A stretch of 64,000 nucleotides of DNA from an uncultured Chloroflexus sp. (GTDB taxonomy: Bacteria > Chloroflexota > Chloroflexia > Chloroflexales > Chloroflexaceae), in NCBI RefSeq assembly GCF_937129525.1, contig NZ_CAKZNK010000087.1, forward strand, positions 1 to 64,000, written 5' to 3'. Made by a program: the position numbers and the translations under genes. The notes below the pieces were generated by a model, which was given only the letters and a program-made list of their open reading frames with translations, was not told where the DNA came from and ran no database searches. Position 1 is the first letter of the stretch, and every line of letters begins with the position of its first letter. Of the stretch, positions 1 through 64,000 are shown one piece after another.

Positions 1-120
1 GCCGCGCCGCCGACCGTCGTCATCCCCCCTGACCGACCCGCCGCGCCGCCGACCGTCGTCATCCCCCCTGACCGACCTGCCGCGCCGCCGCCAACGACCG
101 TTATCCCACCTGAGCGGCCT
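1..120 (+). repeat. 39-bp coding tandem repeat (Pro-rich)
   Basis: Two perfect or near-perfect 39-bp copies (1-39, 40-78) and a third 42-bp copy (79-120) encode AAPPTVVIPPDRP-type units in frame with the downstream ORF. They form an extracytoplasmic or cytoplasmic Pro/Thr linker ahead of the membrane segment. The array may extend past the left edge. Confidence 0.85.
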
Positions 121-996
121 GCTACTCAGCCCACGCCGCCAATCATTCCACCCACACCGAGCGCAAGCGCGCCACCAGACCCTTTTATGCCACCGTCATC
201 GGGGTATGGTCAACCGGGTAGCAACATCCCCTCTTACATCCCGCCAGCGCCACCGATTTCAAACAGTCAACCTAACCGGAAGCTGATCTGGGGGCTGTTA
301 GGTGGAATTGGGTGTTTGCTAATCATCCTGGTCGCAGCCTGTGGCTTTATTCTGGTCGCACTGTATACAACCGCTACCAATGAGGTAACCAGCGTCTTTT
401 CTACACCTGCGGTGAATGAAGGCGGAGGCGGAGCCGTCGTATCAGGCATTGGTGGAACGGAGCTGCTGCGCGACGATTTTGATAACCCCACAACAAGCAG
501 CCTGGGTGTTCGTAATGACAGCAGCTCAAGCTATTCCTTTGAACAGGGAAGCTACGTGATCGAGGTCAAGGAGCCAGAATTGCTGGTGTGGGCATTGATT
601 GAAGGTAACTATCGGGATGTCGTGATTGAGACCAGTTACTCAACGCCACTTAACGCGCCAAATCTGGCTGCCGGACTGATCTTCCACTATCAGGATGAAG
701 ATAACTTTTACCTGTTTAGTGTCTCGAATGACGGTTACTATGCGCTTGAGCTGCTCGAGAACAACCAGTGGATCACACTGATCGACTGGACGCAACATAA
801 TGCGATTGCAGCGGAGAGTAATCGACTGCGGGTTGAATTGAGCGGCGATCAAATCACGCTTTTCGTTAATGACCGCCGGCTAGAGCAAACCCGCGATCCA
901 ACTTTCACTCGCGGTGAAGTGGGGTTGGCAGTAACGAGTTTCGATGAAGGTGGAGCGGTTGTGCGTTACGATGAGATCATTGTGCGACAGCGCTGA
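1..996 (+). CDS. Membrane-anchored protein, Pro-rich linker plus LamG/DUF1080-like domain (5' partial)
   Basis: The reading frame is open from base 1, so the Met at 187 in the ORF track is internal and the true start lies left of the window. Visible order: Pro-rich repeats, one hydrophobic segment (LIWGLLGGIGCLLIILVAAC), then about 180 residues that begin LLRDDFDNP and look like a concanavalin-type beta-sandwich (family with LamG and DUF1080). The C-terminal domain is probably outside the membrane. In related bacteria such tails often follow a Ser/Thr kinase domain, but the N-terminus is not in view, so no function is assigned. Confidence 0.75.
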   Translation, partial: AAPPTVVIPPDRPAAPPTVVIPPDRPAAPPPTTVIPPERPATQPTPPIIPPTPSASAPPDPFMPPSSGYGQPGSNIPSYIPPAPPISNSQPNRKLIWGLLGGIGCLLIILVAACGFILVALYTTATNEVTSVFSTPAVNEGGGGAVVSGIGGTELLRDDFDNPTTSSLGVRNDSSSSYSFEQGSYVIEVKEPELLVWALIEGNYRDVVIETSYSTPLNAPNLAAGLIFHYQDEDNFYLFSVSNDGYYALELLENNQWITLIDWTQHNAIAAESNRLRVELSGDQITLFVNDRRLEQTRDPTFTRGEVGLAVTSFDEGGAVVRYDEIIVRQR

Positions 997-1230
997 TCTT
1001 GTGGCACACCGACGATAGATTGCATTCGCTGCCTCCTTTCCCACGTTGCGCGAGGGGAGGCAGCGTGTATTTCTCTCGCTCTGGTCAGTATGTTCCCCAT
1101 AGAGGCGCGGCACTACCGCGCCCATCCCCCCTCTACCTCCGTAAAGACTGCACTGCCGCGCCATCCCCACTACCGCGCTGCCCCGCCCGACACTCACGAA
1201 GGTACCCCTCTCGTCGCAGCGCGATAACCC

Positions 1231-1244
1231 TGGAAGCGCTTTCA
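1231..1244. promoter_or_regulatory. LacI-family operator candidate O1
   Basis: TGGAAGCGCTTTCA is a near-perfect palindrome centred on GCGC, the core typical of LacI/GalR-family operators. It resembles the TGGGAGCGCTCCCA box described for the cellulase regulator CelR. It lies 104 bp before the regulator start and upstream of the promoter candidate. Binding by the adjacent gene product is inferred. Confidence 0.65.
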
Positions 1245-1271
1245 CGGTTTTGTGCAAGTGATTCGCGCTTT

Positions 1272-1300
1272 TTGACAAGCCAGCCGCTCCTTCTTTCGAT
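1272..1300 (+). promoter_or_regulatory. Promoter candidate for the beta-glucan operon
   Basis: TTGACA at 1272-1277, a 17-bp spacer, then TTCGAT at 1295-1300. The -35 box is perfect and the -10 box matches 3 of 6. The second operator starts about 15 bp after the -10 box, a position that would block initiation. Confidence 0.45.
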
Positions 1301-1314
1301 ACGATAAGCGTAGT

Positions 1315-1328
1315 TGGAAGCGTTCCCA
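1315..1328. promoter_or_regulatory. LacI-family operator candidate O2
   Basis: TGGAAGCGTTCCCA has the same core as O1 (GGAA-GCG-TTCC) and lies about 84 bp downstream of it, just past the promoter candidate. Two sites of this kind could support repression by looping or cooperative binding. The pairing with O1 makes chance less likely. Confidence 0.6.
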
Positions 1329-1347
1329 GTCAGTGGCGGCAAGGCAT

Positions 1348-2373
1348 ATGAACATCACTCTTGATGACATCGCCCGGCGAGCCGGAGTCTCTCGCTCGAC
1401 TGCATCGCGGGTACTCAATAATCACCCTCACGTCAACCCGGCAGTGCGTGAGCGAGTCTGGCAGGCGATCCGTGACACCAATTATCAGCCCAACCATCCG
1501 GCTCGTTCGCTGGCCAGCCGCCGCTCACAGGTGATCGGGATCGTCATTCCCCAACCGATTAATGCATTATTCGCCGATCCCTACTTCCCGCTCTTGATTG
1601 AAGGTATTGCGCAGATCTGCAACGAACGTCAGTTCTCAATCATGCTGGAGCTGGCTACTACTACCACAACCGATGGCAACCCCTATCGTCTGATCGGTCA
1701 ACGCGGGTTTCTCGATGGCGCGATTGTTGCGTCAGCCGTCGAAGACGAGTTTCTTTTGCAGTGGTTGACGCGCGAGACGATACCGGTTGTGGTAGTAGGA
1801 CGCATTACGTCGCATACTTCCATTCCCTACGTCGATGTTGATAATCGCTACGGCGCGCAGAAGATGATCGAACATCTGCTCGAGCAGGGGTACCGGCGAA
1901 TTGCGACGATCACCGGCCCGATGAACATTGTGGCCGGGCGCGACCGCTTTGCCGGTTACTGCGATGCGCTGACGGCTGCCGGATTGCCGGTAGTGCATGA
2001 ACTGGTGATTGAGGGAAATTTTAGCGAGCAGAGTGGGTACAACGCAATGCGGACACTCTTGCAGTGCGATCCGCTTCCTGATGCGGTCTTTGCCGCCAGT
2101 GACATGATGGCTCTGGGCGCGTTGAAAGCCGCGCGCGCCGCCGGATTAGATGTCCCTACTGATCTGGCGCTTACCGGCTTTGATGATATTCCACTGGCTG
2201 CCGCAATGACCCCGCCACTTACTACAGTGCGCCAGCCGATTGGCGAATTGGGCCAGAGCGCAGCCCGATTGCTGCTCGATTGGATCTCGTCCGCTGCCAC
2301 GCAACCGGCAGTTCAGCAGGTAGTTTTGCCCACTGAATTGATTGTGCGCGACAGTTGTACTCGATCCTGGTGA
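1348..2373 (+). CDS. LacI-family transcriptional regulator
   Basis: A 341-residue repressor: N-terminal helix-turn-helix (MNITLDDIARRAGVSRSTASRVLNNH) and hinge, then a periplasmic-binding-protein-like sugar sensor domain (GIVIPQPINALFADPYF onward, and a C-terminal LTGFDDIPLAA motif). The ORF track starts at a GTG at 1333, but the ATG at 1348 puts the HTH at the family position. It heads an importer and glucanase operon, so it probably represses it and responds to a beta-gluco-oligosaccharide. The two palindromes just upstream suggest autoregulation. Ligand identity is inference. Confidence 0.9.
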   Translation: MNITLDDIARRAGVSRSTASRVLNNHPHVNPAVRERVWQAIRDTNYQPNHPARSLASRRSQVIGIVIPQPINALFADPYFPLLIEGIAQICNERQFSIMLELATTTTTDGNPYRLIGQRGFLDGAIVASAVEDEFLLQWLTRETIPVVVVGRITSHTSIPYVDVDNRYGAQKMIEHLLEQGYRRIATITGPMNIVAGRDRFAGYCDALTAAGLPVVHELVIEGNFSEQSGYNAMRTLLQCDPLPDAVFAASDMMALGALKAARAAGLDVPTDLALTGFDDIPLAAAMTPPLTTVRQPIGELGQSAARLLLDWISSAATQPAVQQVVLPTELIVRDSCTRSW

Positions 2374-2460
2374 AAGGAGGTGATGACGGCAGCTTCTCTA
2401 CCCACATTTCAACGGCAGGTTTGATAACAATGGTGTAGCTGTTCCAGAGGAGGAGACGCG

Positions 2461-3939
2461 ATGAAATCGTTCAAATTCACACTCCTGGGCCTGATGCTCA
2501 TGTTTGCCACCCTGATCACTGCTTGCGGTAGCGGAACGACAACCCCATCTGCCCAACCAACCAGTGCGCCTGCGCCAACCGAGGCCGCTCAGGTACGTCA
2601 GCCAACCCAGGCGCCGGCACCGGCGCAAACTGATCGTATCAAGGTGCGCTGGTTCGTTGGTCTGGGGGCCGGTTCTGATGAGGGCGCTATTCCAGCCCAG
2701 AACGCCTTCGTTGAACGCTTTAATGCCAGCCAGGATAAGATCGAACTGGTGATCGAGATTGTCGATAACAATGTCGCTTACGATACGCTGGCCACTCAGA
2801 TTGCTGCCGGTAACGCTCCCTGCCTGGTTGGTCCGGTCGGTATTCGCGGTCGTGACAGCTTCAAAGGCGCGTGGCTTGACTTGCAGCCGCTGATCGACAA
2901 ATACAACTATGATCTGAGCGACTTTGACCCCAATCTGGTCAAGTTCTATCAGGTGAAAGAAGAGGGTCAGCTTGGCATTCCGTTCGCGATCTTCCCCTCA
3001 TTCATCATCTACAACAAGGATCTGTTCGACGAAGCGGGCCTGCCCTATCCACCAGCCACCCATGGCGCGCCGTGGGTCGATGAAAACGGGGTTGAGCGAC
3101 CGTGGAACATGGAAACCCTCACCGAACTGGCAAAGAAGCTGACCGTCGATGTCAATGGGAACGATGCTACTTCGCCTGATTTCGACCCGGAAAAGATCGT
3201 GCAGTTCGGTTGGATGAACCAGTGGACCGACCCGCGCGGCATTGGCACCTTCTTTGGCGCCGGCTCGCTGGTTGACGAGAATGGCAACGCTCAGATTCCT
3301 GACCATTGGAAGGCGGCCTGGAAGTGGACTTACGATGGCTGGTGGAAAGACTGGTTCATTCCGAATGGCCCTTACGGTGGCGCAGACTTCCTGCAAGGAC
3401 CCGGTGGCCCCTTCTCGTCCGGTAATCTGGCAATGATCCACATTCATATGTGGTACGTCGCGCCGTGGGCATTGGGGAATGTTGACTTCGATTGGAATCT
3501 GGCTGCCACTCCCAGCTACAACGGCACTATCACGGCCAAGATGCATGCCGACACCTTCGGTATCCTCAAAGGGTGCCCCTATCCCGATGCTGCATTCGAA
3601 GTGCTCACCTACATGCTGAGCGCCGAGCACGTTAATGAACTGCTCACGATTTACGGTGGCATGCCGGCCCGCCTGTCATTGCAGAATGACTACTTCCAGC
3701 AGTACAATCAGACCGCCTTCCCCAACAAGAGTGATCTCAACTGGAACGTAGTGGTCGAAGCGATGGCATATGCCGATAATCCCAATCACGAAAGCTGGAT
3801 GCCTAGCTTCCAGGAAACAACTGACCGCTACAACGAATTCTGGAACTATCTGGCGAATACACCTGACGCCGACTTCGAGGCTGAAGTCGCCAGGCTGAAG
3901 GACGATTTGCAGAAGATTTTTGACGCAGCAAACAAGTAG
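2461..3939 (+). CDS. Sugar ABC transporter substrate-binding lipoprotein
   Basis: A 492-residue family-1 solute-binding protein. The N-terminus has a lipoprotein signal ending LITAC (Cys about residue 22) and a Pro/Thr-rich tether, followed by the SBP fold (SFKGAWLDLQPLID, PFAIFPSFIIYNKDLFDEAGLPYP). It is preceded by a strong Shine-Dalgarno, GAGGAGG. It would be anchored at the outer face of the membrane and deliver oligosaccharides to the two permeases encoded next. Context with GH3 and GH16 enzymes points to beta-glucan oligosaccharides. No ATPase gene is in the operon, so a shared MsiK-like ATPase elsewhere is likely. Confidence 0.9.
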   Translation: MKSFKFTLLGLMLMFATLITACGSGTTTPSAQPTSAPAPTEAAQVRQPTQAPAPAQTDRIKVRWFVGLGAGSDEGAIPAQNAFVERFNASQDKIELVIEIVDNNVAYDTLATQIAAGNAPCLVGPVGIRGRDSFKGAWLDLQPLIDKYNYDLSDFDPNLVKFYQVKEEGQLGIPFAIFPSFIIYNKDLFDEAGLPYPPATHGAPWVDENGVERPWNMETLTELAKKLTVDVNGNDATSPDFDPEKIVQFGWMNQWTDPRGIGTFFGAGSLVDENGNAQIPDHWKAAWKWTYDGWWKDWFIPNGPYGGADFLQGPGGPFSSGNLAMIHIHMWYVAPWALGNVDFDWNLAATPSYNGTITAKMHADTFGILKGCPYPDAAFEVLTYMLSAEHVNELLTIYGGMPARLSLQNDYFQQYNQTAFPNKSDLNWNVVVEAMAYADNPNHESWMPSFQETTDRYNEFWNYLANTPDADFEAEVARLKDDLQKIFDAANK

Positions 3940-3951
3940 GAGCAATGACCG

Positions 3952-3988
3952 ATCGGCAGCCCTGCGCCGTTTACACAGGGCTGCCGAT
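3952..3988 (+). promoter_or_regulatory. Intercistronic stem-loop between binding protein and permease
   Basis: A perfect 13-bp stem (3952-3964 with 3976-3988) around an 11-nt loop lies 12 bp after the binding-protein stop and ends just before the permease Shine-Dalgarno. There is no T-run. In maltose-type operons such hairpins protect the upstream mRNA from 3' exonucleases and raise binding-protein output over permease. That role is inferred here. Confidence 0.65.
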
Positions 3989-4005
3989 TGACAAGGAGGT
4001 CGGCG

Positions 4006-4995
4006 ATGGCGCCTTTACCAGAATTCGGTGGCATCCTCCGGCGCGGTTTAGCCAAACCGCAGCGACGAAAACTGAGCAAGCTAGAAAAGAAAGAGATCAG
4101 TTGGGGACTATTCTTTATCAGCCCGTGGATGATCGGATTTCTTCTCTTCTATTTGCTGCCGATGATTGCGTCGTTTGGCTTTTCGCTCTACGATTTCAAT
4201 CCGGCTGTCCCTGATCAGGCTCGCTTTGTCGGTTTAGCCAACTGGGAACGCGCTCTGTTCAATGATCAAGAGGTCTGGCTCTCGTTGGGCCGAACCATCC
4301 ACTTTGCGGCCATTTCGTTGCCGATTTCGCTCCTGTTTGCGCTCTTTCTGGCCGTTTTGCTCAATTCTGAGCATGTGCTGGGCAAAAGTGTGTACCGCAC
4401 CCTCTTCTACATGCCGACGATGATCCCATTGGTGGCTACTGTCTTGATATGGAATGGAGTGCTGAACGATCAGACAGGTTGGATTAACGTTATCATCGAG
4501 CGGCTGACCGGGATTCGGGCCACCGGCACGCAGGGCTTGCGCTGGCTGGCCGACCCTAATCTGGTCTACTACGCCTACACAATGTTTGGATTGTGGGGTG
4601 TTGGGAATGCGATGATCATCTTTCTGGCCGGCCTGCAAGGCGTGCCTACCGAACTGTACGAAGCAGCTCAAATCGACGGCGCCAACTGGTTCCACCGCCT
4701 CTTCTTCATCACCATTCCGTTGATCACACCGGTGATCTTCTACCAGCTTGTGTTGGGAGTGATCGGTTCGCTGCAATATTTTCTGGCCCCCTTTGTGCTC
4801 AACGGCGGCACCGGTTTCCCTGAGGGCATGACCCGGTTTTTCATGATCTACTTCTACAAGCAGTCGTTTACCTTCTTCAATATGGGCTATGGCGCAACGC
4901 TGGCATGGTTGATGCTGTTCATCGCCATGGTGATCACGATTGTCCTCTTTGGCACCTCGCGGTTCTGGGTCTTCTACGCAGGGGAGGAACGGTGA
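4006..4995 (+). CDS. Sugar ABC transporter permease (MalF type)
   Basis: A 329-residue inner-membrane permease with about six membrane segments and the EAA loop (ELYEAAQIDGANWFHRLFFITIPLITP) that docks the ATPase. The ORF track starts at a TTG inside the hairpin. The ATG at 4006, with AAGGAGGT 5 nt upstream, is the better start. The stop overlaps the next permease start by one base (TGATG), so the two are probably translationally coupled. Substrate is inferred from the neighbouring glucanases. Confidence 0.92.
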   Translation: MAPLPEFGGILRRGLAKPQRRKLSKLEKKEISWGLFFISPWMIGFLLFYLLPMIASFGFSLYDFNPAVPDQARFVGLANWERALFNDQEVWLSLGRTIHFAAISLPISLLFALFLAVLLNSEHVLGKSVYRTLFYMPTMIPLVATVLIWNGVLNDQTGWINVIIERLTGIRATGTQGLRWLADPNLVYYAYTMFGLWGVGNAMIIFLAGLQGVPTELYEAAQIDGANWFHRLFFITIPLITPVIFYQLVLGVIGSLQYFLAPFVLNGGTGFPEGMTRFFMIYFYKQSFTFFNMGYGATLAWLMLFIAMVITIVLFGTSRFWVFYAGEER

Positions 4996-6059
4996 TGGTA
5001 CACGCTCAACGCATGTTCGGTGGCGGCCTGCGCAAGTCAACCCAGGTCTTGATTGCTCGCATTACGCTCACCAGTCTGACTCTGGCGATCCTCGGCTTGT
5101 TTCTCATCCCGATGGTGTATGGCATCACCACGGCGATGAAGACCGATATTCAGATCTCCAGACCCGGCGCGCCGTGGTGGCCGGCCAGCACCCGCACATT
5201 CACTTATGAAGGCAAGGCGTATGAGGTCTATCTCGTGCCGATTGATGGCACAATCCGCGAGCTGGCTCTCTACCGTCCTGGTCGCCAGAGCAGTCTGTTT
5301 ATCGATCCGGAAAATCCTGATGCCGGGCCGATTGAGTGGCAAGGCCAGTGGCGACAACTCGAACGGGCCTGGACGCTCGACATTCAGTGGGCCAATTTCA
5401 CCCGGGCCTGGAATACGATCAATTTCCCCAACCTGCTGCGCAATACGCTGATGTACGCTGGCATTACTACCTTTGGCGCAGTGCTGTCAGCGGCGTTGGT
5501 GGCCTATGGCTTCGCTCGTTTCCGCATTCCCGGCAAGAACATTCTCTTTATGATTATGCTTTCGACGGTAATTTTGCCTGGAGCGGTGACTCTCATCCCC
5601 ACCTACTTCGTCTTCCTGCGCATCGGCTGGGTCGGCACGTGGCTACCGCTGATCGTACCGGCTTTCTTTTCTTGGGGAACGAATGTCTTTCTGCTCCGTC
5701 AGTTCTTCCTTTCCATCCCACGTGATCTGGAAGAGGCGGCGATGATCGATGGCGCCAGCCCGATTCGGATCTTCTTCTCGATTATCCTGCCCATGTCGCG
5801 CCCGGCGCTGACGGCAGTCGCCCTGTTTCACTTCTTCTGGGCCTGGAACGATTTCTTTGGCCCGTTGATCTACCTGGCCGGCAATCCAGATCTGTATCCG
5901 ATTACCGTTGGTCTCACCGCATTTAACAACCTCTACTCGCAATCGACCAATCTCATCCAGGCCGCGTCGCTGATTTCGGCAGTGATTCCGATTGTGGTCT
6001 TCTTCTTCGCGCAACGGATCTTCCTGGAAGGGGTTGTCATCAGTAACCTGGAGAAGTAG
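4995..6059 (+). CDS. Sugar ABC transporter permease (MalG type)
   Basis: A 354-residue partner permease. The start at 4995 shares a base with the MalF-type stop and has GGGGAGG upstream, while the ORF track start at 4905 is only an open upstream frame. The EAA motif is EEAAMIDGASPIRIFFSIILP. It carries an extra extracytoplasmic stretch of about 80 residues after the first membrane helix (PGAPWWPAS to the FPNLLRNTL region), longer than in Escherichia coli MalG. It pairs with the preceding permease in one importer. Confidence 0.92.
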   Translation: MVHAQRMFGGGLRKSTQVLIARITLTSLTLAILGLFLIPMVYGITTAMKTDIQISRPGAPWWPASTRTFTYEGKAYEVYLVPIDGTIRELALYRPGRQSSLFIDPENPDAGPIEWQGQWRQLERAWTLDIQWANFTRAWNTINFPNLLRNTLMYAGITTFGAVLSAALVAYGFARFRIPGKNILFMIMLSTVILPGAVTLIPTYFVFLRIGWVGTWLPLIVPAFFSWGTNVFLLRQFFLSIPRDLEEAAMIDGASPIRIFFSIILPMSRPALTAVALFHFFWAWNDFFGPLIYLAGNPDLYPITVGLTAFNNLYSQSTNLIQAASLISAVIPIVVFFFAQRIFLEGVVISNLEK

Positions 6060-6066
6060 GCGAGCT

Positions 6067-7917
6067 ATGCGATGGCGACTGCTCTGCCTGATCGGATTGG
6101 GGTTGTTCATTGTCGGCGCTTGTGGAGCGCCTGCCGCGCCTCCAATTGCAACCGCAGTGGTCAATCAGGCTGCCACGATGTCGATTGCCGAACGGGTTGA
6201 GGCACTCTTGCAGCGAATGACCCTGGCCGAAAAGATCGGGCAAATGACCTTGATCGAGAAGAATAGCCTGACTCCCGATCAGGTGCGGGAACTGGCGATC
6301 GGTGGCATACTCAGTGGCGGAGGTGGTTACCCAACCACCGAAAATTCACCGCAAGCCTGGGCAGCGATGGTGAACACCTTTCAGCAGGCTGCGCTTGAAA
6401 GTCGACTCGGCATTCCGATCATCTATGGCGCCGATGGCGTTCACGGGCATAACAATCTCTATGGCGCGGTAATTTTTCCGCACAATATCGGGTTGGGGGC
6501 CGCCAATGATCCATTGCTGATGGAGCAAATCGGACGGGTGACCGCGATTGAAATGGCAGCCACCGGCGTCTTGTGGAATTATGCGCCCGGGGTGATGGTG
6601 CCGCAAGATGTGCGATGGGGCCGCGCTTACGAAGGGTATGCCGAGCGGCCCGACCACGTGGCAACGCTGGCCAGCGCCTTTCTACGCGGGTTGCAGGCTG
6701 CCGATGTGGTGGCGCCGCAACGGGTGATCGGCACTCCCAAGCACTTTCTGGGCGATGGCGGCACAGCCTGGGGATCGTCGAAGACCGAAAACTATGCGCT
6801 TGATCAGGGAGAAACCATCGGTGATGAGGCATGGCTGCGGGCAGTGCATCTCCCCCCGTACCAGGCAGTGATCGATGCAGGAGCGCAGGTAGTCATGGCC
6901 TCCTATTCGAGCTGGCAGGGAACAAAGATGCACGCCAGCTCTTACTGGCTGACCGAAGTGCTCAAGGGCGAAATGGGGTTCACCGGCTTTATCGTCTCTG
7001 ACTGGGCCGCGATTGATCAGATCGACCCTGATTATTATCGCGCAGTTGTGACCGCAATTAATGCCGGCATCGATATGAACATGGTTCCCTACGATGCCCG
7101 GCGCTTTATCGATACGCTGACCCGAGCAGTTCAGGCCGGTGAAGTGAGCGAGGAGCGGATCAATGACGCAGTGCGACGGATTCTCACCGTCAAGATGACG
7201 ATGGGACTCTTTGAACATCCCTTCGCTGCGACCGAATTGATCGGGCAGATCGGCAGCCCCGCTCACCGCGAGCTAGCGCGCACAGCCGTGGCTAAATCGC
7301 TCGTCTTGTTGAAGAATGAGCAGCAGTTGCTCCCGCTCGCCAAATCGATCCCACACCTTTTCATCGGGGGCCAGGCGGCCAATGACCCCGGTATGCAGGC
7401 TGGCGGCTGGACAATTGAATGGCAGGGCAAAACCGGCCCGATTATTCCGGCGACGACGATTCTGGAAGGCATTCAGGCCGCCGTTGCGCCGCAGACGGTG
7501 GTGGAATATGACCGCTACGGGCGGTTTAGCGGTGATCCAGGCGCCGATGATGCGGTTTGCATCGCGGTCGTGGGCGAATTACCCTACGCGGAAGGCCGGG
7601 GCGATAGCGCTCAACTTAGCCTGCCACCAACTGAACAGCGCGCGTTGCAGCGAATGGAAGAAGCCTGCGCGCGCCTGGTGGTTGTGCTGGTCACCGGTAG
7701 ACCATTGCTGATCACCGATTCGTTGCCGAAATGGGATGCGCTGGTTGTAGCCTGGCTGCCGGGGAGTGAGGGGGCCGGCGTTGCCGATGTGTTGTTTGGA
7801 GATCGCCCGTTTACCGGCAGACTGCCAGTGACCTGGCCACGCAGTCTCGATCAGCTCCCACTGGGGAGCGGCACCGGCGAGCCGCTCTTTCCGTATGGGT
7901 TTGGCTTGCAACCGTAG
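6067..7917 (+). CDS. Glycoside hydrolase family 3, lipoprotein (beta-glucosidase/exo-glucanase type)
   Basis: A 616-residue enzyme with a lipoprotein signal (LFIVGAC) when started at the ATG 7 bp after the permease stop. GH3 N-domain motifs include KIGQMTLIEK, IPIIYGADGVHGH, TPKHFLGDGGT and GFIVSDWAAID, whose Asp (about residue 312) is the expected nucleophile. The C-domain (KSLVLLKNEQQLLPL) follows. The KHFLGDGGT version is typical of exo-beta-1,3/1,4-glucanases of the barley ExoI type. As a surface lipoprotein it would trim glucan chains or oligosaccharides outside the cell. Exact linkage preference cannot be read from sequence. Confidence 0.92.
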   Translation: MRWRLLCLIGLGLFIVGACGAPAAPPIATAVVNQAATMSIAERVEALLQRMTLAEKIGQMTLIEKNSLTPDQVRELAIGGILSGGGGYPTTENSPQAWAAMVNTFQQAALESRLGIPIIYGADGVHGHNNLYGAVIFPHNIGLGAANDPLLMEQIGRVTAIEMAATGVLWNYAPGVMVPQDVRWGRAYEGYAERPDHVATLASAFLRGLQAADVVAPQRVIGTPKHFLGDGGTAWGSSKTENYALDQGETIGDEAWLRAVHLPPYQAVIDAGAQVVMASYSSWQGTKMHASSYWLTEVLKGEMGFTGFIVSDWAAIDQIDPDYYRAVVTAINAGIDMNMVPYDARRFIDTLTRAVQAGEVSEERINDAVRRILTVKMTMGLFEHPFAATELIGQIGSPAHRELARTAVAKSLVLLKNEQQLLPLAKSIPHLFIGGQAANDPGMQAGGWTIEWQGKTGPIIPATTILEGIQAAVAPQTVVEYDRYGRFSGDPGADDAVCIAVVGELPYAEGRGDSAQLSLPPTEQRALQRMEEACARLVVVLVTGRPLLITDSLPKWDALVVAWLPGSEGAGVADVLFGDRPFTGRLPVTWPRSLDQLPLGSGTGEPLFPYGFGLQP

Positions 7918-8077
7918 GGCAGGATTGCCCGGAGCGCTGCGCCAGAGTACCCGATCGAGTACCCCTCATGTTTCCGCTAGACGAGGGGATCGATGCTCAG
8001 GTGATAGACGAAGTGCTGTCATTGAACGCCTTGCCGCCGAACTTGATCTGATCAGCACAGGGAGAAGGTGAAGGACT

Positions 8078-8914
8078 GTGAGAGTACGTATGACCGAACG
8101 GATTATCCGTCGCTGCTGCCAGTGCTGGTTGGCGCTCCTGGCGCTGACCGGATGCACAACGACGCCTGCGGCGTCGATTGCCCCCGAACCTCAACCAACT
8201 CCATCGCCGTGGACGTTGGTTTGGAGTGATGAATTTGACGGCGAGACTCTCAATCCACGAAACTGGTTGTTTGACAAGGGCGCTGGCGGTTGGGGAAACA
8301 ACGAATGGCAATTCTACACCGACCGGCCAGAAAACATTCGGATTGAGAACGGTGTCTTGATCATTGAAGCGCGTAAGGAGGAATACCTGGCCTGGGAATA
8401 CACCTCAGCCCGTATCAAAACCCACTACCTGCACTCGTGGGCGTATGGGCGGATCGAGGCGCGGATCAAGTTACCGCCCGGAGGCAAGGGTATCTGGCCT
8501 GCCTTCTGGATGTTAGGCGAGAACATTGCCACAGCCCGCTGGCCGGCGTGTGGCGAGATCGACATCATGGAGAACATCGGTAATCCAACGGTTGTTTACG
8601 GCACCGTACACGGGCCAGGCTATTCTGGCGGCAATGCCATCTCGCAATCGTTTACCAGCCCGGTCTCGCTGGCCGATAATTTCCACCTTTACGCGGTGGA
8701 ATGGGAAGCCGACGAAATTCGCTGGTACGTCGATGATCAACTCTACCACACCGTTCGGCGTGATCAAACGCCAGGCGAGTGGGTCTTCGATCATCCCTTC
8801 TTTATCTTGATCAATCTGGCGGTTGGCGGGAACTGGCCGGGGTATCCCGACGAGACAACCGTCTTTCCGCAACAGCTTCAGATCGACTACGTGCGGGTCT
8901 ATCAGCAGAGCTAA
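8078..8914 (+). CDS. Glycoside hydrolase family 16 lipoprotein (laminarinase/lichenase type)
   Basis: A 278-residue endo-glucanase. Signal and lipobox end LALTGC, then comes a GH16 jelly roll starting WTLVWSDEFDGE. The catalytic signature EIDIMENIG fits ExDxxE (nucleophile about residue 159, acid/base about 164), and the extra Met is usual in endo-beta-1,3-glucanases. GTG at 8078 has a GAAGGA box close by, with ATG at 8090 as an alternative start. It would cleave laminarin or mixed-linkage glucan at the cell surface and feed the GH3 enzymes and importer. Confidence 0.92.
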   Translation: MRVRMTERIIRRCCQCWLALLALTGCTTTPAASIAPEPQPTPSPWTLVWSDEFDGETLNPRNWLFDKGAGGWGNNEWQFYTDRPENIRIENGVLIIEARKEEYLAWEYTSARIKTHYLHSWAYGRIEARIKLPPGGKGIWPAFWMLGENIATARWPACGEIDIMENIGNPTVVYGTVHGPGYSGGNAISQSFTSPVSLADNFHLYAVEWEADEIRWYVDDQLYHTVRRDQTPGEWVFDHPFFILINLAVGGNWPGYPDETTVFPQQLQIDYVRVYQQS

Positions 8915-9017
8915 TCAGGCCGGAGGGAGCTGACGGTTTTCCGCACCTCACCTCCAGTCAGGTCAATTTGCAAGAGTTGGTCAAGTCATCACGCAGAGCA
9001 CAGGTAAAGGACACAGT

Positions 9018-11474
9018 ATGCTTCATCATGACACCGAAACAATCGACTCCCTGCTCACCCAACTAACCATCGAGGAGAAGATCGCGCTGATCGCCGGCGC
9101 TGATGCCTGGCACACCGTTGCCATCCCACGCCTGGGCATACCGGCCATCAAAGTCACCGATGGCCCCAATGGCGCCCGCGGTGTGAGCCGCAACGGCGCC
9201 CATACCTCGGCCTGCTTCCCGATTGGGGTGGCAATGGGAGCGACGTGGAATCCGTCCCTGGTGCGTCAGATCGGCGAAGCGCTGGCCGAAGAGACCAGAG
9301 ACAAAGGCGCGCATATCTTGCTCGCGCCGACGGTCAACATCCATCGCTCACCGCTGGCGGGACGCAACTTTGAGTGCTTCTCGGAAGATCCCTACCTGAC
9401 CGGCACTATGGCAATTGCGTACATCACCGGGTTGCAAAGTCGTGGCGTTGGCGCATGCATCAAACATTTCGTCTGCAACGACTCAGAATTCGAGCGGTTT
9501 AGCATCAGCTCTGATGTCGGTGAACGACCGCTGCGAGAAATCTATCTGCGCCCATTCGAGATGGCAATTCGGCAAGCCAAACCCTGGACAATCATGTCGG
9601 CTTACAACCGGATCAACGGCGTCTGGGCCAGCGAAAACCACCGGCTCCTGGTCGAGATTCTCAAAGGTGAATGGCAATTCGATGGCCTGGTGATGTCTGA
9701 CTGGTACGGAACGTACAGCGAGCGCGCAATCAGCAACGGTCTCGATCTTGAGATGCCGGGGCCGGCGCGCTGGCTCAGCCGGGAACGGGTACTGGCAGCG
9801 CTTGAGCGCGGCGAGTTGCGTGAAGCCGAGCTTGATGACAAGGTACGCCGACTGTTGCGCGCGATCGAGCGGGTAGGCGGCTTTGAACGGCCAGCGCCTG
9901 CTGCTGAACAGGCCAATGATCGGCCCGAACACCGCGCGCTGATCCGCCGCGCTGGTGTCGAGTCAATCGTGCTGCTGAAGAACCAGGCCAATCTCTTGCC
10001 CCTCCAGACCGAACGGCTCCAAACCATTGCCGTGATCGGAGCTAACGCGCATTGGGCAGCGATTATGGGTGGTGGTAGCTCGGAAGTTGCGCCGCACTAC
10101 GTGGTAACGCCCTTGCAGGGTATTCGCAATCGCGCCGGCAGTCATTGTCGCGTTGAGTATGCCATCGGCACGCCTATCTTCCGCCGCTTACCTCATCTGG
10201 ATCCGGCCTGGCTGCAATTACCTGATAGTGATCGAAGCGGGGTACAGCTCGATTACTTCGCCGATCTGGATTTCGATAGCGCGCCACTGCGCACCGATAC
10301 GCTGAATACCCTGGAAGCAAGCTGGTTTGGCGATCGGATTGAATATCTAGACCTTACCACCTTTGCCACCAGACTAAGCTGCGATCTGTTGCCACCGCAT
10401 ACCGGAACTTACCAGTTGGGGTTGTCGTGTATCGGCCAGGCTCGCATCTGGCTCGATGGCGAACTGGCGCTTGATCGGTGGCACAAAGAGGTTATGGATG
10501 GCAACGAACAGCGCCAGACGATCACGCTGGAAGCTGGACGCCGTTACCGGCTGGTCGTCGAATTTCGCTGGCCGGTTGCCGGTAACTGGCGAGGGCTGCA
10601 AGTGGGGCTATGGCCGGAAAGCGACCGCGACCCGATTGAAGAGGCTGTCGAACTGGCCAGCCGGAGCGATGTGGCGATTGTCTTTGCCGGTCTGACCAAG
10701 GAATGGGAGAGCGAAGGCTTCGATCGCAGCGATATGGAGCTGCCAGGACGGCAGAACGAATTGATTCGACGGGTAGCGGCAGCCAATCCCCGCACAATCG
10801 TTGCGCTCAACGCCGGCTCACCGCTCAGCATGCCGTGGCTTAATGACGTTGGGGCCGTGGTACTGGCGTGGTACGGCGGTCAAGAGGCTGGCAACGCCAT
10901 TGCCGACGTACTGTTTGGCGATGCCGATCCGGGTGGACGCCTGCCGACCACCTTCCCCAGGCGGCTGGCCGACAACCCGGCCTATATCAACTATCCTGGC
11001 GAAAACGGTCACGTGTTGTACGGCGAAGGGTTATTTGTTGGCTACCGTTACTACGACCGGAAAGGAATTGAACCGCTCTTCCCGTTTGGCTTCGGACTGA
11101 GTTACACCGACTTCGCATACAGCAACCTGCGCCTCTCAGCCAACGCTATGCGCGCCGACGAAACGATCACCGTCAGCGTTGATGTCACCAACAAGGGAAC
11201 GCGCGCCGGGATGGAGGTGGTACAGCTCTACATTCACGACCAGGCAGCCCGGTTGATGCGACCCGACAAAGAACTGAAAGGCTTTTCCAAAGTAGCCCTA
11301 CAGCCAGGTGAGACAACGACCATCACCTTTACGATTGACCGACAGGCGCTCAGCTACTACGATCCGGCGGCGCCGGGTTGGGTGGCCGAACCGGGTGGGT
11401 TTACCGTTCTGATCGGTCGCTCAGCGGCTGACATTCGGTTGCAAGCGCAGTTTGAATTACTGAGCAGCGAATGA
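9018..11474 (+). CDS. Glycoside hydrolase family 3 beta-glucosidase, cytoplasmic, with inserted PA14-like domain
   Basis: An 818-residue enzyme without a signal peptide. GH3 N-domain: VTDGPNGARG, CIKHFVCNDSEFER and LVMSDWYGTYS (nucleophile Asp about residue 228). A PA14-like beta domain lies within the second domain (about 385-530, TGTYQLGLSCIGQARIWLDGE), and an FnIII-like tail ends the protein. AAAGGA precedes the ATG. This architecture is common for beta-glucosidases that act on imported oligosaccharides, which fits its place last in an operon with an importer and complements the exported GH3. Confidence 0.92.
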   Translation: MLHHDTETIDSLLTQLTIEEKIALIAGADAWHTVAIPRLGIPAIKVTDGPNGARGVSRNGAHTSACFPIGVAMGATWNPSLVRQIGEALAEETRDKGAHILLAPTVNIHRSPLAGRNFECFSEDPYLTGTMAIAYITGLQSRGVGACIKHFVCNDSEFERFSISSDVGERPLREIYLRPFEMAIRQAKPWTIMSAYNRINGVWASENHRLLVEILKGEWQFDGLVMSDWYGTYSERAISNGLDLEMPGPARWLSRERVLAALERGELREAELDDKVRRLLRAIERVGGFERPAPAAEQANDRPEHRALIRRAGVESIVLLKNQANLLPLQTERLQTIAVIGANAHWAAIMGGGSSEVAPHYVVTPLQGIRNRAGSHCRVEYAIGTPIFRRLPHLDPAWLQLPDSDRSGVQLDYFADLDFDSAPLRTDTLNTLEASWFGDRIEYLDLTTFATRLSCDLLPPHTGTYQLGLSCIGQARIWLDGELALDRWHKEVMDGNEQRQTITLEAGRRYRLVVEFRWPVAGNWRGLQVGLWPESDRDPIEEAVELASRSDVAIVFAGLTKEWESEGFDRSDMELPGRQNELIRRVAAANPRTIVALNAGSPLSMPWLNDVGAVVLAWYGGQEAGNAIADVLFGDADPGGRLPTTFPRRLADNPAYINYPGENGHVLYGEGLFVGYRYYDRKGIEPLFPFGFGLSYTDFAYSNLRLSANAMRADETITVSVDVTNKGTRAGMEVVQLYIHDQAARLMRPDKELKGFSKVALQPGETTTITFTIDRQALSYYDPAAPGWVAEPGGFTVLIGRSAADIRLQAQFELLSSE

Positions 11475-11502
11475 GCGATAGACACTGGTGAACGCTAAAC
11501 AC

Positions 11503-11546
11503 GACAACCGTGGGGCGAATCATTGCCTGTTCGCCTCGCGGTTGTC
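11503..11546. terminator. Strong hairpin between convergent genes, probable bidirectional terminator
   Basis: A 17-bp almost continuous stem (11503-11519 with 11530-11546, two wobble pairs) and a 10-nt loop lie 28 bp after the last operon stop. The gene cluster on the other strand ends at 11690 and converges on it. There is no clear T-run, so termination is inferred from position and stability. Confidence 0.6.
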
Positions 11547-11689
11547 ATATCGACCACTCCACAGAACAGAACGGTGTTCCCGTTAGCAAGATGAATGTCC
11601 GGCGGCGAGCAACTGGAACACGGGAATATCACTCGCTCCAAATGGTATCAGTTATTGAGCAGGGTATGCCATCAACATGCAGGAAGCTT

Positions 11690-12442
11690 CTATACTGGCG
11701 GCCAGGGCACATGGGGGCCAGGGCCGGGAGGCGGGTAGCGACCGGTTTCCAGCAGATGGTTGAGGCGGCGGCGCAATGCCCGCACCTCAGCTCGATCGAG
11801 CAGGGTATAGAGTACGTTACTCAATTGCGGATTCTGATCGAGCTGCTGGCGAAAGCTGGCAAAAGCAGCCATAACCTCATCGGGCAGCGGCTCGCCGACA
11901 AAATCCCAGAGCACGGTACGCAATTTTGGTTCGACATGGAAACAGATGCCGTGATCGATAGCCCATAAGCGGCCATCACGCCCTTGCAGGCAATGACCAC
12001 TCTTGCGGTCGGCATTATTAACCAGGCAATCAAACGCGCAAAGTTGCCGAATCTCCTGTTCGTAACCGCCCTGTTTCAACATGGTAAAGAGATGCACTTC
12101 TTCATCATTATCGATGAAGAGCTGCACCATACCAATCCCATAAGGCCCGTCGCGCACCACGGTAGGAGGCACCAGGTGAAAGCCAAGCGCCTCACTCACC
12201 ACGTAGGCCGCAGCTTCGCGCCGGTAGAGAGTACCACGGGGGAAATCCCACAACGGGCGCTCACCGCGCTGCGGTTTATAGACCGCCAGCAGATGCAGAT
12301 CTTCGTGGACAACACTGGTGAGCAGGGTGTAGTTACTGCTATACGGCATTGCTGCTTCGACGCTCATCTCACCCTGGGCCAGCGCTGTCAATACGCGAGC
12401 GACGCTCAATTCGTGCGAGTCATGCGAGTGGCTGCGCTCCAT
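11690..12442 (-). CDS. SCO1664-family protein (PI3/PI4-kinase-like fold)
   Basis: About 250 residues starting at MERSHSHDSHELS, where AAGGAA precedes the ATG; the ORF track start at 12532 is 30 codons further upstream. LLAVYKPQRGERPLWDFP, VPPTVVRDGPYGIGMVQLF and FDCLVNNADRKSGHCL match the family once noted for faint similarity to phosphatidylinositol 3/4-kinases, with an ATP-lysine-like K in VYKP and an N-x-DRK catalytic-like stretch. The family is known mainly from Actinobacteria and Chloroflexi and its function is not established. It sits with its usual partners DUF3090 and MSMEG_4193. Confidence 0.88.
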   Translation of the reverse strand: MERSHSHDSHELSVARVLTALAQGEMSVEAAMPYSSNYTLLTSVVHEDLHLLAVYKPQRGERPLWDFPRGTLYRREAAAYVVSEALGFHLVPPTVVRDGPYGIGMVQLFIDNDEEVHLFTMLKQGGYEQEIRQLCAFDCLVNNADRKSGHCLQGRDGRLWAIDHGICFHVEPKLRTVLWDFVGEPLPDEVMAAFASFRQQLDQNPQLSNVLYTLLDRAEVRALRRRLNHLLETGRYPPPGPGPHVPWPPV

Positions 12443-12556
12443 ACCATTTCCTTGCCGTAACGGAGACTGACACCGACACGCAACACTGACCAAAATACCG
12501 CAATGAGCAGCGCTGCTCTGGCGATCTGTCAACCCGGCGCGCGTCTCGCGATCACA

Positions 12557-13081
12557 TCAACTGTAGACCGGACCGTGACCGTTGCGGTGCGGGCAGAAAT
12601 GGCCGCTCGGGTCAATCGGGCGACCACAATTTCCACAGATTGGACGACCGGCAGCGACAACTCGCTCAGCATGGATGCTGAGCGCCTTCATCTGTTCGCG
12701 GGTAGCGGAAAAGCGTGCCGACAATGGCTCGTCGTCGCCTTCTGGCATCCCTTGCGCCAGTAATACCACCCGATCGCGCTCACTATCGTATCCTAACCCC
12801 AACTGGTAAATACGAAATTCTGGTTCGAGCGGCTCTTCGAGACTCATATCGGTCACCAGCAAATCGTCAGACGTAGCCAGCCGCGGGTTGCGCTCGCCAA
12901 TCGTCTCGAGCAATCGGTTGATTGCGTTAGCCAGCTCGCGAATCTGTTCCTTCTCGGCCAGTAAGGTCACCAACCGGCTACCACGTCGGGCCTGCAGGTA
13001 AAAGACGCGCCGACCGCGCGGCCCGACTGCGCCGGCAGTAATCCGATGCACCGATTCCAGATCAAACGTAAACTCTGCCAT
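12557..13081 (-). CDS. DUF3090 family protein
   Basis: 174 residues from MAEFTFDLESVHRITAGAVG; the 33 extra codons in the ORF track overlap the upstream gene in another frame. Family features are the GRRVFYLQARRG beta hairpin, a C-terminal zinc-ribbon-like CGNCGRPIDPSGHFCPHRNGH stretch and no signal peptide. Function is unknown. It starts 4 bp after the phosphatase gene stop and is almost certainly co-transcribed. In Actinobacteria the same trio lies near the mycothiol gene mshC, but no mshC is in this window. Confidence 0.88.
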   Translation of the reverse strand: MAEFTFDLESVHRITAGAVGPRGRRVFYLQARRGSRLVTLLAEKEQIRELANAINRLLETIGERNPRLATSDDLLVTDMSLEEPLEPEFRIYQLGLGYDSERDRVVLLAQGMPEGDDEPLSARFSATREQMKALSIHAERVVAAGRPICGNCGRPIDPSGHFCPHRNGHGPVYS

Positions 13082-13085
13082 GGTA

Positions 13086-13793
13086 CTACTGAGCCTCCGT
13101 CGACAACGGGGACACTGGCGCCGGTTCCGCTGGCGCGGCAGGTGGTTTGGGGCGGAGGTGGGCCAGCGACCCGGTCTCATTGTAGGCTAACAGGCGTGGA
13201 CCCATCGGCTCAAAGGCAATAGCACTCAATGAGCACGGATTGATCACCAGCCGCTGAAACAGGTCAATATGCATGCCAATATAGTATGCCAGCGCCAACC
13301 GGATCAAATCAGCGTGCGATACAACTGCAATCATCTCACCCTGATGGCGCGCGCGCAATTGATCAAGCGCGCTCACCATCCGCATTTGCGCTTCACCTAA
13401 GGTCTCGCCATTGGGGAAACGAGTGCCACTGGGATAGTGTTGCACTCCAGGCCACAACTCGTGCTTATAAAGGTCTTTCAGCTCAGCTCCCTCCCATTCA
13501 CCGTAACGCACCTCACCGAGCTGCTCGACGATGCGCAACGGCAGACCACGCGGTTCGGCAATCGCGCGCGCCGTTTCCACACAACGGTCAAGCGGACTCG
13601 TGTACAGCGCCGTAATCGGCAAATCGCCGAGCCGTTCGCTGAGCGCTGCCGCCTGTCGCCGGCCCTCTTCGCTGAGATGAACACCCGGTAGCCAGCCGGC
13701 CAGCCGGCCATGCACCCAGTCGTTCATACCGTGGCGAATTAACAGCAGGATGGTTGGGCGGCGTTCTGGTTCTGACACAACTGCACCTGTCAT
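13086..13793 (-). CDS. Histidine phosphatase, MSMEG_4193 family
   Basis: 235 residues of the phosphoglycerate-mutase-like superfamily. LLIRHGMNDWVHGRLAGWLPG carries the RHG phosphohistidine motif, followed by TSPLDRCVETARAIA, EVRYGEWEGAELKDL and a second catalytic His in VVSHADLIR. The length and the GRLAGW motif fit the MSMEG_4193 subfamily, an uncharacterised group linked by context to the next two genes. The C-terminus has a Pro/Ala-rich tail (PKPPAAPAEPAPVS). Substrate is unknown. Confidence 0.9.
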   Translation of the reverse strand: MTGAVVSEPERRPTILLLIRHGMNDWVHGRLAGWLPGVHLSEEGRRQAAALSERLGDLPITALYTSPLDRCVETARAIAEPRGLPLRIVEQLGEVRYGEWEGAELKDLYKHELWPGVQHYPSGTRFPNGETLGEAQMRMVSALDQLRARHQGEMIAVVSHADLIRLALAYYIGMHIDLFQRLVINPCSLSAIAFEPMGPRLLAYNETGSLAHLRPKPPAAPAEPAPVSPLSTEAQ

Positions 13794-14044
13794 CTTTCTG
13801 TGTTTGGAAATTACCAGGCGTGGACAACAATCAAGGGCTCAATCTGCTACGTTCGCCCTTGAGACGTTCGGCAAGGCAACTAACGACCGCGCAAAGCTCT
13901 TGCATTACGTAGAACACTACTCACGGGCTGAAAGTCAAGTGGCTCCTGCGCGCGATGATTGTGCCCTACCTTCACCCTGGCTTTGGTGAATAGAACTTTT
14001 CGCTCTATGTCATGATACCATGGATATCCGTCACAACGAACGTA

Positions 14045-14548
14045 CTAGGCCGGCTCTACCCCGCTCGTAGACAGCGATGCGGTTAGTCTGGCCGCATCGA
14101 GAGTGAAGGCGCGCCCAAAGCCACCTACGTAACGCGCTTCGCGCAACTCAACCCGGAACAGGGTGAAATCAGGCAAAGAGAAGAGATGCTGCTGGCCGGG
14201 CAACCGCGCCAGATAACAAGCCTGCGCCTCTGCATAATCGGGCGCATCGCGGAAAACTGGCTGCGCAACACCTTGCAAGGTCACCCGCGCTACTGCCTGC
14301 GGATCAGGCACACTATCCGGCGAGGCAGTGATCAGGAGGGAGAGTCGTGGATCGGCCCGCAGATGGCCGGTATGCGCCGCCAGCCGGCTGAGCAAGAGCA
14401 ATAACCCCGGCGCGTACCCGTCACGCCGCTCTACCGCATAAAGGACATACGAAACAAACGGCGCGCCTTCCGGCGTGATCGTACCAAGAGCCGCAGTATG
14501 GTGTTCTTCAATGAGCCGACGCAACGCAACTCGATCTTCGTGACGCAT
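14045..14548 (-). CDS. Pyridoxamine 5'-phosphate oxidase-like flavin/haem-binding protein
   Basis: 167 residues with a split-barrel fold: HHTAALGTITPEGAPFVSYVLYAVE and LLLLLSRLAAHTGHLRADPRLSLLI resemble the HugZ/PNPOx-like group (the L-A-x-H-T segment is typical). GAGGGTG precedes the ATG. HugZ proteins degrade haem, but this copy lacks the longer C-terminal haem-utilisation domain, so FMN-dependent oxidoreductase or haem binding remain equal options. It lies downstream of the glycosyltransferase on the same strand (37 bp gap). Confidence 0.8.
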   Translation of the reverse strand: MRHEDRVALRRLIEEHHTAALGTITPEGAPFVSYVLYAVERRDGYAPGLLLLLSRLAAHTGHLRADPRLSLLITASPDSVPDPQAVARVTLQGVAQPVFRDAPDYAEAQACYLARLPGQQHLFSLPDFTLFRVELREARYVGGFGRAFTLDAARLTASLSTSGVEPA

Positions 14549-14585
14549 GCATTCACCCTCTTCCCGGTCAACAACCTGTTAATGA

Positions 14586-15695
14586 TCATAGCGCTGTTCG
14601 CGCATTGGCGGCAATCTCGGCCAGTGCCGCATCGTAGCGAGGAGCAAGAAACTCCCAGCGATATGGAGCTGCCAGCGCCATCCAGTCGCGCCGGCTCAAT
14701 TCTGGCAAGCGCGCGATCAGGCGTTCGAGCGCCGCCGGTAATGCGGCATCATCACTGTACAGACAGTCGTCATGCCAGGCTGACGGGATGAGGTCAGGGT
14801 AGTTAAGGCGCGCCGGCAAAAGGGGCACACAACCACAGGCCATAGCCTCAACAATTGCGATCCCGAAGTACTCCTGAATTGCCGCTGAAACCACAATATC
14901 AGCCTGCTGTAACAGGCGCAAATAGGTATCACGATCTGCGGCATACCCCCAATGAATCGTCTGCGCAGCCCAACGTTCGCGCGCGGCAACCAGATCGGCG
15001 GCAGCAGGATCAATATGCTCGCCGGTAACAATCAGGCGAAAATCGATCCCGCGCGCCGCCAGGGTTTCCAGCGCCGCCATAACCACCTGCGGCTGCTTAT
15101 CGTACTCCCAGCGCGCATTCCACAGAATCACCAGCGGCGCGGCTGGCTCACGCGGCAACCTTGGCGATAACGGCGGCAGATCAAGGCCGGGGGGTAAAAC
15201 CAGCGCTTTCGCCGCAATTTGATCGACCGTCTGCAACTCGTGATAATCGTGGTAGCGTCGCAACAGTTTCGGTAGCGCGGTAAGAAAATCGTGTTGATGA
15301 AACGCGGAATTGAAGATCACTGCATCAGCTACCAGCGCGCTGGTGAAATTGATCCACGCAAAGGCATCATCACGTTTGCGTCCTGGCGGCAGTGGGTAGG
15401 TTAGTTGATTTTCGTGAAAATAGACCGCCATCGGCACACACCCCAACTGACGACAGGTCAAGGCGCGCCAGGTTGCCAGATCGAGCATATCGGTCGCGAC
15501 AATCAAATCGGGTGGCTGGCGCAATGCAGCGACCTGGCGGGCCAGCGTCACTGCGCCGCCGCGCATGCGCCAGCGCCAGCCACCGGCCTGGCTGAGCGTG
15601 ATCAGGGTAACGCGATGCCGGCTATGCGCGGCGTACCCTGCCGCCACCGCCGCATGCGATCCACCGTGAAAGGGATCAAGCCACCAGATATCCAT
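14586..15695 (-). CDS. Glycosyltransferase, DUF3524 type (QtmA-like, tRNA-queuosine alpha-mannosyltransferase family)
   Basis: About 369 residues from MDIWWLDPFHGGSH, which matches the family N-terminus; the ORF track start at 15707 adds four residues. The first half is DUF3524 (VYFHENQLTYPLPPG, FHQHDFLTALPKLL) and the second is a GT4-type donor domain (ILWNARWEYDKQPQVV, QEYFGIAIVEAMACGC). Characterised members add mannose to queuosine in tRNA-Asp. Whether this copy does so depends on queuosine in the organism, which the window cannot show. It may share an operon with the DA1-like gene 45 bp upstream. Confidence 0.8.
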   Translation of the reverse strand: MDIWWLDPFHGGSHAAVAAGYAAHSRHRVTLITLSQAGGWRWRMRGGAVTLARQVAALRQPPDLIVATDMLDLATWRALTCRQLGCVPMAVYFHENQLTYPLPPGRKRDDAFAWINFTSALVADAVIFNSAFHQHDFLTALPKLLRRYHDYHELQTVDQIAAKALVLPPGLDLPPLSPRLPREPAAPLVILWNARWEYDKQPQVVMAALETLAARGIDFRLIVTGEHIDPAAADLVAARERWAAQTIHWGYAADRDTYLRLLQQADIVVSAAIQEYFGIAIVEAMACGCVPLLPARLNYPDLIPSAWHDDCLYSDDAALPAALERLIARLPELSRRDWMALAAPYRWEFLAPRYDAALAEIAANARTAL

Positions 15696-15752
15696 AAACC
15701 CAGGCATCTCAATCTAACGTACCGGTCAACCGAAGTAGCGCATCACCCTGGA

Positions 15753-16445
15753 TCAATCTTCCACCCGCATCAGATATGCATTCACTCCCGCCGTTCCCAG
15801 TTGCGCTTCCAGGTTGAGCAGATAACGCAACGGCTGCCGGTAAGGATGATGATCGTCAAGCATTCGCGCCGCCGCTTTCCGGCTGCCGAGTTGCAAGAGG
15901 TGATGATACGCCACCCATTCGGCATGCCCTTCCCGCAGAAATTCGTTTTGGAGGAGTGGGCAATGCTCTGATTGCCAGGCATGGGCATACTCGTGCGCTG
16001 CTGTGATCCGAAACATCAGTTTCGGCAACCCGTGCAAAACATAGATCACACGAATATGTTGCTGGCGTCGGTAAAGACCAAGCGTATGTTGGCCGCGCGG
16101 CAACGGGCCACGCAACTGAGACATCGTGGGCGCGTCAACCAGTCGAAATGCTACCCCGATGTTCAACTGCAACCCCATACCCTCAACCAGCATTGCCGCC
16201 GTCTGCTGGAAAATCTGCAATGCCTGCGCCGGATCGTAGATCGCTACCGCGTGGCAGGCATCACACTGTCGCCGTCCATCGTGTAACTGCCAGAATCGAT
16301 TGCCCAGCGGCGCGCCACAGGTATCGCAGCGGGGTCGGGTCGCAATACACTGTGGACAAAACCGGTCGGGCCGGTCAACCAGCACATAGTAGCCGTTGGT
16401 CAACGATTGTCCACAACTGGCGCAACGCGAGCGATCAACCGGCAT
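15753..16445 (-). CDS. DA1-like LIM/zinc-ribbon metallopeptidase
   Basis: 230 residues. Four CxxC pairs (Cys 8/11, 30/33, 40/43, 61/64) form a LIM-like double zinc module. A zinc-peptidase core follows: HEYAH (151-155) in AAHEYAHAWQSEH, then FLREGHAEWVAYHHL, where Glu172 or Glu176 could be the third metal ligand. This order, LIM then HExxH peptidase, is that of the plant growth regulator DA1 and its bacterial relatives. There is no signal peptide, so it is predicted cytoplasmic. The substrate is unknown and none of the neighbours names it. Confidence 0.82.
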   Translation of the reverse strand: MPVDRSRCASCGQSLTNGYYVLVDRPDRFCPQCIATRPRCDTCGAPLGNRFWQLHDGRRQCDACHAVAIYDPAQALQIFQQTAAMLVEGMGLQLNIGVAFRLVDAPTMSQLRGPLPRGQHTLGLYRRQQHIRVIYVLHGLPKLMFRITAAHEYAHAWQSEHCPLLQNEFLREGHAEWVAYHHLLQLGSRKAAARMLDDHHPYRQPLRYLLNLEAQLGTAGVNAYLMRVED

Positions 16446-16472
16446 TGCCTGCCTCTACCTCACCCGAAAGAA

Positions 16473-17141
16473 CTATTCTCCACTGTGCGGCGGCGGCTCA
16501 TCAAGACGTTCAGACAGCCAGTGCTGCATCAAGCTCAACCCATTCGGATGCAAACTATGCCCAACCGGATCTTCGTGGTAGCGATGGCGCGGCGCATACG
16601 GCGCCAGTAGATCGCGCGTAGCGCGGGCCTGCTCGACCGGGATCACCTCGTCGTAGCTCCCATGGAGCTGGAGAATAGGCAATCGCGCCAATCCTGCCGC
16701 TGGCGGCGGCATAGCCAGCGCCGGATCAAGATAGCCATTCGCCGCAATAATGCCGGCCAGGCGTTCGGGAATGCGCCAGGCCAGTGCCAGGCTGAGAATG
16801 GCGCCCTGACTGAAGCCAAACAGGTAGGTGCGCTGCGGATCGGTGCCGATCCGATCCGGCAGTTCACTTACAAAACGGATGAGCAGCTCAACCGCCTGTG
16901 CCCGGCCAACCGGATCGGGGATGAGGCGTCCGGGAGCGCCGCTAAGTTCGTACCAGGCAAAACCACCCCATGGCAGCGCAATTGGCGCGCGCGCGCTTAC
17001 GATATGCATCCGGTCATCGATCAGGTCAGCCAGCTCAAACAGATCGCGTTCGTGGCTACCAAAACCGTGCAGCATCAGTAACAATGGCGCCGGCCCGGTC
17101 TCAATGAGCGGACGACGTTCAATTGTGCGAATGGTTGTCAT
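16473..17141 (-). CDS. Phospholipase/carboxylesterase-type alpha/beta hydrolase
   Basis: 222 residues: [20 protein letters not shown] at the oxyanion region, the nucleophile elbow GFSQG ([13 protein letters not shown]), a catalytic Asp in [16 protein letters not shown] and a His in [11 protein letters not shown]. All members of the triad are present. Its ATG overlaps the stop of the LysM gene by four bases (ATGA), so the two are translationally coupled. Likely a cytoplasmic esterase of the YpfH or acyl-protein-thioesterase-like group. The natural substrate cannot be told. Confidence 0.88.
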
Positions 17142-17758
17142 GGAATCACCAGTTCCTGGCCCACACGCAGGTTATCACCCTGCGCGGGAGTAAGATTGTT
17201 GGCCTGCAAGATTGCTTCAATTGTAACGCCAAATCGGTCAGCAATCGCGCGCAACGTATCACCAGCCTGCACGGTATAGCGGCGCGGGCCGGCGGCAGTC
17301 GGCTCTGGCGTTACCGTTGGTTCCGGCGTCGCGGTTGGTTCCAGGGTTGGCGTTGCCGTTGGCTCCGGTATCGCAGTTGGTTCCAGGGTTGGAGTGATCG
17401 TTGGCATCGGCGTCGTCGTTGGCCTTGGGGTCAACGTCGGCACCGCCGGCAACGGCGACAAAGTGGGGAACACCGGTACCGGCGCCAGTTCCGGCTCGGT
17501 CACCGCAGCAATCGGCGGTTCCCATGCCGGCAGCAGGGTCAAATCGCCGATCCGCAGTGGCGGCAACGGATTGCGGCTGATCGTCAACAACGCCACTGCG
17601 GCAATCGTCAGCAAACCAGCCGCACCCAGCCCAACGCCAACACTGCCAATGCGTGGCTGGAGGAGACGCAGCAGGATGGCGCCAAGCGGTGGCGCCAGCA
17701 AGGCTAATCCGAGCAGGAACCAAAGGGTTGTTTCCGAGAGCATACTACCGCTCGTCAT
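17138..17758 (-). CDS. Membrane-anchored LysM protein with Pro/Thr repeats
   Basis: 206 residues: two hydrophobic segments (about 8-30 and 40-65), a long linker of TPTxTPEPT-type repeats (about 95-155), and one C-terminal LysM motif ([19 protein letters not shown] ... [10 protein letters not shown]). LysM binds GlcNAc polymers such as peptidoglycan, so the protein probably sits in the membrane and grips the wall. It lies between an LCP ligase and a coupled hydrolase, a context that also points to the envelope. The start could also be the ATG at 17743. Confidence 0.85.
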
Positions 17759-17846
17759 TACAAATTACGCAAGCGCAGAAGAAACCACGCGATCGGCATC
17801 CCATTCAGACACCGGGCTGAATGCTCTTCCGACAACCAGCCAGAGA

Positions 17847-19235
17847 TCACGGCGCCAGTGCCCACTGCGGATTGTAATCCTGTCCCAACACCAGCACAAT
17901 ATCGGCGCCCAGCGGCTGTGGCGGCGCATCAGGCGGCGGTGTCGCGAAGACTTGCGTTGCCGGCAAGCCGAGATGAGCAGCCAACCGCGCCAATGCCGTC
18001 GATTGACCGGTGTAATCGATCAGCATAGTTGTCGCCCGTCGTTCAGTATTACCGGGTGGCAAAGTTCGAAAACCAACACTTTCCAGCGCGCGACTGACCC
18101 GCGCAGCCAGACCATTCACCGGCGTTCCATTGAGCACCTGTACATTGGCCGACTCACGGTCAAGTCGCGGCCCGGCGCGCACTCGATCGACCAACGCCAT
18201 CAGATCACGCCGGTTCCAGTAGATATCCGATCCAATCTCGGCCACTACCGCCACGTTACGCGGATTGATACTGAACGTTGCCACCCGATCGGTGTCGATC
18301 ATTCTGGCCAAATCGATCAACTCGCGCAACGCTGCCGGATCATCAATCGGCAGCGTCGTCTTGATGCTACGCTGCGCCTCGGCAAGCAGAGCCGACACGG
18401 CGCCAGCCTGATCGAGCAAGCCACGCATGCGTATCGTCGCGAGCGCAGCGCGCAAAATTTCCTGTTGACGACGCGCGCGGTCGAAATCGCTAGAGCCGTG
18501 GCGCGAGCGGGCATAGCGGAGCGCAGTTGCGCCATCAAACACCTGCAACCCGGCGGGGATCAAGATGCGTTCGTAGCCGTAATCCTCAGTGGGAAAACTG
18601 CTATCAAGCAGCGGATACGGCACATCAATCACCAGGCCGCCGATTGCGTCGATCAGTCGTTCAAAGCCGGCAAAATCGATTTGAACCACATAATCAACCG
18701 GCAGATTAAGCAGTGTAGAGACTGTCTCGGCGGCTAATGCGCCTCCTGCCGCCGCCGGATCAACGCCGCGACCGTACAATTCGACAGCATTGCGATAGCC
18801 GTAACTATAGGCAGCGTTGATCTTTTGTTCGCCAAGGCCACGAATGACGGCAACCGTATCGCGCGGAATCGAGAGCAAACTCACCCAGCGCTCAACCGGA
18901 TGCACATAAGCCAGCATCAGCGTATCGCTACGCACTCCTTCGGCGCCATCAGCGCGCCGATCGATCCCCAGGAATAATACCGTAAATGGCTGGCGAAAGA
19001 TGGTATTTGCAGGAGCGCTCCTGTTCGACTGACGCGGATCGTCTAGCCGTAGACCGGCTACTGTCGCATTCCACAGTGACACTACACTCCAGGCTGCCAG
19101 CAACAAAGCGAGCGCAATCCCACCCGTTGCAACGATACGCCGCCAGCGCTGCCGCCGCTTCGCGCGCAGATATTCCACCCGCTCGCGCGCGCTCAACCGC
19201 GCGCGTTGCTGTCGCTCATCACCATACCGATCCAT
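17847..19235 (-). CDS. LytR-CpsA-Psr family protein (cell-wall polymer ligase) with LytR_C domain
   Basis: 462 residues: a short basic cytoplasmic N-terminus, one membrane helix (IVATGGIALALLLAAWSVV), the LCP domain (FLGIDRRADGAEGVRSDTLMLAYV, SIPRDTVAVIRGLGEQKINAAYSYG, YARSRHGSSDFDRARRQQEIL) with its conserved Asp/Arg residues, and a C-terminal LytR_C domain (VQVLNGTPVNGLAARV). LCP enzymes move glycopolymers from a lipid carrier to peptidoglycan. It starts 9 bp after the phosphatase stop, in an apparent operon. The acceptor polymer is unknown. Confidence 0.9.
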   Translation of the reverse strand: MDRYGDERQQRARLSARERVEYLRAKRRQRWRRIVATGGIALALLLAAWSVVSLWNATVAGLRLDDPRQSNRSAPANTIFRQPFTVLFLGIDRRADGAEGVRSDTLMLAYVHPVERWVSLLSIPRDTVAVIRGLGEQKINAAYSYGYRNAVELYGRGVDPAAAGGALAAETVSTLLNLPVDYVVQIDFAGFERLIDAIGGLVIDVPYPLLDSSFPTEDYGYERILIPAGLQVFDGATALRYARSRHGSSDFDRARRQQEILRAALATIRMRGLLDQAGAVSALLAEAQRSIKTTLPIDDPAALRELIDLARMIDTDRVATFSINPRNVAVVAEIGSDIYWNRRDLMALVDRVRAGPRLDRESANVQVLNGTPVNGLAARVSRALESVGFRTLPPGNTERRATTMLIDYTGQSTALARLAAHLGLPATQVFATPPPDAPPQPLGADIVLVLGQDYNPQWALAP

Positions 19236-19244
19236 ACATACCGA

Positions 19245-20021
19245 CTACATATCCTGAGCTTCACCGTTAGCGGGATCATCAGGCGGTTCATAGTAACCAG
19301 TCGCAATAATCGGCGCACTCACCGTCATGCGGCGCAACCCGGGCGCATCACCGCATGGCAAGACACCGAGCACGACGATACTCATATCATCAGTGGGTTG
19401 ACCCTCGTCGAGCGCAAGCGCTTGCTGCATGATGCTATCAACCAGCGTCTGCGGATCGCGCCCCTCGCGCGCTGGCCATGCAGCCAGATAGTTGGGTAAG
19501 CCCAAATCCTCGCCCCGCCGCTCACCTGCTCGCAGCAACCCATCGGTAAACAAGACCACGTAGGTATACGCCGCAATCGGCAATTCGCTGATCTGTGGCC
19601 GGATCAACGGTTGCAACCCGATTGGCGTCGAGGGTGCATTAAAGCTCCGCAATCCCTGCGGAGTCAGGACAAAAAATGGCACCGGGTTATGGCGTGTAAC
19701 CAGAATCTTGTTGCCGGCAAAATCGATCGAGAGAATATTCAGCGTCGCCGCCACCTTTCCCATGCGATAGGTATACAGATAGTCATGCACTGCGCGCGCC
19801 ACTGCCCCATCGCGCGCGCCATCCTTCAGCAAAGCGATCGCTCGCGTCGCCACCAGATGGGAAATCGTTTTGGCCCTTCGTCCGCTACCCTGTCCGTCAA
19901 CCAGCACAAACGAAAACCCGCCGCCCGGTCGCTCGATTGTCTCGATCGTCTCGCCACTCTCGATCTCGCCATAGCGGGGAATTTTGGCAACTGCAACACG
20001 CATTTCCAAATTTGCCATCAT
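19245..20021 (-). CDS. SpoIIE/PP2C-type protein phosphatase
   Basis: About 258 residues. AGGGG lies 6 nt before the ATG at 20021 (MMANLEMRV); the ORF track start at 20045 is less likely. Motifs: GFSFVLVDGQGSGRRAKTIS, where the Asp binds metal, SIDFAGNKILVTRHNPVPFFVL, and VVLFTDGLLRAGER with a second metal Asp. Domain-only SpoIIE proteins usually dephosphorylate an anti-anti-sigma (STAS) partner. A PAS-STAS protein is encoded 9 kb away, though no link is shown. It is first in a minus-strand run with the LCP gene. Confidence 0.87.
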   Translation of the reverse strand: MMANLEMRVAVAKIPRYGEIESGETIETIERPGGGFSFVLVDGQGSGRRAKTISHLVATRAIALLKDGARDGAVARAVHDYLYTYRMGKVAATLNILSIDFAGNKILVTRHNPVPFFVLTPQGLRSFNAPSTPIGLQPLIRPQISELPIAAYTYVVLFTDGLLRAGERRGEDLGLPNYLAAWPAREGRDPQTLVDSIMQQALALDEGQPTDDMSIVVLGVLPCGDAPGLRRMTVSAPIIATGYYEPPDDPANGEAQDM

Positions 20022-20076
20022 TGACATCCCCTCTCGATCGCTCAATATCCGTTACAGCATACCATAATTTGCCGCA

Positions 20077-20085
20077 TGCTATAAT
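20077..20085 (+). promoter_or_regulatory. Extended -10 promoter for the aldehyde dehydrogenase
   Basis: TGCTATAAT (TG at 20077-20078, TATAAT at 20080-20085) is a perfect extended -10 box 57 bp before the ATG, in the divergent region between the phosphatase and the dehydrogenase. No good -35 is visible, as is usual for extended -10 promoters. Confidence 0.6.
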
Positions 20086-20141
20086 CAAGATGTTAATGCA
20101 CAACCAGTCTGAAGTTTACTTTTATGTCAAGGAGGACGAAG

Positions 20142-21638
20142 ATGTCCGCACCGCGGATCTTTCACAACCTGATCGGCGGCGAATTTGTGCCTGCCCAGAG
20201 CGGAAAAACCTTTGAGCGCCGCAACCCGGCTGACACGCGCGATCTGGTCGGTGTCTTTGCCGATAGTGACGAGCGTGATGTCAATGCGGCGGTTGAAGCC
20301 GCTAAAGCCGCCTTTGCGACCTGGAGCAAGGTACCGGCGCCGAAGCGTGGCGAAATTCTGTTGCGCGCTGCCGAACTACTGCAAGCGCGCAAAGAGCAGT
20401 ATAGCCGCGATCTGACGCGCGAGATGGGCAAACCGTTGTTTGAGGCTGGCGGCGATATTGTCGAAGCGATTGGGATGGCTCAGTACGCTGGCGGCGAAGG
20501 CCGACGCATGCACGGGGTAACAACCCCTTCGGAGTTGCCCAACAAATTTCAGATGAGTATCCGACAGCCAATTGGTGTAGTCGGTCTGATCACTCCCTGG
20601 AACTTCCCGATGGCAATCGCCTCCTGGAAGATGTTACCCGCGATTGTCTGCGGCAATACCGTTGTGATCAAACCGGGCGAAGACGCCTCGGTCAGCACCT
20701 ACAATCTGGTCCAGTGCCTGATGGAGGCCGGCTTGCCCCCCGGCGTGGTCAATATTGTTACCGGTTATGGCCCACGCGCCGGTCAGCCGCTGGTCGAACA
20801 TCCTGACGTGCCGGTCATTTCCTTTACCGGCAGCACCGACACCGGTCGATTGGTTTACGAGCTGGGCGCGCGTCGGATCAAGCGAGTCAGCCTGGAGATG
20901 GGTGGCAAAAATCCCCTGATTGTCATGCCTGATGCCGATCTTGATCTGGCGCTCGATGGGATTGTGTGGGCTGCCTTCGGCACCACTGGCCAGCGCTGCA
21001 CTGCAACCAGCCGACTCATCGTTCATCGAGCGGTGGCCAAAGAGCTGGTTGATCGCGTAGTTGCCCGCGCTCAATCGCTACGGATTGGCAACGGCCTCGA
21101 TCCGAACACCGAAATGGGGCCGCTGGTCAACGAGAAGCAGATGCAACGGGTGTTGAACTACATCGAGATTGGCAAGCAAGAGGGAGCAACGCTGCTCTGC
21201 GGCGGGTATCGACTGACCGGTGGCGATTACGATTACGGTCACTTCATTGCCCCTACGGTCTTCACCAACGTCACCCCACAGATGCGCATCGCGCGGGAAG
21301 AGATCTTTGGACCGGTGCTCAGCGTGATCGAGGTTGATAGCCTCGATGAGGCAGTCGCCGTCGCCAACGACGTTGCTTACGGTCTCAGCTCGGCCATCTA
21401 CACTCGTGACATCAATGCCGCCTTCCGCGCAATGCAGGCATTGCAGGCCGGTATCGTGTACATCAATGCCCCGACTATTGGCGCCGAAATCCATCTGCCC
21501 TTCGGCGGTGTCAAGGCTACCGGTAACGGCCATCGCGAAGCCGGCCCCACGATGCTCGATGTCTTCTCAGAATGGAAGAGCGTGTACATTGACTACAGCG
21601 GCGCGTTGCAGCGTGCCCAAATCGACAATGCCGACTAG
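20142..21638 (+). CDS. NAD(P)-dependent aldehyde dehydrogenase
   Basis: 498 residues from the ATG at 20142, preceded by AAGGAGG; the upstream ATG in the ORF track overlaps that ribosome site. Conserved motifs: [19 protein letters not shown], general-base Glu in [11 protein letters not shown], and catalytic Cys in [16 protein letters not shown]. The GQRCTATSR form resembles alpha-ketoglutaric-semialdehyde and related dehydrogenases (GbsA or KGSADH branch), but specificity cannot be fixed from sequence. It is monocistronic: its own promoter is upstream and a hairpin follows. Confidence 0.9.
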
Positions 21639-21667
21639 GGCAAGTCGGTATCTCACAGCGTAACAAT

Positions 21668-21695
21668 GTCGGGGTGGTCGCGATGCCACCCCGAC
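21668..21695 (+). terminator. Terminator-like hairpin after the aldehyde dehydrogenase
   Basis: GTCGGGGTGG (21668-21677) pairs perfectly with CCACCCCGAC (21686-21695) around an 8-nt loop, 29 bp after the stop codon. No T-run follows, so it is either a factor-assisted terminator or an mRNA-end stabiliser. Confidence 0.55.
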
Positions 21696-21815
21696 CGTCC
21701 ACTAGATAAACATATTGTCATCAACTATTAACATGGCAGGTTCACTATCGTAATGGTGTGGCAATTCCGCATAATATGCTGAATTCAGGATGATATTTCT
21801 TCGTCAGGGGTCTTT

Positions 21816-22874
21816 GTGCGATTGTTGCTACCGTTCATCTTGTTTGGCTGCTGCCTGTTCCTGGCCGCATGCGTCACTGCTTCGCCGTCTCCTTCCGTTC
21901 CGGCGAAACTGACTATCGCCGGCTGGCACGGGTATATGCCGCCAGAATTGCTGGAGGCATTTCAGGCCGAAACCGGCATTATTGTGGAGTACGCAGGCTA
22001 TGATACGCAGGAAGAAGCAATTGAGCGACTGCGGCAGGGCGAAACATATGACCTCATGGTGATGGGCAATGCTTTCATCTCATCGCTGGTTGCCGATGAG
22101 ATGATCGTTCCGCTTAACTACGCCAATCTTCCCAACGCGCGTAATATCAGCTTGAATTTCCGCGATCTCAATTTTGATCCCGAGAGCCGCTACTCAGTCA
22201 TCTATCAATGGGGAACGACCGGCCTCCTCGTTCGCACCGATCTGATTGATCGGCCAATTACCCGCTGGACTGATCTGTGGGATCCGGCGCTCGATGGCAA
22301 AATCTTGCTCTGGCCGATACCTCGCGATACTGTCAGCGTGCTGCTCAAATCGCTGAGCTACTCAATCAACACGATTGATCCTGCCCACCTTGAGGCAGCC
22401 TTGCAACGCGCGCCAGAGCTGGCGCAACGAGTAAGTATGGCGCCGCCAACAGCCGAGTCTGCAGTTCCATATCTTGTCAGTGGAGAATTCGCAGTCGCGC
22501 TGGGCTGGTCATTCGATGCCGTGCAAGCCCGCGATCAGGATGCGCCAATCGCGTACATTATTCCTGCCGATGGCACCATCCTCTGGTTTGATTGCCTGGT
22601 GATACCGGCATCCAGCCGAAATCAGGCGTGGGCTGAACGATTTATCGATTTCTTCCTGCGACCAGAGATGAGCGCGCTGGTGACGAATCGTTTGGGCATC
22701 GCAACCGCTAACGAAGCCGCTCTGCCGCTCATCGATCCAGTTTTGCGCGCTGATGAGAGCATCTTCCCATCACCAACTGTTTTCCAACGGGCCGAAGCGG
22801 AACTGGCCCTTGAACCGGCAATTCAGGCCTACCACAATCGCATCTGGCAGGAGTTTCAAGCCAATCGACCCTGA
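21816..22874 (+). CDS. Spermidine/putrescine-type (PotD-like) binding lipoprotein
   Basis: 352 residues. The start is GTG with AGGGG 5 nt upstream. A lipobox ends LFLAAC, and the type-2 periplasmic fold follows (LTIAGWHGYMPPELLEAFQAETGIIVEYAGYDT, YQWGTTGLLVRTDLI, RWTDLWDPALDGKILLWPIPRD). It resembles PotD/PotF polyamine receptors. There are no permease or ATPase genes beside it. Instead it is 18 bp from a sensor histidine kinase, so it may be a ligand receptor for signalling rather than for uptake. Polyamine as ligand is a guess from the family. Confidence 0.87.
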   Translation: MRLLLPFILFGCCLFLAACVTASPSPSVPAKLTIAGWHGYMPPELLEAFQAETGIIVEYAGYDTQEEAIERLRQGETYDLMVMGNAFISSLVADEMIVPLNYANLPNARNISLNFRDLNFDPESRYSVIYQWGTTGLLVRTDLIDRPITRWTDLWDPALDGKILLWPIPRDTVSVLLKSLSYSINTIDPAHLEAALQRAPELAQRVSMAPPTAESAVPYLVSGEFAVALGWSFDAVQARDQDAPIAYIIPADGTILWFDCLVIPASSRNQAWAERFIDFFLRPEMSALVTNRLGIATANEAALPLIDPVLRADESIFPSPTVFQRAEAELALEPAIQAYHNRIWQEFQANRP

Positions 22875-22892
22875 TAGGACTCGGCATATACT

Positions 22893-25682
22893 ATGTCCAG
22901 CGAAAAAGGTTCAATCGCGCGTCAACTGCAACATTTGCCACAATCACTCTACCACTACCTGAATACCAGCTTGCAGGTCAAGCTGTCTCTGCTGCTGGCG
23001 ATGCTGCTGGCCATCATTCTGCTGGGAGCAGGGTACAGCGTTTTCCAATTCGTCGAGTCGATCGAGCAAGAAGGCTGGGCCGGTCGCCAGCGCGAAGCGG
23101 CAATCAGCGCCGTCCATACCATTGACGATTTTCTCTTGCGGGCAGAAGATGTGATGAAACTGGTGGGCGCGCTCTCGGTTGAGCAGATTCAGCGCTCCCC
23201 TGACCTCTTGCCGGAACTGCTCAATCGGTCGCCGGCATGGATTGAGATCGCTCGAGTTGATGCAAATGGTCAGTTGATCGCCCAGGCTACTCGTGATCGC
23301 CCAATCATTGGCAATCTGGTCACTATTCCATTGGCCAACTGGTTTCAACAGGCGCGAGCCGGCCAGCGTTACCTGGGGCCGTTGTTGATTACCGCCGAAA
23401 GCGAGCCATACATTGTGATGGCTGTGCCAGCCGCTGATGGTGGTGTCGTCGCCGGACGACTGCGCATGAACCTGATCTGGGAAACGGTTGCCACCCTTCG
23501 CTTCGGACGACTAGGAACGGCATTTATCGTCGATGAACAGGGGATCATTATTGCCCATCCCAATCAGCAGGTGATCCTCACTTATACCTCGATGATTGAT
23601 CGGCCAGAGTTTCGCGATGTTCCACCTGATGGTCGCCAGCGATTTTACATCAACATTTTTGGTGAAGAGACACTAGGAGTTTCGCTCAACATCCCCGGCA
23701 CGCCATGGCGTCTCTTTAGTGAAGTTCCAGAGAATGAAGCAACCGAACTCTCAACGCGGGCCGGAATCGTCTTCACGTTCAGCCTGATTGTGTTTGGATT
23801 AATCCTGCTCGGGACGATGAATTATCTGCTTCACCACATCGTTTTCCGTATCCTGAAGCAGATAGAGCAAGGCGCCGAACGGATTGGCAAAGGCGATTTA
23901 AGCCATCCTCTGCCGGTCAGACCCGAACGCGAAGTGGCCCAGGTCGCGCGCGCCTTTAATGAGATGATGCGCCAGTTACAGGAGCGAAATGCGGAAATTG
24001 CCCGCCAGACTGCCAGTTTGCAGGCCGAGGTTCAAGAACGACGCCGGGTTGAACGAGAGCTGATTGGCGCGCGCGATGCTGCCGAGGCTGCTTCGCGCGC
24101 TAAGAGCACCTTTCTCGCTACTATGAGCCACGAGTTGCGCACGCCATTGACCGCTATTATCGGGTACAGTCAGCTCATGGAACAACTGGCAGCGAAGGGG
24201 ATTTATGACACGGTGGCCAGTGATGCCAGCCGCATTCGAGCCGCCGGGCTGCATCTACTGACCTTGATTAACGACATCCTCGATATTTCGAAGATTGAGG
24301 CCGGACGGATGACGGTGAACGCTGAATATGCCAGCGTCGCCGAGCTGGTGCGCAGTGCGGTTGATGTTGTTCTGCCGCAAATGCAAAAGAACCGGAATCG
24401 GCTCCAAACGCATTGCCCGCCCGATATTGGCATCTTGCACAGCGATACAACCAAAGTGCGTCAGGCGTTGATCAATCTGCTCAGTAACGCGGCCAAGTTT
24501 ACCGAAGATGGCGAGGTGACCCTTACAGTCACTCGCCACCAGCACAATGATCGTGTCTGGTTCCGCTTCGAGGTTGCCGATACCGGAATCGGCATTCCAG
24601 CCGATAAGATAGATAAACTCTTCAAAGCCTTTTCCCAGGTTGATGACTCACCCACCCGCAGGTATGGCGGCACCGGATTGGGACTGGCGTTGAGCCAGCG
24701 TTTGTGTGAGTTGATCGGCGGTCGCATCACTGTGCAGAGTGTTGTGGGCAAGGGTTCGGTGTTTACAATGGAGATTCCGGCAGAACTCGGTAACGAGTTA
24801 CCGACGCCAACGCTCATCGAGACGCTTGCGCCGGCATCAACAGCTCCCAACGGAGCAGCGCCATCACCGGTCGAGGCCGACGCATCAGCAAGTAATGCGC
24901 TCGTCCTGGTCATCGACGATGACCCGACCATTGGTGATCTCATCCGGCGGCTGGTGCCGGCCAACGATGCATATGTGATAACTGCTGAAACCGGTAGCGA
25001 AGGCGCGCGAATTGCGCTTGATCTCATTCCAGATCTGATCGTGCTTGATCTGAAGTTGCCCGACCGCCATGGGCTAGAGGTACTGGCCGACTTGCGATCA
25101 AAACCTGAGCTGGCCAATACCCCGATTGTTGTGTTGACGATTGACGAGCAAGCGCAGCGCGGTCTTACCCTGGACGTGGCTGAGTATCTGGTAAAGCCCA
25201 TCGAACCGCAACGACTGCTTACGGTTGTGCAACGCTACTGTCGCCGCACCGATAAGGGATCTCAGCCCTTAATCCTGGTGATTGAAGATGATCGGGACCT
25301 GGCCGAGCTGGTGGCACGAACATTGCGCACTGCCGGATGGCAGACCGAGGTAGCTTTTGACGGCGCTACTGGACTGTCGATGGCGCTCAGTCGCCAGCCT
25401 GACCTGATCTTGCTAGACTATATGCTGCCGCAGCTCGATGGCTTACAACTCCTGACGCAGTTGCGATCTCAACCGGCGGGATCGGCTATTCCGGTTATCT
25501 TCATGACTGCGCGCGATCTGACAAGTGAGGAACGGAGTTATCTGGCAACCAGCGCAAACGCGATCTTGCGTAAAGCCGATCTGAATATCGAACAGATCGT
25601 GGTTCATATCCGACAGATCATACAACCACTATCCACTGCAACACCACAGCAATCAGACATGAATTATCAGCGTTCATCGTGA
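22893..25682 (+). CDS. Hybrid sensor histidine kinase with dCache-like sensor and two receiver domains
   Basis: 929 residues: membrane helix (about 30-55), extracytoplasmic Cache-like domain (about 60-270), second helix (about 285-315), HAMP, HisKA with ATMSHELRTPLTAIIGYSQ (phospho-His about 412), HATPase_c (VADTGIGIP, YGGTGLGLAL), then two receivers (LVLVIDDDPTIGD with Asp in LIVLDLKLPD, and LILVIEDDRDLAE with Asp in LILLDYMLPQ). A multistep phosphorelay is likely. It lies between the PotD-like lipoprotein (18 bp upstream) and a single-domain receiver (17 bp downstream), one apparent operon. Confidence 0.93.
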   Translation: MSSEKGSIARQLQHLPQSLYHYLNTSLQVKLSLLLAMLLAIILLGAGYSVFQFVESIEQEGWAGRQREAAISAVHTIDDFLLRAEDVMKLVGALSVEQIQRSPDLLPELLNRSPAWIEIARVDANGQLIAQATRDRPIIGNLVTIPLANWFQQARAGQRYLGPLLITAESEPYIVMAVPAADGGVVAGRLRMNLIWETVATLRFGRLGTAFIVDEQGIIIAHPNQQVILTYTSMIDRPEFRDVPPDGRQRFYINIFGEETLGVSLNIPGTPWRLFSEVPENEATELSTRAGIVFTFSLIVFGLILLGTMNYLLHHIVFRILKQIEQGAERIGKGDLSHPLPVRPEREVAQVARAFNEMMRQLQERNAEIARQTASLQAEVQERRRVERELIGARDAAEAASRAKSTFLATMSHELRTPLTAIIGYSQLMEQLAAKGIYDTVASDASRIRAAGLHLLTLINDILDISKIEAGRMTVNAEYASVAELVRSAVDVVLPQMQKNRNRLQTHCPPDIGILHSDTTKVRQALINLLSNAAKFTEDGEVTLTVTRHQHNDRVWFRFEVADTGIGIPADKIDKLFKAFSQVDDSPTRRYGGTGLGLALSQRLCELIGGRITVQSVVGKGSVFTMEIPAELGNELPTPTLIETLAPASTAPNGAAPSPVEADASASNALVLVIDDDPTIGDLIRRLVPANDAYVITAETGSEGARIALDLIPDLIVLDLKLPDRHGLEVLADLRSKPELANTPIVVLTIDEQAQRGLTLDVAEYLVKPIEPQRLLTVVQRYCRRTDKGSQPLILVIEDDRDLAELVARTLRTAGWQTEVAFDGATGLSMALSRQPDLILLDYMLPQLDGLQLLTQLRSQPAGSAIPVIFMTARDLTSEERSYLATSANAILRKADLNIEQIVVHIRQIIQPLSTATPQQSDMNYQRSS

Positions 25683-25699
25683 AAGTGCAGGAATGACTT

Positions 25700-26077
25700 A
25701 TGGCGCGAGTGCTAATCGTTGAAGATGACGCTAATAACCGTGAGCTGATCGCCCGCCTGGTAGCACTGATGGGACACGAACCGATTCTGGCCGAAGATGG
25801 TGCTCAGGGAGTGGCGCTGGCCCGCAATGAGCTACCGGATCTGATCATTATGGATATGGGTTTGCCGGTGCTCAATGGCTGGCAGGCCACTCACCGGATC
25901 AAAGCTTATTCCAAGACCAGCCACATCCCGGTTCTGGCCCTTACTGCATATGCGCTGAATGAAGATCGAATCCGGGCTCTGGCATCTGGCTGCGATGACT
26001 ACGAGACGAAGCCGATTGACTTTGCCAGTTTTCAGCAAAAGGTAACCAACTTACTGCAAACCGGAGGAAAGAGATAA
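25700..26077 (+). CDS. Single-domain response regulator (receiver only)
   Basis: 125 residues, a complete CheY/DivK-like receiver: acidic pocket VEDD, phospho-Asp in LIIMDMGLPVLNGW, Thr in ALTAYAL, Lys in ETKPIDF. There is no output domain. It begins 17 bp after the hybrid kinase and is probably the terminal or shuttle receiver of that relay. The downstream target is not encoded here. Confidence 0.93.
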   Translation: MARVLIVEDDANNRELIARLVALMGHEPILAEDGAQGVALARNELPDLIIMDMGLPVLNGWQATHRIKAYSKTSHIPVLALTAYALNEDRIRALASGCDDYETKPIDFASFQQKVTNLLQTGGKR

Positions 26078-26295
26078 GTCGCTGTTGTTGAGCATGCAAG
26101 AGCGAGCAGTTGATGCTTGATTGTTCTCACAATCCGACCGGTATCTCATCGCAATGCCAGTGAAGGCCAGACCTACGCGATAACGCCGGGTTTGCCACAC
26201 TGCTTGCCACACCGACATCCACCCGGGCAGTTTAACTACATTCCTCTTCATTGTGCGGCAAATCGCCATCACCGCGCCGTTAACGCCGTTTCTCG

Positions 26296-26304
26296 TGCTA
26301 TACT
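26296..26304 (+). promoter_or_regulatory. Extended -10 promoter for the lytic transglycosylase
   Basis: TGCTATACT: TG at 26296-26297 and TATACT at 26299-26304, 25 bp before the start codon. It matches the extended -10 pattern seen at 20077 and 55607. The leader would be short and contains only the GAAAGGAG ribosome site. Confidence 0.5.
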
Positions 26305-26328
26305 GCTCCAGAACGGAAAGGAGCATCT

Positions 26329-28653
26329 ATGGCGTTGACGCAGTGGCGACTGGTGGGATTCCTGCTGTGCTGCTGTCTGGTTGCGTGCTCAAGCCCGACC
26401 GGATTACCTTCCCCCACCACAACCACAACCCTGATCCCTACTCTTCCAACCGAACCGCCGCTGACGCCGGCAGATCTTCTGCAACGCGCGCAAGCTGCCG
26501 CTATGATCGGCGATGCTGAAACGCAGGGCGCCGCGCTGAGCCAGTTATTACAGCTCTTCCCCACTGCCGACGAAGCGCCAGCGGCCCGGCTGTTACTGGC
26601 TCGCTTATTTGCCGACTATGGCCGGTGGACTTCGACGATAGAGGTGTTGCGACCACTGCTGACCGATCCTGCCACACCGGTCTATGCGCCATCCTTACTG
26701 CTCAGCGCGCGAGCGCACGAGGGGGCCGGCTCGCACGCGGCGGCGATCGATGCCTATCAGCGCTATGAAGCGCTCGGCACTCCGCTGGCACCATATGCAG
26801 CACTGCGCGCTGCCGCTCAATTTCAGGCCTTACAGCAGTTCGCAGAAGCTGAAACATCCTATCTGCGCGCGGCAACCGGCGACATTGCCATCGGGCAGCG
26901 CGCCGCAGCGTATGAGCGGGCAATCGAGCTGGCAGTCGCGCAAGGTCGTCTAAACGACGGATTGGCATACGCGCAAGGAATCCTCGGTTTTGCCGTTCAG
27001 CCCAATTACCGATCGCAAGTGCTGGCGCGCGCTGCCGATCTGGCGGCAAGCGCAGGCGACCCGGCAACCGCAAGCGCGTTACGCCGTGACGCGATCGCAA
27101 CGTATGCCGGCGCAGCGGCAGCCAGCGCTGCCGACGCTCTGCGCGCGGCTGGTGATCCCGCCCTCGACCCATACGCCGCAGCTCAGGCCTACCGCGCAAT
27201 GGAGCGCTGGCAGGATGCGATTGCTATGCTCGATCAGGCGATTGCGGCTGGTCAAAATGTAGCCGAGGCGCTGCGTCAACGCGGCCTGGCCCGACGCGCG
27301 CTGGGTGACTTTAGCGGCGCGCTGGCCGATCTGGCCGCGGCGCGCGATGATGATGCCGGGAGTGACACCAGCCGACAGGCAGCACTCGATTGGATTCAGA
27401 CTTACGGTCAGAGCGGGGCAACGGCTGAAGCAGCCGCATTGTACCGTCAATACGCGGCTGATTTCCCCACCGATCCGCGCGCGCCGGTTGCGCTCGACCG
27501 GGCAGCTCAACTGTATGACCGGTTAGGCGACGAGGCGTCGGCGATGGCCGTCAGGCGCGAACTTGGCGAACGTTATCCGACTACAACACCCGGTATTACT
27601 GCGCTCCACCGGCTGGCGTTGAGCCGCTTCGATAGCGGTGATGTTAGCGGAGCGCGCGAAGTCTGGCACCTGCTTGCGCAGCGCGGCGAGGGCATCGGGC
27701 AGGCACTGGGCGCATTCTGGGCCGGAAAAACAGCGCAAAGGTCAGGCGATCCCATAGCAGCCGACTACTTCCGCCAGGCATTGCAAGCTGCGCCAGATAG
27801 TTACTACGCGGCGCGGGCAGCAGAAGAGTTGGGCGAAGTGCCGGTTAGCATCATCCCGCCCGATGCGCCGATAACCACCGAAGCCTGGAATGCGCTGGCC
27901 GAATGGGTACAGACCTGGACATCAACCAACACCGATCAGACGCTGGCTCTAGTAGCCGAGCGAGCCAGATTGCTATATGAGGTTGGACTGTATAGCGAGG
28001 CTTTGGGCGAATGGCTCGACGGTTTGCGGCAAGCCGGCGAAACACCCCAACTGCTGCTCGATCTTGCTCAACGCGCTTACCAGGCTGGCGCAACCTACCC
28101 GGCGCTGCTGGCGGCTGAGCGGTTGGCGCTGCTAGCGCCGGCAGACGTGGCTGCGCCAACCGCTCTGCGCCGATTGCGCTTTCCTACACCTTACCCCGAA
28201 CTGGTACAGCGAGAAGCGGCAGCCTTTGGAGTTGACCCGCTCTTGATGTATGCCCTCATTCGCCAGGAAAGCCTCTTCAATCCGGCAGCAACGTCATGGG
28301 TTGGCGCCCGTGGCCTGGCGCAGATCATGCCCGACACTGGACGCGGGATTGCCCAGAATCTGGGTGTAACCACCTTCCAGCTCGATGATCTCTACCGGCC
28401 TCATGTCAGCATTCGCTTTGGAGCCTTCTATCTCGGTCGTCGGATCAGGGACATGAACGGCAGTCTCCACGGAGCGTTGGCGGCCTACAACGGCGGTTTG
28501 GGCAACGCCCAACGCTGGGCAGGTGGGAATGTGGTGCTCGATCCCGATCGATTTGTCGAAACCATTGACTTTAGCGAAACGCGCCATTATGTTTGGGCAG
28601 TCTATGCCTTTTATGGAGTCTACCGCGAGCTGTATGCGCCGCCATCAGAGTAA
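26329..28653 (+). CDS. Soluble lytic transglycosylase-like lipoprotein with TPR superhelix
   Basis: 774 residues: lipoprotein signal (LCCCLVACSS), a long alpha-helical TPR-like region (about 45-600) rich in Ala repeats, and a C-terminal SLT domain with catalytic Glu in ALIRQESLFNP, the GARGLAQIMPDTG motif and AAYNGGLGNAQRW. The layout is that of Slt70: a helical ring plus a muramidase domain. It would cleave peptidoglycan to anhydromuropeptides at the outer face of the membrane. GAAAGGAG precedes the ATG. It is monocistronic, with a perfect hairpin 3 bp after the stop. Confidence 0.92.
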   Translation: MALTQWRLVGFLLCCCLVACSSPTGLPSPTTTTTLIPTLPTEPPLTPADLLQRAQAAAMIGDAETQGAALSQLLQLFPTADEAPAARLLLARLFADYGRWTSTIEVLRPLLTDPATPVYAPSLLLSARAHEGAGSHAAAIDAYQRYEALGTPLAPYAALRAAAQFQALQQFAEAETSYLRAATGDIAIGQRAAAYERAIELAVAQGRLNDGLAYAQGILGFAVQPNYRSQVLARAADLAASAGDPATASALRRDAIATYAGAAAASAADALRAAGDPALDPYAAAQAYRAMERWQDAIAMLDQAIAAGQNVAEALRQRGLARRALGDFSGALADLAAARDDDAGSDTSRQAALDWIQTYGQSGATAEAAALYRQYAADFPTDPRAPVALDRAAQLYDRLGDEASAMAVRRELGERYPTTTPGITALHRLALSRFDSGDVSGAREVWHLLAQRGEGIGQALGAFWAGKTAQRSGDPIAADYFRQALQAAPDSYYAARAAEELGEVPVSIIPPDAPITTEAWNALAEWVQTWTSTNTDQTLALVAERARLLYEVGLYSEALGEWLDGLRQAGETPQLLLDLAQRAYQAGATYPALLAAERLALLAPADVAAPTALRRLRFPTPYPELVQREAAAFGVDPLLMYALIRQESLFNPAATSWVGARGLAQIMPDTGRGIAQNLGVTTFQLDDLYRPHVSIRFGAFYLGRRIRDMNGSLHGALAAYNGGLGNAQRWAGGNVVLDPDRFVETIDFSETRHYVWAVYAFYGVYRELYAPPSE

Positions 28654-28656
28654 TCA

Positions 28657-28686
28657 GATCAGGGCGAAACCTGATTCGCCCTGATC
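28657..28686 (+). terminator. Terminator-like hairpin after slt
   Basis: A perfect 12-bp stem (28657-28668 with 28675-28686) with a 6-nt loop starts 3 bp after the transglycosylase stop. No T-run follows. Position and perfect pairing make transcript-end formation the likely role. Confidence 0.65.
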
Positions 28687-28887
28687 CAGGCTCGCGATCT
28701 TCGCACCTTCCTCCGACTGGCGCAGGATGAATGTTGACATCCTGTCATTGGACAGAGATAATATCGTGTAGCATCCCCATACTTCAGCCACGTCTGCTTC
28801 ACCGACACTGTTGCCGTCGGTTTCTCCACCGTCGCAGTTTGATGATGATGATTCGCTCGCCGCCGTCTCATAGCAGGTGAATAGACT

Positions 28888-30390
28888 ATGGCGCTCCTGG
28901 TCATCTTACTTACGGTCGTTATCCTCACCGCCAGCATCGTGTACGTCCTGCTGCAAGATGCGCGCGCAACTGCCAATCGCCTCTTCGCCCTCTTCACCAG
29001 TGCCTCGCTCTTGCTCAGCAGCGCCGGCGCAGTGCGCTTCGCGAGCCGCGATCCGGCTGAGATCTGGCTGCTATCCGGTCTGCTCACAACATTACTGGCG
29101 ATCATTCACGGGTTGTTAGTCTGGCTGATCATGCTCCTGTTCATGCCACACCGGTATCGACAACCTTCGATCCGTTGGGCAGCATTCGCCCCCTATGCCA
29201 CCATGACTATCGTGTTAGGAGTAGACTGGTATGGCGGCATTGGCCTGATTGGGCGTGATGTGGCGCTCGCCGATTCGGGCCTTCTCGAATTTGTGCGCGG
29301 ACCGCTCTTCTGGCCGGTATTTACCCTCTATCTGATCGGGTGCGTCCTGGTGCCGTTGATCATATTGATCACGATTGCTGTGCGGCATCGCTCTGCGCGT
29401 GGGCCGGCGCTCTGGCTAACCGGCGGCGCATTCGCAACCTTTCTCACAGGGTATGTATTCCGCGAGGTCGGGCTGCCGGTCCTGACCTATGTCAGTCTCC
29501 TGCCACTCCACCTGTCATTCGGTTGGGTTACGCTCCGTTATGGTCTGTTCCGACCATCGCAGATTGCCTTACAGGCGGCGGTAGAAAACCTGCCCGATGG
29601 CATCCTGGTGCTTGACAACGAAAGAAATGTGCGTTTTGCCAATCGGGCCGGACAGCATTTGTTGTCGTTACCGCAAGGCAATCTTCAGCGCTTTGAGCAG
29701 GTCCTGGTTCAGCTCGGATTTCACGAACAAACGACCGCCACCGATCGAGAACAGGGAGTGCGGCGATTTCACCGCCGTGATGGCGATGAGCGAACGTTTC
29801 TGGTTACAGAGGTTGCTGTCGTCGATGAGCAGGGAAAGGCCAGTGTGGTAACGCTCCGCGATGTCACGATTGCCGAACGTCAGCAGGCCGAATTGCTCGC
29901 TTCGCGGGCGGCGCTAGCTGAGCGGACAGTCGAACTCGAGCACTCGCTGGAAGAGATTCGGCAGCGCGATGCCCTGATTACCCGCCTGACCTTGCCGCTG
30001 ATTCCGTTGACCGAAACCGCGCTGGTCGTCCCCCTGATCGGCGCTTTCGATCAAGCTCGTTGTCAGGCCCTGATCCATCTCGTACTCAACCAAATCGGTC
30101 AACGAAATGCGCAGACTCTTTTAATCGATCTGACCGGCCTGACCGTTTTCGATCAGACACTGGCGCACGCGCTACGCCAGCTCAGCAATGGCGCGCGCCT
30201 GATGGGAGCAACGATGGCATTGTGTGGCGTTCGCCCCGAAGTAGCTGAGGTCATGATCCAGACCGGCAATGCCTGGTCTGATGTGCGCCACTTCGCCACG
30301 TTGCAGGATGGTGTAATGGCATTGCTTGCGCCTGCAAGGCGAAACCAGATGAATGCTCAACGCCAGGATGCCGGCATCGAGCCTGCCTGA
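28888..30390 (+). CDS. Membrane PAS-STAS sensor (RsbR/anti-anti-sigma-like)
   Basis: 500 residues: about seven N-terminal membrane helices (about 1-220, 7TM sensor style), a PAS domain (about 225-335, PDGILVLDNERNVRFANRAGQHLL), a coiled coil (AERQQAELLASRAALAERTVELEHSLEEI), and a C-terminal STAS domain (LPLIPLTETALVVPLIGAFDQAR, TLLIDLTGLTVFDQTLAHALRQL). No kinase or cyclase output domain is present. STAS proteins with sensors act in partner-switching or stressosome pathways. The usual phosphosite region reads LTGLTVFD. The partner kinase is not nearby. Confidence 0.85.
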   Translation: MALLVILLTVVILTASIVYVLLQDARATANRLFALFTSASLLLSSAGAVRFASRDPAEIWLLSGLLTTLLAIIHGLLVWLIMLLFMPHRYRQPSIRWAAFAPYATMTIVLGVDWYGGIGLIGRDVALADSGLLEFVRGPLFWPVFTLYLIGCVLVPLIILITIAVRHRSARGPALWLTGGAFATFLTGYVFREVGLPVLTYVSLLPLHLSFGWVTLRYGLFRPSQIALQAAVENLPDGILVLDNERNVRFANRAGQHLLSLPQGNLQRFEQVLVQLGFHEQTTATDREQGVRRFHRRDGDERTFLVTEVAVVDEQGKASVVTLRDVTIAERQQAELLASRAALAERTVELEHSLEEIRQRDALITRLTLPLIPLTETALVVPLIGAFDQARCQALIHLVLNQIGQRNAQTLLIDLTGLTVFDQTLAHALRQLSNGARLMGATMALCGVRPEVAEVMIQTGNAWSDVRHFATLQDGVMALLAPARRNQMNAQRQDAGIEPA

Positions 30391-30452
30391 GCGTAGCGAC
30401 GCAAGAGAGCAATTGACGCTTCACTCTATTTGCCGCTGCCACAGCAGTCGCC

Positions 30453-32069
30453 TCAGCCAGGTGATCGCCCTAAACCGGCCAGCGCCTGCGCCACCGTTAA
30501 CCAGCCTCGTCCCGGAAAGAGTTTGGCTACCTGCGACGAGAAGATCAGGCTGTTACCGAGCAGCTCAGTAGCCGGCCCTTCAACGACCACCTCCCCTTCA
30601 CCGAGCAATACAACCCGGTCGGCACAAGCGGCGGCCAGTTCGACATCGTGGGTCGCCATAACCACTGTGCGCCCTTCATCGCATAAACGACGCAAGATTG
30701 CCGTCAAATCCGCTTTGGCGTGATAATCCAGACCGCGCGTTGGTTCATCGAGCAGAATGAGCTGTGGATCGCCAACCAGTCCGGCGACCAGCGCAGCCCG
30801 CTGCGCTTCACCACCACTCAGGCTGCGCGGATACTGCAAACCCAGATGAGCAATGCCCAACCGGGTCAGAGCTTCGGTAATTGCGCTCACAGAAGGTCGC
30901 AGCCCACGCCCCCGCATGCTAAAAGCTATTTCGTCGTTGAGAGTGTCGTGAAAGAGCATACTGCGCGGATCTTGCGGCACATAGGCGATCCGGCGAGCCA
31001 GCTCTTCGACCGGGATCGGCGCAATATCGCGTCCCTCAATCTCAACCGTGCCAGTAACCGGGCGCGCCAGCCCGATCAGCGTTTTGAGCAGCGTGCTCTT
31101 GCCGCTCCCGTTACGCCCCATTAAAGCAACCAGCGCGCCGCGCGGCAGATCAAGGTTCACCCGGTAGAGTGCTTCATGCTGCCCATACTGCACAGTCACG
31201 TTCCGCAAGCGCGCCAACGGCGGCGCGCCAGCCCTTGCATTGGCAGTCGGTGTCGTCACTGGCAGATCATTGGGCACAAACCGCCGTCCTTCCTTGATCG
31301 TCAGCGGCAACGGTTCCCAACCTAATGCTGCGCCGAGGTGTTGCAGAGGCGGACGCAACTCAATCCGCGCCAGCACTTCCCGCGGCAGACCGAGTTCGAT
31401 CCGGCCACCCGGCGCCAGATAGAGCATACGGTCGGCGTATTGCACGACTCGTTCCAGGCGATGCTCACACAAGATCACGGTAATGCCGAGATCGGCATTG
31501 AGCTTTTGCAGCGCGGTCAAGACCTCTTCAGCGCCATGCGGATCAAGCTGACTGGTCGGCTCATCGAGCACTAATGCGCGTGGTTGCGCCGCCAGCGTAG
31601 CCGCAATTGCGACGCGCTGCTGCTCGCCACCACTGAGCGTGGCAACATGCCGATGGCGTAAATGAGCAATCGCCAGTTGATCGAGTACCTCTTCCACCCG
31701 CCGCCGCATCACTGCCGGCGGAACGCCTAAATTCTCCATGGCAAAGACGATCTCGTCTTCCACTCGTTCGACTACAAACTGGCTTTCCGGGTCTTGAACC
31801 ACGAAACCGACCAGGTTGGCCAGATCCCGCGGCTGGCAGGTCAACGTATCGCGACCCCATACACGCACTCGACCACTGAAACGACCGCCGTGGAAGTGGG
31901 GCACCAGACCGTTGAGCAGGCGTAAAAAAGTGCTCTTGCCAGCGCCGCTCGGCCCACAGACGAGCAAAAACTCACCCGGCGCGATCTGGAGGGTCACGTC
32001 ACGCAAGATTGGCGCCGCCGCGCCGGGATAGGTATAACTTACACGGTCGATGTCAATCATAAGCGCCAT
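30453..32069 (-). CDS. ECF-type ABC transporter ATPase, two nucleotide-binding domains in one chain
   Basis: 538 residues with two ABC cassettes. First: Walker A GPSGAGKST, Q-loop VQDPESQFV, signature LSGGEQQRV, Walker B ALVLDEPT. Second: GRNGSGKST, VPQDPRSMLF, LSGGEAQRA, LILLDEPTRG. The QDPESQ and QDPRSM Q-loops and the tandem layout are typical of energy-coupling-factor ATPases for vitamins or metals. Neither EcfT nor an S-component is adjacent, so the substrate is unknown. It starts 7 bp after the aminotransferase stop. Confidence 0.88.
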   Translation of the reverse strand: MALMIDIDRVSYTYPGAAAPILRDVTLQIAPGEFLLVCGPSGAGKSTFLRLLNGLVPHFHGGRFSGRVRVWGRDTLTCQPRDLANLVGFVVQDPESQFVVERVEDEIVFAMENLGVPPAVMRRRVEEVLDQLAIAHLRHRHVATLSGGEQQRVAIAATLAAQPRALVLDEPTSQLDPHGAEEVLTALQKLNADLGITVILCEHRLERVVQYADRMLYLAPGGRIELGLPREVLARIELRPPLQHLGAALGWEPLPLTIKEGRRFVPNDLPVTTPTANARAGAPPLARLRNVTVQYGQHEALYRVNLDLPRGALVALMGRNGSGKSTLLKTLIGLARPVTGTVEIEGRDIAPIPVEELARRIAYVPQDPRSMLFHDTLNDEIAFSMRGRGLRPSVSAITEALTRLGIAHLGLQYPRSLSGGEAQRAALVAGLVGDPQLILLDEPTRGLDYHAKADLTAILRRLCDEGRTVVMATHDVELAAACADRVVLLGEGEVVVEGPATELLGNSLIFSSQVAKLFPGRGWLTVAQALAGLGRSPG

Positions 32070-32076
32070 TCTTTGA

Positions 32077-33276
32077 TCAGGCGAGCACTGCTCGCAGTCC
32101 GGCCAGCAACCGGTCGATGTCTGCCGGGCTATTGTACGCCTGAATCGAGATGCGGATCAACGGTTTCCCTTCCCAGATGAAGCATGGCACTTCCACGCGC
32201 CATTCACGCCAGAGCCGCGCCTGCACCTGGGTTGGATCGCATGGCGGCAATGGCAACGACCGCATCTGTACCCACCAGCCATTATCATCGGGTGTGAGCG
32301 GTGGCAAACCACTTAACGCTAACACGCACTGCGATGCTTCGCGTAACAATGCATGACAGGCCCGGCGCACTGACGGCCAATCGTTGTCCTGCTGAAATTC
32401 AATCGCCGCCGGAATGGTGAGTAACGCCGATGGTTCATCTGTCCCCATCCATTCATAATATGCCTGCAACGGGCGTCCTTCAGGATAGGCGAGAAAACTG
32501 CCCGACAGTGGTTCCGGCGGTTGCCAGCCCCAACTGACCACCAGCGGTTCAAGCATCGATTGCCATTCAGATCGCGCGTACAAAAACCCTGCCCCCTTGG
32601 GCGCGCACAACCACTTGTGGCAATTGCCGCCGTAAAAATCGGCGCCCAATGCAGTCAGATTCAGGTCGATCTGTCCGGGGGCATGGGCGCCGTCAATCAC
32701 GCTGATGATACCCGCTGCCCGGGCGCGACGACAGATTTCGGCCACCGGCATGATCAGCGCCGTTGGCGATGTGATGTGACTGAGCAAGATGACGCGAGTT
32801 CGCGGCGTAACACCCCGCCAGATCTGCGCTACAATCTCGTCAGGCGAGGTGACGGGCAATGTCACCGGGTGATTGACGTAGGTTGCCCCGCGCTGGTGGC
32901 AGACGTAGCGCCAGGCCCGTTCGATTGCGCCGTATTCGTGGGTAATCCCCAACACTTCATTTCCTGGTTGCAACGCAACCGAACGAGCGACAATATTAAG
33001 CGCATAAGTCACGTTGGGAACCAGCACCAGATCGTTAGCCGCCGCTCCCACAAATGTTGCCACCCGTTGCCGTGTCTGTCGGAGCAATTCGGATAAGCGG
33101 CGACCGAGAAACTCGACCGGCTGTGCCTCCAGCGCGCGTTGCCACTGTTGATAGACGGCAAATACCGGACGCGGACAGGCGCCGAAACTGCCATGGTTGA
33201 GAAAGGTCATATCGCGTCGGAGCAGAAACTGTTCGGCGAGCCTGGGGATGGGCAGTGATTCAGTGGTTGTAGTCAT
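32077..33276 (-). CDS. Class V aminotransferase, isopenicillin-N-epimerase-like
   Basis: 399 residues of the fold-type I PLP family. FLNHGSFGACPRPVF is the N-terminal motif, VIDGAHAPGQIDLNL holds the PLP-ring Asp/His, and the Schiff-base Lys lies in GGNCHKWLCAPKGAGFL. It groups with CefD-like epimerases and cysteine-desulfurase-like lyases; specificity cannot be told. It appears to share a transcript with the ECF ATPase, which might hint at cofactor or amine metabolism, but that is speculation. Confidence 0.88.
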   Translation of the reverse strand: MTTTTESLPIPRLAEQFLLRRDMTFLNHGSFGACPRPVFAVYQQWQRALEAQPVEFLGRRLSELLRQTRQRVATFVGAAANDLVLVPNVTYALNIVARSVALQPGNEVLGITHEYGAIERAWRYVCHQRGATYVNHPVTLPVTSPDEIVAQIWRGVTPRTRVILLSHITSPTALIMPVAEICRRARAAGIISVIDGAHAPGQIDLNLTALGADFYGGNCHKWLCAPKGAGFLYARSEWQSMLEPLVVSWGWQPPEPLSGSFLAYPEGRPLQAYYEWMGTDEPSALLTIPAAIEFQQDNDWPSVRRACHALLREASQCVLALSGLPPLTPDDNGWWVQMRSLPLPPCDPTQVQARLWREWRVEVPCFIWEGKPLIRISIQAYNSPADIDRLLAGLRAVLA

Positions 33277-34042
33277 ACCATCATTCCTTATCGGTGGAAC
33301 CTGACCGATACCATGTTCACCAGAAATGGCATCAGGTCAAGCGGTTTGATCTGGTCGCGATTGAACGTTCGGAAATTCCTTGACAGCATTGTTGTTTTGG
33401 TAGATACTGCCGACGGCGTATCTGGCGCCTGCACAATCAGGAGATGGCAAACTATTCCGCTGTGATCGTGTCAGGCGATATGGCTGCCTCACCGGTGGCG
33501 GCGCCGCAGAACGCGCGGGAAATGAACGCATTATAAGGTGTCGGCGTGAGATGATTTCCAACGAACCCTAACAGTCACCAGGCCGCTCCGGGCAACGCCG
33601 TGCCTGGGTATCACCAGGTCGTTGCTCACCGCGCAGAGAGGAAGGAACAGCGCGCAAACGATAACCGGGCACGGGCAGGTAACGAAGTATCCTCCCCACT
33701 GCCAGATGGGTAGACCGGAGCCGGCACACTGCTGAGCAAAGTGGCAGGCGCTGACGGCGCGCTACCACCAGTAGAATAATCCGCCCAGGATCAATACGCT
33801 GCGCATCACCATCGCCGGCAAATCATAGCGCACTACAGGCCAGGTCGCAATACCTGCCTGCAACGCAGTTCATCAACCTCCTGCAAGAGGGGATACATCT
33901 GCTGGAGCGTCAGCTCGCCGACAAGTAAGTTGAACCGGGCAGTCGCGCCGATGTGATTGTTAGCGCGAGGCATAGAACGCGCAACGACACCTGCTCTATC
34001 CGGTGCGTAGTCGGCGCAGAGTTCGTTTAAGGATGGAAGACA
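33277..34042. other. Long intergenic region without a convincing gene
   Basis: 766 bp. The track ORFs at 33337-33561 and 33568-33768 have no recognisable motif and unlikely composition. A good sigma70-type box pair is present on the plus strand (TTGACA at 33380-33385, 17 bp, GATACT at 33403-33408) but no gene starts nearby. A short plus-strand stretch ending near 33931 (NLLQEGIHLLERQLADK) looks protein-like and may be the end of a decayed gene. Otherwise I see nothing. Confidence 0.4.
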
Positions 34043-34609
34043 ATGTGGCTAATCGTCGGATTGGGCAATCCGGGAGAACGTTATGCGCGCACCCGCCACA
34101 ATATTGGCTTTCGCAGCGTTGAAACGCTGGCTGAACGGCATGGACTGACCTTTCGCAACCAGCGCGCAAACAGCGAGATTGCCGAAGGCAACATTCGCGG
34201 GCAACGAGTAGCTCTGGTCAAACCACAAACCTACATGAACCTGAGCGGGCAGGCTGTCGCTGCTTTGCGCGCCTGGTACAAAATCGATCCGGCGCGCGAG
34301 CTACTGGTCATTTACGACGATCTTGATCTCCCCTTTGCCAAACTGCGTCTGCGCGAACGGGGCAGCGCCGGCACTCACAACGGCATGCGCTCAATCGTCG
34401 CTCAACTGGGCACTACCGAATTTCCGCGGTTGCGGGTTGGTATCGGTCAACCGCCGGGCAAAATGGATGCTGCCGATTATGTGTTGAGCCGTTTCACGCC
34501 CGCAGAAGAAGCGATGTTGCCCGATCTGTTAACCCGGATCGCCGATGCAGTTGAGGTTGTCTTGAGTGAAGGGGTGATCACCGCAATGAACCGGTACAAT
34601 CCGTTGTAG
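34043..34609 (+). CDS. pth: Peptidyl-tRNA hydrolase
   Basis: 188 residues, full length. MWLIVGLGNPGERYARTRHNIGF contains the catalytic His and substrate-binding Asn, KPQTYMNLSGQAV follows, and the conserved catalytic Asp lies in VIYDDLDLPFAKLRLRERGSAGTHNGMRSI. It releases tRNA from peptidyl-tRNAs that drop off ribosomes, in the cytoplasm. An upstream GGATGGA box is a modest ribosome site. It lies 87 bp from msrA on the same strand. Confidence 0.97.
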   Translation: MWLIVGLGNPGERYARTRHNIGFRSVETLAERHGLTFRNQRANSEIAEGNIRGQRVALVKPQTYMNLSGQAVAALRAWYKIDPARELLVIYDDLDLPFAKLRLRERGSAGTHNGMRSIVAQLGTTEFPRLRVGIGQPPGKMDAADYVLSRFTPAEEAMLPDLLTRIADAVEVVLSEGVITAMNRYNPL

Positions 34610-34696
34610 CGATTTTGTGCGATCAGGCGTTATCGGTTGGCAATCTGAGGTAGACTAACATAGGGAAGAACGAATTGGGCCTGATAAGGAGTCGTT

Positions 34697-35233
34697 ATGC
34701 CTCAAGAGTTAGCCACGTTAGCCGGCGGTTGTTTTTGGTGTCTTGAAGCAGTTTACGATCAGGTGATCGGCGTGCAGGATGTTGTATCCGGGTATATCGG
34801 CGGGCACGTCCCTAACCCTACGTATCGACAGGTCTGCGATGGCAACACCGGCCACGCCGAGGCAGTGCAGATCCGGTTTGATCCGGCTCAGATCAGCTAT
34901 CGTGAACTGCTCGAAATCTTCTTTAGCATTCACGACCCAACCACGCTCAATCGGCAAGGCGCCGATATTGGCACTCAGTATCGCTCGGCCATCTTCTACC
35001 ATTCAGACGAGCAACGACAGATTGCCGAACAACTGGTACGTGAACTGACCGAACAAAAGGTGTTCCGCGACCCGATCGTAACCGAAATCGTGCCGGCGAC
35101 CACCTTCTACCCCGCCGAAGATTACCACCAGGAGTATTTTGCCCGTAACCCTTACCAGCCCTACTGCCAGTTTGTGGTTGCGCCCAAAGTGGCGAAGTTC
35201 CGCAAGCTGTTTGCCGGGAAGGTGGCGCGCTAA
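34697..35233 (+). CDS. msrA: Peptide methionine-S-sulfoxide reductase A
   Basis: 178 residues. The active-site [10 protein letters not shown] motif holds the nucleophilic Cys, with [55 protein letters not shown] and [21 protein letters not shown] following. It reduces the S-epimer of methionine sulfoxide in proteins. GATAAGGAG precedes the ATG. A hairpin that could terminate both this gene and the convergent pgsA-like gene follows. Confidence 0.97.
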
Positions 35234-35244
35234 ACCTCCTGGCT

Positions 35245-35289
35245 TGAAGGCGCAACACCTGAGCGCATAAGCACCTTGTTGCGCCTTCA
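35245..35289. terminator. Bidirectional terminator candidate between msrA and the pgsA-like gene
   Basis: TGAAGGCGCAACA (35245-35257) pairs perfectly with its complement at 35277-35289, a 13-bp stem with a 19-nt loop. It overlaps the last bases of the minus-strand gene (stop at 35287) and lies 12 bp after msrA. On the plus strand it is followed by a loosely T-rich stretch (CTCTTGCGTTT). Confidence 0.55.
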
Positions 35290-35859
35290 CTCTTGCGTTT
35301 CAGGGCGGTGTTCATTGCGCATAATCTGCACAAAACGCCAGCCGTACTCTACAAACGAAATACTGAACGGCACTAGCGCGGCGTAAAGCGCCGGCTTCCC
35401 CCAACGCGATCCTCCGGCAAGGTAGAGCAGCGCAACAATCGTCATCGCCAGCGTGGTCAACTTGCCGCTACTCTGCGCGGTAGTGATATGAGCTTTGCGG
35501 CGTAGCACAATCAACCCGGCCAGCAAAATACCGACATCGCGGAAGATGAGCAGCCCGGTTGCCCACCAGGGGAAACCGCGGGTGCGCGAAAGCATCACCG
35601 CTGCCGAGTCGATCAACACCTTATCGGCAATCGGATCGAGGATCTGCCCTAACTTTGAGACCTCGCCTCGCCGTCGCGCAATCGGCCCATCGAGCGCGTC
35701 GGTCAACATAGTGATTGCCAGTAACACCAATGCCCGCTTGCGGCGATCAGTGCGCTGCATGTAGTAGATCGTCGCCGGCAAGAGCAACAACCTGCTGATT
35801 GTGAGCAGATTTGAAGGGTAGAGAAACTCGCGTGGATCGATGAGGTCACGGAGCGCCAT
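35287..35859 (-). CDS. CDP-alcohol phosphatidyltransferase (PgsA-like)
   Basis: About 190 residues from MALRDLIDPREFLYP, with AGGAGAAGG just upstream; the 48 extra codons in the ORF track overlap the DUF4013 gene. The CDP-alcohol motif is complete (DALDGPIARRR then GQILDPIADK, fitting DGxxAR-x8-GxxxDxxxD). There are about five membrane helices. It condenses a CDP-activated lipid or alcohol with an acceptor. PgsA (glycerol-phosphate) is likeliest by size, but CDP-alcohol subfamilies are hard to separate from sequence alone. Confidence 0.88.
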   Translation of the reverse strand: MALRDLIDPREFLYPSNLLTISRLLLLPATIYYMQRTDRRKRALVLLAITMLTDALDGPIARRRGEVSKLGQILDPIADKVLIDSAAVMLSRTRGFPWWATGLLIFRDVGILLAGLIVLRRKAHITTAQSSGKLTTLAMTIVALLYLAGGSRWGKPALYAALVPFSISFVEYGWRFVQIMRNEHRPETQE

Positions 35860-35869
35860 AACCTTCTCC

Positions 35870-36532
35870 TCACTCTTGCAACAATGGCGATGAGACCTGG
35901 CGAACCGCTTGCCCAAGGAGATGACCGAAGACCAGCGCTGCGTAGGCCGTTGTAAACAGCGCACCGATGACCAATCCGACTGCACCCATACCGGCGACAA
36001 CATTGCACAGGATCGAAAGCAACCACAACACCAGCCACTCAGCCGGATTGCGCTGGAACAATGACAGAACGCCGCCTATCTGCAAGGCGGATCCCACTGT
36101 GCCGGAGGCCACGTAATTTCCACTACCGACGATCAGCAAGACCTGAATGATGACTGAGAGAGGCAGAAGCAGAACGTTGAGACACAGCACAGTTACTACC
36201 AATATCCCAGCCGCCGTTTGATCGTTACCGGTTGCTACAACTACCGCGACTGCGAAACATACAAACAGACAGACAAGCAAAAAGACCGGCAGATAGTAGG
36301 TGATGGCGATAAGCGCCCCCTTCAGACCTTCACTAAACACTAAACCGAACTGATTGAGACGGGGCAGCGGACGATCATGACCACTGACGACTGCGCGGGC
36401 AACAAACAAGACACATCCCAGAGCGGCAATTTGCCCGATGACAGGCACCAATTGCAGCAATCCCACCACCAGGACAGGCTGCCACCAGTCAGGATCATCG
36501 AAAACAAAGCTAAAGGCGCGTGTGACATTCAT
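35870..36532 (-). CDS. DUF4013 membrane protein (copy 1)
   Basis: 220 residues with about five to six helices. The N-terminus FSFVFDDPDWWQPVLVVGLLQLVPVIGQ and the ARAVVSGHDRPLPRLNQFG stretch are the DUF4013 signature. Function is unknown. The stop is 10 bp before the CDP-alcohol transferase start, so both are probably on one transcript. A second DUF4013-like gene lies 225 bp upstream. Confidence 0.8.
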   Translation of the reverse strand: MNVTRAFSFVFDDPDWWQPVLVVGLLQLVPVIGQIAALGCVLFVARAVVSGHDRPLPRLNQFGLVFSEGLKGALIAITYYLPVFLLVCLFVCFAVAVVVATGNDQTAAGILVVTVLCLNVLLLPLSVIIQVLLIVGSGNYVASGTVGSALQIGGVLSLFQRNPAEWLVLWLLSILCNVVAGMGAVGLVIGALFTTAYAALVFGHLLGQAVRQVSSPLLQE

Positions 36533-36757
36533 TGAGGTGCTCCGGTTCTTGCTTGTTGCCTTAATCTGTGAAGGCTGGCGAATCTACCGGTTATCGGCGA
36601 CGAAGCAACCAGGTCGAGGCATCCCGACCAGGTAAACAGGCTCTGTCAAGCACAGCTTGCGCCGTGAAGCTGGCTCAACAGATCGGTCACTGAAAAGGAC
36701 GATCCAGACTACGCCAATGATCGCTTCCTGGCGTCAACTGTACCATAAGATAGCAGA

Positions 36758-37483
36758 TTATGCGCGCTGCGTCATCTGCGCCTGTCGTTCAGCAGCTACA
36801 TACAGTTGCGCGCCAACCAGTTGGGCGAAGACGCCGGCGCTGCATACCAGCCAGCCGGCCAATCCGATCACGACCAGTGGCGCATTGAACGTGATCAAAA
36901 GACCGGTCATAAGCGCCAGTAACGCTGCTGGCAGATAGGCGGCCAGGCTGGCCAGGCGAGCGCGCCAGAAGAAGATGCGGTAGGGCGCGCTCAAAGCCCG
37001 GCGAATCGTTTCGAAACTGAGCGCGCGTTCAATCTGGCCCTCTTCGGCAAACAGGAGCCGGCCAATCGGAGCCACCCCGATCATAAAGAAGCATAACCAG
37101 ACCAGCCCCATCAGGGCCAGGATAGTATTGATGACCGGCGCGAGCAATGCAGTTTGCGCTGCCAGCGCAAGGAACAGACCACTACAACCCAGGATAAGGC
37201 CGCCGATCATCAACGGCAGCAGAAAGAAGGCCAGATCGATCAGGAGGGCAAAAATTCCGGTCAACGCTCGCAGCGTCCAATCACGCCATGGCGGCAGAGG
37301 TAGCGGGTAACCACGGCGAGTATTATCATAACTCTCCATGATGAACCCAACTGCCAGCGGCAACCCGATGATCGTTATGGCCAGCGCGCCATGGAGCAGG
37401 CACTTACGCCACCAGGTTGGATCACGCCAGATCAGCTCAACCGCAGCGCGAAGCGTGGTAGGAGGAGGGAGCGGCGTATACAC
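36758..37483 (-). CDS. DUF4013-like membrane protein (copy 2)
   Basis: 241 residues. GTG start, its G shared with the TAG stop of the CinA-like gene (TAGTG), with ribosome-site sequence inside that gene. The N-terminal VELIWRDPTWWRKCLLHGALA and the GYPLPLPPWRDW segment parallel copy 1 (DPDWWQPVLVVG, DRPLPRL), so the two look like diverged paralogues, though this copy is only moderately similar. Several helices, no known function. Confidence 0.7.
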   Translation of the reverse strand: MYTPLPPPTTLRAAVELIWRDPTWWRKCLLHGALAITIIGLPLAVGFIMESYDNTRRGYPLPLPPWRDWTLRALTGIFALLIDLAFFLLPLMIGGLILGCSGLFLALAAQTALLAPVINTILALMGLVWLCFFMIGVAPIGRLLFAEEGQIERALSFETIRRALSAPYRIFFWRARLASLAAYLPAALLALMTGLLITFNAPLVVIGLAGWLVCSAGVFAQLVGAQLYVAAERQAQMTQRA

Positions 37484-38670
37484 TACTCAGATTCCCCGGC
37501 CAGATAGCGGCGAAGTAGATCGAGCGCCGCTGTGCCGATAAACTCACGACCATCACCCGAGCGCAGATCGAAGGGACGGGTAAGCCGGCGTTCACCTCCC
37601 GGCGCCAGCAGGACGAAAGCGACCGGAGTGAAACCCTGCTCATCGTGCCCGCTAGCCGGTTGCACACCTAACCCCAGATGACTCTGCCAGCGGTCAGCAA
37701 CCGAGGCCGCGCCAGCCGCAGCCAGATCCGATGCTGCCAGCGCATCTGCCGGACGGTCAAGCGGATGGATTTCAACTCCGCGCAAATACTGCTCAATGTC
37801 AGGCGCGGCCAGCAGAGCGCGCAACACCGGCCCCTGGAGGATCCCTTCGTACAGCGCCAGCGTCAACTGCCGTTCCCGCAGGAGACGGGCCACCACGACC
37901 GGCAACTCCTCTGTGCCCAGCAGATAGGGGCCGAGCCGTTCACGAATGATCGCCTCGGTCTGCGCAATCATCGCCTCTGCTTCGGCCTGACTCTCGGCGC
38001 GAGCGCCGATGCGGAGTTCGTACCGCGCCCGCTTGGCCGAAATACCAACGGTTGGATTGGCCTGTTGCATCAGATCGGCGATCCGCTCACCGATGACACT
38101 CTCTCCCAGACCAACTGCATGCAGTGTGCGCACGAGAATGACCGTCGTGACCCCTCGCTCCTCACGCAGATACGGGATCACTACCGTCTCAAACAGATAG
38201 CGCATCTCACCCGGCACGCCAGGCAGAACGATCACCGTCCCGCGTTCATCCTCGATCAGGAAAGCCGGCGCAGTCCCGCGCGGATTGGGGATGACCCGCG
38301 CCCCCGCCGGCACATAGGCCTGACGCCGGTTACTTTCACTCATCGGACGATTCATCGCAGCGAAGCGGGCCGCAATCTGATCGAGCAATTCCTGATGAAA
38401 CTCAAGCGGACGGTTGAATACGGATGCCACCGCTTCGCGGGTAACATCATCGAGAGTTGGGCCAAGACCACCGGTACAGATAACCAGATCAGAGCGTTCC
38501 AGCGCCTCGCGCACTGCCGTCGCGATCCGCTCAACATTATCGCCCACCACTGTCTTGCGATAGACATTGACGCCAGCGGCAGCCAGTTGACCGGCCAGGT
38601 AAGCGCTGTTAGTATCAACTGTTACGCCCAGTAACAATTCTGAGCCGATCGCGATAATTTCGGCATCCAT
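37483..38670 (-). CDS. CinA-like protein with degenerate C-terminal NMN-amidohydrolase domain
   Basis: 395 residues. The N-terminal molybdopterin-binding-like COG1058 domain is intact (AEIIAIGSELLLGVTVDTNSAYL, VVGDNVERIATAVREAL, TGGLGPTLDDVTREAVA, PRGTAPAFLIE, LPGVPGEM). In the C-terminal half the usual nucleophile motif AESCTGG is absent: after RQLTLAL the sequence reads YEGILQGPVLRALL. Nicotinamide-mononucleotide deamidase activity is therefore doubtful, while the COG1058 pyrophosphatase-type function may remain. Confidence 0.87.
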   Translation of the reverse strand: MDAEIIAIGSELLLGVTVDTNSAYLAGQLAAAGVNVYRKTVVGDNVERIATAVREALERSDLVICTGGLGPTLDDVTREAVASVFNRPLEFHQELLDQIAARFAAMNRPMSESNRRQAYVPAGARVIPNPRGTAPAFLIEDERGTVIVLPGVPGEMRYLFETVVIPYLREERGVTTVILVRTLHAVGLGESVIGERIADLMQQANPTVGISAKRARYELRIGARAESQAEAEAMIAQTEAIIRERLGPYLLGTEELPVVVARLLRERQLTLALYEGILQGPVLRALLAAPDIEQYLRGVEIHPLDRPADALAASDLAAAGAASVADRWQSHLGLGVQPASGHDEQGFTPVAFVLLAPGGERRLTRPFDLRSGDGREFIGTAALDLLRRYLAGESE

Positions 38671-38809
38671 AGCTCATTCCTCTGGCGCACAAAGACACAG
38701 ACATGCTGTGCCACTCACAATGCCGAAACCGGGAGGATAACAGAGTAACTGGGCGGCGCGTAGAACGCTGCCCATTGCCTCTGAAACGCTGCGGTATCTG
38801 CGATTCACA

Positions 38810-39238
38810 TCATGCCAGCGGTTCTGATGGCGGCTGAGGTGGTTCGCTGATCCGTTTGCGATACTCGCGCCACAATTCTTGTTCACGCTGAGCAGCGGCG
38901 CGCTGCCCGGCAGCGATAGCAGCTCGCAATCGCTCGGCAAACGACTGCCGTGTTACTCCGGCCCGCGCCACGAGCGCCTGGCGAATATCGCCACCTGAAC
39001 GCGGATTGAGCAAGGCTACCGCAGCTACGCCGATAACGGCGCCAATCAGGACGCCGGCAATAAACGCGCCGGTTGCCGATGCGGTTTGGCGTTCGTGTTC
39101 GCGGCGTAACGCTGCAAGCAGGCGCTGCGCCGCTTCACGCTCAGCAGCCAGCGCCTCGAAGGTGGCGGCGCGTTCGGAATGGAGCGCTTCGGCGAACCGG
39201 CGCGCGACTTCGGCAATCGCATCGTTCTCAACGGTCAT
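38810..39238 (-). CDS. YtxH-like small membrane protein
   Basis: About 142 residues from MTVENDAIAEV, with GAGGAG upstream; the ORF track start lies inside thrS. A charged helical N-terminus (about 1-50) is followed by a Gly/Ala-rich membrane segment (GAFIAGVLIGAVIGVAAVALL) and LNPRSGGDIRQAL, the YtxH-type hallmark, then a basic tail. The start lies 10 bp after the thrS stop, so it is likely co-transcribed. Role unknown; relatives are envelope or stress proteins. Confidence 0.72.
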   Translation of the reverse strand: MTVENDAIAEVARRFAEALHSERAATFEALAAEREAAQRLLAALRREHERQTASATGAFIAGVLIGAVIGVAAVALLNPRSGGDIRQALVARAGVTRQSFAERLRAAIAAGQRAAAQREQELWREYRKRISEPPQPPSEPLA

Positions 39239-39248
39239 CGGGAACTCC

Positions 39249-41036
39249 TCAACTGCTGCGGGTGCGAATCTCTTCCAGAGCGCGGGCCAAAAATGCATCA
39301 ACCGGCATTGCGCCGAGATCTTCACCGGCCCGGGTGCGAACAGCAACTGCGTCAGCAGCCTCTTCTCTGGCTCCGATTATAAGCATATACGGAATCTTCT
39401 GCAACTGCGCCCGTCGAATCTTCCCCTGCATGCGGTCACGGTTATCGTCAAGTTCAACCCGCAAACCGGCAGCAAAGAGGCGCTGGCGAACCTTATGGGC
39501 AAACTCCATCTGCTTATCCGTGATCGGGATGATGACGGCCTGTACAGGCGCCAGCCAGAGCGGGAAGGCGCCGCCGTAGTGCTCGATCAAGACCCCCATA
39601 AATCGCTCGGTAGTGCCGGTCACAGCGCGATGCAACACGACCGGCGTATGCGGCCTGTCATCTTCGCCAATATATTCGCATCCCAGGCGGGCCGGCTGGA
39701 TAAAGTCTACCTGGATCGTGCTCAACTGCCATTCACGCCCCAATACATCGCGGGCCAAAAAGTCGGCTTTGGGGCCGTAGAACGCCGCTTCACCCTCAGC
39801 CTCGAAATATTCGACATCGTTGGCTTCAAGCGCAGCGCGCAATGCGATGGTCGCCTGTTCCCACTTCTCATCGTCTTGAACGTATTTCCCATCCTTGCCG
39901 CGCAGCGATAGCCGCACTTTATAATCGGTGAATTTGTACGTGCCTAACACCTCTCGGATTACCTGCAACGCAAGGCTAAACTCAGCTTGAATCTGATCGG
40001 GTCGGCAGAAGATATGACAATCATCCTGGGTGAGGGCGCGCACTCGCGTCAAACCACTTAAGGCACCGCTATCTTCATAACGGTAGAGCGTGGCAAATTC
40101 GGCAAAGCGTAACGGCAAATCGCGATAGCTGATCACGCCGAGCTGATTGTAGAGCGTCATGTGGCTGGGACAATTCATCGGCTTGAGGCGGAAGACCAGC
40201 TCTTCGCTCTCGACCATCGGCGGGAACATACTATCCCGATAGTTGTCGTAATGGCCCGACTTGCGGTAGAGCTGCTCTTTGACGACATTCCCCGTCCAGA
40301 CATGTTGATAGCCGTAGCGCGTCTGCACTTCGCGTACGAACTTTTCCATTTCGTAGCGAATGATTTCACCCTTGGGGGTAAAGATCGGCAGACCGGGACC
40401 AATGTCATCAGAGAAGAAAAACAGCCCCAACTCTTTACCCAGCCGGCGGTGGTCGCGCTTGCGCGCCTCTTCCAACCGGTGCAGATAGGCTTCCAGTTCC
40501 TCTTTGGTATTCCAGCCGGTGCCGTAGATGCGCTGCAATTGGCGATTCTTCTCATCGCCACGCCAGTACGCACCGGCGATACTCATCAGCTTAAACGCTT
40601 CCGGGTTGATTTCGCCGGTATGGTTGAGGTGTGGCCCGCGACAGAGATCCTCGAAGGTGTCCTGGCGATAGGTGGAAATAACCGTATCGCCATGATGGGT
40701 TTCGCCATATTCATCCAAACCCTTAGCCAGCCCTTCGATCAATTCCAGCTTGTAGGGCTGGTTGGCGAAAAGCTGCCGGGCTTCTTCAGCGCTGACCTCA
40801 CGATAGATAAATGGATGGTTACCGGCAATGATCCGCTTCATCCGCTGCTCGATCTCGGTCAGATCTTCGGGAGTCAGCGGTCGTGGCAGATCGAAATCGT
40901 AGTAGAAACCGTTTTCAATCGGCGGCCCAATTGCGATTTTGCCTTCAGGAAACATTTCGAGCACAGCCTGCGCCATCACATGGGCCAGTGAATGACGCAG
41001 ACGGTAGTAGGGATCGCTGTTGGGATCGACTGGCAT
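39249..41036 (-). CDS. thrS: Threonyl-tRNA synthetase without TGS domain
   Basis: 595 residues. Editing domain first: HSLAH (His 15 and 19) and CRGPHLNHTG. Then the class II core: motif 2 (RFAEFATLYRYEDSGALSGLTRVRALTQDDCHIF) and motif 3 (AVTGTTERFMGVLIEHYGGAFPLWLAP), then the anticodon-binding domain. It is about 50 residues shorter than E. coli ThrRS because the N-terminal TGS domain is absent, while editing and catalysis look intact. AAAGGAG precedes the ATG. The operon is led by a threonine T-box. Confidence 0.96.
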   Translation of the reverse strand: MPVDPNSDPYYRLRHSLAHVMAQAVLEMFPEGKIAIGPPIENGFYYDFDLPRPLTPEDLTEIEQRMKRIIAGNHPFIYREVSAEEARQLFANQPYKLELIEGLAKGLDEYGETHHGDTVISTYRQDTFEDLCRGPHLNHTGEINPEAFKLMSIAGAYWRGDEKNRQLQRIYGTGWNTKEELEAYLHRLEEARKRDHRRLGKELGLFFFSDDIGPGLPIFTPKGEIIRYEMEKFVREVQTRYGYQHVWTGNVVKEQLYRKSGHYDNYRDSMFPPMVESEELVFRLKPMNCPSHMTLYNQLGVISYRDLPLRFAEFATLYRYEDSGALSGLTRVRALTQDDCHIFCRPDQIQAEFSLALQVIREVLGTYKFTDYKVRLSLRGKDGKYVQDDEKWEQATIALRAALEANDVEYFEAEGEAAFYGPKADFLARDVLGREWQLSTIQVDFIQPARLGCEYIGEDDRPHTPVVLHRAVTGTTERFMGVLIEHYGGAFPLWLAPVQAVIIPITDKQMEFAHKVRQRLFAAGLRVELDDNRDRMQGKIRRAQLQKIPYMLIIGAREEAADAVAVRTRAGEDLGAMPVDAFLARALEEIRTRSS

Positions 41037-41050
41037 AGTAGCATCTCCTT

Positions 41051-41626
41051 TTACCTGGTTACGATGGTAAGCGAACCGTCTTCAATCCGGGCCGCGACGA
41101 GCTGACGCCCTTGCCGGACCAGCTCGGTGTTAATCCGTTCATTCAACACTGTTGCCAGATCATCGGCTGAGACAAATGCCACTAGCGGACCCTCGATCTG
41201 CGGCGCGAGCGGCACGATCCGGCCATCACGCACTGTAACGCCGCTGCTGACCACGCTTGTCATACCATAGGCGCGCACGGTGATGATTGCCCGTTCGGCC
41301 ACCAACTGCACCCTGGCCTCTTCAACCGGCAACACTGCGTCGATCCCGCCGAGATAGCTATTAATCTCGGCTTCGCTAACGGTGACTTCACCGTTCGGCA
41401 ACGCCGCAATTAACGCCGGTAAGGGCGCCGCTGCTGCCGGCGCATTGACCGGTGGCACAAGCAGATCGGCGAGATAGCGACCAATGGCGGCGCTCAGTTG
41501 CGGTCGGGCCAGGAACAGATAGAGCGCTACAATGAACAGCAACCCTAACCCCAGGCGCGCAATCTGGCCGCCGCAGCTCCCCGCCTCACGGCGTCGCGCC
41601 GGTAACCGACGCGCAGAAGAACGCAT
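41051..41626 (-). CDS. Hypothetical membrane-anchored protein, first gene of the thrS operon
   Basis: About 191 residues from the ATG at 41626 (AGGGGG 6 nt upstream); starts at 41659 or 41683 are possible. A basic N-terminus (SSARRLPARRREAG), one helix (ARLGLGLLFIVALYLFL), then an outside domain with VTVSEAEINSYLGG and DLATVLNERINTELVRQGR, reminiscent of DUF2993/LmeA-like lipid-binding folds, though not convincingly so. No function assigned. It lies between the T-box terminator and thrS, so the riboswitch must control it too. Confidence 0.7.
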   Translation of the reverse strand: MRSSARRLPARRREAGSCGGQIARLGLGLLFIVALYLFLARPQLSAAIGRYLADLLVPPVNAPAAAAPLPALIAALPNGEVTVSEAEINSYLGGIDAVLPVEEARVQLVAERAIITVRAYGMTSVVSSGVTVRDGRIVPLAPQIEGPLVAFVSADDLATVLNERINTELVRQGRQLVAARIEDGSLTIVTR

Positions 41627-41701
41627 AGACAGCCCCCTGGATGCGGGCAAGGTCGTCATAACCGGCTCCATACATCTGCGCAACCTGATATGCCGACCTT
41701 C

Positions 41702-41741
41702 AACTCAAACAGCTCTCCGCCCGCACCGGGACGAAGAGCTG
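41702..41741 (-). terminator. T-box attenuator terminator
   Basis: A 7-bp outer stem (41735-41741 with 41710-41716), an inner CCCG/CGGG helix and a T-rich tail (TTTGAGTT). It shares bases with the antiterminator, so the two folds exclude each other. Confidence 0.8.
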
Positions 41742-41965
41742 CTTCGTGGTTCCACCCTGTGTTCACGCAACGCCGGGTAGAGGCGTCGCGCCTCATTGCT
41801 CGCGATAACGGGCGAATCCCGTGCTCCCATACTGGCTTTGCGCGTTCCGGGAGCCGCTCGGAGGTGGTTTTCGCCCGACCCATCTCCAGACGCGCTCTCA
41901 GTCACGGCGCGCCCTCCCTGTGGTCGGAATCGGGGTACTCGTCCTCGTCGGCGCTTTTTGATGTT
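41702..41965 (-). ncRNA. Threonine T-box riboswitch (leader of the thrS operon)
   Basis: On the minus strand the leader shows all main T-box parts. Stem I base GCCG (41949-41952) pairs with CGGC (41853-41856) with GA-motif flanks. An AGTA box lies in GGACGAGTA. A helix CCCGA/TCGGG closes the specifier loop, where ACC (Thr codon, 41866-41868) is followed by A. The T-box sequence AGGGTGGAACCACGAAG lies at 41742-41758. The antiterminator pairs GGG...ACGAAG with CTTCGTCCC (41728-41736). The competing terminator pairs CAGCTCT (41735-41741) with AGAGCTG (41710-41716), followed by TTTGAGTT. Uncharged tRNA-Thr should favour read-through. Confidence 0.9.
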
Positions 41966-41972
41966 GTTTGCC

Positions 41973-42001
41973 ATGGTAGCGCGAAGCGCGCTGCGCGTCA
42001 A
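41973..42001 (-). promoter_or_regulatory. Promoter of the T-box/thrS operon
   Basis: On the minus strand, TTGACG (41996-42001), a 17-bp spacer and TACCAT (41973-41978). The predicted start, about 41966, falls just before the T-box stem I, so box and leader fit each other. Confidence 0.6.
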
Positions 42002-42143
42002 GGTGAAGATGCGGAAATCGGTGACATTCCTGCCATCAATTCATAGGGGATTGCGCAGGCGTGCCGCAGACACGAGACCGGCAAGCGTATGGCCCGCAAC
42101 GACCGGCAAACGACCGCAGACTGGCCGATTGCTTTGTTTCACG

Positions 42144-42932
42144 CTAAGCCCCTACTGCACTGTAGTGGTACACACCATTTCGCCAAAGCCAGCGCAGCAG
42201 CAAACCGAGTGCGATAGCCCATCCCAGTTGATGCGCTAACCCCCAGCCAATGGCCGCTGGATCGAGCCGACCCAACAACAGCTCCAACGGGAAGCTGAGC
42301 ATCGCCCGAAACGGCAACCACATCAACACTGCCGTTACCGGCGGCGGCAAGAGATCGAGCGGAATGAGGTAGCCGCTGCTGAAGGCGTACAGACCAAACC
42401 AGAAATCTTGCAACGCCAGCACCTGCGTCCACCAGAAACTTAATGCGCCGATGCAGCACTGGTTGAGGAAGTAGACAATAAACGCCAGGACGATGGCCAG
42501 CGGCAACACTGCCCAGGATAACGGCTCAGGTTGCGGAATTGCGCCAGGAGCAATCAGGGCAGCGATCAACGCAATTGGCGCCACCATGACCAACCGCAAC
42601 GGCTTGTCAGCCAGCGCCATCGCCAGATAACGCCAGAGCGGATGCACCGGTCGCAACAGGTACGGCGAGAGTTCACCTAGCCGAATTTCGCGCTCCATAT
42701 CCCAGATGATCCAGACGCCGGTAAGCTGACGAATGCAGAGCGCCCCGACAAAGTAGGCGACAAAATCGTCGCTGCCATAACCACCAATGACTCCGTCACC
42801 AGCCAGCGAACGCCAGACTGCCAGCATGATCAGTGGCAGCATGCCGGTAACAACCCAGATAAAGAGTTGAGCGCGATAGGCCAGCGCATCAGCCCAGGCT
42901 GCGCGCATCAGAACGGCAAATTTGGCGAGCAT
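42144..42932 (-). CDS. ABC-2 type exporter permease
   Basis: 262 residues with about six helices. The motif ELSPYLLRPVHPLWRYLAMALADKPLRL is typical of the ABC-2/DUF990 permease family that pairs with NatA-like ATPases. The only matching ATPase nearby is encoded on the opposite strand beyond the glycosyltransferase (44255-45229), so the two may form one exporter although divergently transcribed. A second permease would usually be expected and is not seen here. Confidence 0.82.
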   Translation of the reverse strand: MLAKFAVLMRAAWADALAYRAQLFIWVVTGMLPLIMLAVWRSLAGDGVIGGYGSDDFVAYFVGALCIRQLTGVWIIWDMEREIRLGELSPYLLRPVHPLWRYLAMALADKPLRLVMVAPIALIAALIAPGAIPQPEPLSWAVLPLAIVLAFIVYFLNQCCIGALSFWWTQVLALQDFWFGLYAFSSGYLIPLDLLPPPVTAVLMWLPFRAMLSFPLELLLGRLDPAAIGWGLAHQLGWAIALGLLLRWLWRNGVYHYSAVGA

Positions 42933-43176
42933 AGACGCGCTACCTTCATGTCACTGCCGCAACGCTCGCGCGTTATTATCGATCAGACACTCTTTCTATT
43001 GTAGCAAAAGTGGCGCAACATTTTGAAGTTGTTGTCCATCCGCAGAGTTACCTTGCGCTGCTGAGCGGTCGGCATTGATCTTTTACTGATGACATTGAAC
43101 AAATTCCCGCTCTTTACAATGATCTGGCTCGTTTCGATTATGATAGAGAAGACAACGCACTCTAAACGGAGAACTC

Positions 43177-44232
43177 ATGCGCATCGCTTTTCTCGACTCG
43201 TGGATTCAGCAGGTGGCCGAAGGCAGTGGCACCGCCGCCGCAATTGGCGGTCTTGGCTACGCTTTGCGCAAACACGGCCATCACGTCGCCCGCATTTCGC
43301 CACCGGTCATGTGGCCACCCAACCTGACCTTGCGCCGGTTGCTATTCAACCTGTACGTGCCGGCACTGCTCCGCGCGCTACCCTACGATCTTATTGTCGG
43401 GGTAGATATTGATGGTGTTCTGGTAGCAGGACGAGTCACTTCCCCCTATGTCTGTAGCATTAAGGGAGTGATTGCCGAAGAACTGCAACACGAACGCGGC
43501 AACGTCCGTCGATTGCTCTGGTTGCTCTCGCGTCTCGAACGGATCAACGCCCGTCGCGCGCCACTCGTGATTACAACCAGTGTCTACTGCCGGCGCAGCG
43601 TGCAACACCACTACGGGGTGCCGGAAGAACGCATTCGGATTGTGCCCGAAGGGATCGATCTGGCGGCCTGGCCACAACCAGAGCGGCGAGGCGATGGCCA
43701 GACAATTCTCTGCGTAGCCCGTCAATATCCGCGCAAACACATCGCCGATCTGATCCGCGCTTTTGCTCAGGTACGGCGACAGTTCCCACAGGCCAGACTG
43801 GTGATCATCGGCGATGGGCCAGAACACGCCAACCTGCGCGCGCTGGCCGCCGGGTTAGATCTTAACGACGCCTGCCAGCTACTCGGCGCGCTGCCCAATG
43901 ATGACGACGTGAAGGCCTGGTATTATCGCGCCGATCTCTTCTGCTTGCCCAGCGTGCAAGAAGGTTTCGGCATCGTCTTTCTTGAAGCGATGGCTGCCGG
44001 GCTGCCGATAGTCGCTACCACTGCCGCCGCAATACCCGAAGTCGTGCCCCACGGCGAAGCCGGTTTACTGGTTCCACCCGGCGATATACCGGCGCTGGCT
44101 TCAGCGTTGAGCGCCTTGCTAGCCGATCCGGCCCTCCGTCAACGCTACGGCGAATTCGGTCGCGCATACGTCGATCGGTTTGATTGGATGCTCGTCGCCG
44201 AACGGTTTCTGACTGTGACCCGTGGTTGGTGA
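43177..44232 (+). CDS. GT4-family glycosyltransferase
   Basis: 351 residues, GT-B fold: N-terminal acceptor domain (MRIAFLDSWIQQVAEGSGTAAAIGG) and donor domain with IRIVPEGIDLAAW, ILCVARQYPRKHIADLIRAF, the E-x7-E motif (PSVQEGFGIVFLEAMAAGLPIV) and GLLVPPGD. A retaining transferase, probably using a nucleotide sugar. CGGAG precedes the ATG. The ABC ATPase follows 22 bp later, which may mean that a glycosylated lipid or polymer is exported. Confidence 0.9.
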   Translation: MRIAFLDSWIQQVAEGSGTAAAIGGLGYALRKHGHHVARISPPVMWPPNLTLRRLLFNLYVPALLRALPYDLIVGVDIDGVLVAGRVTSPYVCSIKGVIAEELQHERGNVRRLLWLLSRLERINARRAPLVITTSVYCRRSVQHHYGVPEERIRIVPEGIDLAAWPQPERRGDGQTILCVARQYPRKHIADLIRAFAQVRRQFPQARLVIIGDGPEHANLRALAAGLDLNDACQLLGALPNDDDVKAWYYRADLFCLPSVQEGFGIVFLEAMAAGLPIVATTAAAIPEVVPHGEAGLLVPPGDIPALASALSALLADPALRQRYGEFGRAYVDRFDWMLVAERFLTVTRGW

Positions 44233-44254
44233 AGTTTTCGGAAAGAAATGCTGT

Positions 44255-45229
44255 ATGTCGATTGAAGTTCGCAATCTGCGCAAATACTACCAGGTCCATC
44301 GCAAAGAGGCCGGCCTTGCCGGATCGCTGCGCGCTTTCGCGCGCCGGCGTTACGAGACCGTCAAAGCAGTTGACGGTATCGATTTCACCATTGCCCCAGG
44401 CGAAATGGTCGGGTTTCTCGGCCCCAACGGCGCCGGCAAAACGACAACGCTCAAAGTGCTGGCTGGCCTGCTGCACCCAACCAGCGGCGAAGTGCGAGTG
44501 CTTGGCTACACGCCCTTTGACCGCCAAACCGCCTTTCTCAAGCAGATTACGCTGGTGATGGGACAAAAACAACAACTGCTCTGGGACCTACCGGCAATCG
44601 AGACCTTCGAAGTCAATCGGGTCATCTTCGAGGTACCGCTTGCCGAGTACCGCAGCACACTCGCCGAACTAATCGATTTGCTCGATCTCGGCGATCTGCT
44701 CAACAAACAGGTGCGCAAGCTCAGTCTCGGCGAGCGGATGAAGTGTGAACTGGCCGCAGCTCTCCTCCATCGCCCTAGAGTCCTCTTCCTCGACGAACCG
44801 ACTATCGGCCTCGACGTAACGATGCAGGCGCGGGTGCGCGAGTTTGTTGCCGAATATAACCGGCACTACGGCGCGACCGTACTGCTCACCAGCCATTACA
44901 TGGCTGATGTCACTGCGCTCTGTCGAAGAGTGATAGTGATCAACCACGGACGCTTACTCTACGACGGCAATTTGCAGAGTATGATTGAGCAGGTCGCCCC
45001 CCACAAGATCATCCATCTGGTTTTGAGCGAACCGGTTGCGGTAGAGATATTGGCGCGCTACGGCGAGGTGCAACGCGCTGAGGGGCTTGAAGTCGAACTA
45101 AAAGTTGCCCGCAATGAGACGACACGCATCGGCGCGCGGCTACTGGCCGAACTACCGGTCGCCGATGTAAATATCGCTGAACCGCCAATCGAAGAAATTA
45201 TCGGCGAAGTGTTCGGTCAGCCAGTGTAG
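44255..45229 (+). CDS. ABC transporter ATP-binding protein (ABC-2 exporter type)
   Basis: 324 residues from MSIEVRNLRKYYQVHRKEAG; the ORF track start at 44222 overlaps the glycosyltransferase end. Walker A GPNGAGKTTT, Q-loop VMGQKQQLLWDLP, signature LSLGERMKCE (a variant of LSGGQ), Walker B VLFLDEPTIGLD, H-loop TSHYM. The insertion RAFARRRYETVKAV before Walker A is usual in the DUF990-linked group. Likely partner is the permease at 42144-42932. Confidence 0.9.
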   Translation: MSIEVRNLRKYYQVHRKEAGLAGSLRAFARRRYETVKAVDGIDFTIAPGEMVGFLGPNGAGKTTTLKVLAGLLHPTSGEVRVLGYTPFDRQTAFLKQITLVMGQKQQLLWDLPAIETFEVNRVIFEVPLAEYRSTLAELIDLLDLGDLLNKQVRKLSLGERMKCELAAALLHRPRVLFLDEPTIGLDVTMQARVREFVAEYNRHYGATVLLTSHYMADVTALCRRVIVINHGRLLYDGNLQSMIEQVAPHKIIHLVLSEPVAVEILARYGEVQRAEGLEVELKVARNETTRIGARLLAELPVADVNIAEPPIEEIIGEVFGQPV

Positions 45230-45248
45230 GGAAGGTTAACAGCCCTCT

Positions 45249-46421
45249 TCAAGCCGACGCGCCATAGGTCACGACACTACCAGGCGCAACCACGCTTTGC
45301 GGCGCAACAAACGACCGCGCGGCAATCACAGCGCCGCGGGTACGCATCTCGGCCAGCGATAGTACACCGTTGACGACAGCCACCGGCTGCGCATCAGGGA
45401 GTTCAGCCGCATTCAGCGCGGCATGATGGCCAATTTGAGCCTCGTCGTCGATCCATGAATGGCTCACCATGGCATCTGCCCCTACCATCGCTTCAGCCCC
45501 AATCACCGAACCACCCACCATCGCGCCGGGACCAATTGTTGCGCCGGCTTCGAGCACTGAAGCAACTACCAGCGCGCCCGGCCCAACTATAGCGCGCGGG
45601 CCGATCACCGTCGGCCCGACAATCCGTGCCTGAGCCCCGATCTGCGCCCCCTCTCCGATCACAACCGTCCCCTCCAGCTCAACCTGATCATCGATCCGAG
45701 CGGTGGATGCAATCTGCGACTGCGCCATCCGCGCCAGCAAAAAGCGGGCCGCCAGCAATGCCTCCCAGGGTGTGCCGACCGGAATCCAGTGACCGGCACA
45801 GATGTGGCAGGCGATTGGATGGAGAGCGGACAGCAAGGCAATAAGATCGGTCAGTTCAAGTTCCCCGCGCGGCGACGGGATGATCTGCCGCGCCAGTGGA
45901 AAGACCTCCTCATCGAAATGGTAAATGCCGGGATTGGCAAGCGCATCAGCCGGCGGATGAGCCGGTTTCTCGATAATCCGGTAGACCAGCCCATCCCGCA
46001 CATCAAGCACGCCGAACGACCGCGGATCGGCAACGCGCAGACCGGCAACAGCGTAACGATGCTGACAGACCCCGATCACATCAGCGCGGTCAATCAGGTT
46101 ATCGCCGTACAGCAACAAAAAGGGTTCATCAATTGGCGCAGCAGCCAGTAACGCCCCAGCCGTGCCGTTAATCACGGTCTGATGGACGTAACGGAGCGCC
46201 ATCCCACGATATTCGGCGCCAAACTGAGCTATTATCTGATCGGCGCGATAGCCAACCACGAGGGTAACACGGTCGATCAGGCCAACCAGCTCATCGAGAA
46301 TGTGCGCCAGTAGTGGCTGGCCAAGCAGCGGAATCAATGGCTTTGGACGATGTTCGGTTAGCGGACGAGTGCGCGTTGATGCGCCGGCAACCAGAATTAC
46401 CGCATGACGAGCAGCAGGCAT
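45249..46421 (-). CDS. Sugar-1-phosphate nucleotidylyltransferase with left-handed beta-helix tail
   Basis: 390 residues. N-terminal nucleotidyltransferase (ILVAGASTRTRPLTEHRPKPLIPLLGQPLL, GTAGALLAA, LLLYGDNLID) and C-terminal hexapeptide repeats (about 240-345, VVIGEGAQIGAQARIVGPTVIGPRAIVGPG). It fits bifunctional GlmU-like or archaeal ST0452-like enzymes that make NDP-sugars. The usual GxGTR loop reads GASTRTRP, a small deviation. It converges on the exporter genes, which may be part of the same surface-glycan theme. Confidence 0.88.
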   Translation of the reverse strand: MPAARHAVILVAGASTRTRPLTEHRPKPLIPLLGQPLLAHILDELVGLIDRVTLVVGYRADQIIAQFGAEYRGMALRYVHQTVINGTAGALLAAAPIDEPFLLLYGDNLIDRADVIGVCQHRYAVAGLRVADPRSFGVLDVRDGLVYRIIEKPAHPPADALANPGIYHFDEEVFPLARQIIPSPRGELELTDLIALLSALHPIACHICAGHWIPVGTPWEALLAARFLLARMAQSQIASTARIDDQVELEGTVVIGEGAQIGAQARIVGPTVIGPRAIVGPGALVVASVLEAGATIGPGAMVGGSVIGAEAMVGADAMVSHSWIDDEAQIGHHAALNAAELPDAQPVAVVNGVLSLAEMRTRGAVIAARSFVAPQSVVAPGSVVTYGASA

Positions 46422-46518
46422 AGTCTCCTCCCAGAATAGCTCGCTCCAGATTCAGGATACCACAGCCTGCTTGCAAATCATCTGCCATCTAAGCAACCGG
46501 CGTCTATCGATGACACTG

Positions 46519-47100
46519 CTAGCCATTTGACAACTGGTGGGTCAACAAGATCGCCTGGGCCACTTCCCGCATCGTCTTGCGGTTACGCATCGCCATTTGC
46601 TGAATCCGGCGAAACGCCTCGGCCTCAGTCAAACCGTGTTGTTCCATCAACACACCCTTTGCCTGCTCGATCTCTTTGCGTGTCTCAATCCGGTCACGCA
46701 ACGCCATCACCTCATTGCGACGCGCCTGATACATCTGCCAGCGCGCCAGGGTCACTTCGATCAAGGGCATCAACTCAGCATCGCGAAACGGTTTGATCAG
46801 ATAGCCAAACACACCGGCCATCCGCGCGCGCGCAGCCAGGTCTCGCGAAGCCGACGCGGTCAGCAAAATCACCGGCGCCACCTCCTCGTGGCACAGGATA
46901 GTTGCCGCTTCCAATCCATCAAGCTGCGGCATTTTGTAGTCAAGCAAGACCAGATCGGGGCGAAGCTGACGCGCCATCACAACCGCTTGCTGCCCATCTG
47001 CTGCTTCGCCAACAATCAGATAACCGAGCGACTGCAACGTTTCGCGTAGATGCATTCGAATCAGCGATTCATCATCAGCAATCAAGAGTCGCGCTGCCAT
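46519..47100 (-). CDS. Response regulator with ANTAR RNA-binding domain
   Basis: 193 residues. Receiver (RLLIADDESLIRMHL, Asp in LVLLDYKMPQLDG, Thr in LLTASAS, Lys in LIKPFRD), then a short coiled coil and an ANTAR domain (RIETRKEIEQAKGVLMEQHGLTEAEAFRRIQQMAMRNRKTMREVAQAIL). ANTAR proteins bind paired hairpins in leader RNA and block termination when phosphorylated. No cognate histidine kinase and no obvious dual-hexaloop target is in the window. Confidence 0.93.
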   Translation of the reverse strand: MAARLLIADDESLIRMHLRETLQSLGYLIVGEAADGQQAVVMARQLRPDLVLLDYKMPQLDGLEAATILCHEEVAPVILLTASASRDLAARARMAGVFGYLIKPFRDAELMPLIEVTLARWQMYQARRNEVMALRDRIETRKEIEQAKGVLMEQHGLTEAEAFRRIQQMAMRNRKTMREVAQAILLTHQLSNG

Positions 47101-47659
47101 GCGTGCTCCAAAAAAGAATAAGCACCCGCCGCCGCAACAGTGCGACGCGCAGGTGGCATCAATGCGAATAGTATCGATGTAATTTCAGTATACGTAAACA
47201 GAGCAGTACATGCTATGGTTGAATTGCACAATGTGTTATGGATAGGAGTAATAGAAAACGCTGCGCATCAATCGACGATGCCAGCGCAACTCCTGCTCTG
47301 TGAGCGCGCTACCCTCACCATCTCCCTGCTCGTACCGACTGCTACGCGGCGAGTTGACAAACAATGCCTGGCGAAGACTTCCTGATGCGGAAACTGCTGG
47401 TGGAAACGCTTGAGCAGATCAACGAGGGAGGTAGCCGGTCATCGTCACCCGCGACGCGCAACCGGGCGCGCTCCGCTTTAAGGAAGCCGCATGCGACCAG
47501 CGCCGGGATACAGCAGTACACCATCGCCGTCGCGCTCATCCGCCGATACTAATCGAGGCTCGAACAGTTCCCTGGTGTCGGCAACCAGCGCCGCGATGGC
47601 CCGGCGCGGACAGAAATGAACGAGACTGTGCAGTATGCGCCGAGAAATTTCCCAATGCA
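47101..47659. other. Region upstream of the ANTAR gene, no convincing gene
   Basis: About 560 bp. The small track ORFs (47140-47385, 47342-47539, 47364-47552, 47478-47660) have no recognisable domain. A few stretches look protein-like on either strand (LMRKLLVETLEQINEGG plus; AIAALVADTRELFEPRLVSADERDG minus) and may be debris from deleted genes. It borders the accessory island. Confidence 0.35.
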
Positions 47660-47833
47660 ATCGGAAGACCCTTAACTGCTCAGTTCGTAGAGGATAATAC
47701 TATCGCGTTAGTTGAATTCGTGTTGACAGAAGAGGGTGTAAGGGTTTCCTCGGAAAGACATTATCGTTTAGTGTCTCTCGATGACCTTTCAGAAGAGGAG
47801 ATTAAAGAATACAACCGACATCGCTTAACTTAA
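47660..47833 (+). pseudogene. C-terminal fragment of an unrecognised protein
   Basis: An open frame without a plausible start ends at TAA 47831-47833. It reads through FVEDNTIALVEFVLTEEG and RHYRLVSLDDLSEEEIKEYN, which has credible amphipathic composition. It is not in the ORF track because it lacks a start codon. I do not recognise the family. Its end lies 17 bp before the type ISP remnant but in another frame, so it is probably a separate remnant. Confidence 0.35.
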
Positions 47834-47850
47834 TCTTGCAATAATGGATA

Positions 47851-47970
47851 GATTATCATTTTCCCCTCTACCTCTACCCCGAAGCCGAGCGCAAAGACCT
47901 CTTTAGCGACCAGGAGCCGCAGGGGCGCCGGCCAAATCTGAAACCAGACCTGCTCGCGGTGCTGCAAAAG
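47851..47970 (+). pseudogene. Fragment of type ISP restriction-modification enzyme, upstream piece
   Basis: After a TAA at 47842-47844 the frame reads DYHFPLYLYPEAERKDLFSD and GRRPNLKPDLLAVLQKAY. FPLYLYP...RRPNL is the conserved lead-in to the C-terminal target-recognition domain of type ISP (single-chain helicase-methylase-nuclease) restriction enzymes. The nuclease, helicase and methylase parts are missing, so this is a remnant. The matching continuation reappears after about 490 bp, at VTPEQVFHYIYAVLYAPTYR. Confidence 0.65.
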
Positions 47971-48001
47971 GCGTATACTTCCTCCCCCCAGCCCCCTCCC
48001 C

Positions 48002-48073
48002 GCGAGCCGTATAACCCCACCCCCGCACCCCCTCCTCGCGAGCCAGATAACCCCACCCCCACACCCCTCCCCA
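48002..48073 (+). repeat. 36-bp C-rich tandem repeat (two copies)
   Basis: Copies at 48002-48037 and 48038-48073 begin GCGAGCC and share the ATAACCCCACCCCC core with few mismatches; a third begins with CGAGC. The top strand is almost free of G in long tracts, so the bottom strand has G-runs that could form quadruplexes. Confidence 0.8.
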
Positions 48074-48095
48074 CGAGCGGGGAGGGGTGTGGGGG
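48056..48095. repeat. 17-bp perfect inverted repeat next to the DUF559 ORF
   Basis: 48056-48072 pairs perfectly with 48079-48095 around the loop ACGAGC. The arm is (C)5-ACACCCCTCCCC. It lies exactly where the DUF559 ORF becomes open, and marks the left part of the inserted segment. Confidence 0.85.
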
Positions 48096-48983
48096 GAGGG
48101 GTCTTGGCGTACCCCGCCGCACCTCTGGGAAAAACTCAAGCCCCTCGCCCAGGAGATGCGTCGGCATCCCACACCTGCGGAGAAGATGTTGTGGCAACAC
48201 CTGCGGGATAAGCAACTCTTGGGATACAAATTCCGGCGTCAGCACACCATTGGGCGCTTCATTGTGGATTTCTATTGCCGGGATGCAGGGCTGGTCATTG
48301 AGGTGGATGGGCCTATTCATCAATATACCGCAGAGGAAGACGCAATCCGCCAGGAGTTCCTGGAACGTCAGGGATTGCGCGTATTGCGTTTTACCAACGA
48401 CCAGGTCTTCACCGACCTAACGAGTGTGCTGGCCGCCATTGGCCGGGCCTTGAAAGAATCGTCGGTCTCCGTTACTCCGGAGCAGGTCTTCCATTACATC
48501 TACGCCGTGCTATACGCCCCAACCTATCGGGAGAAATACGCCGACTTCCTGCGCCGGGACTTCCCCCGCATCCCCTTCCCCGCCGACCCTGAACTCTTTG
48601 CGGAGCTGGCCGCCCTGGGCAAGAAACTGGTCGCCCTGCACCTGCTCCGTTCGCCCGACCACGATCCGCCCCTCGCCCACTTTGAGGGGACGGGGGATAA
48701 CCGCGTGGTCAACGTCGCCTACGACGCGGCAGCGAAGAAAGTCTCGATCAACGAGACCCAGTACTTTGCGCCGGTTGCCCCAGACGTGTGGGAGTACACC
48801 ATCGGCGGTTACCAGGTGTGTGAGAAATGGCTCAAAGACCGCCGGGGCCGGTCACTCACCCTGGACGACATCCGCGCCTACTGCCGCATCGTCACCGCCC
48901 TGGCGCGCACAATGGAGATTCAGGCGGAGATTGACAAGCTGTATCCGCGCGTGGAGCAAACGCTGCTATCTCTGAAAACCTGA
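48087..48983 (+). CDS. DUF559 endonuclease fused in frame to the type ISP C-terminal domain
   Basis: 298 residues from a GTG (start uncertain; an ATG at MRRHPTPAEK is possible). About 10-125: DUF559/Vsr-like nuclease (MRRHPTPAEKMLWQHLRD, YKFRRQHTIGRFIVDFYC, LVIEVDGPIHQY, RVLRFTNDQV). About 130-295: type ISP C-terminal domain (VTPEQVFHYIYAVLYAPTYREKY, FPRIPFP, GYQVCEKWLKDRRGR, YCRIVTALARTMEIQ). The nuclease has no own stop and reads into the restriction-enzyme tail, so it looks inserted into that gene. Whether the fusion is expressed or active is unknown. Confidence 0.75.
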   Translation: MWGEGSWRTPPHLWEKLKPLAQEMRRHPTPAEKMLWQHLRDKQLLGYKFRRQHTIGRFIVDFYCRDAGLVIEVDGPIHQYTAEEDAIRQEFLERQGLRVLRFTNDQVFTDLTSVLAAIGRALKESSVSVTPEQVFHYIYAVLYAPTYREKYADFLRRDFPRIPFPADPELFAELAALGKKLVALHLLRSPDHDPPLAHFEGTGDNRVVNVAYDAAAKKVSINETQYFAPVAPDVWEYTIGGYQVCEKWLKDRRGRSLTLDDIRAYCRIVTALARTMEIQAEIDKLYPRVEQTLLSLKT

Positions 48984-49341
48984 GCAGGATTGCCATTGCC
49001 CAACATGCCCATCCAGCCGACACGCTCCGCTTGCTGCGCTTGCTTCGCGCGCGACTGATGCCCAGCCTGGAGTATCGAGCAGCAGGCAATGTCAGCAGCG
49101 AGAGGTGAAAGGCTCGGCGAAAGGTGCAGGTACGCCAGGCTCTCAAGTTCGGCAGGACTATGGCGCAGCGCTTGCCATGGCCGGCCTGTGACGACGGTGA
49201 ACGGTTAGCGGGTGTTTTGGTAATAGTGTTGTGCTACCGTTGTGCTACAGTCATTGCGGAGTATGACAATATCGTTTGCGCTTTGCCAGAAGTGATAGGC
49301 GGGCTTGCAGACGGTGGGGTTTTGCTCCAGTCCGCATTGGC
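48984..49341. other. Gap between the restriction remnant and the first attC site
   Basis: 358 bp without a convincing ORF; the 79-residue track ORF at 49124-49363 lacks recognisable features. GACGGTGAACGGTTAGCG near 49193-49210 resembles the right half of another attC site, but I cannot find a matching left half. Confidence 0.35.
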
Positions 49342-49402
49342 ACCCAACAAGCGATTCACCTGACGCCGCTGCGCGGCGCAGATGGAGCATATGCCGTTAG
49401 CC
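49342..49402 (+). other. attC-like integron recombination site A
   Basis: About 61 bp. Left core ACCCAAC (49342-49348, fits RYYYAAC), then AAGCGATTCACCTGACGCCG leading into an inner palindrome GCCGC/GCGGC, and right core GTTAGCC (49396-49402, cut point G/TT). The cassette boundary after this G starts with TTAGCCCGCTT, which is mirrored in site B. R'/R'' pairing within site A is imperfect. Confidence 0.65.
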
Positions 49403-49422
49403 CGCTTATTTTAAGAAGACAT

Positions 49423-50118
49423 ATGATGTGTCGATTTTTTTCTGCGTTGTTTTTATTAGCATTGCTGGTAGTAATAAGCGGCTGCGGCTCCGCATACCCT
49501 GAACCTACTGAAATTAGCAGGAATACCATTGTGTATGAGATGAGATTATCCGCCTCAACAATGGTGGAGGCAAAGGAGACACAGACCAAATAGTAGCAAG
49601 AGATGTTGCAACAACTATTGAGTTTGGAGCAGGAATTGCTGCTGGATTTAAGTCCGTTGTAGAAGGAGCCATTTCTGCAAAGTACAGTGCGTATAGCAAC
49701 ACTTCAAAGAGTATCCGTGTAGTTGCACCCCCTGGAACGAATATGGAGTTTGTTTTGCGCTGGTTCTATGATGTGCGGGCCGGCAATGTGCAAATCAACG
49801 TACAGACCACGACATACGAAGTCCGAATACCGATTTCGGTCGAACAGATCTCAGCCCGAGATAGGGGTTGTTAAATATTGCCCTCTTAACCTACACAGAG
49901 CGCCAGCGCAGTCCATACTACTTCACGACCATACTTTACAAACTGACGGCTCATTTCGCGAGCACAAGTTAACGCCAATTGCAAGTACAGGAATCATAGC
50001 CCAGGGGACATATTGTGGCGGAATAGCCCCATTTGACGAAACAGAAACCTCGCAAAATCTTAATATTCAGCAAATAAGACTTGAAGAAATTTCAAATAGA
50101 TGTAACCACTATCCTTAA
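49423..50118 (+). pseudogene. AT-rich lipoprotein gene with frameshifts, integron cassette 1
   Basis: It starts MMCRFFSALFLLALLVVISGCGSAYPEP, a clear lipoprotein signal. After TIVYE the frame must change near 49535-49545 to continue as EIIRLNNGGGKGDTDQIVAR and GTNMEFVLRWFYDVRAGNVQ, stopping at 49874. A return to the first frame near 49850 continues as EIGVVKYCPLNL and TGIIAQGTYCGGIAPFDETE to 50118. Further coding-like scraps reach about 50270 (EKHGYVFDMHINTGDKKFF). Much more AT-rich than its neighbours. Family unknown. Sequencing error at two sites is an alternative to decay. Confidence 0.6.
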
Positions 50119-50350
50119 CATAGAAAAATCTAACTTTTCTTCTATAAAGACATCGCTATCCATAAAAAAGTTTTTAGAACAACAAACAAATCAATAGAGA
50201 AACATGGTTATGTTTTTGATATGCATATCAATACAGGAGACAAAAAATTTTTTAACACACTTTGAACCATCAAAATCCATATAGTTTTAGATCTAGACTT
50301 ATATTATCATTGTGATAGTTACTGCTATCTTGGCAACTGCAAATAATATC

Positions 50351-50427
50351 AAGCGGGCTAACTCTCACTTGCGCCTGACACCGCCGCGCTACGCTTCGCG
50401 GCACGGATGAAACGCAAGCGGTTAGGC
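50351..50427 (+). other. attC-like integron recombination site B
   Basis: About 77 bp: left end AAGCGGGCTAAC (50351-50362), CACTTGCG pairing with CGCAAGCG, an inner CGCCGCG/CGCGGC palindrome, and right core GTTAGGC (50421-50427, fits GTTRRRY). The left end is the exact reverse complement of GTTAGCCCGCTT at the start of the same cassette (49396-49407), as expected for a cassette that passed through a circular form. Confidence 0.75.
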
Positions 50428-50483
50428 GCCAGAGAGTGTTTGGCGTCAAGACATACCATCTCAGCGTATTGAGGTGTACAGGT

Positions 50484-50759
50484 ATGAAACTGTTGAAGCG
50501 AATTTTCAGATCTCAGGAAAACAATCTTGTTGTCTGTTTTCGAGTTCAGAACTATGCAGAGATGTGCCAGCGCGACGCAAAAGCAATCCTGAAACTAGAG
50601 CACAATCTTGTAGAATCAGGAGCAATTTCTGCCAAAATTGACGTTCCATCAAAACTCTGTTGCGTAACAATTACGGATCCAACCGTGAAGCCCGAAGACA
50701 TCCGGCAAGTATTGGAAACGCTCGGCTCCCGCGTTATGCCCGAAATCAGGGAGGCGTAA
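50484..50759 (+). CDS. Small HMA-like protein, integron cassette 2
   Basis: 91 residues from MKLLKRIFRSQENN (GAGG upstream); the ORF track start at 50436 is a GTG close to the cassette edge. VVCFRVQN, SAKIDVPSKLCCVTITD and VKPEDIRQVLETLGSRVMPE follow the beta-alpha-beta pattern of heavy-metal-associated domains, but the CxxC metal site is not kept (AEMCQRDAK has one Cys). It lies 57 bp after attC site B, where a cassette gene would start. No attC is visible downstream. Confidence 0.6.
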   Translation: MKLLKRIFRSQENNLVVCFRVQNYAEMCQRDAKAILKLEHNLVESGAISAKIDVPSKLCCVTITDPTVKPEDIRQVLETLGSRVMPEIREA

Positions 50760-51005
50760 ATTGACATGAGCAAGCTTACCCGTAAGACTTTTTGAAGATA
50801 GGGCAGCAAACCCGGCAAGCCTCACTGCCAACCAATGCTTCCCCCCGACTCACCCACTACAACCTGCGACCGTTCTTGCCGTCCCGACTACCATAGACCA
50901 GTCAGCGGAACTTCTGTATTTGACTGGCGAGTAATCAGCCGCTCAGATCGAATGAGATTAATAGCGCTCTCGCTCGCGAGAGCATGAACACGCAGGAACT
51001 CTCGA

Positions 51006-52076
51006 TCAGGGATTAACGCCATGACCGGCGGTGATGTGGCTGAGGTCGATTGTGCCACCGCGCAACACAAAACCGCCTGAGAAGGGATTTTCAGCCAGAA
51101 AGAGCGGTGTATCGAGATCGACAAAGCGGAAGCCACCCAGACCGGCAGCAACATGCGCTGACATAGTCATCGCGAGAATCGATTCAACCATCCCGCCAAT
51201 CATCAGTCCTAATCCGGCAGCGCGCGCAATTGCCGCAATCTCTAACGCTTCCACCACCCCGGTCTTCATCAACTTAATATTGATCACTTGAGCTGCCCGC
51301 TCAAACGCAATCCGCAACACATGTGCCGCGCTGGAAGCCGTCTCATCGGCAGCAATCGGCACGCCGCTCCACCGCGCCAACTGCCGCATCCCTTCCCAAT
51401 CGTCAGCCGGTACCGGTTGTTCAACCAGAGCCGGCACAATCTGCTGCAGGCATAACGCTCCCAGCAACTCCAGTGTCGTCTCGGCGGTCAATCCGCCATT
51501 GCCGTCGAGAATCAACGGCGCGTCGGGTGCCACCGCCCGGATCGCTGTAATGCGCGCCAGATCGTGTTGTAGATCACTGCCGCCGATCTTAACCTTGATC
51601 TGGCGAATACCACGGTCAAGAATATCGAGCGCAGCCAGTGCCGCTTCCTCTACCGTACCGGTGGTGATGGTCATATCGGTTTCCAGCGTTTGGCCGGCGC
51701 CACCGAAGAAGACGTACAGCGGGATACCGTAGTGGCGCGTCAGCGCATCGAGCACTGCCGTCTCGATGGCGCAACGAGCCGATCCGCTTGCCCCGATCCG
51801 CTCGCGCAACAGGTCGGCAATCGCTCGCCACTCGCGCGCGTCTGCCCCTTCAATTGCCGTTCGCACCGACTCGATTGCCGCTTGTGCTCCGGCCTGCGTC
51901 TCGCCGTTGAAAGCGGGGAAAGGAGCAGCCTCACCGTAGCCCCGCACCCCATTTGCGAGTTCCACCGTAACCAGCAAATTACGGGCGATCTCCTGCGCGC
52001 CACCGGCAATGCCAAACGGACTGCGCAGCGGAATATCGAGCGGAGCGACATCGAGCGCGCGGATCACGGTATCCAT
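51006..52076 (-). CDS. Dipeptide epimerase (enolase superfamily, L-Ala-D/L-Glu type)
   Basis: 356 residues. KVKIG (Lys-x-Lys acid/base), metal ligands Asp in LILDGNGG, Glu in ALVEQPV and Asp in IAADET, and the opposite Lys in VINIKLMKTGG-like NIKLMKTG are all present, with C-terminal DLDTPLFLAENPF typical of dipeptide epimerases. Likely epimerises L-Ala-D-Glu from recycled peptidoglycan, though other dipeptides are possible. Its start lies 42 bp after the permease gene stop on the same strand. Confidence 0.9.
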   Translation of the reverse strand: MDTVIRALDVAPLDIPLRSPFGIAGGAQEIARNLLVTVELANGVRGYGEAAPFPAFNGETQAGAQAAIESVRTAIEGADAREWRAIADLLRERIGASGSARCAIETAVLDALTRHYGIPLYVFFGGAGQTLETDMTITTGTVEEAALAALDILDRGIRQIKVKIGGSDLQHDLARITAIRAVAPDAPLILDGNGGLTAETTLELLGALCLQQIVPALVEQPVPADDWEGMRQLARWSGVPIAADETASSAAHVLRIAFERAAQVINIKLMKTGVVEALEIAAIARAAGLGLMIGGMVESILAMTMSAHVAAGLGGFRFVDLDTPLFLAENPFSGGFVLRGGTIDLSHITAGHGVNP

Positions 52077-52118
52077 AGCTTCCTCGCTGCACGTTCATAT
52101 CACCCAGACCCAACAATC

Positions 52119-53060
52119 TTACTTCCTGGCGTGGGAACGACGCAAATAGATGGTAATCGTCACCAGCACGATACCTGCGCCCAACACTTGCCAGACACTT
52201 TGCAACTGCTCACCGAGCAACAATGCTGCCAGCGCCAGCGCACTGATCAGACGCCAGCCCATCGTGCTGCTGACCATTGGCGCGCCAAGCTGGCGCAAGG
52301 CCACAATCTGGCCAAGATTGGCGCCAAGCAGCACAAACACGATGAAAGCGGCAAAGACTGCCCAATCGAACGGGCCGATAACGGTAAACTGCTGCCACGG
52401 CTCACTTAAGAGCAGACTCATCGCGCCACAGGTCACGGTGAGCGCAATCAGTTGGATCAGCAGCATTGCTTCTGCCCGCACGTGACCGGTGCCGGTCGCG
52501 CGCGGTATCAAGATCATGTACAATGCCAGCGCGCAGGCCGAGACGAAGGCGATGGCAATGCCGATCAGATCGCTACCGGTGAGGCGCAACATGGCGCCAC
52601 TGCTCAGATCACCGCTCATCATCAGCAACGAACCGAAGATCGAGAGACCGATAGCCGGCAGCGTAAACGGTGGCAACCGTTCACGAAAGAACACCTTACT
52701 CATCAACGCGACAATGAGCGGGGTTAGCAACGTAATCAGTTGCACATAGATCGCCAGCGTGAAGCGCGCCGAGGTGAGGTTGGTCATCGCCCGCGCGCTG
52801 ACTACCAGCGCGAAAAGCCAGATGATCGGTGTTAACCACACGCGCCGATCGAGATGGCGATAGGCAAAGGGCAGGTAGATGAGCAGTGCAATCGCGTTGC
52901 CGAGAGCGAGAATAGCCATGCTGGGCAGATGGCTAATCGTTTGCAGATAGCGAGCCAGTACGGGATAGGCGCCCCAGCCGGTATGGGCAAAGAGGGCAAC
53001 AATCAGCCATGTCCACGTAACACCGGCCCGGGTTGCGGTAGCGGCAGATGAATTACTCAT
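52119..53060 (-). CDS. EamA/DMT-family transporter
   Basis: 313 residues with ten hydrophobic segments in two EamA repeats (ALFAHTGWGAYPVLARYLQ; the second begins near DLIGIAIAFVSACALALYMIL). An inner-membrane exporter or importer of small metabolites, substrate unknown. It is upstream of the dipeptide epimerase on the same strand. A link between the two, such as amino-acid or dipeptide transport, is only suggested by position. Confidence 0.88.
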   Translation of the reverse strand: MSNSSAATATRAGVTWTWLIVALFAHTGWGAYPVLARYLQTISHLPSMAILALGNAIALLIYLPFAYRHLDRRVWLTPIIWLFALVVSARAMTNLTSARFTLAIYVQLITLLTPLIVALMSKVFFRERLPPFTLPAIGLSIFGSLLMMSGDLSSGAMLRLTGSDLIGIAIAFVSACALALYMILIPRATGTGHVRAEAMLLIQLIALTVTCGAMSLLLSEPWQQFTVIGPFDWAVFAAFIVFVLLGANLGQIVALRQLGAPMVSSTMGWRLISALALAALLLGEQLQSVWQVLGAGIVLVTITIYLRRSHARK

Positions 53061-53129
53061 GGCGAGTATTATAGCAAAAGTTGACTAAGCTAAAAATGTC
53101 TTTATGCCTGTCTGTCCGGGAGAACGCCT

Positions 53130-55568
53130 ATGCCTGTTCAGCTCGCCGATCTGATTGCCGCTGGTGGCACTCTGGTTGGAACTGCTTTTACCGATAGCTT
53201 CACCGATTGGAGTTATGACTCGCGGTTGACCGCCGCCGGCGAATGCTTTATCGCCCTCCGCACTGCCCGCGCTGACGGTCACGACTACATCCCGGCGGCG
53301 CTGGCCGCCGGAGCGCGTGGCGTGTTGTGCAGTCGCCCACCACGCGCTGACATCAACGCAACCGTCATTGTCTGCCCTGATCCGCAGACGCTCCTGCTGC
53401 GCTGGGCCAGTCAGCGCCTGCGCTCATTGCAACCAACCGTTATTGCAGTTACCGGCGGCATCGGCAAGACGTTAGCCCGCCGCGCGATTGCAGCCGTACT
53501 GGCAACCCGGCACCCCACCTTTCAAAGCCGGCGCAATTTTAACTCGCTGCTCGGTCTGCCAATTTCGCTCGCCCGCCTCCGCGACGATGACCGCTACGCA
53601 GTGCTCGAATTCGCCGGCGAGCACCTGGCTCCCCTGGCGGCAGCCTTTCCGCCGAGCCTGGCCGTCATCACGCCGGCAGCCGATCCCGGGATGGCAACGT
53701 TGCTGGCAGCGCAAGGAGCCAGTGTGCTCATCGCGACCGACAACTTTCACTACGCCGGCGCAGGCGGGATCGAGATCCAGGCCACAGCGATTGAATACGG
53801 ACGCCACGGCGTTACCTTCATCGCTCAGGGCAGTGGGATCAGATTGCCAATCGCTACTCCCTTGCTCGGCCCGCCGGGTGTGGCTGCGGCACTGGCGGCA
53901 GTTGCCACCGGCCTGGCCTGCGGTATCGCGCCATCAGCTATATCGCAGGCCTTGACCCAATTGACTACCCCTGCCGGACGTTTGCGACCCTTGCCGGGAT
54001 CACGCGGCGAAACCATCCTTGATGATAGCTTCAATGCCACGCTCCCGGCTATGATCGCTGCCTTGCAAACTCTGGCCGCATTGCCTGCGCAACGACGCAT
54101 TGCCGTGCTGGGAACACCTGCCGAGCTACCGGCTATCGATCCTACGCCGATGTTGATCGACCTGGGCACGCAAGCGGCGCGGAGCGCCGATTACCTGATC
54201 TTTAAAGGCATCGGCGCGGCGACGATGGCACATGCAGCGCGAGCAGCCAATCCCAATGCAGCCATCCATATCGTTGACACCAATAGCGCCGCCCGCGCCG
54301 CCCTTCCACATGACCGCGCTGCCGCCGATCTGATACTGGTATCAGGCGGCGCAGGCGAACGCCTCGAACAGATCATTGCGCCGCTGCTGGCGCCCGATCA
54401 TCCGCCAGAACATTATCTCATGCGGCAAGAACCGGCCTGGCGCAGCGCGCGGATCGGCGATCCCGGTCGGCCCACATGGGTTCATCTCGATCTCACTGCC
54501 ATCGCCGATAATATCCGCCTTCTGCGCGCCCACGCTGGCGTGCCTCTTATGGTTGTCCTCAAAGGTGATGGCTACGGCCATAGCGCGGCGCGGGTAGGAA
54601 GAGCCGCCCTTGCCGCTGGCGCCGACATGCTGGCCGTCGCCACACTCGGCGAAGGACGGGCATTACGCGCCCAGGGTATCAACGCGCCGATCCTCGTCTT
54701 GGGGTACACCCCGCCATGGCAGGCCGCCGACGCAATCCGCCTCGACCTGATGGTGACCCTCTTTGATGACGACACGGCCCAGGCTCTCAATGCCGCTGCG
54801 CGCGAACTCGGCCAGCGCGCGCGCGTCCATGTCAAAGTCGATACCGGTATGGCCCGTCTCGGGCTGTCGGTCACGGAAGCAGGCCCTTTCCTTGCGCGCC
54901 TCAGTGACCTTCCCGGCATTGAACCAGTAGGTATCTACACGCACTTTGCCCGCGCCGACGAGGCCGATCCTGCGCCAACTGAACGCCAGATAGCCAGATT
55001 TCAGACGGCGCTCAACGAAATTACTGGCGCCGGCCTGCGACCACCAATCGTGCATGCAGCCAATAGCGCCGCTACCTTACGATTCCCGGCAGCCCGATTC
55101 GATATGGTCAGACCCGGGCTGGCCTGCTATGGTCTCGCGCCCAGTCCAGCTTCGCCACTTCTACCCGGCATGCGCCCTGCGCTCAGCTTCTACAGCGAGG
55201 TGGCGCAAGTCCGCGAACACCCGGCAGGAACACCGATCTCGTATGGCGGCGTGTACGTCACCTCGCGACCTTCCCGCATTGCCACTATTCCGGTCGGTTA
55301 TGCCGACGGTTTGCGCCGCTCGCCGCCATGGCGCTTTGTGCTCATTCGTGGTCGCCGCGCGCCAATTGTCGGTCGAATCTGCATGGACTACGCGATGGTT
55401 GATGTCACCGACATCCCTGGTGTGCAACGGGGCGACGCGGTGACAATCATCGGCCGTCAGGGTGACGACGAAATTGGGGTGGATGAAATTGCCGGTTGGT
55501 TAGGAACAATCAGCTATGAGGTACTCACCGGTATTTTGCCGCGTGTGCCACGCGAGGTTGGATGGTGA
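53130..55568 (+). CDS. MurF-like/alanine racemase fusion protein
   Basis: 812 residues. 1-430: MurF-like (WSYDSRLTAAGECFIALRTARADGHDY, P-loop TGGIGKT at about 108-114, DDSFNAT). 440-812: alanine racemase with PLP Lys about 478 in VVLKGDGYGHS, VDTGMARLGL, SYGGVYVTSRPSRIATIPVGYADG (catalytic Tyr side) and RICMDYAMVDVT. Alr would make D-Ala for the D-Ala-D-Ala step that MurF uses. In the MurF half several ligase motifs are weakened (FAGEHLAPLA for the EMG motif, GTPAELP for GDMLELG), so its ligase activity is in doubt. Confidence 0.9.
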   Translation: MPVQLADLIAAGGTLVGTAFTDSFTDWSYDSRLTAAGECFIALRTARADGHDYIPAALAAGARGVLCSRPPRADINATVIVCPDPQTLLLRWASQRLRSLQPTVIAVTGGIGKTLARRAIAAVLATRHPTFQSRRNFNSLLGLPISLARLRDDDRYAVLEFAGEHLAPLAAAFPPSLAVITPAADPGMATLLAAQGASVLIATDNFHYAGAGGIEIQATAIEYGRHGVTFIAQGSGIRLPIATPLLGPPGVAAALAAVATGLACGIAPSAISQALTQLTTPAGRLRPLPGSRGETILDDSFNATLPAMIAALQTLAALPAQRRIAVLGTPAELPAIDPTPMLIDLGTQAARSADYLIFKGIGAATMAHAARAANPNAAIHIVDTNSAARAALPHDRAAADLILVSGGAGERLEQIIAPLLAPDHPPEHYLMRQEPAWRSARIGDPGRPTWVHLDLTAIADNIRLLRAHAGVPLMVVLKGDGYGHSAARVGRAALAAGADMLAVATLGEGRALRAQGINAPILVLGYTPPWQAADAIRLDLMVTLFDDDTAQALNAAARELGQRARVHVKVDTGMARLGLSVTEAGPFLARLSDLPGIEPVGIYTHFARADEADPAPTERQIARFQTALNEITGAGLRPPIVHAANSAATLRFPAARFDMVRPGLACYGLAPSPASPLLPGMRPALSFYSEVAQVREHPAGTPISYGGVYVTSRPSRIATIPVGYADGLRRSPPWRFVLIRGRRAPIVGRICMDYAMVDVTDIPGVQRGDAVTIIGRQGDDEIGVDEIAGWLGTISYEVLTGILPRVPREVGW

Positions 55569-55585
55569 AGCTTGCGCGACATAAG

Positions 55586-55615
55586 TTGGCAAAACCTGAC
55601 AATCTATGCTATAAT
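55586..55615 (+). promoter_or_regulatory. Promoter of rpsO-pnp
   Basis: TTGGCA (55586-55591), an 18-bp spacer and TATAAT (55610-55615) with an extended TGC immediately upstream. The predicted start lies about 65 bp before the rpsO GTG. It is the strongest consensus promoter seen in the window. Confidence 0.75.
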
Positions 55616-55686
55616 ATCGACAACTTTGAATGCAGGAACGCCGGGCTGCGCCGGCCCGCGCGCGATTACGCGAGGAGGAACCACTC

Positions 55687-55956
55687 GTGGCGCTTGAAAA
55701 AGAGGAAAAGTCGCAAATTATCAACGGGTATCAAATTCACGAGAGTGATACCGGTTCGCCCGAAGTTCAAGTTGCTCTTCTAACTGAGCGCATCAATCAA
55801 CTGATTGAGCACCTGCGCGTCCACTCCCACGACCACCATTCGCGGCGTGGCCTGCTCAAGCTAGTCGGGCGACGGCGACGACTGCTCAACTATCTGCAGT
55901 CTAAGGATCGTGAACGTTATCGTAGCCTGATTAATCGCCTCGGTCTGCGCCGCTAA
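55687..55956 (+). CDS. rpsO: 30S ribosomal protein S15
   Basis: 89 residues, the standard size, from the GTG at 55687 with GAGGAGG 8 nt upstream; the ORF track start at 55630 adds a non-homologous N-terminus. [51 protein letters not shown] and INRLGLRR are family hallmarks. S15 binds 16S rRNA helices 20-22 early in small-subunit assembly. The leader contains CGCG-ATTA-CGCG next to the ribosome site, a possible target for S15 autoregulation. Pnp follows, the usual rpsO-pnp pair. Confidence 0.97.
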
Positions 55957-55997
55957 GTATGGTAGGGGCAACCGTCGGTATGAAATAAGGTCGAGGA

Positions 55998-56028
55998 GGG
56001 CGCCAGCGGTATTCGCCGCGCGGCGCTC
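55998..56028 (+). terminator. rpsO-pnp intercistronic hairpin 1 (partial terminator or processing site)
   Basis: GGGCGCC (55998-56004) pairs with GGCGCTC (56022-56028), with an inner GCGG/CCGC helix, followed by TTTGCTT. In E. coli a terminator and an RNase III site lie between rpsO and pnp, and an equivalent role is inferred. Confidence 0.5.
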
Positions 56029-56064
56029 TTTGCTTGTCAGTGGTCTGGCGCGGTGGTTCGGGAT

Positions 56065-56101
56065 TGGCGCGTGCGAATGATACCCTCGTGCGCATACGCC
56101 A
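56065..56101 (+). promoter_or_regulatory. pnp leader hairpin 2
   Basis: TGGCG (56065-56069) with CGCCA (56097-56101), then GTGCG with CGCAT, around a 15-nt loop. It resembles the leader stem that PNPase uses for autoregulation after RNase III cleavage in enterobacteria. The link is by analogy only. Confidence 0.35.
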
Positions 56102-56194
56102 GTGCCGAACTCCGCGCCCCGGCTGCCAGCGCAGCCGTAGTTTGGTTTTGAGCGGGCGAGTAATGCCCATTCTGGTCAGGAGTAGCAAGCACGT

Positions 56195-58462
56195 ATGACA
56201 GAACGAAAAATTTATACCGTCAGCGCGGAGATTGCCGGTCGTACTTTAACCCTGGAAGCCGGACGTTTCGCCGAGCAGGCCGATGGCGCAGTGGTAGCCC
56301 GCTACGGCGACACGATGCTGCTGGCGACTGTTGTCTGCGCCAAAGAGGCGCGTGAAGGCACTGATTTCTTCCCGCTTACCGTCGATTACGAAGAGAAGAT
56401 GTACGCGGTAGGCAAGATTCCTGGTAATTTCTTCAAACGCGAAGGCCGACCTACCACCACAGCGATTCTCATCTCACGGTTAACTGATCGCCCACTGCGC
56501 CCCCTCTTTCCCAAAGGGTTCTACAACGAAGTACAGGTGATTATCACCACCTTCTCGATCGACATGGAGAACGATCCCGGTCCACTGGCCATTATCGCCG
56601 CCTCGGCTGCCTTGTCGATCAGCGATATTCCCTTCGCCGGCCCGGTGGGAGCGGTGCAGATGGGGCATCTCAACGGCGAGCTGGTCGTTAACCCCAAGAT
56701 GGGAGACATCGAAAAGAGCCGGCTTGATCTGGTTGTTGCCGGCACGAAAGATGCTGTGTTGATGGTCGAAGCTGGCGCGTATGAGTTGACTGAAGACGAG
56801 ATGCTCCAGGCGGTCATCGATGGGCACGCCGTCTGCAAACAGATTTGCGAGCTGCAAGAGCAGTTGGTGCAGCTCTGCGGCAAACCCAAGCGGCCCTTCA
56901 CTCCGCCTGTAATCGATACCTCGCTCGAAGAGGCAGTTAGCGCCTGGATGGGCGATCGCCTGCGCCAGGCCGTTCGCAGTCCGATTAAGCAGGAACGTGA
57001 GGCGCAAACCGAGGCGCTGAAGGCCGAGGTGATCGCTCACTTCACCGCCGATGAGCCGGAGGAAGAGATACCGAACCGCACCAAAGAGGTGACCAAGGCG
57101 TTCGAGAAGCTTCTCAAGGATGAAGTGCGCAACGCCATCCTTGATGAAGGCATCCGGGTCGATGGCCGTGCCCTCGATGAGATTCGCCCGATCAGCATCG
57201 AGGTCGGAGTCGTGCCTCGCGTCCACGGTTCGGCAGTCTTTACTCGTGGTCAAACCCAGGTGTTGACGATCACTACTCTCGGTTCGCCCGGCGATGAGCA
57301 AAAAGTTGACGATCTTGGCATCGAGACGACCAAACGCTACATTCACCACTATAACTTCCCGCCGTTTAGCACCGGTGAAGTGCGCCGACTCAGCACCCCT
57401 CGCCGGCGCGACATTGGCCACGGCGCTCTCGCCGAGCGCTCGCTGTACGCTGTGCTCCCTAGCGAAGAGGAGTTCCCGTACACGATCCGTCTCGTCTCTG
57501 AAGTGCTCTCATCGAATGGATCGTCATCAATGGCCTCAGTTTGCGGCTCGTCGCTGAGCCTGATGGATGCCGGCGTGCCGATTAAAGCGCCGGTAGCTGG
57601 GGTGGCAATGGGTCTGATCACCGGAGCAGATGGGCGCTGGCGTGTGTTGACCGATATTCAAGGCCTCGAAGATGCCCTCGGTGATATGGACTTTAAGGTA
57701 GCCGGCACTGCCAAAGGTGTCACCGGTTTGCAAATGGATATCAAGACTACCGGTATCACCTACGAGATTATGCGGCAGGCTTTCGCGCAGGCTCGCGCCG
57801 GACGGCTCTTCATTCTCGAGAAGATGAACGCAGTGATCAGCGCACCGCGCCCTGAGTTGTCGATCTATGCGCCGCGCATTATGACGATCCAGATCCCGGT
57901 GGAAAAGATCGGCGCGCTGATTGGCCCCGGCGGTAAGACGATCCGGAATATTTGCGATACGACCGGCGCTCAGATCGATATCGAAGATGATGGTCGCGTC
58001 TTTATTACCACACCTGATGGGGAAGCGGCTAAGAAGGCAATCAGCATGATCGAGGGGCTGACCCGCGAAGCAAAAGTGGGTGACATCTTTCTCGGCAAGG
58101 TAGTCAGTATTAAGCCGTTCGGCGCTTTCGTCAATATCCTGCCCGGCAAAGATGGCATGGTACACGTATCAGAACTTGACGATAAGCGAGTTGAGAATGT
58201 CGAAGATGTGGTTTCGCTCGGCGATGAGATCAATGTAATGGTGATTGATATTGACCGGACAACCGGCAAAATCAGCCTGAGCCGCCGGGCAGTGCTGACC
58301 GGCGAGACGCCGGAAGAACGAAAAGCTGCTGGCGCCGCGCCGCGCCCGCGTCCGCGGGATGAACAGCGCGGTGGACGCGATGAGCCGCGCAGTCTGCGCG
58401 AAGAGTTGCGTGGGCCGCGCCGCGATGCCGATCGGCCACGCCCAAGACGGCGCGACGATTAG
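56195..58462 (+). CDS. pnp: Polyribonucleotide nucleotidyltransferase (PNPase)
   Basis: 755 residues. Two RNase PH-like domains (YGDTMLLATVVCAKEAREGTDFFPLTVDYEEK; second with FTRGQTQVLTITTLGSPGDEQ and FPPFSTGEVRR), a helical linker, a KH domain (IGPGGKTIRNICDTTGAQIDIED) and an S1 domain (VGDIFLGKVVSIKPFGAFVNILPGKDGMVHVSEL). The tail of about 45 residues is rich in Arg, Gly and Asp, which may bind RNA or RNase E-like partners. It degrades RNA 3' to 5' with phosphate. The last codons and stop are duplicated downstream. Confidence 0.97.
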   Translation: MTERKIYTVSAEIAGRTLTLEAGRFAEQADGAVVARYGDTMLLATVVCAKEAREGTDFFPLTVDYEEKMYAVGKIPGNFFKREGRPTTTAILISRLTDRPLRPLFPKGFYNEVQVIITTFSIDMENDPGPLAIIAASAALSISDIPFAGPVGAVQMGHLNGELVVNPKMGDIEKSRLDLVVAGTKDAVLMVEAGAYELTEDEMLQAVIDGHAVCKQICELQEQLVQLCGKPKRPFTPPVIDTSLEEAVSAWMGDRLRQAVRSPIKQEREAQTEALKAEVIAHFTADEPEEEIPNRTKEVTKAFEKLLKDEVRNAILDEGIRVDGRALDEIRPISIEVGVVPRVHGSAVFTRGQTQVLTITTLGSPGDEQKVDDLGIETTKRYIHHYNFPPFSTGEVRRLSTPRRRDIGHGALAERSLYAVLPSEEEFPYTIRLVSEVLSSNGSSSMASVCGSSLSLMDAGVPIKAPVAGVAMGLITGADGRWRVLTDIQGLEDALGDMDFKVAGTAKGVTGLQMDIKTTGITYEIMRQAFAQARAGRLFILEKMNAVISAPRPELSIYAPRIMTIQIPVEKIGALIGPGGKTIRNICDTTGAQIDIEDDGRVFITTPDGEAAKKAISMIEGLTREAKVGDIFLGKVVSIKPFGAFVNILPGKDGMVHVSELDDKRVENVEDVVSLGDEINVMVIDIDRTTGKISLSRRAVLTGETPEERKAAGAAPRPRPRDEQRGGRDEPRSLREELRGPRRDADRPRPRRRDD

Positions 58463-58557
58463 GCTGGCGGCTGAATGTCTCCAAGATGGTTCGATTCGGT
58501 TTTTTGTGACCAAAGACAAAGGACGGCGCGACGATTAGGCTGGCGGCTGAATGTCTC
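58446..58557 (+). repeat. 36-bp direct duplication of the pnp 3' end
   Basis: 58446-58481 and 58522-58557 are identical (GACGGCGCGACGATTAGGCT and onward), including the last codons and TAG stop of pnp, with a 40-bp segment between. The rest of the 306-bp gap up to 58769 shows no gene; a T6 run follows GATTCGG at about 58498, without a good stem. Confidence 0.9.
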
Positions 58558-58768
58558 TGCCTGTTCTCTGTGATCGATGGGCAGTATGTCATTGTTGCGT
58601 CGTGTGTATGACGGTTACCGGGTTGTCAGATCGCGTAGCAACTGCAACCCGGTAACATAGCTCGATACAAATGTAAGGATAATTCAGGTGGGCGGACACT
58701 GAACCGGCTATCGGGAACAGTCTCTTTCTCCGCCCGTCTGCTGTCTGAAGCCTGGTGACAATGTTCCG

Positions 58769-59614
58769 ATGACGACCATGTCAGTCACCATCCCAACCTA
58801 TTGTGAGCTCGGAGGCCATGGCCCCCGTCTCATCCATATCGCGCCTGCTAACGGCTTTCCGCCAGAAGCATATGTCCCTCTCGCCGCCGGACTGTCGTCC
58901 TTTGGACGCATTCTCGGATACCGGCCACGTCCGTTGCGCGTCGATGGTGATTCGCAACCGGGGGGGACATGGCGCGATTTGGCGGCGGATCTGCTTGCCG
59001 ATCTGCAAACTGTAACTCACGAACCGGTGATCGGGATCGGTCATTCGCTCGGTGGGATTTTATCGCTCTTTGCCGCAGTCAAACAACCGGCATTGTTTCG
59101 CGGCCTGGCACTCATCGACCCGGTCTTCTTTCGCCGACGGCTACAGATGCTGATCTGGCTGCTCCAGCGCAGCGGTCAGGGGCATCGCTTCCCCCTGGCC
59201 CAGGGTGCGTTACGCCGACGCGATCACTTTGCCAGCATCGATGAAGCGCGACAGCGCTGGCAAGGTCGCGGCGTGTTTGCCGACTTCACGCCTGCCGCGC
59301 TCGAAGGCTATCTCAACGGTGGCTTGCGTCGCCATAGTAATGGCTACAAGCTGGCCTGGCCGAAACAGTGGGAGTCGCACATTTTCGCCTCGTCACCGGT
59401 CGATGGATGGCGCGATTTGCGCCGCTGGCAAGGCCCCTTGTTGATTGTGCGCGGCACCCGCTCTGAGCTGATTACCGATTCGGTCTGGCGCCGTTTCCAT
59501 CGAGCAGTTCCTCATGCCCGGCTGGTTGAAGTTGAGGCCGGCCATATGGTGCCGATGGAGAAACCGGCTGAAGTGGCGGCTATTATTGCCGATTGGTTGC
59601 GTGAGTTAACCTGA
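58769..59614 (+). CDS. Alpha/beta hydrolase
   Basis: 281 residues. Nucleophile elbow GIGHSLGGILSLF, catalytic Asp region in LLIVRGTRSELITDSVW, and His in VEVEAGHMVPMEKPAEVAAII. The oxyanion stretch IAPANGFPPEAYVPLAAGL is characteristic of a hydrolase group often annotated only as alpha/beta hydrolase. No signal peptide. The start could be the ATG three codons later. No operon partner. Confidence 0.87.
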   Translation: MTTMSVTIPTYCELGGHGPRLIHIAPANGFPPEAYVPLAAGLSSFGRILGYRPRPLRVDGDSQPGGTWRDLAADLLADLQTVTHEPVIGIGHSLGGILSLFAAVKQPALFRGLALIDPVFFRRRLQMLIWLLQRSGQGHRFPLAQGALRRRDHFASIDEARQRWQGRGVFADFTPAALEGYLNGGLRRHSNGYKLAWPKQWESHIFASSPVDGWRDLRRWQGPLLIVRGTRSELITDSVWRRFHRAVPHARLVEVEAGHMVPMEKPAEVAAIIADWLRELT

Positions 59615-59859
59615 TTGCAGCGCAGTGGGCTGGTAAGGGTAGGAGCAGGATTGCGTTCGTTATGCTCAAGCTGAAGTCGTTGATGCTGGTTGTCCCTGCT
59701 TGCTGAGCTTGTCAGTATTCACAAGAGATAGGCTATCTGTCGAAGTGGCAGTGCTTGCCACTTCTTTTCGCGATGAGCGGGCAGAATACGCGCAACCACC
59801 CTTGCCGGTCGCAATCAGCATAGCCACTCCAACCTGCTTCCGGGAATAATTTGCCGCGT

Positions 59860-60735
59860 CTACCCTACCGTCTCGTCTGACCGCACTTCATAGATTGCCA
59901 TCCACAAACACACAACCGTGATGACGATCGCAAATGCAGTATAGACCAGCCATGGCGACGGTACCCACAGATTACCCACCGAGGAGGGAATCTCCCACAG
60001 CCATGGGCCATTGCCGGTTTCGAGCGCACCGGCAGTCATAGACAGCGCAATGAACGGATGCAGACAGAGGAAGGCCCCCATCGTGTAGATGTACCATGGG
60101 GAAAGCAGGTCATTGAAGGCGCCAATCAGTAACGAGATGACAAAAAACAAGAATGGCACCAACAACAGGATCGCAATAACCGTACCCTGGGCCAATACCG
60201 TCGCAGCCAGTGTCGAGCGCATCACTGTTGACCAGAATAGACCAATCGTTGCGTAGCTGATCGCCGTTGCCAGCAGACCCACAGTGCCGATCAGTACTTC
60301 TTGCCCGGTAACGCCCCCAAAAATGAGCGCCAGGCCCGCAATCGGCAACGAAGACGCTATTAGCAGTAGCGCAAAGGCGATGGCAGAGATCAGTTTGCCG
60401 ATGACGATTTGCCCTGGCGACAACAACGATGCCAGCAGCAGATCGTAGGTTTGTCGCTCTTTCTCACCCACAATTGCGCCGGCAGTCAACGAAGGCGAGA
60501 GAAAACAGACCTGTATCAGCGCAGCGGTCATCACCGTAAAGAAGATAGCCTTGCCAAGCGAGCGAGACGCTTCTGGATCATTGAATCTCGTCGAACTGGC
60601 AAAAACCGCGTAGATCAGTAAGGTTATTGCGCCGATGACAGTCAGATAGCCGGTCAGAATCAACCAGGCATTGCGTCCGCGAATGCGACCGAATAGCTCG
60701 CGATGAAGCACCGGATTAGCAAGCAAATCGCGCAT
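59860..60735 (-). CDS. ABC-2 type transporter permease
   Basis: About 291 residues from MRDLLANPVLHRELFGRIRG, with GAGAGG upstream; the track start is seven codons earlier. Six helices. The ERQTYDLLLASLLSPGQIVIGKLIS motif after the second helix is the NatB/ABC-2 signature for permeases that work with a separate ATPase. No ATPase gene is adjacent, so this is an orphan in the window. Substrate unknown. Confidence 0.85.
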   Translation of the reverse strand: MRDLLANPVLHRELFGRIRGRNAWLILTGYLTVIGAITLLIYAVFASSTRFNDPEASRSLGKAIFFTVMTAALIQVCFLSPSLTAGAIVGEKERQTYDLLLASLLSPGQIVIGKLISAIAFALLLIASSLPIAGLALIFGGVTGQEVLIGTVGLLATAISYATIGLFWSTVMRSTLAATVLAQGTVIAILLLVPFLFFVISLLIGAFNDLLSPWYIYTMGAFLCLHPFIALSMTAGALETGNGPWLWEIPSSVGNLWVPSPWLVYTAFAIVITVVCLWMAIYEVRSDETVG

Positions 60736-60874
60736 CAGTATACCTCTCTCACCCAATTACGCCGCTGCCTGCGCTCAGATCGAGACGGTCATCCGGCGAG
60801 TTGTTTCACCCCGGTATTGCCACGATCTCCCTGTTTATGGTATCACAAGAAGGTTCCGGCTGCTCATCGACCCA

Positions 60875-61855
60875 TCACTGCCCGCAATTAATCCGATCCA
60901 ACAGCGAGGTAACGGCATAGATCGCGCGCAAGGTAGGCGCCGGCGTGCCGGTCAATTCGGCCAATTCAACCACTGCCCCCAATAAGGCGTCAATCTCAGT
61001 GGGACGTTTGGCTTCAATATCCTGCAACATCGAGGTCTTATGAGCGCCGATCTCTTCGGCCATTCGAATCCGACGCTCGATAGAGACTGGAAACCGCGCG
61101 CCCAACGTCTCGGCAACCTGTTGCGCTTCTGCCATCATCGTTGCCGCCAATGTGTACGTACCCTGATCGGCGATAATCCGGTCAAGCGTAGCGCGTGTCA
61201 ACGCACTGATCGGGTTGAAGGAGAGATTACCCCACAGCTTGAGCCAAATCTCATTGCGAATATCGGTTTTCACCGGCGCGCGCAGACCAACCGATTCGAG
61301 CAGTTTACTCAGCCGCATCGTCCGTTCGCTGCGACTGCCATCAGGTTCGCCAAGTGTAAACCGATTGCCCTCGATGTGGCGGATCACACCGGGTCGCTCG
61401 ATGGCTGCTGCCGGATAGACCACACAGCCGATCACGCGCTCGATTTCAGTATTGGCAGCAATCACACCGCCGGGATCGACCGACTCGATCCGTCGCCCTT
61501 CATAAGGGCCGCCATGACGCAGAAAATACCACCATGGAATACCGTTTTGCGCGTACACCACTGCTGTAGTTGGGCCGTAGAGGGCGCGCATCGGCGCCGC
61601 CAGCGCCGGCAACGATTGCGCCTTCACCGCCACAATCACCATATCGTGCTGGCCGGCAGCAATCATATCGGCAGTGGCCATTGCCGGTTTCACCACCTCC
61701 TGGCGGCCATCCTGGTATATGATGGTCAATCCATGCGCTTCAATCGCGGCCAGATGCGCACCCCGCGCAATGAGAGTCACTTCGGCCCCGGCCTGAATCA
61801 ACTTCGCGCCGAGCCAGCCCCCAATTGCGCCAGCCCCAACAATGCAAATCCGCAT
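60875..61855 (-). CDS. panE: 2-Dehydropantoate 2-reductase (ketopantoate reductase)
   Basis: 326 residues. N-terminal Rossmann motif GAGAIGGWLGAKL, KAQSLPAL (Lys contacts substrate), AQNGIPWW, and the C-terminal helical domain with KLWGNLSFNPISALTRAT. NADPH-dependent reduction of ketopantoate to pantoate in CoA synthesis. It lies 66 bp after coaA on the same strand, which supports the pantothenate assignment over other ApbA-family roles. Confidence 0.9.
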   Translation of the reverse strand: MRICIVGAGAIGGWLGAKLIQAGAEVTLIARGAHLAAIEAHGLTIIYQDGRQEVVKPAMATADMIAAGQHDMVIVAVKAQSLPALAAPMRALYGPTTAVVYAQNGIPWWYFLRHGGPYEGRRIESVDPGGVIAANTEIERVIGCVVYPAAAIERPGVIRHIEGNRFTLGEPDGSRSERTMRLSKLLESVGLRAPVKTDIRNEIWLKLWGNLSFNPISALTRATLDRIIADQGTYTLAATMMAEAQQVAETLGARFPVSIERRIRMAEEIGAHKTSMLQDIEAKRPTEIDALLGAVVELAELTGTPAPTLRAIYAVTSLLDRINCGQ

Positions 61856-61921
61856 ATCACTTCCTCACTTATGACCAGCCGCCACGACCGAGAGGGCTAC
61901 CTTTGGCCAGCAGTTACGCTA

Positions 61922-62878
61922 CTACAACTTCCGCAGATAGACCCGCTCGAGTTCATGCCGCGACCCTTTAACCAGTATCAGATCGGCGCTCCAGCGCGTC
62001 GGCTCGATGTTTTGCTTCAAGTTGATGTAGTTAATTTCACGCCAGATCCGGCGAGCAGTCGCAATTGCCTCAGTTTCACTCAACTCAGCATAGCGGCGAA
62101 AATAGGATGAAGGGTCGCGGAAAGCCGTTTCACGCAACCGCAAAAAGCGCTCGATATACCATTGCTCGAGATCGCGCTCATCAGCATCGACATAGATAGC
62201 AAAATCGAAGAAATCAGACACATAGAGCTGCGGTTCACGGCGATGACTGGCGCCACGTTGCAACACATTCAGACCTTCGACGATCAGCACATCCGGGTGA
62301 TCGACCACCTGCACCTGATCGGGCACTATGTCGTAGATCAGATGTGAATAGACCGGCGCCGTCACCGGACCATAACCCGATTTAATATCGGCCATGAATT
62401 GTAACAAACGCCGCCGATCATAACTCTCTGGAAAACCTTTGCGGTGCATGATGCCCCGCTCTTGCAACACTCGATTAGGGTAGAGGAAGCCATCGGTGGT
62501 GATGAGATCAACCTTCAACCGGCCAGGACCGCGCGTCAACAGCGCCTGCAAAATGCGCGCTGTGCTACTCTTGCCAACTGCCACGCTACCGGCAATCCCG
62601 ATCACATATGGCACGCGCGCTGTTGCCGAACCAAGAAAAGAACTCGTTGCCTGATATAATCGGCAGGCATTTTCATAGTAGAGCTGTAACAGGCGAACCA
62701 ACGGCAAATAGATGTCAGCCACATCTTCGATTGAGACGCTGTCATTGAGACTAACCAGCGAATCCAGTTCGGCTGCGCTCAGCGGCATTGGCGTACCATT
62801 CCGCAATGCCGCCCATTCTGCGCGCGAAAAAGCCAGGTAGGGCGAGAGACGCCGTTCGAGTTCAGGCTTGAGAGTCAT
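61922..62878 (-). CDS. coaA: Pantothenate kinase, type I
   Basis: 318 residues. P-loop [66 protein letters not shown] and [11 protein letters not shown] are the prokaryotic type I PanK signature. It phosphorylates pantothenate, the first and usually feedback-regulated step to CoA. It precedes panE in the same direction, probably as one transcript. Confidence 0.95.
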
Positions 62879-63063
62879 GCCGCTTCCTGTCCATCAACAA
62901 CGGGCATTGATTACCGGCAGCACCATTGCAACGTTACGCATGCTCGCGCATTTGCGATCGCAAATGCTAGTATCATACCAGTTATCGTCAATTTGCCGAC
63001 AAACCAAACCCCGGCGCTTGCGCCTTACGCTCGCCACGGCGATACATGCGCGCCTCGGCGCAG

Positions 63064-64000
63064 CTACACCAAACCCAACGTTTTGGACATCGTAATACGC
63101 TGTAATTTGCCGGTAGCACCGCGTGGCAAGGCATCGAGAATATGGATCGCCCGCGGCACTTTGAAATCGGCCAGCAGACCGGCGCAGTGATCACGCAATT
63201 CGCGTTCACTGGCTTGCATTCCCTCGCGCAAGACGACCGCCGCATGCACTTCTTCCCCTAATGTTGGGTGAGGGACAGCAAAAGCCAGCGCCTCGGCCAC
63301 TGCCGGATGGCGCAGCAATACATCGTCGATCTCAAGCGGGGAAATCTTTTCACCACCGCGATTGATCAACTCTTTAATTCGACCGGTCAGACAGAGATAG
63401 CCATCCTCATCGAGATACCCTTGATCACCGGTGCGGAACCAACCATTCACAAACGCAACCGCATTTGCGTCAGGGTTGTTCTCGTAACCGTCAACCACAT
63501 TTGGCCCACGCACCACTACCTCACCTTTAGTGCCTGCCGGTAACAGTTGGCCATGTTCGTCCATAATAGCAACTTCCACCCCGAAACCAATTCCAACCGA
63601 GCCGGCTTTCCGCTGAGCGGGCGGCAATGGATTAGAAGTCATCTGATGCGACGCCTCAGTCATGCCGTAACTCTCAATCACCGGCGCGCCAAAGACCTGT
63701 TCCATCCGTTCCATCACCACTGGCGGCAGTGGCGCACTTGAAGAACGGATGAAGCGAAACGGATTGGCGGCAATGATCGCCGCATTTCGCTCAGCGCGCG
63801 CCAGCAAGACCTGATGCATTGTCGGCACTGCTGAGTACCAGGTAGGCCGCTCCTGCTCAACCCAGCTCCAAAACTTGAGCGCATCGAAACCGGGCGGGCA
63901 GATCACTGCGCCTCCGGCAGCGAGCTGACTGAGCAATGAGGCCACGATACCATGAATATGAAAGAGTGGCATTACGCAGAGCGAGCGGTCAGCGGCGCTC
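63064..64000 (-). CDS. AMP-dependent acyl-CoA synthetase/ligase (N-terminal part outside window)
   Basis: At least 312 residues; the frame stays open to the right edge, so the Met at 63972 is internal. ANL-family motifs: YGMTEASHQMTSN (A5), FRTGDQGYLDEDGYLCLTGR (A7), KELINRGGEKISPLEIDDVL (A8) and a C-terminal catalytic Lys in LPRGATGKLQR (A10). It activates a carboxylate as acyl-AMP for transfer to CoA. The chain type is not readable from this half. It resembles CaiC/FadD-like and oxalyl-CoA-synthetase-like members. Confidence 0.92.
   Translation of the reverse strand, partial: SAADRSLCVMPLFHIHGIVASLLSQLAAGGAVICPPGFDALKFWSWVEQERPTWYSAVPTMHQVLLARAERNAAIIAANPFRFIRSSSAPLPPVVMERMEQVFGAPVIESYGMTEASHQMTSNPLPPAQRKAGSVGIGFGVEVAIMDEHGQLLPAGTKGEVVVRGPNVVDGYENNPDANAVAFVNGWFRTGDQGYLDEDGYLCLTGRIKELINRGGEKISPLEIDDVLLRHPAVAEALAFAVPHPTLGEEVHAAVVLREGMQASERELRDHCAGLLADFKVPRAIHILDALPRGATGKLQRITMSKTLGLV

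Follow-up and report, generated by a model that had tools for sequence, protein, structure and literature searches.

Clusters of attC sites lacking integron integrases (CALINs) are recognized by two or more attC sites less than 4 kb apart, with no integron integrase gene nearby. The average CALIN holds almost six attC sites (PMC9024848), and three origins have been proposed for such clusters, off-target insertion among them (PMC8618304). Chloroflexota (Chloroflexi) are listed among the integron-bearing phyla (PMC2426708, PMC8618304, PMC9668308); within literature coverage that was incomplete, we found no paper on the integrons of Chloroflexus or Roseiflexus themselves.

The window (the whole 64-kb stretch of DNA that was analysed) resembles a CALIN in carrying three co-oriented attC sites and one complete cassette without intI, and differs from the average one in being smaller and visibly decayed. 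We are very confident that the element is a CALIN in decay. An earlier note on this DNA had proposed CALIN-like cassettes without an integrase, and that proposal holds: the attC sites share one orientation, the genome has no detectable IntI, and homologous cassettes occur in integron arrays, one of them beside intI.

Three attC sites in one orientation

A strict scan for the attC consensus failed to recover even established class 1 sites. A looser scan took its place, followed by a covariance model, R1. The model was built from 26 attC sites with the window excluded from training: 22 come from Chloroflexota arrays with integron integrase genes or their remnants, chosen through TIGR02249 matches, and 4 from plasmid class 1 integrons. 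R1 is home-made and is not the model of IntegronFinder, and its E-values are rough.

Over the whole window, R1 gave exactly three matches up to an E-value of 10, all on the plus strand, with starts at 48998, 49342 and 50356 (spaced 344 and 1014 bp) and thus well within the distance that defines a CALIN. Site 1 (48998–49072; 27.5 bits, E = 4e-5) retains its left end, the R'' box GCCCAAC, and has lost the GTT of its right end. Site 2 (49342–49402; 33.3 bits, E = 1e-6) runs from ACCCAAC to GTTAGCC, and site 3 (50356–50427; 38.1 bits, E = 5e-8), the best preserved, from GGCTAAC to GTTAGGC. Sites 2 and 3 have the expected architecture of R' and R'' boxes (GTTRRRY and RYYYAAC), paired L boxes and extrahelical bases, and both keep the GTT of R' and the AAC of R''. 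The R' box of site 2 and the R'' box of site 3 each lie one base off the consensus, as is common in intI-bearing arrays of Chloroflexota.

Sites 2 and 3 are those that the earlier note had placed, as sites A and B, around an AT-rich segment; R1 supports both as real, and the outer coordinates given for the pair, 49342–50427, are exact. The count of two has to be raised by the decayed site 1. No covariance hit at all, the outcome named in advance as counting against cassettes, is not what we observed.

The search for further attC sites recommended at the time was extended to the whole 4.48-Mb assembly, in which the three window sites are the top three R1 matches and only one more reaches E ≤ 1. 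This weak solo match lies on the minus strand of another contig (C69:4924–4982; 25.6 bits; locus L095 of genome G000), directly after the end of an open reading frame and before a ParA-like one, and is possibly a single attC elsewhere in the same genome.

Integrase genes in the genome and the genus

The absence of an integrase, first remarked on for the window, extends to the genome: a search of the 4.48-Mb draft (157 contigs) gave no TIGR02249 match over the cut-off. The best IntI-like protein, on contig C117, is a XerD, scoring 320 bits as XerD against 107 bits as IntI. In a draft of this kind, an intI gene hidden in a gap is still conceivable. No attI was recognized in the window, in a search made without an attI model; a complete integron would have both intI and attI, and this genome yields no IntI.

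In the phylum as sampled, by contrast, IntI proteins over the curated cut-off occur in 43 of 400 Chloroflexota genomes. That figure, together with integrons already published (PMC2426708, PMC8618304, PMC9668308), leaves the statement that cassettes are rarely described in this phylum only partly fair.

Within the genus, every intI copy that we found is broken. The copies in two congeners (G230 and G078) are frameshifted or truncated, and the other congeners, with G400 lying outside the sample, gave no intI at E ≤ 1e-40. Five of the eight genomes in the genus have attC sites at a per-genome E ≤ 1e-3, with about 21 in G230 (presumably C. aggregans), 6 in G110 (presumably C. aurantiacus), 3 in G078, 2 in G126 and 2 in the genome studied here.

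The broken integrase genes lie at 7498–9463 of locus L036 and at 3702–4551 and 8150–9022 of L037, both in G230, and at 651–1411 of L038 in G078. In L036, two broken intI genes stand in tandem. attC clusters nonetheless persist in these congeners. Elsewhere in the sample, a segment beside intI in L052 (10729–10807) is similar in sequence to one that precedes the first cassette of L059 (about 2000–2110); the pair is likely to represent the attI of a Chloroflexota integron lineage.

Extra DNA at the locus and its possible origins

The array lies between a response regulator gene (46522–47100, minus strand) and a gene (51009–52076, minus strand) whose product we take to be an enolase-superfamily (dipeptide epimerase-like) protein. 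The two genes adjoin each other in all six congeners examined, with gaps of 165–240 bp against 3.9 kb here. As they are direct neighbours in the six congeners, about 3.7 kb (47256–51005) is extra in this genome. Nucleotide homology with the congeners ends at 47233–47251 and restarts at 51015–51016; since the intergenic sequence varies, the exact ends of the insert can be placed only to within tens of bases.

Upstream of the first attC, the leftmost 1.7 kb of this extra sequence is not cassette-like. It contains an open reading frame (48087–48983, plus strand) in which a DUF559 domain (PF04480) is fused to the C-terminal portion of a Type ISP specificity domain (PF18135); a congener encodes the two in a single 1198-aa frame, separated by additional protein sequence. 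The window frame is probably a remnant with an internal deletion. No attC adjoins its homologues, and for that reason it is probably not a cassette. Just before it, at 47969–48106, are three or so tandem C-rich repeats of 35–36 nt with inverted partners.

One account of how the array arose is that an integrase acting in trans placed the cassettes at a non-classical attG site, so that no integron platform was ever present here. Off-target insertion is one of the three proposed CALIN origins (PMC8618304), and insertion at attG has been reported (Loot et al. 2024, as cited in PMC12444791). In its favour, the two flanking genes stand side by side in the six congeners, whose empty sites have no attC above background, none at E below 0.2. 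Against it, the extra DNA includes 1.7 kb of non-cassette sequence to the left of the first attC, and no clean cassette-to-chromosome junction was found; the data would fit equally well if the array had arrived within a longer foreign segment or if intI had been lost locally. We regard insertion in trans as a tentative possibility for the origin of the CALIN. An integrase in trans, a larger foreign piece and an integron that lost intI are all origins of kinds already proposed (PMC8618304), and each of them may apply here.

A decayed lipoprotein cassette with mirrored ends

The complete cassette of the CALIN spans 1025 bp between recombination points (49397–50421, plus strand), ends at the GTT of sites 2 and 3 and includes its own attC. 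The AT-rich segment within it carries a broken lipoprotein gene (49438–50343, plus strand), delimited by tblastn with the 310-aa protein of a homologous cassette on a Chloroflexota metagenome-assembled contig (L099, from SKW140). The alignment of that protein covers the full length of the window cassette, split into three pieces over two frames and with internal stops, which marks the segment as a decayed, full-length copy of a cassette lipoprotein gene of about 310 codons. The reading frame changes near 49539 and at 49931–49939, and in-frame stops include the one at 49872–49874 and several after 50100. Nucleotide identity between the two cassettes is 72.9% over 849 nt.

Intact relatives of the lipoprotein have about 270–350 aa, with a conserved N-terminal domain and a C-terminal part that varies. 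Pfam and NCBIfam gave no match for the cassette proteins. An AlphaFold model of the intact 310-aa relative, predicted with a mean pLDDT of 54 (about 60–78 for residues 21–150 taken alone), is too poor to use.

As long as a cassette is circular, the two arms of its attC, left and right, are adjacent. Insertion by recombination between the G and the TT of GTTRRRY separates them, so that one is found where the cassette starts and the other where it ends. A cassette should consequently begin with a sequence that pairs with the left arm of its attC. As the earlier note had observed, the window cassette starts with GTTAGCCCGCTT (49396–49407), the exact reverse complement of AAGCGGGCTAAC at its end (50351–50362), and the two 12-mers coincide with the recombination ends of the 1025-bp cassette. 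No other copy of the 12-mer with up to one mismatch occurs in the window, where shuffled sequence predicts 0.18; with up to two mismatches there are 7 matches against 4.6 expected.

As a control we took 37 other cassettes from intI-bearing or related arrays. Their starts pair with the ends of their own attC over a mean run of 7.5 nt, and 3 of the 37 reach the 12 nt seen in the window; starts and ends drawn from different cassettes pair over a mean of 4.3 nt, with 2 of 1482 combinations reaching 12. Because own ends pair over 7.5 nt against 4.3 nt between cassettes, the mirror is more than chance, and the claim that circular insertion predicts such a mirror and that chance would hardly produce it is borne out by this control and by the shuffles.

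Some features fit the CALIN reading less well: site 1 has lost its right end, the cassette assigned to it (49073–49395) lacks both a convincing gene and a mirror, and the upstream 1.7 kb of extra DNA does not resemble a cassette. A further cassette boundary considered at GTTAGCGGGTG (about 49203) was dropped, as R1 found no attC to its left. After site 3, a 91-aa open reading frame (50484–50759, plus strand) starts about 60 nt beyond the recombination point; it matched no family and no homologue in 400 Chloroflexota genomes, and R1 detected no attC downstream of it. It probably belongs to a next cassette that has lost its attC.

Homologous cassettes in other Chloroflexota

The closest counterpart in an integrase-bearing array is a chromosomal integron (L043) in a genome of the same order (G158, which we take to be probably Roseiflexus sp. 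RS-1). Its first cassette, adjoining an intact intI reading frame, encodes a protein 68% identical over 109 residues to the window product, and starts with GTTAGCCCGCT and ends with AGCGGGCTAAC, the same ends as in the window. The attC sequences are also similar. That integron, however, has at least six attC sites and an intact integrase frame, whereas the window lacks intI and its cassette gene is not intact.

A scan of contigs for the cassette protein found seven relatives. Four of them (L099, L100, L098 and L103) have attC on one or both sides, and L101, L102 and L104 have no attC sites. The L099 cassette and that on another Chloroflexota metagenome contig (L100, from 630D.37) start with GTTAGCCCGC and end with GCGGGCTAAC, near-identical to the window ends, and share the C-terminal part of the window copy. 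L098 belongs to the same lipoprotein family, with other ends and another C-terminal part; in all three the reading frames are intact, unlike that of the window. L103 matches L059 of genome G120, a more distant homologue with a different mirrored pair, GTTGGGTGCT and AGCACCCAAC, followed by attC.

L098 is a short contig labelled as Synechococcales (MAG M55_K2018_004); over the N-terminal part, its protein is closer to the cassette protein (77%) than any other homologue found. Its presence in a cyanobacterial bin reflects either a binning error or cassette transfer between phyla. A plasmid of Ca. Chlorohelix allophototropha gave a match of 42% over residues 102–309, among annotated genes, and viral contigs contained no homologue of the cassette protein.

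The inverted 12-mers bound a 967-bp AT-rich segment, much as the terminal repeats of an insertion sequence or of a MITE with a passenger gene would bound a small transposable element. This reading is very improbable: both here and in the homologous cassettes the ends coincide exactly with recombination points of attC, the lipoprotein gene accounts for the segment and there is no transposase, and no long inverted repeats were found to bound the extra DNA. What rules it out is the homologous cassette ending in GTTGGGTGCT and AGCACCCAAC, whose ends differ from those of the window while remaining complementary to each other, so that no fixed terminal repeat exists.

The case for the window attC sites rests on R1, on their setting in an array and on the existence of homologous cassettes. 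Across 72 R1 hits, stem positions covary, with 86.7% of cells paired against 71.6% after shuffling and a covariation score of 0.365 against 0.122, in an alignment that was itself fitted to the structure. In the proposed check by folding, the bottom strand folds slightly better than the top strand, but with z of about -1.1 to -1.3 for the bottom strand against shuffles the folding energy by itself is unimpressive and does not separate the window sites from shuffled sequence. An Rfam search of the whole window returned no family match. Folding energies that beat shuffles by no more than about 1 standard deviation might suggest GC-rich hairpins, such as terminators or other palindromic repeats, that resemble attC by chance. 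This is scarcely credible, since R1 gives three co-oriented matches within 1.5 kb and a single one in the rest of the genome, and since the 12-nt mirror and the presence of homologous cassettes next to attC speak against it.

Proposed loss of the integrase and decay of the array

We propose that an IntI, now absent from the genome, placed the array here by recombining circular cassettes through the folded bottom strand of attC, which would have left co-oriented cassettes that each end in attC. The stem of a cassette's attC would have been split when the circle opened between the G and the TT of GTTRRRY, so that one half came to form the cassette start and its partner the left arm of the terminal attC, giving the 12-nt mirror. 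After loss of the integrase, the lipoprotein gene would have been frameshifted, the first attC would have lost its right end and the last cassette would have been left without attC. The array is judged to be decaying because its cassette gene is a broken copy, and it presumably no longer moves.

A broader picture would join three parts: a genus that is an integron graveyard, in which attC sites persist and every intI is broken or gone; cassettes that an integrase in trans planted here at a new site in the chromosome; and a modular lipoprotein, with a constant N-terminal domain and a changing C-terminal part, common to Chloroflexota families. We consider this combination unlikely as a whole.

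The element is real but of a known kind, a CALIN remnant with intact cassette relatives in the same phylum. It provides firm evidence of attC sites and a cassette in what is probably a Chloroflexus genome, and shows the same cassette in different families of Chloroflexota. Where arrays have decayed, the mirror can serve to verify the boundaries of cassettes. The locus is also a further case in which integrase loss and cassette decay are visible side by side among congeners.
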